The notes beneath the pieces are model-generated. The model was not told the origin of the DNA, did no database searches, and saw only the letters and a program-made list of their open reading frames with translations. Shown piece after piece: positions 1 through 20,477 of a DNA stretch of 20,477 nucleotides. Each line of letters begins with the position of its first letter. Within the stretch, counting starts at the first letter, position 1. Source of the DNA: Candidatus Abyssobacteria bacterium SURF_5 (GTDB lineage: Bacteria; Abyssobacteria; SURF-5); assembly GCA_003598085.1 (NCBI GenBank), contig QZKU01000124.1:1-20477 (forward strand). Reading direction: 5' to 3'. The position numbers and the translations under genes were made by a program.

Positions 1-126
1 GCTTGGACTCGTGTCACTGCTGGCACAACTTCAGCAAGCTTAGGTACTTCATGAACCGCCGTGGTACGGAACCGTATGCCCGGTGGTGTGAGAGGTCGGA
101 GGGGGCGACTCCGCCTCCTACTCGAT
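1..126 (+). mobile_element. 3' end of a group II intron (domains V and VI)
   Basis: Non-coding ribozyme end, cut by the window edge. Domain V folds as a 7-bp lower stem (55-61 with 81-87, one G-U pair), an internal bulge, and an upper stem 65-68 with 73-76 capped by the tetraloop GAAC (69-72). Domain VI folds as GAGG/CCTC (92-95 with 114-117) plus CGGAG/CTCCG (97-101 with 109-113) around a 7-base loop, with T96 bulged. A120 is the likely branch-point adenosine, seven bases from a predicted 3' end at T126 (…CTCGAT). The wording GGTGGTGTGAGAGG…CCTCCTACTCGAT is typical of bacterial group II introns. The intron-encoded reverse transcriptase would lie upstream, outside the window. The in-frame codons ahead of the prepilin start belong to this RNA and are not protein. 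Confidence 0.8.
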
Positions 127-128
127 TC

Positions 129-1034
129 ATGAGGAAATTGATCTATGGGCGCAAGGGCTTTACCCTTGTGGAGCTGCTGGTGGTAATAGCTATTATCGGT
201 ATATTGGCTGCCATTCTGCTGCCGGCTCTCGCAAAAGCAAGGGAATCGGCCCGCAGGTCCGCATGCGTTAACAACCTGAAGCAGATGGGCCTCGTCTTGG
301 GAATGTACGCGTCGGAGAACCGGGACAAGTTCCCGCCGCTCGCAAACCATTCAACCCGGTTCATGTGGGACGGCAATTGCTTGTACCCCGAATATCTGAC
401 CGATGCCCAGATCTGCGCTTGCCCTTCAGGCCCTGAGTTCAACACAAAAACGAATTTCCGTTTGATTGTGGACACCACCCTTTCCGACAACTCGTTCAAT
501 GCTCCAGGCCAGGCATTCAAGGCTGGTACCGTGCACCCCGACTGCATAACCACTCTCAGTTATGTATACGTCGGCTGGATGGTCACCGGTGACAGCGAGG
601 CAATAAGCGGACTTGCCATGTACACCTGGTTGGATGCCACGATGCCCATAAGTGTGGCGTCATCAGACGGATGGCGTGATGTCAATGGAAACGTGGCCTC
701 GTTCGGCTTCAGCGGTTCCGGAAACGCCGGCGGCAGTGCGATCAACAGGCTGTCCATGGGCGTCGACCGGTTCCTCATTTCCGACATCAACCAGATCCTT
801 ACCGGTACTGAGTCCGGCGCCAGTATCGTGCCGGTGCAATGGGATCAGATTTCCACCAACATCACCGAGTTCAATCACGTTCCGGCAGGCATGAACGTCT
901 TGTTCCTTGACGGGCACGTCGAATTCAAGCGCTATGACAAAAATACAACCGATTTCCCGATGTCTCCGATCTATGCAGCCCTCAATGGCGGCATAGAAGC
1001 AAAAATGGAAAATTATTGTCCGGAAGTCGACTGA
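129..1034 (+). CDS. Type IV prepilin-like / pseudopilin protein with C-terminal H-x-DG element
   Basis: About 301 aa. The N-terminus [19 protein letters not shown] is a class III signal: a short basic leader, prepilin peptidase cleavage after Gly10, Glu15 at mature position 5, and one hydrophobic helix to about residue 34. This is followed by the conserved [17 protein letters not shown] region of the xcpT/DUF1559-type pseudopilins. Near the C-terminus, [17 protein letters not shown] is the H-x(9-10)-DG element common to these proteins in Planctomycetota, Verrucomicrobiota and Lentisphaerota. The product is probably processed and assembled at the inner membrane or periplasm as a minor pilin or secretion pseudopilin; many paralogues per genome are usual, so the specific role is unknown. 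ATG 129 is chosen because everything up to 126 is intron RNA. There is no Shine-Dalgarno in the intron end, so one would have to come from the 5' exon after splicing. Confidence 0.85.
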
Positions 1035-1058
1035 TCTCAACTAATCCCCCCCTGCACG

Positions 1059-1129
1059 GAAGGGAAGAGAGAGGGAAGGGAAGAGAAAGTAACTCTCTCT
1101 TCCCTTCCCTCTCTCTTCCCTTCTTTTTT
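1059..1129 (+). terminator. Rho-independent terminator with a perfect 28-bp stem
   Basis: Arms 1059-1086 (all purine) and 1096-1123 (all pyrimidine) are perfectly complementary over 28 bp with a 9-base loop (AAGTAACTC), followed directly by six T at 1124-1129. It lies 25 bases after the prepilin stop and would end that transcript. The stem is far longer than the usual 6-12 bp. The rest of 1130-1290 holds no gene and no convincing promoter. Confidence 0.92.
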
Positions 1130-1290
1130 ATTGATCTTGTATTGCGGTAAACTCAGCAAAATGGCTCCTCCTCCAATGAACGCAACGAGGTTCGCAGGCG
1201 CGTGGTCAACCGGCGACATCAGATTGGAAAAGCCGAACTGCCTCCGCGAATACTTGCCTCATCCACCCCCGCAATGGTATCCTCTTTCCT

Positions 1291-2376
1291 ATGAACTCGG
1301 CCGAACGAATCGCGGCAGCCGTCGCGCTGCAAGAGACGGACAGGGTGCCCGTCTCTCCCTTTCTCATTTATCATTTCGCCGCGATCACGGGAACCCCAAT
1401 GAAAGACTTCGTCTGGGATACCGATGCCTGCCACCGATCCGCGCTGCAGGCATTTGAGTTTTATGACGGTCTTTTCGATACGATCAACCTGGCGCCAATG
1501 CGGTTCGGGTTTACGTGTACTGCTCCCATCCTCTTCAGCTCCCTCTATTACGATTGGCGTTTTCCGGAGGACGGCGCGCCTCAGATGTTCGAGTCGGTTC
1601 AAGATGGGCCTGATGTCTATGACCTCGTTTCTAACAACGGATTCTCCATTATTCGTACCTACAAACGCATTCCGCGCTGGGAAGTCATCAAAACGATGAC
1701 GATCCACCTCCATAAACACCTTCGCTGGATGAAGCGTTGGAGAAGAAAGATGGACGTGGTTCCTTGGCAGGAAGCGATATCCTACTTGCCGGCCGAGTTG
1801 CTGCTCTTTCGGCGCGGCGTCGAAGGGTTCATCGACTTGATTGACCGGCCGGAGAAAATCGCCGACATCAACGAGCGGCACAATAAGACCATTATCCGGT
1901 CGACACTGCGCCTTGCGCGGCTGCTCGATGCGAGAAACATCTGCCTGCCAAGCCTCAAATTTTCCAGCTCGATGGTCTCCCCGAAAATATTTGAAAAACT
2001 GGCCTGGCCCTGGCTGAAAGAACAAGTACTGGCTTATTCCGCGGCCGGCTATCTCGTGATCCTGCATCTTGACGGCGACTGGGGGCCGCTCCTTGAATAT
2101 TTTACTGAACTCCCAAAAGCCTCCGCCGTGGTCGAGCTCGATATAACTGATATGGCCCGCGCCAAACGAGTACTCGGCGGGAAACTGTGCATCAAAGGAA
2201 ATGTGGATCCCGCGCTCCTCGCTTTCGGTTCGCCCGGAGAAGTCGAATTCGAATGCAAGCGGCTCATCGAGACGTGCGCGCCGGGCGGCGGTTTCATTCT
2301 CAGTTCCGGCTGTGAAGCGCCCCCTAATTCGCGCCCTGAAAATATTCGGGCTATGCTGAATTCCGTCCTTGAATAG
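1291..2376 (+). CDS. Uroporphyrinogen decarboxylase (URO-D) family protein, MtaA/corrinoid-methyltransferase-like
   Basis: 361 aa, the usual length for the URO-D superfamily TIM barrel. The opening MNSAERIAAAVALQETDRVPV is the family's standard start, and the C-terminal part carries GNVDPALLAFGSPGEVE and GGGFILSSGCEAPPNSRPENI. In the methylcobamide:CoM methyltransferases of this family (MtaA, MtbA) zinc is bound by H-x-C plus a distal Cys. Here the first pair reads H259-L-D261-G, and the distal Cys is C341. The protein could still bind a metal and transfer a methyl group, or demethylate an aromatic ether or similar substrate, but HemE activity is not suggested. No clear Shine-Dalgarno precedes ATG 1291, yet it is the first start in frame and matches the family N-terminus. 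The downstream CehA-like gene begins 76 bases later. The substrate is unknown. Confidence 0.85.
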   Translation: MNSAERIAAAVALQETDRVPVSPFLIYHFAAITGTPMKDFVWDTDACHRSALQAFEFYDGLFDTINLAPMRFGFTCTAPILFSSLYYDWRFPEDGAPQMFESVQDGPDVYDLVSNNGFSIIRTYKRIPRWEVIKTMTIHLHKHLRWMKRWRRKMDVVPWQEAISYLPAELLLFRRGVEGFIDLIDRPEKIADINERHNKTIIRSTLRLARLLDARNICLPSLKFSSSMVSPKIFEKLAWPWLKEQVLAYSAAGYLVILHLDGDWGPLLEYFTELPKASAVVELDITDMARAKRVLGGKLCIKGNVDPALLAFGSPGEVEFECKRLIETCAPGGGFILSSGCEAPPNSRPENIRAMLNSVLE

Positions 2377-2452
2377 GATTTGAGGATGAACGTATTATTC
2401 GGGCACACCTACGGGCAGAAACAGTGAACTGCATCACTCCGAGGATATCCAT

Positions 2453-5023
2453 ATGAAAATGATAATCGACGGCAAAAAATCGCCGCTTTTCAAACCTGTT
2501 CCTTTTCGAGTGAAAAACGGATTGTCGCATCAGGCGCGAGCCGAGGAATCCTTCAATCTTGAGAGAATGCCGCGCGGTTCGTGCGTGTGCTGGGGCATTC
2601 CCTTTGAAGTCGGAGACCCGGTGCTGGTACAGGATGAACCCGTTGTCCTCTCGCTCGACGCATTCAGGAGTCCCTGGCTTGTCATCATGCATACGGCTGA
2701 TTTTGCTTCCATCAGCGCAAATTCAGAGGGCTTTTCCATTCCCTTCAAAGGTATCGGCAACCTGGGCTCGCATGCGGCCGACTACGTGTTCTCCTTTTCC
2801 GACGGCTCAGAGGAACGCGTCTCGATCAAGCGGCGACACCACGTCGGCGGATTCCTGAGCATCTGGGGCGAAAATTGCTTTGAGGCGGTAAGCCATCTAA
2901 AACCGAGACCGCTTCCGGGCAGAAAAATCGATCGGGTCCTGAACGAGAGGTGGGGCTGGTGCCAGACTCAGGCAACTGCGGCAGATGAGGAGCGGTTCTG
3001 GCTGAACTGGCTCTGGGCCTGGCAAAACCCGCATCCTGAAAAAGAAATCTCAGGCCTCTGTCTCGATCCGAAAAATGGGAGCATCCTGTTCATGGCCGTT
3101 TCCGCCGGAAATGTGTCCTCGCCTCCAATCCGTTGGCAAAGACGCCGGAAAACGATGGTAACCCTTCCGGAGGGAGTGGAGTTCGATCTCGCCCTGGATG
3201 AAATTGGGCTTTTTAAGCAAATCCAGTTGGATTTGGGGCAAGTCATCAGCGCCGTTCCGCGCCGGCTTTATCCAAATGAAAACTGGGAGAGGACCGCCAG
3301 CAACAGCTTGCCCGCTGTTTCTTCTCGCCAGATACTGGTTGAATACGCGGCTCATCCCGAAGCCCATTTCCATGTGCTTGACGGGAAGCCGATCAGCCTG
3401 AAAGACCTCGAGTCGAGCCATGAACGCGATTATCTGAAAGTCTTACCGCCGTCAGAACAAAAAGTCACTCTTCGGGTCATCGAAAAAGGCACCGGTAAAC
3501 CCGTCGCGGTGAAACTGCATATTCATGGTGAATCGGGCGAATATATAGCGCCGATAGACCGGCATCGGATGCCCAACGATTCCTGGTTCCAGGATTACAG
3601 TGTGGATTGGGTTCATTCGGGAACGCATTACTGCACCTATATTCCCGGCGAAACCATGCTGAAGCTGCCGCTCGGACGGATTTATCTGGAAGTATCCAAG
3701 GGATTCGAGATTCGCCCCGTCCGCAAAGTGATTGAGATTGCTCCCGCCACGGCGGACATCACGATCGAGCTCGAGCGCGTGCTCCCCTGGCATGAACGGG
3801 GTTGGGTGACTGCGGACACGCACGTTCATTTCCTCTCGCCTCCATCGGCGCTGCTGGAAGGCGCCGCCGAAGACGTCAATGTTGTCAACCTGCTCGCAAG
3901 CCAGTGGGGCGAACTCATGACCAATGTCGGCGATTTCGACGGCAAAACCACCCTCGGTTCAAAAGAGAGCGGCGGCGACGGTCGCTATCTGGTGCGAGTG
4001 GGCACCGAGAACCGCCAGCACGTCCTCGGGCATATCTCGCTACTGGGATATAGCGGCAACATCATCAGGCCGCTGTGCACCGGCGGGCCGGCCGAATCGG
4101 CCATAGGCGACCCGGTTGAAATGCTCTTGACCGAATGGGCCGCGCAATGCAAGCAGCAAGGCGGCGTGGTGGTCATCCCTCATTTCCCTTTCCCGCAATG
4201 CGAGAATGCCGCTTCCATCGTTTCCGGAAATGTCGACGCCGTCGAGGCGCTCGGTGGCGGACTCGCTCAGTGGAGGGATTTGTACAGCGGAATTAACCCA
4301 TATTCTCTTTCCGACTGGTACCGCTATCTGAACTGCGGATACGTAACCGCTATTGTCGGAGGAACCGATAAAATGGGGGCCGATTGCGCAGTCGGCACGG
4401 TTCGCACCTATGCCCGGATTACGCCCGATCGTGAATTTACATATGATGCATGGAATGAAGCGATTCGTCGGGCGGACACGTTCGTGACAACCGGACCGCT
4501 GCTGGAGTTCGCGGTCGATGGAAATCCTCCCGGCGCCCGAATTCACATGTCTCGCGCTGGCGGCCGGGTTAACGTAACCTGGAAAGCGGCCAGTGTCACG
4601 ATGCCGATGTCGCGGGTGGAACTGGTCGTCAACGGCGAGATCCGCGAAAGCGAAGCGGCGGATTCCGGGGAGGCCGAAGGAACTTGGCCGGTCGCCATCA
4701 CGAAAAGCTCATGGCTCGCTCTGCTGGTGAGAGGGCACTACCCCGGAGACCCTGAAGTTATCGTCGCCCATTCCTCGCCTGTCATGATTCAACTCGAGGG
4801 ATCGCAATTCTTGGCCGCGGCCGATGCGGTCACGATCCTCGAACAGATCGAAGGCGCATTGGCCTATATCGACACCACGGGAATCCGCGCCGGAGACGAA
4901 AGATATAAACAGATGCGCCTCGTGCTTACAAGCGCGCACCGCACGCTTCACAACCACCTGCATCAGGCGGGACATTTTCACGAACATACACCGGTCGAGG
5001 ACCATCCGGAACACAGGCGGTGA
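2453..5023 (+). CDS. CehA/McbA family metallohydrolase (PHP-like domain) with His-rich tail
   Basis: 856 aa. The first 440 residues or so look like beta-rich, non-catalytic domains that I cannot name. The catalytic part starts at WVTADTHVHFLSP, where H457 and H459 form the PHP-type metal motif. It continues with RQHVLGHISLLGY, IPHFPFP (H577) and VGGTDKMG (G636-D639), as in CehA (a carbaryl hydrolase) and McbA-like phosphoesterase or esterase relatives. A beta-sandwich-like region follows (GPLLEFAVDG…VELVVNG). The last 30 residues hold nine histidines. No signal peptide is visible, so the protein is probably cytoplasmic. GAGGA lies about 9 bases before ATG 2453. The stop overlaps or abuts the next gene. 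The family hydrolyses esters, carbamates or phosphoesters; the substrate here is not predictable. Confidence 0.82.
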   Translation: MKMIIDGKKSPLFKPVPFRVKNGLSHQARAEESFNLERMPRGSCVCWGIPFEVGDPVLVQDEPVVLSLDAFRSPWLVIMHTADFASISANSEGFSIPFKGIGNLGSHAADYVFSFSDGSEERVSIKRRHHVGGFLSIWGENCFEAVSHLKPRPLPGRKIDRVLNERWGWCQTQATAADEERFWLNWLWAWQNPHPEKEISGLCLDPKNGSILFMAVSAGNVSSPPIRWQRRRKTMVTLPEGVEFDLALDEIGLFKQIQLDLGQVISAVPRRLYPNENWERTASNSLPAVSSRQILVEYAAHPEAHFHVLDGKPISLKDLESSHERDYLKVLPPSEQKVTLRVIEKGTGKPVAVKLHIHGESGEYIAPIDRHRMPNDSWFQDYSVDWVHSGTHYCTYIPGETMLKLPLGRIYLEVSKGFEIRPVRKVIEIAPATADITIELERVLPWHERGWVTADTHVHFLSPPSALLEGAAEDVNVVNLLASQWGELMTNVGDFDGKTTLGSKESGGDGRYLVRVGTENRQHVLGHISLLGYSGNIIRPLCTGGPAESAIGDPVEMLLTEWAAQCKQQGGVVVIPHFPFPQCENAASIVSGNVDAVEALGGGLAQWRDLYSGINPYSLSDWYRYLNCGYVTAIVGGTDKMGADCAVGTVRTYARITPDREFTYDAWNEAIRRADTFVTTGPLLEFAVDGNPPGARIHMSRAGGRVNVTWKAASVTMPMSRVELVVNGEIRESEAADSGEAEGTWPVAITKSSWLALLVRGHYPGDPEVIVAHSSPVMIQLEGSQFLAAADAVTILEQIEGALAYIDTTGIRAGDERYKQMRLVLTSAHRTLHNHLHQAGHFHEHTPVEDHPEHRR

Positions 5024-5028
5024 CTGGA

Positions 5029-5325
5029 ATGAATATGGCTGCGGGAATTGCCGTGTTTGGTGCAGTTATCGTCGTTTCAGCCGTGATCTGGCATTTCCTA
5101 TGCCCACAGCTCCTTATCGCTTCGTTGGGAGCAGCCGTTACGTCGGCATTCATATTTCAAATTCTGGCTTGGGTCCATATTGGTTATCTGGACCCGTTTT
5201 TCATCATTGCTTTTGTTGTGACCGCATTCTATGCGCTTATACCCGCCCTTCTCATCGGGCTGCCGTTTCTCTGGTTGCGCGTGCGAAGAGGCCCCAGGAC
5301 GAAAAATTCGGATAGTGAAGCCTGA
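5029..5325 (+). CDS. Small integral membrane protein, unknown function
   Basis: About 98 aa, almost entirely hydrophobic. Two or three membrane helices are visible: residues about 4-22, 27-45 and 55-80. It ends in a basic cytoplasmic tail (RVRRGPRTK), which by the positive-inside rule puts the C-terminus in the cytoplasm. ATG 5029 is preferred because AGGCGG ends eight bases before it. GTG 5020 (overlapping the upstream TGA as GTGA) and ATG 5035 are alternatives in the same frame. The tight junction with the CehA-like gene suggests co-translation. I do not recognise the family. Confidence 0.65.
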   Translation: MNMAAGIAVFGAVIVVSAVIWHFLCPQLLIASLGAAVTSAFIFQILAWVHIGYLDPFFIIAFVVTAFYALIPALLIGLPFLWLRVRRGPRTKNSDSEA

Positions 5326-5384
5326 TCCGGCAATAAAGGATAAGATTTGGGTGAAAGAATTGACAACAAGGGGAGAGCACATCG

Positions 5385-5957
5385 ATGATAACAAGGATCG
5401 ACCACGTCTCACTTGCGGTCAGAGACTATGAGGCGGCCAAAACATTTTTCGAGAACGTTTTCGGGGCGGTGTCTGGCGCCGTCATGGAGGATACAAGCCT
5501 CCACTATCTGTGGCATATGTTCACCCTCGGCGACATGTCCAGGCTCGAGCTGATCACTCCCGCCGGCGAGCCGAGTTTTCTCAAGAATTTTCTCGCGGAA
5601 AAGGCCGGCGGAGTTCATCATATAACTCTTGAAACCGACGATATTCACGGTGTGATGCGGCGCCTGGAAGCCAATAACGTTCCCTATTTCGGATTCAACG
5701 AAAACGAAATCTGGTCCGAGCTCTTCATTCACCCAAAAAACGCCTTCGGCGTGCTCATCCAGATCGAGCAGCCGGGGCCGCAGTACCACGTTGTCGAGCC
5801 CGTCAAACGCCCGCAGGGAAAACGATTCAAGGTGAAGTCGACGGAAAACGGCTGCGAATTGCGGCTCCATCATCCCGGCGGCGTCGAATTGAAACTCGAC
5901 TTGACCAAGGAAGAAATTCGCGACCTGATGCAGGATCTGCAGGATGGATTGGAGTAG
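5385..5957 (+). CDS. VOC-superfamily (glyoxalase/methylmalonyl-CoA epimerase-like) protein
   Basis: 190 aa. Residues 1-130 form the two beta-alpha-beta-beta-beta modules of the vicinal oxygen chelate fold: IDHVSLAV (H7), RLELITP (E55), GGVHHITLETDD (H78 or H79) and FGVLIQIEQ (E128). These are the four positions that hold the divalent metal in glyoxalase I and methylmalonyl-CoA epimerase. GGVHHITLE is particularly epimerase-like. The final 60 residues are an extension, with a basic KRFKVK stretch and a C-terminal amphipathic helix (TKEEIRDLMQDL), that is absent from plain epimerases. The gene is preceded by GGGGAG with good spacing before ATG 5385. No mutase or carboxylase gene is nearby, so the substrate is undetermined. 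Confidence 0.82.
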   Translation: MITRIDHVSLAVRDYEAAKTFFENVFGAVSGAVMEDTSLHYLWHMFTLGDMSRLELITPAGEPSFLKNFLAEKAGGVHHITLETDDIHGVMRRLEANNVPYFGFNENEIWSELFIHPKNAFGVLIQIEQPGPQYHVVEPVKRPQGKRFKVKSTENGCELRLHHPGGVELKLDLTKEEIRDLMQDLQDGLE

Positions 5958-5975
5958 AGCCACAGGCGAAGCAAT

Positions 5976-6001
5976 GTAGGGGCGGCCCCATGTGGCCGCC
6001 C
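5976..6001 (+). repeat. REP-like palindrome, copy 1
   Basis: GTAGGGGCGG (5976-5985) begins an element whose arms GGGCGGCC (5980-5987) and GGCCGCCC (5994-6001) pair perfectly over 8 bp around a 6-base loop. It ends in CCGCCC. The same 10-base head and 6-base tail recur at 13141-13165 with a different centre. It lies between the VOC and GH13 genes. There is no T-run, so it is not a typical terminator. Confidence 0.7.
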
Positions 6002-6077
6002 AGAAGCCTGCGGGAATCCATGTTCACTGAGCGAGTGCGAATACACTGATCTCGGACCCAACGGAGAATGAAAAACC

Positions 6078-7685
6078 ATGAATGCCGATTGGTGGAAAAA
6101 AGCGGTTGTCTATCAAATTTATCCGCGCAGTTTTCTCGATACGGACGCCGATGGTATCGGAAACCTGAACGGTATCACAGAGAAGCTTGATTATCTCAAC
6201 GACGGCACGCCGAACTCGCTCGGCATCGATGCGATCTGGCTCAATCCCTTCTATCCGAGTCCGCAATGCGATTTCGGCTATGACGTGATGGACTACTATA
6301 ACGTCGATCCGCAATACGGCGCCATCGAGGACTTCGACCGGCTGCTCGCAGAGGCCCACAAGCGCAGCATCAAGATAATCATGGATGTCGTGCCCGGCCA
6401 CACCTCGCATCTGCACCCGTGGTTCATCGAGTCGCGCTCGAGCAAGCGCAGCCCTAAACGCGATTGGTACATCTGGAAGCCGCCGCGCGCATTCCGCGGG
6501 TACCCGAACAACTGGCTCGGCGTCTTCGGCGGCAGAGCCTGGGACTATGACGGCAAGACCCGGGAATACTATTACCACAATTCTCTCCCCGAGCAGCCCG
6601 ACCTGAACTGGCGCAATCCCGAAATGGCGAAGGCCTTTCTCTCCGCAATGGCATTCTGGCTCGACAAGGGCGTCGACGGCTTCCGCATCGACGTCATAAA
6701 TTACACGATGAAAGACCAACAGTTCCGCAATAACCCCCTTTGCCTCGGCCGCCGCCCGTATGACATGCAGCGCCATATCTACGACAAGGACAGGCCGGAC
6801 GCGGTCGAAGTCGCAAACAAGATGCGCGCGCTGACGGACAAGTACCCGAACAAGATGCTCGTCGGCGAAGTCTATATCGACAATCCCGATGAGGCCGCCC
6901 GCTATCTCGGCGAAAACGGAGACGGCCTGCACATGGCGTTCAATTTCTCATTCATGTTCTCCCGTTTTCGCGCCGAGATTTTTAAAAAGAAAGTCGAGAC
7001 GTGGGAGCGTGCAATCGGAGACCGCGGCTGGCCTGCCTACTTTCTCTCGAATCACGACTACGTGCGCCATATCAGCCGCTACGCAAAAGGGAAATGGACA
7101 GAAGCCCGCGCCCGTGTCGCCGCCGCGATGCTGCTTACGTTGCGGGGAACCCCATTCGTCTATCAGGGCGAAGAAATAGGCATGCGCAACCTCTGGCTCT
7201 GGAAACATGAAGTGCTCGATCCAATAGGAAGAAAATATTGGCCGGTCCATCCCGGCCGCGACGGAGAGCGAACTCCGATGCAGTGGAACAGCGAGAAATA
7301 TGCGGGATTCTCGACCGAAGACCCATGGCTGCGCGTGCACCCGAACCATAAAACCGTAAACGTTGCCCTCGAGGAAAAAGATCCGACCTCGCTCCTCAAC
7401 TTTTACAAGAAGCTCATCCGGCTAAGGAAAGAGAATCCAGCCTTGCAGATGGGAGATTACAAGTCTTTTGAAGGAGTTCCCGAAGGTATTTTCGCGTACC
7501 TGAGGGAAGGCGGCGGGCAGAAAATTCTGATTGCGCTTAACTTCACGCAGAAACCGCTGCAATTTTCGGTGGGAAAGGGCGGAATCGGAAGAGTCCTCCT
7601 CTCCCCTCTCGAAACAGTCAATGCTGATATCAAGCCAAGCCAAATCAAGTTGCCCCCCTGCGGCATCCTCATTGCGGAGCTATAG
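6078..7685 (+). CDS. GH13 alpha-glucosidase / oligo-1,6-glucosidase-like enzyme
   Basis: 535 aa, normal for GH13 alpha-glucosidases. It opens with WWKKAVVYQIYPRSFLDTDADGIGNLNGI, the (beta/alpha)8 barrel start with the Asp-rich metal loop. The four conserved regions are present: IIMDVVPGHTS (region I, Gly where Asn is usual before His), GFRIDVIN with nucleophile D205, LVGEVY with acid/base E264, and LSNHDYVR with D327. A short all-beta C-terminal domain ends the chain. There is no signal peptide, so it acts in the cytoplasm on imported alpha-glucosides such as maltose or isomalto-oligosaccharides. A trehalose or sucrose-type specificity cannot be excluded. GGAG lies about 11 bases before the ATG. 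No transporter or regulator is adjacent. Confidence 0.93.
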   Translation: MNADWWKKAVVYQIYPRSFLDTDADGIGNLNGITEKLDYLNDGTPNSLGIDAIWLNPFYPSPQCDFGYDVMDYYNVDPQYGAIEDFDRLLAEAHKRSIKIIMDVVPGHTSHLHPWFIESRSSKRSPKRDWYIWKPPRAFRGYPNNWLGVFGGRAWDYDGKTREYYYHNSLPEQPDLNWRNPEMAKAFLSAMAFWLDKGVDGFRIDVINYTMKDQQFRNNPLCLGRRPYDMQRHIYDKDRPDAVEVANKMRALTDKYPNKMLVGEVYIDNPDEAARYLGENGDGLHMAFNFSFMFSRFRAEIFKKKVETWERAIGDRGWPAYFLSNHDYVRHISRYAKGKWTEARARVAAAMLLTLRGTPFVYQGEEIGMRNLWLWKHEVLDPIGRKYWPVHPGRDGERTPMQWNSEKYAGFSTEDPWLRVHPNHKTVNVALEEKDPTSLLNFYKKLIRLRKENPALQMGDYKSFEGVPEGIFAYLREGGGQKILIALNFTQKPLQFSVGKGGIGRVLLSPLETVNADIKPSQIKLPPCGILIAEL

Positions 7686-8461
7686 AGAAACAAACGAACC
7701 TGTCATTTTGATCGCGGGCCTCGCACGGGAAGAGTTTGGATTCGCACGCATCAAGATAGCCGCCGGAAGAAAGAAGATTGCAGAACCCGGGCTTTACCTA
7801 TCCGCTGATTCCGCAGATTTTCACAAATTGAAGACAAAGGCTAATTCGACCACGAATTCGCGCGAATTAGGCGATTTAGTAAAGCAGGCTTTAGGCGCGA
7901 GGCCATACGAAAAACATCAAGCCACTTCCATCACGGACGGATACCGATTTTCAGGATACGGGTTAGGAAGAAGAATATAAAACCATCACTCGCCACGAAC
8001 CCGCGCGAAAACCACGAATCACGAATAAAACATCTTTCCTGCTTGTGATCGAAAACATGTCCCGGACTCGATCCGGGATCGAAAATCCCCAACCGGTTGC
8101 ACCTCTTCCCCATTAAGTCGCTCAGCGCTTAATTTCGCATATCTGATGATACAGATGCGAAGGTTTGACTTTGGATGTTGATGAAATAAATGCGGCTCTT
8201 TACTAGTGTTTTTCTGTTTGGAGAAGATGCATAGAGACGCAAGCCTCTTCAATGTAATGACTTGCAACGAAAAATCGGGCTCTGCCCCTAATTTTTTCCA
8301 AAGCGGCAAATGCATGATCGAGTGCTAACTACTACTCGAGATGCTAACTTTGGAAAACGGCAAAATTCTAATTTCCGCTGAACCAAGACACATGTTTGAG
8401 ATGATCCCATGCCTTTCTGCTGAGCCTGGAGTAGAGTCCGGCGGCGCGCCTTCTGACCAGT
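7686..8461. other. Gene-free stretch with degraded repeat debris
   Basis: I find no credible gene. The segment holds phrases that look like worn dispersed repeats: ATCCGCTGATTCCGCAGATTT (7800-7820 region) and three CCACGAA units at 7850, 7993 and 8012, the first two followed by CGCGCGAA. It also has a small hairpin CCCGGA/TCCGGG (8061-8077) and a bulged hairpin around CGCAT…ATGCG (8138-8161 region). Base composition becomes A+T-richer from about 8100. No terminator was recognised after the GH13 gene. Confidence 0.5.
8294..8357. repeat. Nested inverted repeats
   Basis: Outer arms TTTTCCAAAG (8294-8303) and CTTTGGAAAA (8348-8357) are a perfect 10-bp inverted repeat. Inside, TCGAGT (8318-8323) and ACTCGA (8334-8339) form a second one with a 10-base loop. 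TGCTAACT occurs twice (8323-8330, 8342-8349). Function unknown; it could be a structured RNA segment or the remnant of a small mobile element. Confidence 0.5.
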
Positions 8462-8523
8462 AAGCCCCGAATACACCGCCGCTATTTTTTATTGACTCCA
8501 TTTCGCATCTCTGGTTTAATATA
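8462..8523 (+). promoter_or_regulatory. Sigma70-type promoter, copy 1 of a duplicated block
   Basis: TTGACT (8492-8497), a 17-base spacer, then TTTAAT (8515-8520) running into ATA. A T-rich stretch (CTATTTTTT) directly upstream resembles an UP element. The block 8462-8523 matches 10546-10606 closely, with 19 identical bases across the -35. Transcription would start near 8527 and serve the 159-aa and 384-aa genes. Confidence 0.75.
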
Positions 8524-8537
8524 CGCGACTGGAAAGA

Positions 8538-8554
8538 ACGTTCAAAAGGAACGT
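8538..8554 (+). promoter_or_regulatory. Hairpin/dyad just downstream of promoter copy 1
   Basis: ACGTTC (8538-8543), loop AAAAG, GAACGT (8549-8554): a perfect 6-bp stem beginning about ten bases after the expected transcription start. It could be an operator dyad or an mRNA-stabilising 5' hairpin. A different palindrome, GCACGTGC (10627-10634), sits at a similar distance after promoter copy 2. Confidence 0.4.
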
Positions 8555-8589
8555 GGGCGCATCAACCCTGATGTCTTCGGAGGTAAGAA

Positions 8590-9069
8590 ATGAAATGGCC
8601 ATTGATGACTGAAGAAGAGCTTCACGAATTCGGCATCCAGGTCATACTTCCCTACATTAAAGAAGAAGACGTCACAATAGAATCTGTAAATACAAAGCTC
8701 ACAGTAAAACCTCAGATCATCGGTAGGCGGTGGGATCATCCTGCCTATATTTTTGTTAGGACTGTTTGTTATCCAGGAAAGGCATCTTTAAGTCCAGCCG
8801 AGGCTGAAAGTGCAATTAAATGGGCGGATTATCATGGAGCAATTGCCTTTTTTGCCGCTGTTGAAATAGTTTGCTCAAATTATCCAGACAAATCACCTGT
8901 TTCCGATCCAAGCCACCATTCGCTTCCCATACGCTATGGCGGTTTCTTTGTCTATTATGAAGGGCTTCTCATGATGACCATGTCCCACCGGGTACAGGTT
9001 TTGGGTGATGGTGAAGGTCTTCCGAAACGCGCAAATGTTGGAGAATTTAGAGAAAGGAATAGAAATTGA
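8590..9069 (+). CDS. Hypothetical soluble protein, first gene of a two-gene unit
   Basis: 159 aa, no signal peptide or membrane helix. The layout is a short N-terminal helix (EEELHEFGIQVILPYIKEE), then alternating strands and helices: VNTKLTVKPQII, AYIFVRTVCYP, a helix EAESAIKWADYHG, AIAFFAAVEI and a terminal YGGFFVYYEGL. This order loosely recalls PD-(D/E)xK-type folds, but the catalytic acid-x-Lys is not evident at the expected strand (FVRT), so I assign no activity. The start is certain: GGAGG lies seven bases before ATG 8590. Expression would come from the promoter at 8492-8520. The stop TGA overlaps the next gene's TTG (TTGA), which indicates translational coupling. Confidence 0.72.
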   Translation: MKWPLMTEEELHEFGIQVILPYIKEEDVTIESVNTKLTVKPQIIGRRWDHPAYIFVRTVCYPGKASLSPAEAESAIKWADYHGAIAFFAAVEIVCSNYPDKSPVSDPSHHSLPIRYGGFFVYYEGLLMMTMSHRVQVLGDGEGLPKRANVGEFRERNRN

Positions 9070-10220
9070 TTCCTCCGATTCCTCCCACTCCTGAAGAAGT
9101 AGCTCATATGAAGAAGGTTGTGGGAAAGATTCTTGAGACAGTAGACCTTTCTGACTCTGAACTGGAGAAAGCCGCAATGGCAGTTTTCACAAGGACACAC
9201 CCACAGAAGCTGCTTGATGATCCAAGGGAGCTTCTAAGGATTGCACGACTGGGACAAGTGAAGAAACCCAAAAGGAAACCGGCCCAATCAAGTCCATCGA
9301 GATCAAACTCCACCATTAGGTTAGATCAAAGGGTGACTTGTTGGTATGGAAAGAAAGATCACCTGGAGAAACTGAAGCGCGAGCGGGATATTAGCGATGA
9401 TGTGTATAGCTCGACCATCAAACCCATCTTCAAAGTCGCATCAACCGACGACTTGACTGTCGAGGAAATGGACAAGATCATATCGGAGTTTGACTCGTTA
9501 TTTCCTCCAGCCATTGGTGAAAGGGACGAGGAGAGAGAAGTAGCGCTAGAGGAGCCTGAAAATGGGCAACAGATTGGTGTTGCGTTAGGAGGGAGAAAAG
9601 AAGACGACGATTCCTTTCGCGCATATCTTTTCGAAACTCACGGATGGCATTATAAAATCAAGATAAAGAAAGCTAGGCGATTAGATATGATGATGAAGAG
9701 CAGGGAAATGCCGGAATCTTTCATCTTAGAAGCCTTAAACACCGTAGGTTTCCAGAGGTTATCTCTTCTGCAAAAGAAGAGAGCAATAGAGATTGCGGCC
9801 AACCAAGGATTCTTAGACGCAGCTCATTTTATTGCCGGTTCCACATCTATAAATCTTTTTAATTATGGCCACTGGATAGTATATGCTGTATTTCTGTTGG
9901 CGGCAATTGTGAATGTAATTGTAGCTCGTGATCATTTTAGGGCTGAAAGGTCACTGTTAGGTATCTTGGCTATCTTCTCTATCTTTATTCTGCCGAGGGT
10001 CGCGTTAGCCTTTGTTCTGCTCGCAGGTCGCCGGCAAAATGTAAGCCTGAACATGCCGCCCTTTCTTCGCAATATATATCCCAAAACTATGCGAAGTTAT
10101 GGAGGTGACTTACTATCCGGACTCTTCATCGGCTTTAATCGGAAAAAGCTTGCAAGAGAGGCTATGTGGCTCGCCATCAGCCTTGTGCCTGTTGTTGCCT
10201 TTCTTTATTACAATGGCTAG
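9066..10220 (+). CDS. Hypothetical membrane protein with GemA/DUF1018-like segment
   Basis: 384 aa from TTG 9066, which has AAGGA seven bases upstream and overlaps the preceding stop; ATG 9108 is the next choice. Residues 1-60 are helical and charged, 65-85 are basic and Ser-rich. Residues about 95-146 (KKDHLEKLKRERDISDDVYS… STDDLTVEEMDKIISEFDSL) resemble the pattern of the Mu gp16/GemA (DUF1018) family; this is a by-eye resemblance. Residues 150-185 are acidic. Three hydrophobic helices follow at about 270-287, 296-320 and 366-382, so the large N-terminal part would face the cytoplasm. No enzyme motif is visible. The cytoplasmic sensor plus membrane end resembles membrane effectors of defence modules, and the neighbours fit, but this is inference. 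Confidence 0.7.
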   Translation: MIPPIPPTPEEVAHMKKVVGKILETVDLSDSELEKAAMAVFTRTHPQKLLDDPRELLRIARLGQVKKPKRKPAQSSPSRSNSTIRLDQRVTCWYGKKDHLEKLKRERDISDDVYSSTIKPIFKVASTDDLTVEEMDKIISEFDSLFPPAIGERDEEREVALEEPENGQQIGVALGGRKEDDDSFRAYLFETHGWHYKIKIKKARRLDMMMKSREMPESFILEALNTVGFQRLSLLQKKRAIEIAANQGFLDAAHFIAGSTSINLFNYGHWIVYAVFLLAAIVNVIVARDHFRAERSLLGILAIFSIFILPRVALAFVLLAGRRQNVSLNMPPFLRNIYPKTMRSYGGDLLSGLFIGFNRKKLAREAMWLAISLVPVVAFLYYNG

Positions 10221-10545
10221 TGCCAAGGGCTCTGTTTCTTGGGAAGATTCAGACTTGAAGAGATAAATATCAAGAACAGTTGAAGGTTGGCTCCACCATT
10301 CTATCAGCCAGTCTCTCCTGAAGAGGAATCACTAAAATCCTGATGAGGCAAAAAGTGGTCATATCCAGACAATCCGAACGTGACAAAAACTGCATTTATC
10401 ATCGAGAAAGCAGTAGGAAAAAAATAAACCCCTTAAGGCAAGGTAGTGTTTCTGGTCGACTTTCCCGGAATTGCCATCAGCGGTGGTTTCCTGCTGTCCC
10501 ACGGAAACGCCGGTGCATCATTTCATCGATTGCCTCCTGGCTTGG
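10221..10545. other. Gene-free A+T-rich spacer
   Basis: No supported gene. A weak dyad CCAAG/CTTGG follows the upstream stop but lacks a T-run. A hairpin GTTTCC/GGAAAC lies near 10486-10508. The 106-codon frame across this region has no ribosome-binding site and runs straight through the promoter, so I do not count it. Confidence 0.5.
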
Positions 10546-10606
10546 AAGCCCCTATACACTACTGCTATTTTTTATTGACTCCGCCTCGCATTTCTGTTTT
10601 AATATA
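10546..10606 (+). promoter_or_regulatory. Sigma70-type promoter, copy 2, for the restriction-modification operon
   Basis: TTGACT (10575-10580), 17 bases, TTTAAT (10598-10603), then ATA. The upstream GCTATTTTTTATTGACTCC is identical over 19 bases to copy 1, and TCGCAT-TCTG-TTTAATATA is shared apart from single differences. Transcription would begin near 10610, about 100 bases before the leader ORF and 170 before the GIY-YIG gene. Confidence 0.75.
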
Positions 10607-10707
10607 GCCTACCGGGAGGGACATGGGCACGTGCATTTTTTTCCTCTCCTGCCTTTACCATAGAACATGCCCTTTTCGCTTTTGTATCACATAAAAGGGA
10701 ACACCTT

Positions 10708-10785
10708 ATGCCGAAAAACTCGCGGCGCTGGAGGTTTGAAGAAGTCGTACCATACCAGGCATTTTCCGGAGACGTGCAGCAATGA
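10708..10785 (+). CDS. 25-codon leader ORF overlapping the GIY-YIG gene
   Basis: Begins MPKNSRRWRFEEVVPY and ends SGDVQQ. AAAAGGGA lies seven bases before ATG 10708, a better ribosome site than most in this window. The stop TGA (10783-10785) overlaps the next ATG (10782-10784) as ATGA. It is the first reading frame after promoter copy 2. It may be a translated leader that couples to the next gene, a small regulatory or modulator protein, or the last piece of a lost gene. No family recognised. Confidence 0.5.
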   Translation: MPKNSRRWRFEEVVPYQAFSGDVQQ

Positions 10786-11681
10786 ATAAAGCTGCCCCTT
10801 TTTCACTCCGCATATTTGTGGCAGGTGGCGACCCAGACGGGTTACGACTAGTCGAACGTTCCAACTGGACGGGTAAGGCGATAATATTCCCCCGTGCGTT
10901 GTATCCCGAAGTGCGTGGTCGGGACGAGTTCCAACAAACCGGGGTATATCTCTTGCTTGGTCCGCGTATGCATGGCGAAGGTGAGATGCTCTACATCGGC
11001 GAGGGTGATCCGGTTAGACCACGTCTTGATGAGCACTTCGCAAGAAAAGACTTCTGGACACGAGCCGTCTTCTTTGTCGCCGGGCCGGGTAACCTCAATA
11101 AAGCACATATCGAGTTCTTGGAATCTCAGTTGGTCAGACTCGCCAAGGCGGCAAAGCGGATGCCACTCGAGAATTCCAACAGCCCTTCCGAGCCTACTCT
11201 CTCCGAAGCCGACCGGGCCGACATGGAGGTTTTTCTTCAGAATATTCTAGGCATCTTGCCGGTGCTCGGAATTCACGCCTTTGAGCAAACAACGCTGGAT
11301 CTGAACTCGAAAATGGATAAGACTCTACTTCACTGCGCCGGGCGAGGCATAGAGGCGACGGGGTATGACACACCCAAAGGATTTCTAGTATTGTCCGGGT
11401 CGTTTGCCGCCATGAAGGAAGTGCCGTCTCTCAAGAAGTATTTCCCGAATGTGTGCGAAGTGCGCGAAGACTTGATCTCGAATGGTGTACTGGTGGCGCA
11501 GGGAGATAAGTATTACTTTACGCAGGATTATACATTCAGCTCCCCGTCGCTGGCGTCGTCGGTCGTGCTTGCTCGATCCTCGAACGGTCGCACTGACTGG
11601 AAGGATGCCACCGGGACGACGCTGAAAGAGACCCAAGAGAGTCTAGCCGCGATTGTGCCGGATTGGGACGAGGAAAAATGA
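10782..11681 (+). CDS. GIY-YIG nuclease-family protein with C-terminal DUF4357
   Basis: 299 aa. Residues 53-120 carry the GIY-YIG core: TGVYLLLG (GVY 54-56), MLYIGEG (YIG 71-73), R81 and H85 in PRLDEHF, and the metal-binding Glu in FLESQL (E114). Residues about 198-285 match DUF4357 (GFLVLSGSFAA; YYFTQDYTFSSPSLASSVVLARSSNGRTDWK), a domain commonly found behind such nucleases and beside type I restriction genes. A weak GGAG lies 10 bases upstream. It overlaps the leader ORF by four bases and the following short ORF by four. The likely role is an accessory DNA nuclease, or DNA-end recognition, within the restriction operon. Whether it cleaves DNA is not shown by sequence. Confidence 0.85.
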   Translation: MNKAAPFSLRIFVAGGDPDGLRLVERSNWTGKAIIFPRALYPEVRGRDEFQQTGVYLLLGPRMHGEGEMLYIGEGDPVRPRLDEHFARKDFWTRAVFFVAGPGNLNKAHIEFLESQLVRLAKAAKRMPLENSNSPSEPTLSEADRADMEVFLQNILGILPVLGIHAFEQTTLDLNSKMDKTLLHCAGRGIEATGYDTPKGFLVLSGSFAAMKEVPSLKKYFPNVCEVREDLISNGVLVAQGDKYYFTQDYTFSSPSLASSVVLARSSNGRTDWKDATGTTLKETQESLAAIVPDWDEEK

Positions 11682-11854
11682 ACGAAGCTGAAACCAGAGC
11701 CGAATTTATTTATGGTCTTCTGCAACCAATTGCTCAAGCGGAATCAGCAGTGCGTGCCGGATTGTGTATGTTATGGACTGTTATTGAACGGCTCAACGGA
11801 AGGAGCATGAATGGCGAAGGTAAACAATGGCGCGAATCTCGGCTTCGAGAATGA
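11678..11854 (+). CDS. Short ORF with HsdR-like N-terminal motif, possible remnant
   Basis: 58 aa. It starts [26 protein letters not shown] is the hallmark opening of EcoEI-like HsdR subunits, in which it continues with a P-x-L…GW region; here the similarity stops after about ten residues. The start has GAGGAA just upstream and overlaps the GIY-YIG stop as ATGA. The 3' end overlaps hsdM by 44 bases in another frame. The operon has a complete EcoR124-type hsdR further down, so this may be what is left of a second restriction subunit after a deletion, or a translated coupling ORF that carries ribosomes to hsdM. Chance resemblance is possible. Confidence 0.4.
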
Positions 11855-13400
11855 ACTCTGGAAGGCTGCCGATGCGCTGCGCTCGAATATGGATGCCGCC
11901 GAATATAAGCATGTTGTGCTCGGCCTGATTTTCCTCAAGTACATATCCGACGCATTCGAAGAGCAGCACGCGAAGCTGGAGGCGCAGCGTAAACAGGGAG
12001 CCGACCCGGAAGACCCGGACGAATACCGAGCAGGCAACATCTTTTGGGTGCCGAAAGAAGCTCGCTGGTCCGTGTTCAAAGCAAACGCGAAGCAGCCGAC
12101 CATCGGTAAAATCCTGGACGAAGCCATGGTCGCCATCGAGTGCGACAACTCCTCTCTCAAGGGAGTGCTTCCAAAAGAATACGCTCACCCGCGTCTCGAC
12201 AAGCAGCGGCTTGGTCAGCTAATCGACCTTGTCGGGAAGATCGGCCTCGGCGATAGAGAGAGCCGGACAAAGGATATCCTGGGCGGCGTATACGAGTATT
12301 TCCTGTCACAGTTTGCGAGCGCCGAAGGCAAAAAGGGCGGCCAGTTCTATACGCCGCGTTCTGTAGTTCGCGTCTTGGTCGAAATGCTGGCTCCTTATAA
12401 CGGGCGCGTGTATGATCCCTGCTGCGGCTCTGGCGGCATGTTCGTTCAGTCGGTCGAATTTGTGAAGGCTCATTCATCTGGCAACGGTAACGGCGGCAAA
12501 CGCAAAGGCGATGTAAGCATCTTCGGCCAGGAGTCGAACCATACCACCTGGCGGCTGGCGAAGATGAATCTTGCCATTCGAGGTATTGACGGCAATCTCG
12601 GCAAAGAGCATGCCGATATTTTTCATCATGATCTTCACCCTGACCTCAAGGCTGACTACGTCCTCGCCAATCCGCCTTTCAATGACAGCGACTGGCGCGG
12701 AGACCTTCTCAAGGACGACAAACGCTGGAAGTATGGGATTCCGCCAGCGGGAAACGCCAACTTCGCCTGGGTACAGCACTTCATCTATCATCTCGCTCCG
12801 ACCGGACTCGCCGGTTTCGTGCTCGCGAATGGCTCCATGTCCTCAAACCAATCGAATGAAGGCGAAATCAGAAAGAACATCATAGAGGCTGACCTAGTGG
12901 ATAGCATGGTGGCACTGCCGGGACAACTTTTCTATTCAACGCAGATTCCTGTCTGCCTGTGGTTCCTCACTCGCGAGAAGAAGAACAGCCGCTTCCGTGA
13001 CCGGCGCGGAGAGACACTGTTCATCGACGCGCGAAAGCTCGGCACGATGATTGACCGTGTCCACCGTGAACTTACGGGCGAGGACATTCAGAAGGTGGCT
13101 GGCACATACCATGCGTGGCGAGGAGACAAGATTCCCGATGGTAGGGGCGGGTTTGAAACCCGCCCGTATGAGGACGTTCCAGGCTTCTGCAAATCAGCCA
13201 CACTCGATGATATCCGGCAGTACAACCACATCCTCACGCCAGGACGGTATGTCGGCGCAGCCGAAGCCGAAGACAGTGGCGACCCGTTCGAAGAAAAGAT
13301 GGAGCGGTTAACCGCGGCTCTTCGCGGACAGATGGAACAGTCCACCAAGCTCGATAAACTCATATGGGCGAATCTGGAGGATATCGGGCATGGCGGGTAA
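11811..13400 (+). CDS. hsdM: Type I restriction-modification system DNA adenine methyltransferase subunit HsdM
   Basis: 529 aa, full length. It transfers methyl from S-adenosylmethionine to N6 of adenine when assembled as M2S1. The N-terminal HsdM_N helical domain ([39 protein letters not shown]) is followed by the N6_Mtase domain with SAM motif DPCCGSGG (D202-G209) and catalytic NPPF (N287-F290), then the usual WRG…[11 protein letters not shown] end region. GGAAGGAG lies five bases before ATG 11811. In that end region the residues 444-452 (GRGGFETRP) are encoded by a REP-like palindrome inserted in frame; relatives normally run almost directly from WRGx to YEDVPGF. Overlaps hsdS by 11 bases. 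The insertion lies after the catalytic core, so activity may be kept. Confidence 0.96.
13141..13165 (+). repeat. REP-like palindrome, copy 2, inside hsdM
   Basis: The head GTAGGGGCGG (13141-13150) and tail CCGCCC (13160-13165) are the same as in the intergenic copy at 5976-6001. The arms GGGCGGGTTT (13145-13154) and AAACCCGCCC (13156-13165) pair perfectly over 10 bp around a single G. Read in frame it gives GRGGFETRP within HsdM. Confidence 0.75.
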
Positions 13401-14682
13401 TTGGAGATACGTGAAACTCGAAGATATTGCAGCCGATAAGGACCGCCCTTTTGCAATGGGACCATTTGGTTCCAATATCAGAGCCGTGAACTATCGTGAA
13501 TCAGGAATTCCAGTGATACGTGGCATAAATCTCGGCAAACCCGGAGAGCCTCGATTTGAGTCCGACGATTTTACCTTCTTGACAGAGGCGAAAGCAAACG
13601 AACTCAGCAGTTCATCTGCTTATCCCAAGGATGTCGTTTTTGTCGCTCAAGGCACTGTCGGAAAAGTGGGCATAGTCCCGAGCGATACTCCTTACGAACA
13701 ATTCATCCTGTCGCAAAATCTTATGAAAGTAACTCTAAATGAAGATGTGGCCGATCCTCTTTTTGTTTTCTACTATTTTCGTTCAAGAGAAGGGCAGCAC
13801 GAGATACTTTCATATGTGAATCCAACGGGTGTTCCCTGTATCAGTAAGCCGCTGACTTCGCTCCGGCAATTCAAGGTGCGGTTACCTAGCGATGTCAAAG
13901 AACAAAAAGCCATTGCATGCATCCTCGGCGCATTGGACGACAAGATCGAGTTTAACCGGCGGATGAATCAGACGCTGGAGGCAATAACACGCACCATCTT
14001 CGAGAGCTGGTTTGTTGCCTTTGACCCGGTTATATCCAAGGCCGGTAAGCAGTCACCAAGCGGAATGACTCCGGAGGTTGCGGATTGCTTTCCTGACGCA
14101 TTTATTAATTTGGAAAGTGGATCAATGCCTATGGGATGGCAAATGCATCAACTCAATGAGGTGTGCGAGTTTGCCTATGGAAAAGCATTGAAAGCGTCAG
14201 ATCGAGTCTCTGGGCATATTGCCGTTATGGGGTCGAATGGTCAAGTTGGCTGGCATAATGAGGCTCTCGTGGCCGGCCCTGGAGTGGTCGTGGGACGCAA
14301 GGGGAATCCCGGAATTGTCACATGGGTCCACCGCGATTTTTATCCCATTGATACGACATTCTATGTAGTCCCTACAATGAAAGACATGCCGTTAACTTTC
14401 TTGTACGAGGCGATTAAGAAACTCAATTTGCCCAAACTCAGCTCAGACTCGGCTGTGCCTGGGCTGAATAGAAACTTTGCTTATATGTCTCGTATCGTCG
14501 TACCAACAACAGATGTCCTAAGGGCATTTGACCGACAGGCTACTCCACTGTACCAGCGACGTTTCATTGCCGATGAGCAGACCCATTTGCTGATCGAGAT
14601 ACGAGATGCTCTGTTGCCTCAGCTAATTGATGGATTAATCGGACTTGAAAAAGCTGAACAGATCGTTGGGAGATGCACCTGA
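13390..14682 (+). CDS. hsdS: Type I restriction-modification specificity subunit HsdS
   Basis: 430 aa, full length. It recognises the bipartite DNA target and holds the two HsdM and two HsdR subunits together. The N-terminal target recognition domain spans about residues 4-165 ([10 protein letters not shown]…, [15 protein letters not shown]). A conserved helical spacer starts at E171 ([27 protein letters not shown]) and ends near [11 protein letters not shown]. The second recognition domain runs about 240-380, with [12 protein letters not shown] and a C-terminal helical conserved region ([18 protein letters not shown]). The distance between recognition half-sites is set by the spacer helix; the target sequence cannot be read from here. 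Starts inside the end of hsdM; no internal repeat or truncation was seen. Confidence 0.95.
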
Positions 14683-15809
14683 TGTCAACTGCATTAGACT
14701 CAATAGCCCCCCATTTTCGCCGAGTTGCGGACCGTTGGCCTGACGCGCAGACCTTGAGCAACCACTACCAAGCGGTGGTCGCGAGTTACCAAGGAAACCA
14801 GCATGGTCTCGTCGAAACGGTCAAATCCTTTGTTGAGTCTGTCTGTCTTACCATACTCGGCGAATACGGCATGCCGATGCCATCTTCTGACGCATCGATG
14901 ACCATGATGCTTGTGGAGGCGCTCCGTCTTCTTGGTCTGCAGAACACGCGCGGCGCAAGTAAGCTTGATAGAATCCTTTCAGCTCACAATCGGTTAGCGG
15001 ACGCTCTCAGTGAAATGCGGAATGTAAATGGTCCCATTGCTCATGGGAAGGATGGGTTTCTCGATTCACTAACGCAAAACCATGTGCGCACCTATCTTTT
15101 GACTGCGGATACCCTTCTCTCGCTCCTTTTAGCAGCGTTTGAAGGCACTGAGCCTGATCTCCAATTCACCCGCGAGCCATACGAGCGATTTAATCATCTA
15201 CATAACCGCGTTGACAGCTCAGTGACCGTCAACTCAGCAATCGAGTATGAAGATGACTCGCCGGTCTTAGTTATATCGATGAAGACTGGTGGGCTTCCCG
15301 ATGGCATTGAGTTGCGGATAGAGCCGAGTCGGCTGCTATACGCCATAGACCGCACCGCATACATCGAAATCCTTGCCGCATCTACCGTCCAAGCCGCTGC
15401 ATCGGCCACTGCAGGGCGAAAGGCGGAGGAGATGCTCGTTGTTTCTTCGCCGGGGCCAATCGAGGAGGAGCCAGCTTCTGAAGTCAACCGCACCTACACG
15501 GGATACCTGTCGCCACTAACGGAGGAATTGCGCCGTTACGTGATTTCGCTCGATCTGTCCGCAACCACGCCATTGCCTTCTGGTGTGAGCATCATTGAGT
15601 CAGTATTGGGAACAGCAGAGGCCAACATGGGTACCGACTGGAAAGAGCGGGAATCGCTACAGGCGCGGATGAAAGTTGCATTTCGCCGCACACTTACTCA
15701 GTTTGGAATTCCAGAGGGTAAGGCAAAGGAGGGCGCAGAACATTTAGTCGCATGGTTCAAGATTCAGGCGATCGGTCTGCCCAATGGTGAGGGGGACTCT
15801 GCTCGGTGA
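14682..15809 (+). CDS. Abi_C-type abortive infection protein with HsdR-like C-terminal segment
   Basis: 375 aa from ATG 14682, chosen because GGGAG lies nine bases upstream and it touches the hsdS stop as TGATG; ATG 14673 is the alternative. Residues 1-150 are helical and include the Abi_C signature [14 protein letters not shown] (R113, N114, H121, G122), related to the RN…H motif of HEPN-fold RNases. A variable middle follows. Residues 319-347 ([20 protein letters not shown]…GIPEGK) align with HsdR 1010-1038 in the pattern DWxxRExxxAxMxV, R-x-L, G-x-P, K. The inferred role is a second-line, possibly RNA-cleaving, function linked to the restriction complex. Overlaps hsdR as GTGA. A complete, intact frame. 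Confidence 0.8.
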
Positions 15810-18800
15810 TCGCGAACAGCTTTACAGAATCCATCGTTGAACAGGCCACGCTGGCGTGGCTGGAAGCAATGGAATATAAGATTCTCTCGGGGCTGGAAAT
15901 CGCACCAGGTGAGGCGTTGGCGGAGCGCGAGAGCTATGCGCAGGTGATTCTTGAAAGCCACCTGCGGCAGGCTCTCCAGCGGCTGAACCCCGAAGTTCCA
16001 CCGGATGCCCTTGAGGAAGCTTTCCGAAAGCTGGCACGGCCCGACTCGCCCTCTCTGATAGGAAATAACCATGCTCTGCATAAATACCTCATTGAGGGAG
16101 TGCCAGTTGAGTATGAGCATGCAGATGGCACCATTCGCGGAGACCTCATGCGCGTGCTGGATTATGAAAACCCGGATGAGAATGAATTTCTGGCGGTGAA
16201 TCAGTTCACCGTCTCTGAGGATCACCATGAACGCAGGCCGGATATAGTCCTGTTTATCAACGGGCTTCCGCTGGCCGTCATCGAGCTTAAGAATGCCGCC
16301 GATGAGAATGCAACTATCTGGTCAGCCTTCAATCAGCTTCAAACATATAAGGACCAGATACCGTCGCTGTTCGCCTACAATGAGGCGCTCGTCATCTCGG
16401 ACGGCACAAATGCACGCATCGGAACTCTCACCGCCGACCGGGAGTGGTTTATGCCGTGGCGGACTATAGAAGGGCAGGAACTGGCTGATTCATGCCTCCC
16501 GCAGTTGCAGGTGGCGCTGGAGGGACTTTTCGAGAAACGGCGCTTCCTGGACCTGATACGTTACTTCACAGTCTTTGAGGATACCGGCGGCGGAGTCCTG
16601 GTAAAGAAGATGGCAGGCTACCATCAGTACCATGCGGTAAATGTAGCTGTGGAAGAGACTGTCCGCGCTACCGCCCCCGTTCAAAGGGCCGAGTTGTCGA
16701 AAGAGGGCGAAGGCACATATTTTGCCCGTAGTCGCCCCGACGCGACGCCCGGCGACCGGCGCGTCGGAGTCGTATGGCACACGCAAGGCTCCGGCAAGAG
16801 CCTGACAATGGCCTTCTATGCCGGGCGGGTTGTCTTGCATCCGAAAATGGAAAACCCGACCCTGATCGTCATTACCGACCGCAATGACCTGGACGATCAA
16901 CTCTTCGGGACGTTCGGACGATGTTCTGAACTACTGCGGCAACAACCGGTGAAAGCGGAGAGCAGGGCGGATTTGCGTGAGAAATTGAAAGTGGCCTCGG
17001 GCGGGGTTGTCTTTACCACGGTCCAGAAGTTTTTCCCGCTCGAGGGCGAAGATCGGCATCCCATTTTATCTGAAAGACATAACATAGTTGTCATCGCCGA
17101 CGAGGCTCATCGAAGCCAGTATGAATTCGGAAGGAAATTGAATCGAGAATCCGGTGAGCTTCGAGATGGATTTGCGCATAGTATGCGGCTCGCTCTTCCG
17201 AACGCTTCCTTTATCGGGTTTACAGGGACTCCCCTGGAACTGACTGACAGGAACACCCGGAAAGTATTTGGCGAATACATCAGCATTTACGATATCGAGC
17301 GGGCGGTTCAGGATGAAGCGACAGTGCCGATCTACTATGAAAGCCGCTTGGCGAAGCTGGAGCTTGACGAGGCGGAGCGCCCGAAGGTGGACCCGGAATT
17401 CGAGGAGGTCACCGAAGGCGAAGAAGTCGAGCATAGGGAGCGGCTGAAAACAAAGTGGGCGCAGCTTGAAGCCATTGTCGGCGCCGAAAAAAGAATCCGG
17501 CTGATCGCGCAGGATATCGTGAACCATTTCGAGAATCGGCTGGACGCCATGTACGGCAAGGCAATGATCGTGTGCATGAGCCGCCGCATCTGTGTCGAAC
17601 TGTATAAGGCGATAGTCGCTCTGCGGCCGCAGTGGCACGGCAGCAAGGACAAGGAGGGAATTATAAAGGTCATTATGACCGGCTCGGCGTCCGACCCGGC
17701 CGAATGGCAACCGCATATCCGTTCACAAAAGCCGCTTGAGCAGCTTGCCAACCGCTTCAGAGATTCAAAAGATCGTTTTCAAATAGTCATCGTGCGTGAT
17801 ATGTGGCTTACGGGTTTCGATGTGCCATCCCTGCATACCATGTACATGGACAAGCCGATGCGCAGCCATGGGCTGATGCAGGCGATAGCGCGGGTAAACC
17901 GCAAGTTCGGGAAAAAACCCGGCGGGCTGGTTGTCGATTATCTCGGGCTGGCGCACGAACTGCAGTCAGCGGTCGAGAGTTATACGAGGAGCGGCGGTCA
18001 GGGAGAGACGGCGATCGATCAGGCGAAGGCTGTCCAGGCGCTGCTTGAGAAATATGAAATTTGCTGCGGAATTTTCCACGGGTTTGACTGGTCGAAATGG
18101 AAATCCGGCAGTCCGCAAGAGCGGCTGTCGGTTCTGCCTGCCGCCCAGGAGCATGTGCTCAAGCAGGAGGACGGTAAAGAGAGATTATCGCGAGCGGTAA
18201 CTGACTTGTCGCACGCGTTTGCGCTGTCCGTGCCGCATGAAAAGGCGCTGGAAATCCGAGACGACGTCGCCTTTTTCCAGGCTGTAAAGTCGGTCATGCA
18301 AAAAAGCATCACAGGCGGCCGGCGCAGCCCTGAGGAACTCGACGTCGCCATCAGGCAGATCGTTTCACGCGCCGTGGCGTCCGACCAGATCATCGATATC
18401 TTCGCGGCCGCCGGCCTCAAAAGACCGGATGTCTCAATCCTTTCGGATGAATTCCTGGCAGAGGTGCGCGACATGCCGCACCGGAATCTGGCAGTCGAGA
18501 TGCTGCGAAAGCTGCTGGATGGAGAGATTAAGACTCGCAAGCGAAAGAACGTCGTGCAAGGCCGGTCGTTCGCGCAAATGCTAGAGGAATCGATCAGGCG
18601 CTATCAGAATCGAGCCATTGCGACAGTGCAGGTCATCGAAGAGTTGATAAAGCTGGCGAAAGATATGCGCGAGGCTGACAGGCGCGGAGAGAAACTTGGT
18701 CTGACCGAAGAAGAGGTCGCCTTTTATGACGCTCTCGAAACGAATGATAGCGCGGTGGCCGTTCTGGGCGACGAGACGCTGCGGATAATTGCGCAGGAGC

Positions 18801-18991
18801 TTGTGAAGACGGTGCGCGAGAATACGACGATTGACTGGACCGTGCGCGAGAATGTTCGGGCGAAGATGAGGGTCATGATCAAGCGGATTCTCCGGCGCTA
18901 CGGATATCCGCCCGACAAGCAGGCGCGCGCGACAGAGCTTGTGCTGGAACAGGCGGAAGTACTCTGCCTTGAGGTGACTTATGAACAATGA
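15806..18991 (+). CDS. hsdR: Type I restriction-modification system endonuclease/translocase subunit HsdR
   Basis: 1061 aa, full length, EcoR124I type. It translocates DNA with ATP and cuts it far from the unmethylated target. The N-terminal PD-(D/E)xK nuclease shows D146 in RRPDIV and E160-L-K162 in VIELKN, with the downstream QLQTYK motif. The SF2 motor shows Walker A HTQGSGKS (H325-S332), DEAH (D432-H435), [25 protein letters not shown] and QAIARVNR. The C-terminal part (DUF3387-like) ends with [14 protein letters not shown]…GYPPDK, the part of HsdR near the methyltransferase contact region. Starts at GTG 15806, overlapping the Abi gene's TGA and preceded by GAGGGGGA. All key residues are present, so the system should be active. 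Confidence 0.96.
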
Positions 18992-19044
18992 AATGATAAT
19001 CTTGTAATCTCACCAATTTCTAAAACCAATTGCAAGGCTGGAAA

Positions 19045-19686
19045 ATGGACATTTTAACATTCATTGCCGAAATCACTAGATCAATCACCTGGCCCTTTTG
19101 TATTTTTTTGATCTTTCTTGTCACTCGACGGAAGCTTATTGAGCTTTTTCCACGATTGATGAACATCAGATATAAGGATTTTGAAGTCAATTTTGCGGAA
19201 ACTTTTCGACGTATTGAATCGCGTGCAAAGAAAGCAGGATCGCTTCCTGAATTACCGTCCAATAAACCGGCTGAACCTGCGCCAAAAGAATTGTCGGGAT
19301 CAAAAAGATGGGAATGGTATCGGAAGCTCGCTTCATCATTGCCTCGTAGAGCCATAGAGAATGCTTGGACAGACGTTGAAAAAGCAATTTTCAATCTCTC
19401 AGACTTTTGGGATTATGACGACCCTCAGAATGACGAATATCCAGTCCCCTCTTGGACAATTGGTAGACTCAAAAAGAATGGTCTTCTCTCCCCGGACCTT
19501 GCCTATACATATGAAGACCTCGGCAGAGTTTATAATCTGATGCAGTCCCACCCAGAAATGGCGGTCACCAGTCGGGAAGCCCTTGTTTTTTTACAATGGG
19601 CAGAACAAGTTAGCAAAGCGTTGATTCAAATTGCGGAACAAAATCAGCAATCTGGGGTGCAAGTGCAAACCAAGAATAGTAATTAA
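19045..19686 (+). CDS. Membrane-anchored protein of unknown function
   Basis: 213 aa from ATG 19045 (TTG 19030 is possible). One N-terminal membrane helix (residues about 12-27, TWPFCIFLIFLV) is followed by TRRKLIELFPRLMNIRYKDFEVNF, a Pro-rich linker near 68-82 and a helical cytoplasmic domain (about 90-205) ending in a Gln-rich tail. The arrangement of a single helix, then RYKDFEVNF, is seen in many small unannotated membrane proteins, but I cannot name a family. It is separated from hsdR by 53 bases and is clearly more A+T-rich than hsdR, which suggests a separate acquisition. It may be read through from the operon; no promoter of its own stands out. Confidence 0.7.
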   Translation: MDILTFIAEITRSITWPFCIFLIFLVTRRKLIELFPRLMNIRYKDFEVNFAETFRRIESRAKKAGSLPELPSNKPAEPAPKELSGSKRWEWYRKLASSLPRRAIENAWTDVEKAIFNLSDFWDYDDPQNDEYPVPSWTIGRLKKNGLLSPDLAYTYEDLGRVYNLMQSHPEMAVTSREALVFLQWAEQVSKALIQIAEQNQQSGVQVQTKNSN

Positions 19687-19726
19687 ATATGCACAGCTAA
19701 AATCAACTTCTATAGTTAAAGATAGC

Positions 19727-20302
19727 ATGGTCATTCCGGCTAGAAGACATCTATTTTTTCTTTCCTCTATCCTTCTGCTCTTAATCGCCGCCATTCCTCC
19801 CCCTGACCAGCCTCCTCCGTTCGATGGACAAGTCACTGTCGAGCGGCTCCAAGAGCTATACGGCGAGCCGCTTTATCATCGCCAGTATGACGAGCCGAAA
19901 TCCGAAACCGTCGGCCCTGTCACCCTCACGTATGACGAAGAAATCGCCTTCCAGTACAAGGGCCGCCAACTTACGTACTACTTCCTCCGCTATCAGGCGC
20001 GCGGTGTTGGTGACCTGCCTGGGCCGATTCGTATCCCCGCACAGGTCGTGCGCATGGTTGATGGCGATACAATCGTCGTCCGGCTATTCAACGAGACTGA
20101 CGGGAAGGTTCGGTACATCGGCATCGACACGCCGGAAACAAAGCATCCTGATAAAGGTGTTGAATATTACGGCCAGGAAGCCACCGAAGCGAACAAGCGC
20201 CAGGTGGACGGCAAGGACGTTGAGCTTGAGCCTGACGTGCAGCGGTGGGACTGGTATCAGAGACTGCTGGCGTATGCGTATTTCGAGGACGTTTACTCTT
20301 GA
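19727..20302 (+). CDS. Secreted staphylococcal-nuclease-like (thermonuclease) protein, 3' end probably damaged
   Basis: 191 aa. ATG 19727 gives a signal peptide (IPARRHLFFLSSILLLLIAAIP), so export is likely. Residues from about 110 are the SNase OB-fold: VVRMVDGDTIVV, RYIGIDTPET (the catalytic Arg, Asp and Glu of the family) and WYQRLLAYAY with the second Arg. The frame stops right after EDVYS, where relatives continue with about 25-40 more residues (VNAELVRxGYA). The next bases read in the +1 frame give LDLLTQC, then a further shift gives YLKE, which looks like that missing part after two indels. The 90-residue region between signal and nuclease domain is of unknown function. It may be a pseudogene or a shortened enzyme. 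Confidence 0.75.
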   Translation: MVIPARRHLFFLSSILLLLIAAIPPPDQPPPFDGQVTVERLQELYGEPLYHRQYDEPKSETVGPVTLTYDEEIAFQYKGRQLTYYFLRYQARGVGDLPGPIRIPAQVVRMVDGDTIVVRLFNETDGKVRYIGIDTPETKHPDKGVEYYGQEATEANKRQVDGKDVELEPDVQRWDWYQRLLAYAYFEDVYS

Positions 20303-20477
20303 TTTGTTGACGCAATGCGTTATCTGAAGGAGTAAAAGAGAGGATCTGAGGTTAGCCCGAACTAAACTGTTTTCCCAGTCCGTGCTGATCCGCGCTAATC
20401 CCTAGTAGAACTGCTATCTGCTTCTGCCTCCTGCCTTCATCCCGGTTCCTCCCCCGTGGACTGTAAGCTAAGGTCCG
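20303..20477. other. Right-edge spacer with repeat-like debris
   Basis: Holds the likely out-of-frame end of the nuclease gene (to about 20334) and then TCCGTGCTGATCCGCGCTAATCC (20380-20402 region), the kind of GATCCGCG/AATCC wording also seen near 7800. No gene, terminator or promoter is supported. Confidence 0.45.

Follow-up and report, generated by a model that had tools for sequence, protein, structure and literature searches.

A type I restriction operon with an embedded abi gene

The window analysed here, a stretch of 20,477 nucleotides from Candidatus Abyssobacteria bacterium SURF_5, contains a type I restriction-modification locus whose hsdM, hsdS and hsdR genes encode methyltransferase, specificity, nuclease and SF2 motor domains. 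A fourth gene, abi, lies between hsdS and hsdR. The order is hsdM-hsdS-abi-hsdR, with all genes on the forward strand and each overlapping the next:

10782..11681, + strand: PDC-S14-like accessory gene (DUF4357); PADLOC PDC-S14 E=5.9e-99, Pfam DUF4357 E=2.7e-23
11811..13400, + strand: hsdM; N6_Mtase E=2e-107, HsdM_N
13390..14682, + strand: hsdS; Methylase_S E=6e-14, PADLOC Specificity_I
14682..15809, + strand: abi, HEPN/Abi_C protein with HsdR-like tail, 375 aa; Abi_C 34.3 bits (cut-off 24)
14748..15140, + strand: predicted HEPN helical domain of Abi, aa 26-156, with R116 (15018-15020) and H124 (15042-15044); AlphaFold model and alignment
15222..15404, + strand: predicted beta strands and a helix with a PS-x-LLY-x-x-DR-x-AY motif, end of the conserved Abi core; A2 alignment, and model with low pLDDT
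15573..15776, + strand: Abi tail, aa 301-368, HsdR-homologous by Pfam, BLASTP and hhalign; DW at 15636-15641
15806..18991, + strand: hsdR, T1RH-like_C type, GTG start; T1RH-like_C E=6.5e-137, HSDR_N, SWI2_SNF2
18761..18979, + strand: C-terminal segment of HsdR, aa 986-1058, homologous to the Abi tail; DW at 18833-18838

The initial annotation had reported stop/start overlaps on both sides of abi, and these are present as TGATG, where hsdS stops and abi starts, and GTGA, where abi stops and hsdR starts. The longest abi reading frame opens at 14673 and encodes 378 aa, with the ATG at 14682 as Met4. We prefer the start at 14682 because it forms the TGATG with the hsdS stop, has GGGAG about 8 nt upstream and is where a homologue (L003, below) starts; amino acid positions nevertheless follow the 378-aa numbering throughout. 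The gene directly upstream of hsdM, which encodes a DUF4357 protein, matches PDC-S14, an uncharacterised PADLOC candidate, and is probably part of the same defence locus as hsdMS-abi-hsdR. Near the contig end, a Staphylococcal-nuclease-like frame (PF00565) at 19631-20302 holds only the first half of its domain.

Assignment of Abi to the Abi_C/HEPN-like proteins is borne out by Pfam, as PF14355 matches the window protein at 34.3 bits against a cut-off of 24, and the two tail-bearing homologues described below likewise exceed that cut-off. The same kind of domain search gave no AAA match and no FRG match in the window Abi. The putative catalytic arginine and histidine are invariant in all eight aligned members, with a family-wide spacing of R-x7-H that exceeds the described Rx4-6H by one residue. 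An AlphaFold model built on three sequences (mean pLDDT 59) features a helical domain resembling HEPN, then a beta region of poor prediction quality, a linker of low confidence at about 245-279 and finally a C-terminal helical module.

A C-terminal segment shared by Abi and HsdR

The resemblance first noticed between Abi and HsdR was an ungapped match of 29 positions, which we recovered as Abi 322-350 (319-347 when counted from Met4) against HsdR 1010-1038, with 12 identities. By itself this count is weak evidence, only marginally above chance: among 200 shuffled versions of Abi, two attained 12 identities in their best 29-residue window. Profile comparisons are decisive. BLASTP of Abi against HsdR aligned 50 aa with 16 identities (E=8e-7), and Pfam T1RH-like_C (PF11867) matched Abi 307-356 through model positions 268-317 of 329 (E=7.9e-6). 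At 25.9 bits the window Abi falls just below the T1RH-like_C cut-off of 26.8, as do the tails of its homologues in L003 (26.1) and L002 (19.5); what Abi carries is a homologous piece, the last sixth of T1RH-like_C, and not the full domain. Against an HMM trained solely on HsdR tails, the Abi proteins of the window, L003 and L002 scored 27.4, 31.2 and 16.5 bits, respectively, and none of these three scores was reached in 2,000 shuffles.

Comparing profile with profile, as the initial annotation had proposed, shows that the two segments are related: hhalign of Abi tails against HsdR tails gave a probability of 97.2% (E=4.4e-11). A profile made from three Abi sequences only (A1), run against 398 genomes, retrieved dozens of HsdR frames of about 1000-1100 aa from across a phylum, exclusively via its columns ~297-343, and in the L003 genome its sole matches were abi and hsdR. 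Chance or convergent similarity of amphipathic helices would account for the raw 12 of 29 identities; set against the shuffled controls of the HMM, the hhalign result and this retrieval of HsdRs by Abi alone, we consider it extremely improbable. The homologous region also exceeds 29 residues, running from about 301 to 356 in Abi and from about 989 to 1044 in HsdR, and its aspartate and tryptophan are invariant in 19 of 19 HsdR tails (alignment A4) and in all three Abi tails. Both segments are C-terminal, as originally described, with the tail at aa 301-368 of 378 in Abi and aa 986-1058 in HsdR. On these profile comparisons, the C-terminus of Abi and the final ~70 aa of the neighbouring HsdR are homologous.

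Structure prediction places similar helices in the two proteins. In the Abi model, the tail helices span 304-319, 323-343 and 348-368, with moderate confidence; in a model of the HsdR C-terminal domain (40 sequences, pLDDT 77), the terminal helices span 253-277, 283-303 and 308-332. Although the two AlphaFold models derive from separate alignments, in both the DW starts a 21-residue helix, after which come a short turn and the last helix. Searches of solved structures with Abi, the HsdR C-terminal domain and the tail profiles gave no convincing match, and the T1RH-like_C profile found no solved HsdR by sequence or fold. Foldseek and VIA-align comparisons of the models returned only unspecific helical matches and no fold match to EcoR124I HsdR.

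In HsdR, the segment forms part of a larger helical domain that the AlphaFold model places at aa 729-1061, and it may therefore naturally contact other parts of HsdR itself. The Abi tail might then tether the protein to HsdR, by a domain swap with the HsdR C-terminal domain, or to DNA, rather than to HsdM, and Abi would read the state of the motor instead of replacing HsdR. The title of Grinkevich 2018 (ref. 48 in PMC11411939), which links the EcoR124 domain to complex assembly and DNA binding, is compatible with such an arrangement. The Abi segment, however, is predicted to be helical, at moderate confidence, without the rest of the HsdR domain, and we regard a tether to HsdR or DNA as a possible but doubtful alternative.

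Distribution of the tail in hsd operons

Scanning one genome per species across 84,980 species for close relatives of Abi yielded two homologues. One (L002), from an alphaproteobacterial metagenome-assembled genome (MAG), has the order hsdM-hsdS-abi and then the beginning of an hsdR, which breaks off soon after; at L002 6745-6980 this hsdR start runs straight into the end of an hsdS-like frame, a junction that suggests recombination or misassembly. The other (L003), from a Bacteriovoracaceae MAG, has the order abi-hsdM-hsdS-further gene-hsdR, such that abi does not adjoin hsdR. Both homologues keep the tail with an invariant DWK-x-R. Among the three Abi proteins, identity is 18-26% in the tail versus 36-47% in the core, indicating that the tail diverges faster. 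Viral contigs and phage and plasmid records contained no further close relative of the window Abi.

Searches with HsdR and Abi profiles revealed that an Abi core often occupies the position between hsdS and hsdR, in the form of a tailless protein of 236-253 aa. Among the matches listed, the tail is absent from about 18 of the 21 distinct family members, including some encoded directly before hsdR, and present in three, namely those of the window, L002 and L003; many of the surveyed loci are metagenome assemblies, and sampling is uneven. The HsdR nearest to that of the window by its C-terminal domain (82% identity), in L049, is preceded at the same position by a tailless Abi_C protein. As most Abi homologues at this position are tailless, the tail is not needed for co-residence in an hsd operon, and the initial argument from operon position to a fixed stoichiometry, or to the tail itself, is weakened. 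In a tree of Abi cores, the three tailed proteins fall on one side of a branch with weak support (58/25), a topology weakly consistent with one gain of the tail or one loss elsewhere.

More generally, the gap between hsdS and hsdR is a hotspot for accessory genes in T1RH-type hsd operons. Across L118-L175, it holds genes for HEPN Abi, Fic, SIR2, RhuM, Abi_2, AAA_13 (PrrC/RloC-like), Mrr-like and BstXI-like nucleases, FRG, and FRG together with TIR; we found no tail on the Fic, SIR2, RhuM, Abi_2, AAA_13, Mrr or BstXI-like products. At three loci (L132, L133 and L219), a HEPN Abi gene sits beside an AAA_13 (PrrC/RloC-like) gene before hsdR, giving two candidate RNA-acting effectors per operon, and in L132 and L133 a PDC-S14 gene follows hsdR. 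Distant relatives of the Abi core (L085 7957-8967, L089 8117-9163 and L088 33-557) lie beside HsdM-like and HsdS-like genes and a ~790-aa gene; these loci represent a different multi-gene system that shares the R-x7-H HEPN core and has another C-terminus.

HEPN proteins are not the only effectors to bear the tail; an unrelated family has it too. In the window's genome, the PADLOC model PDC-S15 matches HsdR and Abi and nothing else. Members of PDC-S15 are FRG-domain proteins, and we rejected a RhuM-like assignment. The window Abi matches only the tail part of model PDLC04934 (aa 306-363) and carries no FRG domain, and a second PDC-S15 model, PDLC04927, matches HsdR through its C-terminal part. 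A 435-aa FRG protein is encoded in the order hsdM-hsdS-FRG-hsdR in L214, from a genome of the L002 phylum, and its tail exceeds the T1RH-like_C cut-off (49.5 bits, E=5.4e-13). Plasmid pRL11 of Rhizobium johnstonii 3841 (L215) has the same order; the tail of its FRG protein (RL_RS30270, WP_011654852.1) scores more weakly (16.3 bits), yet the protein aligns with the L214 FRG protein through the tail. A viral contig (L218) has the order hsdM-hsdS-FRG-TIR-hsdR and a diverged FRG tail that has lost the DW. Compared by hhalign, these three FRG tails match HsdR tails at 98.3% (E=1.7e-14). Two FRG relatives inspected outside hsd loci, from Legionella and Vibrio, matched in the FRG part only and had no tail. 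By profile comparison, then, effectors of an unrelated family that occupy this operon position bear the same tail. In the operon survey proposed at the outset, tailed effectors recurred, as HEPN proteins in L002 and L003 and as FRG proteins in L214, L215 and L218, and most Abi proteins of the family lacked the tail.

Several other candidates were discarded. The FRG protein of L173 contains DW at its C-terminus, but its HMM score was not significant and it was left out. Short reading frames ending in a tail (L034, L036, L039-L045 and L092-L105) are nearly all decayed genes or pieces of HsdR truncated by a contig end, and a tail beside a DUF4145 gene on a Gloeothece plasmid (L106) is a 98-aa HsdR remnant, not an effector. 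At L083 10500-10686, hsdR stops abruptly before the tail and is followed by the apparent start of a transposase gene, so this hsdR is probably interrupted by an insertion.

The frequency of such hsdR fragments, the adjacency of abi and hsdR, and the faster divergence of the tail would all suit a tail that is a non-functional remnant of recombination between neighbours. A remnant, however, would hardly be kept open in three Abi lineages whose cores share only 36-47% identity, or retained in L003, where abi does not adjoin hsdR, or be present again in FRG proteins; we consider this explanation very unlikely. Effector tails resemble the HsdR encoded alongside them no more than they resemble other HsdRs, so recent copying from the neighbour is unsupported and the tails are probably old and diverging independently. 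Alternatively, Abi could act alone or through its core, with the operon serving expression coupling and co-mobilisation and the tail only stabilising or dimerising the protein. The many tailless homologues at the same position, together with the tailless Fic, SIR2, RhuM, Abi_2, AAA_13 and nuclease genes of the gap, favour such autonomy, but the tail is specifically HsdR-like and, within such operons, is present on effectors of two unrelated folds, and we judge this alternative unlikely.

A possible docking function and its relation to known systems

Our preferred reading, which we rate as an even proposition, is that abi encodes a latent HEPN RNase, PrrC-like in its logic, that is tethered to the type I complex by an HsdR-homologous C-terminal module. 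It starts from the tail homology, the operon position, the recurrence of the tail on an unrelated effector and the conserved putative catalytic arginine and histidine, all of which are established here; from these we infer RNase activity, HsdM as the partner, silencing and release. The RNA-cutting part would be the HEPN core (aa 26-156). The tail, comprising a helix, the DW-capped 21-residue helix and the last helix, would occupy the site of HsdR's own C-terminal helices, most likely on HsdM of the M2S core. A contact between the C-terminal helical domain of HsdR and the methyltransferase has been proposed or assumed for EcoR124I (PMC5248579), and it is by analogy with this literature that the HsdR and Abi tails would bind HsdM. 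Abi may also compete with HsdR or replace it, as the initial annotation envisaged. Tethering would keep the RNase near the complex and silenced by it. Should the complex be inhibited or lost when a phage infects, the RNase would be released or switched on and growth would cease, as for PrrC of EcoprrI. Several observations count against this reading: the scarcity of tails among the listed Abi homologues, the faster divergence of the tail relative to the core, the lack of a fold match to EcoR124I HsdR by Foldseek or VIA-align, the L218 FRG tail without DW, and the lengthened R-x7-H spacing.

A broader version of the docking idea, which we hold tentatively and with slightly more doubt than belief, is that the C-terminal helices of T1RH-like HsdRs are an interchangeable plug, and that the same methyltransferase socket takes HsdR or HEPN and FRG effectors. 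If so, the restriction complex would be a platform for several responses. A segment common to HsdR and two unrelated effectors is a concrete, mutable candidate for a docking element, and suggests a route by which restriction operons could gain new effectors. The idea is open to laboratory genetics in the cultured R. johnstonii 3841, on pRL11. Overall, the homology is well supported at the level of sequence and the proposed function plausible: the shared segment may be a plug that docks effectors onto the restriction complex.

Among described candidates, PADLOC PDC-S15 shares with the window Abi the C-terminal HsdR tail and, in L214 and L215, the location between hsdS and hsdR, but has an FRG domain where the window Abi has HEPN. 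The role of the PDC-S15 tail is apparently not described in the literature searched, and the shared tail suggests a function for these uncharacterised candidates. AbiJ and other Abi_C proteins resemble the window Abi in their Abi_C HEPN domain, and PADLOC reports a weak AbiJ match; the window protein differs in lacking the AbiJ N-terminal domain and in having an extra beta region and the HsdR-like tail. Anantharaman et al. (2013, PMC3710099) reported at least 16 HEPN clades in restriction neighbourhoods, as well as fusions with helicase and endonuclease subunits. Like these families, abi is a HEPN gene with conserved arginine and histidine embedded in a restriction operon; unlike the fusions, its product is a separate protein bearing the terminal segment of HsdR rather than a whole helicase.

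The closest parallel in logic would be EcoprrI. PrrC, an anticodon nuclease with a HEPN domain, is encoded in an hsd operon and kept inactive by the type IC complex, and inhibition of that complex by phage T4 releases it (PMC3874165; PMC3710099), so a type I complex can restrain a suicide nuclease. The window abi likewise lies within an hsd operon and would encode a HEPN RNase, and a suicide effector silenced by the complex is, by analogy, its proposed logic. Abi differs from PrrC in lacking the N-terminal ABC-ATPase (AAA_13) domain, and with no AAA match it does not qualify as a PrrC, though it may resemble one in logic. The window HsdR is also of the T1RH-like_C kind, and Abi carries an HsdR-like tail, a docking element shared with HsdR that those two papers do not describe for PrrC.
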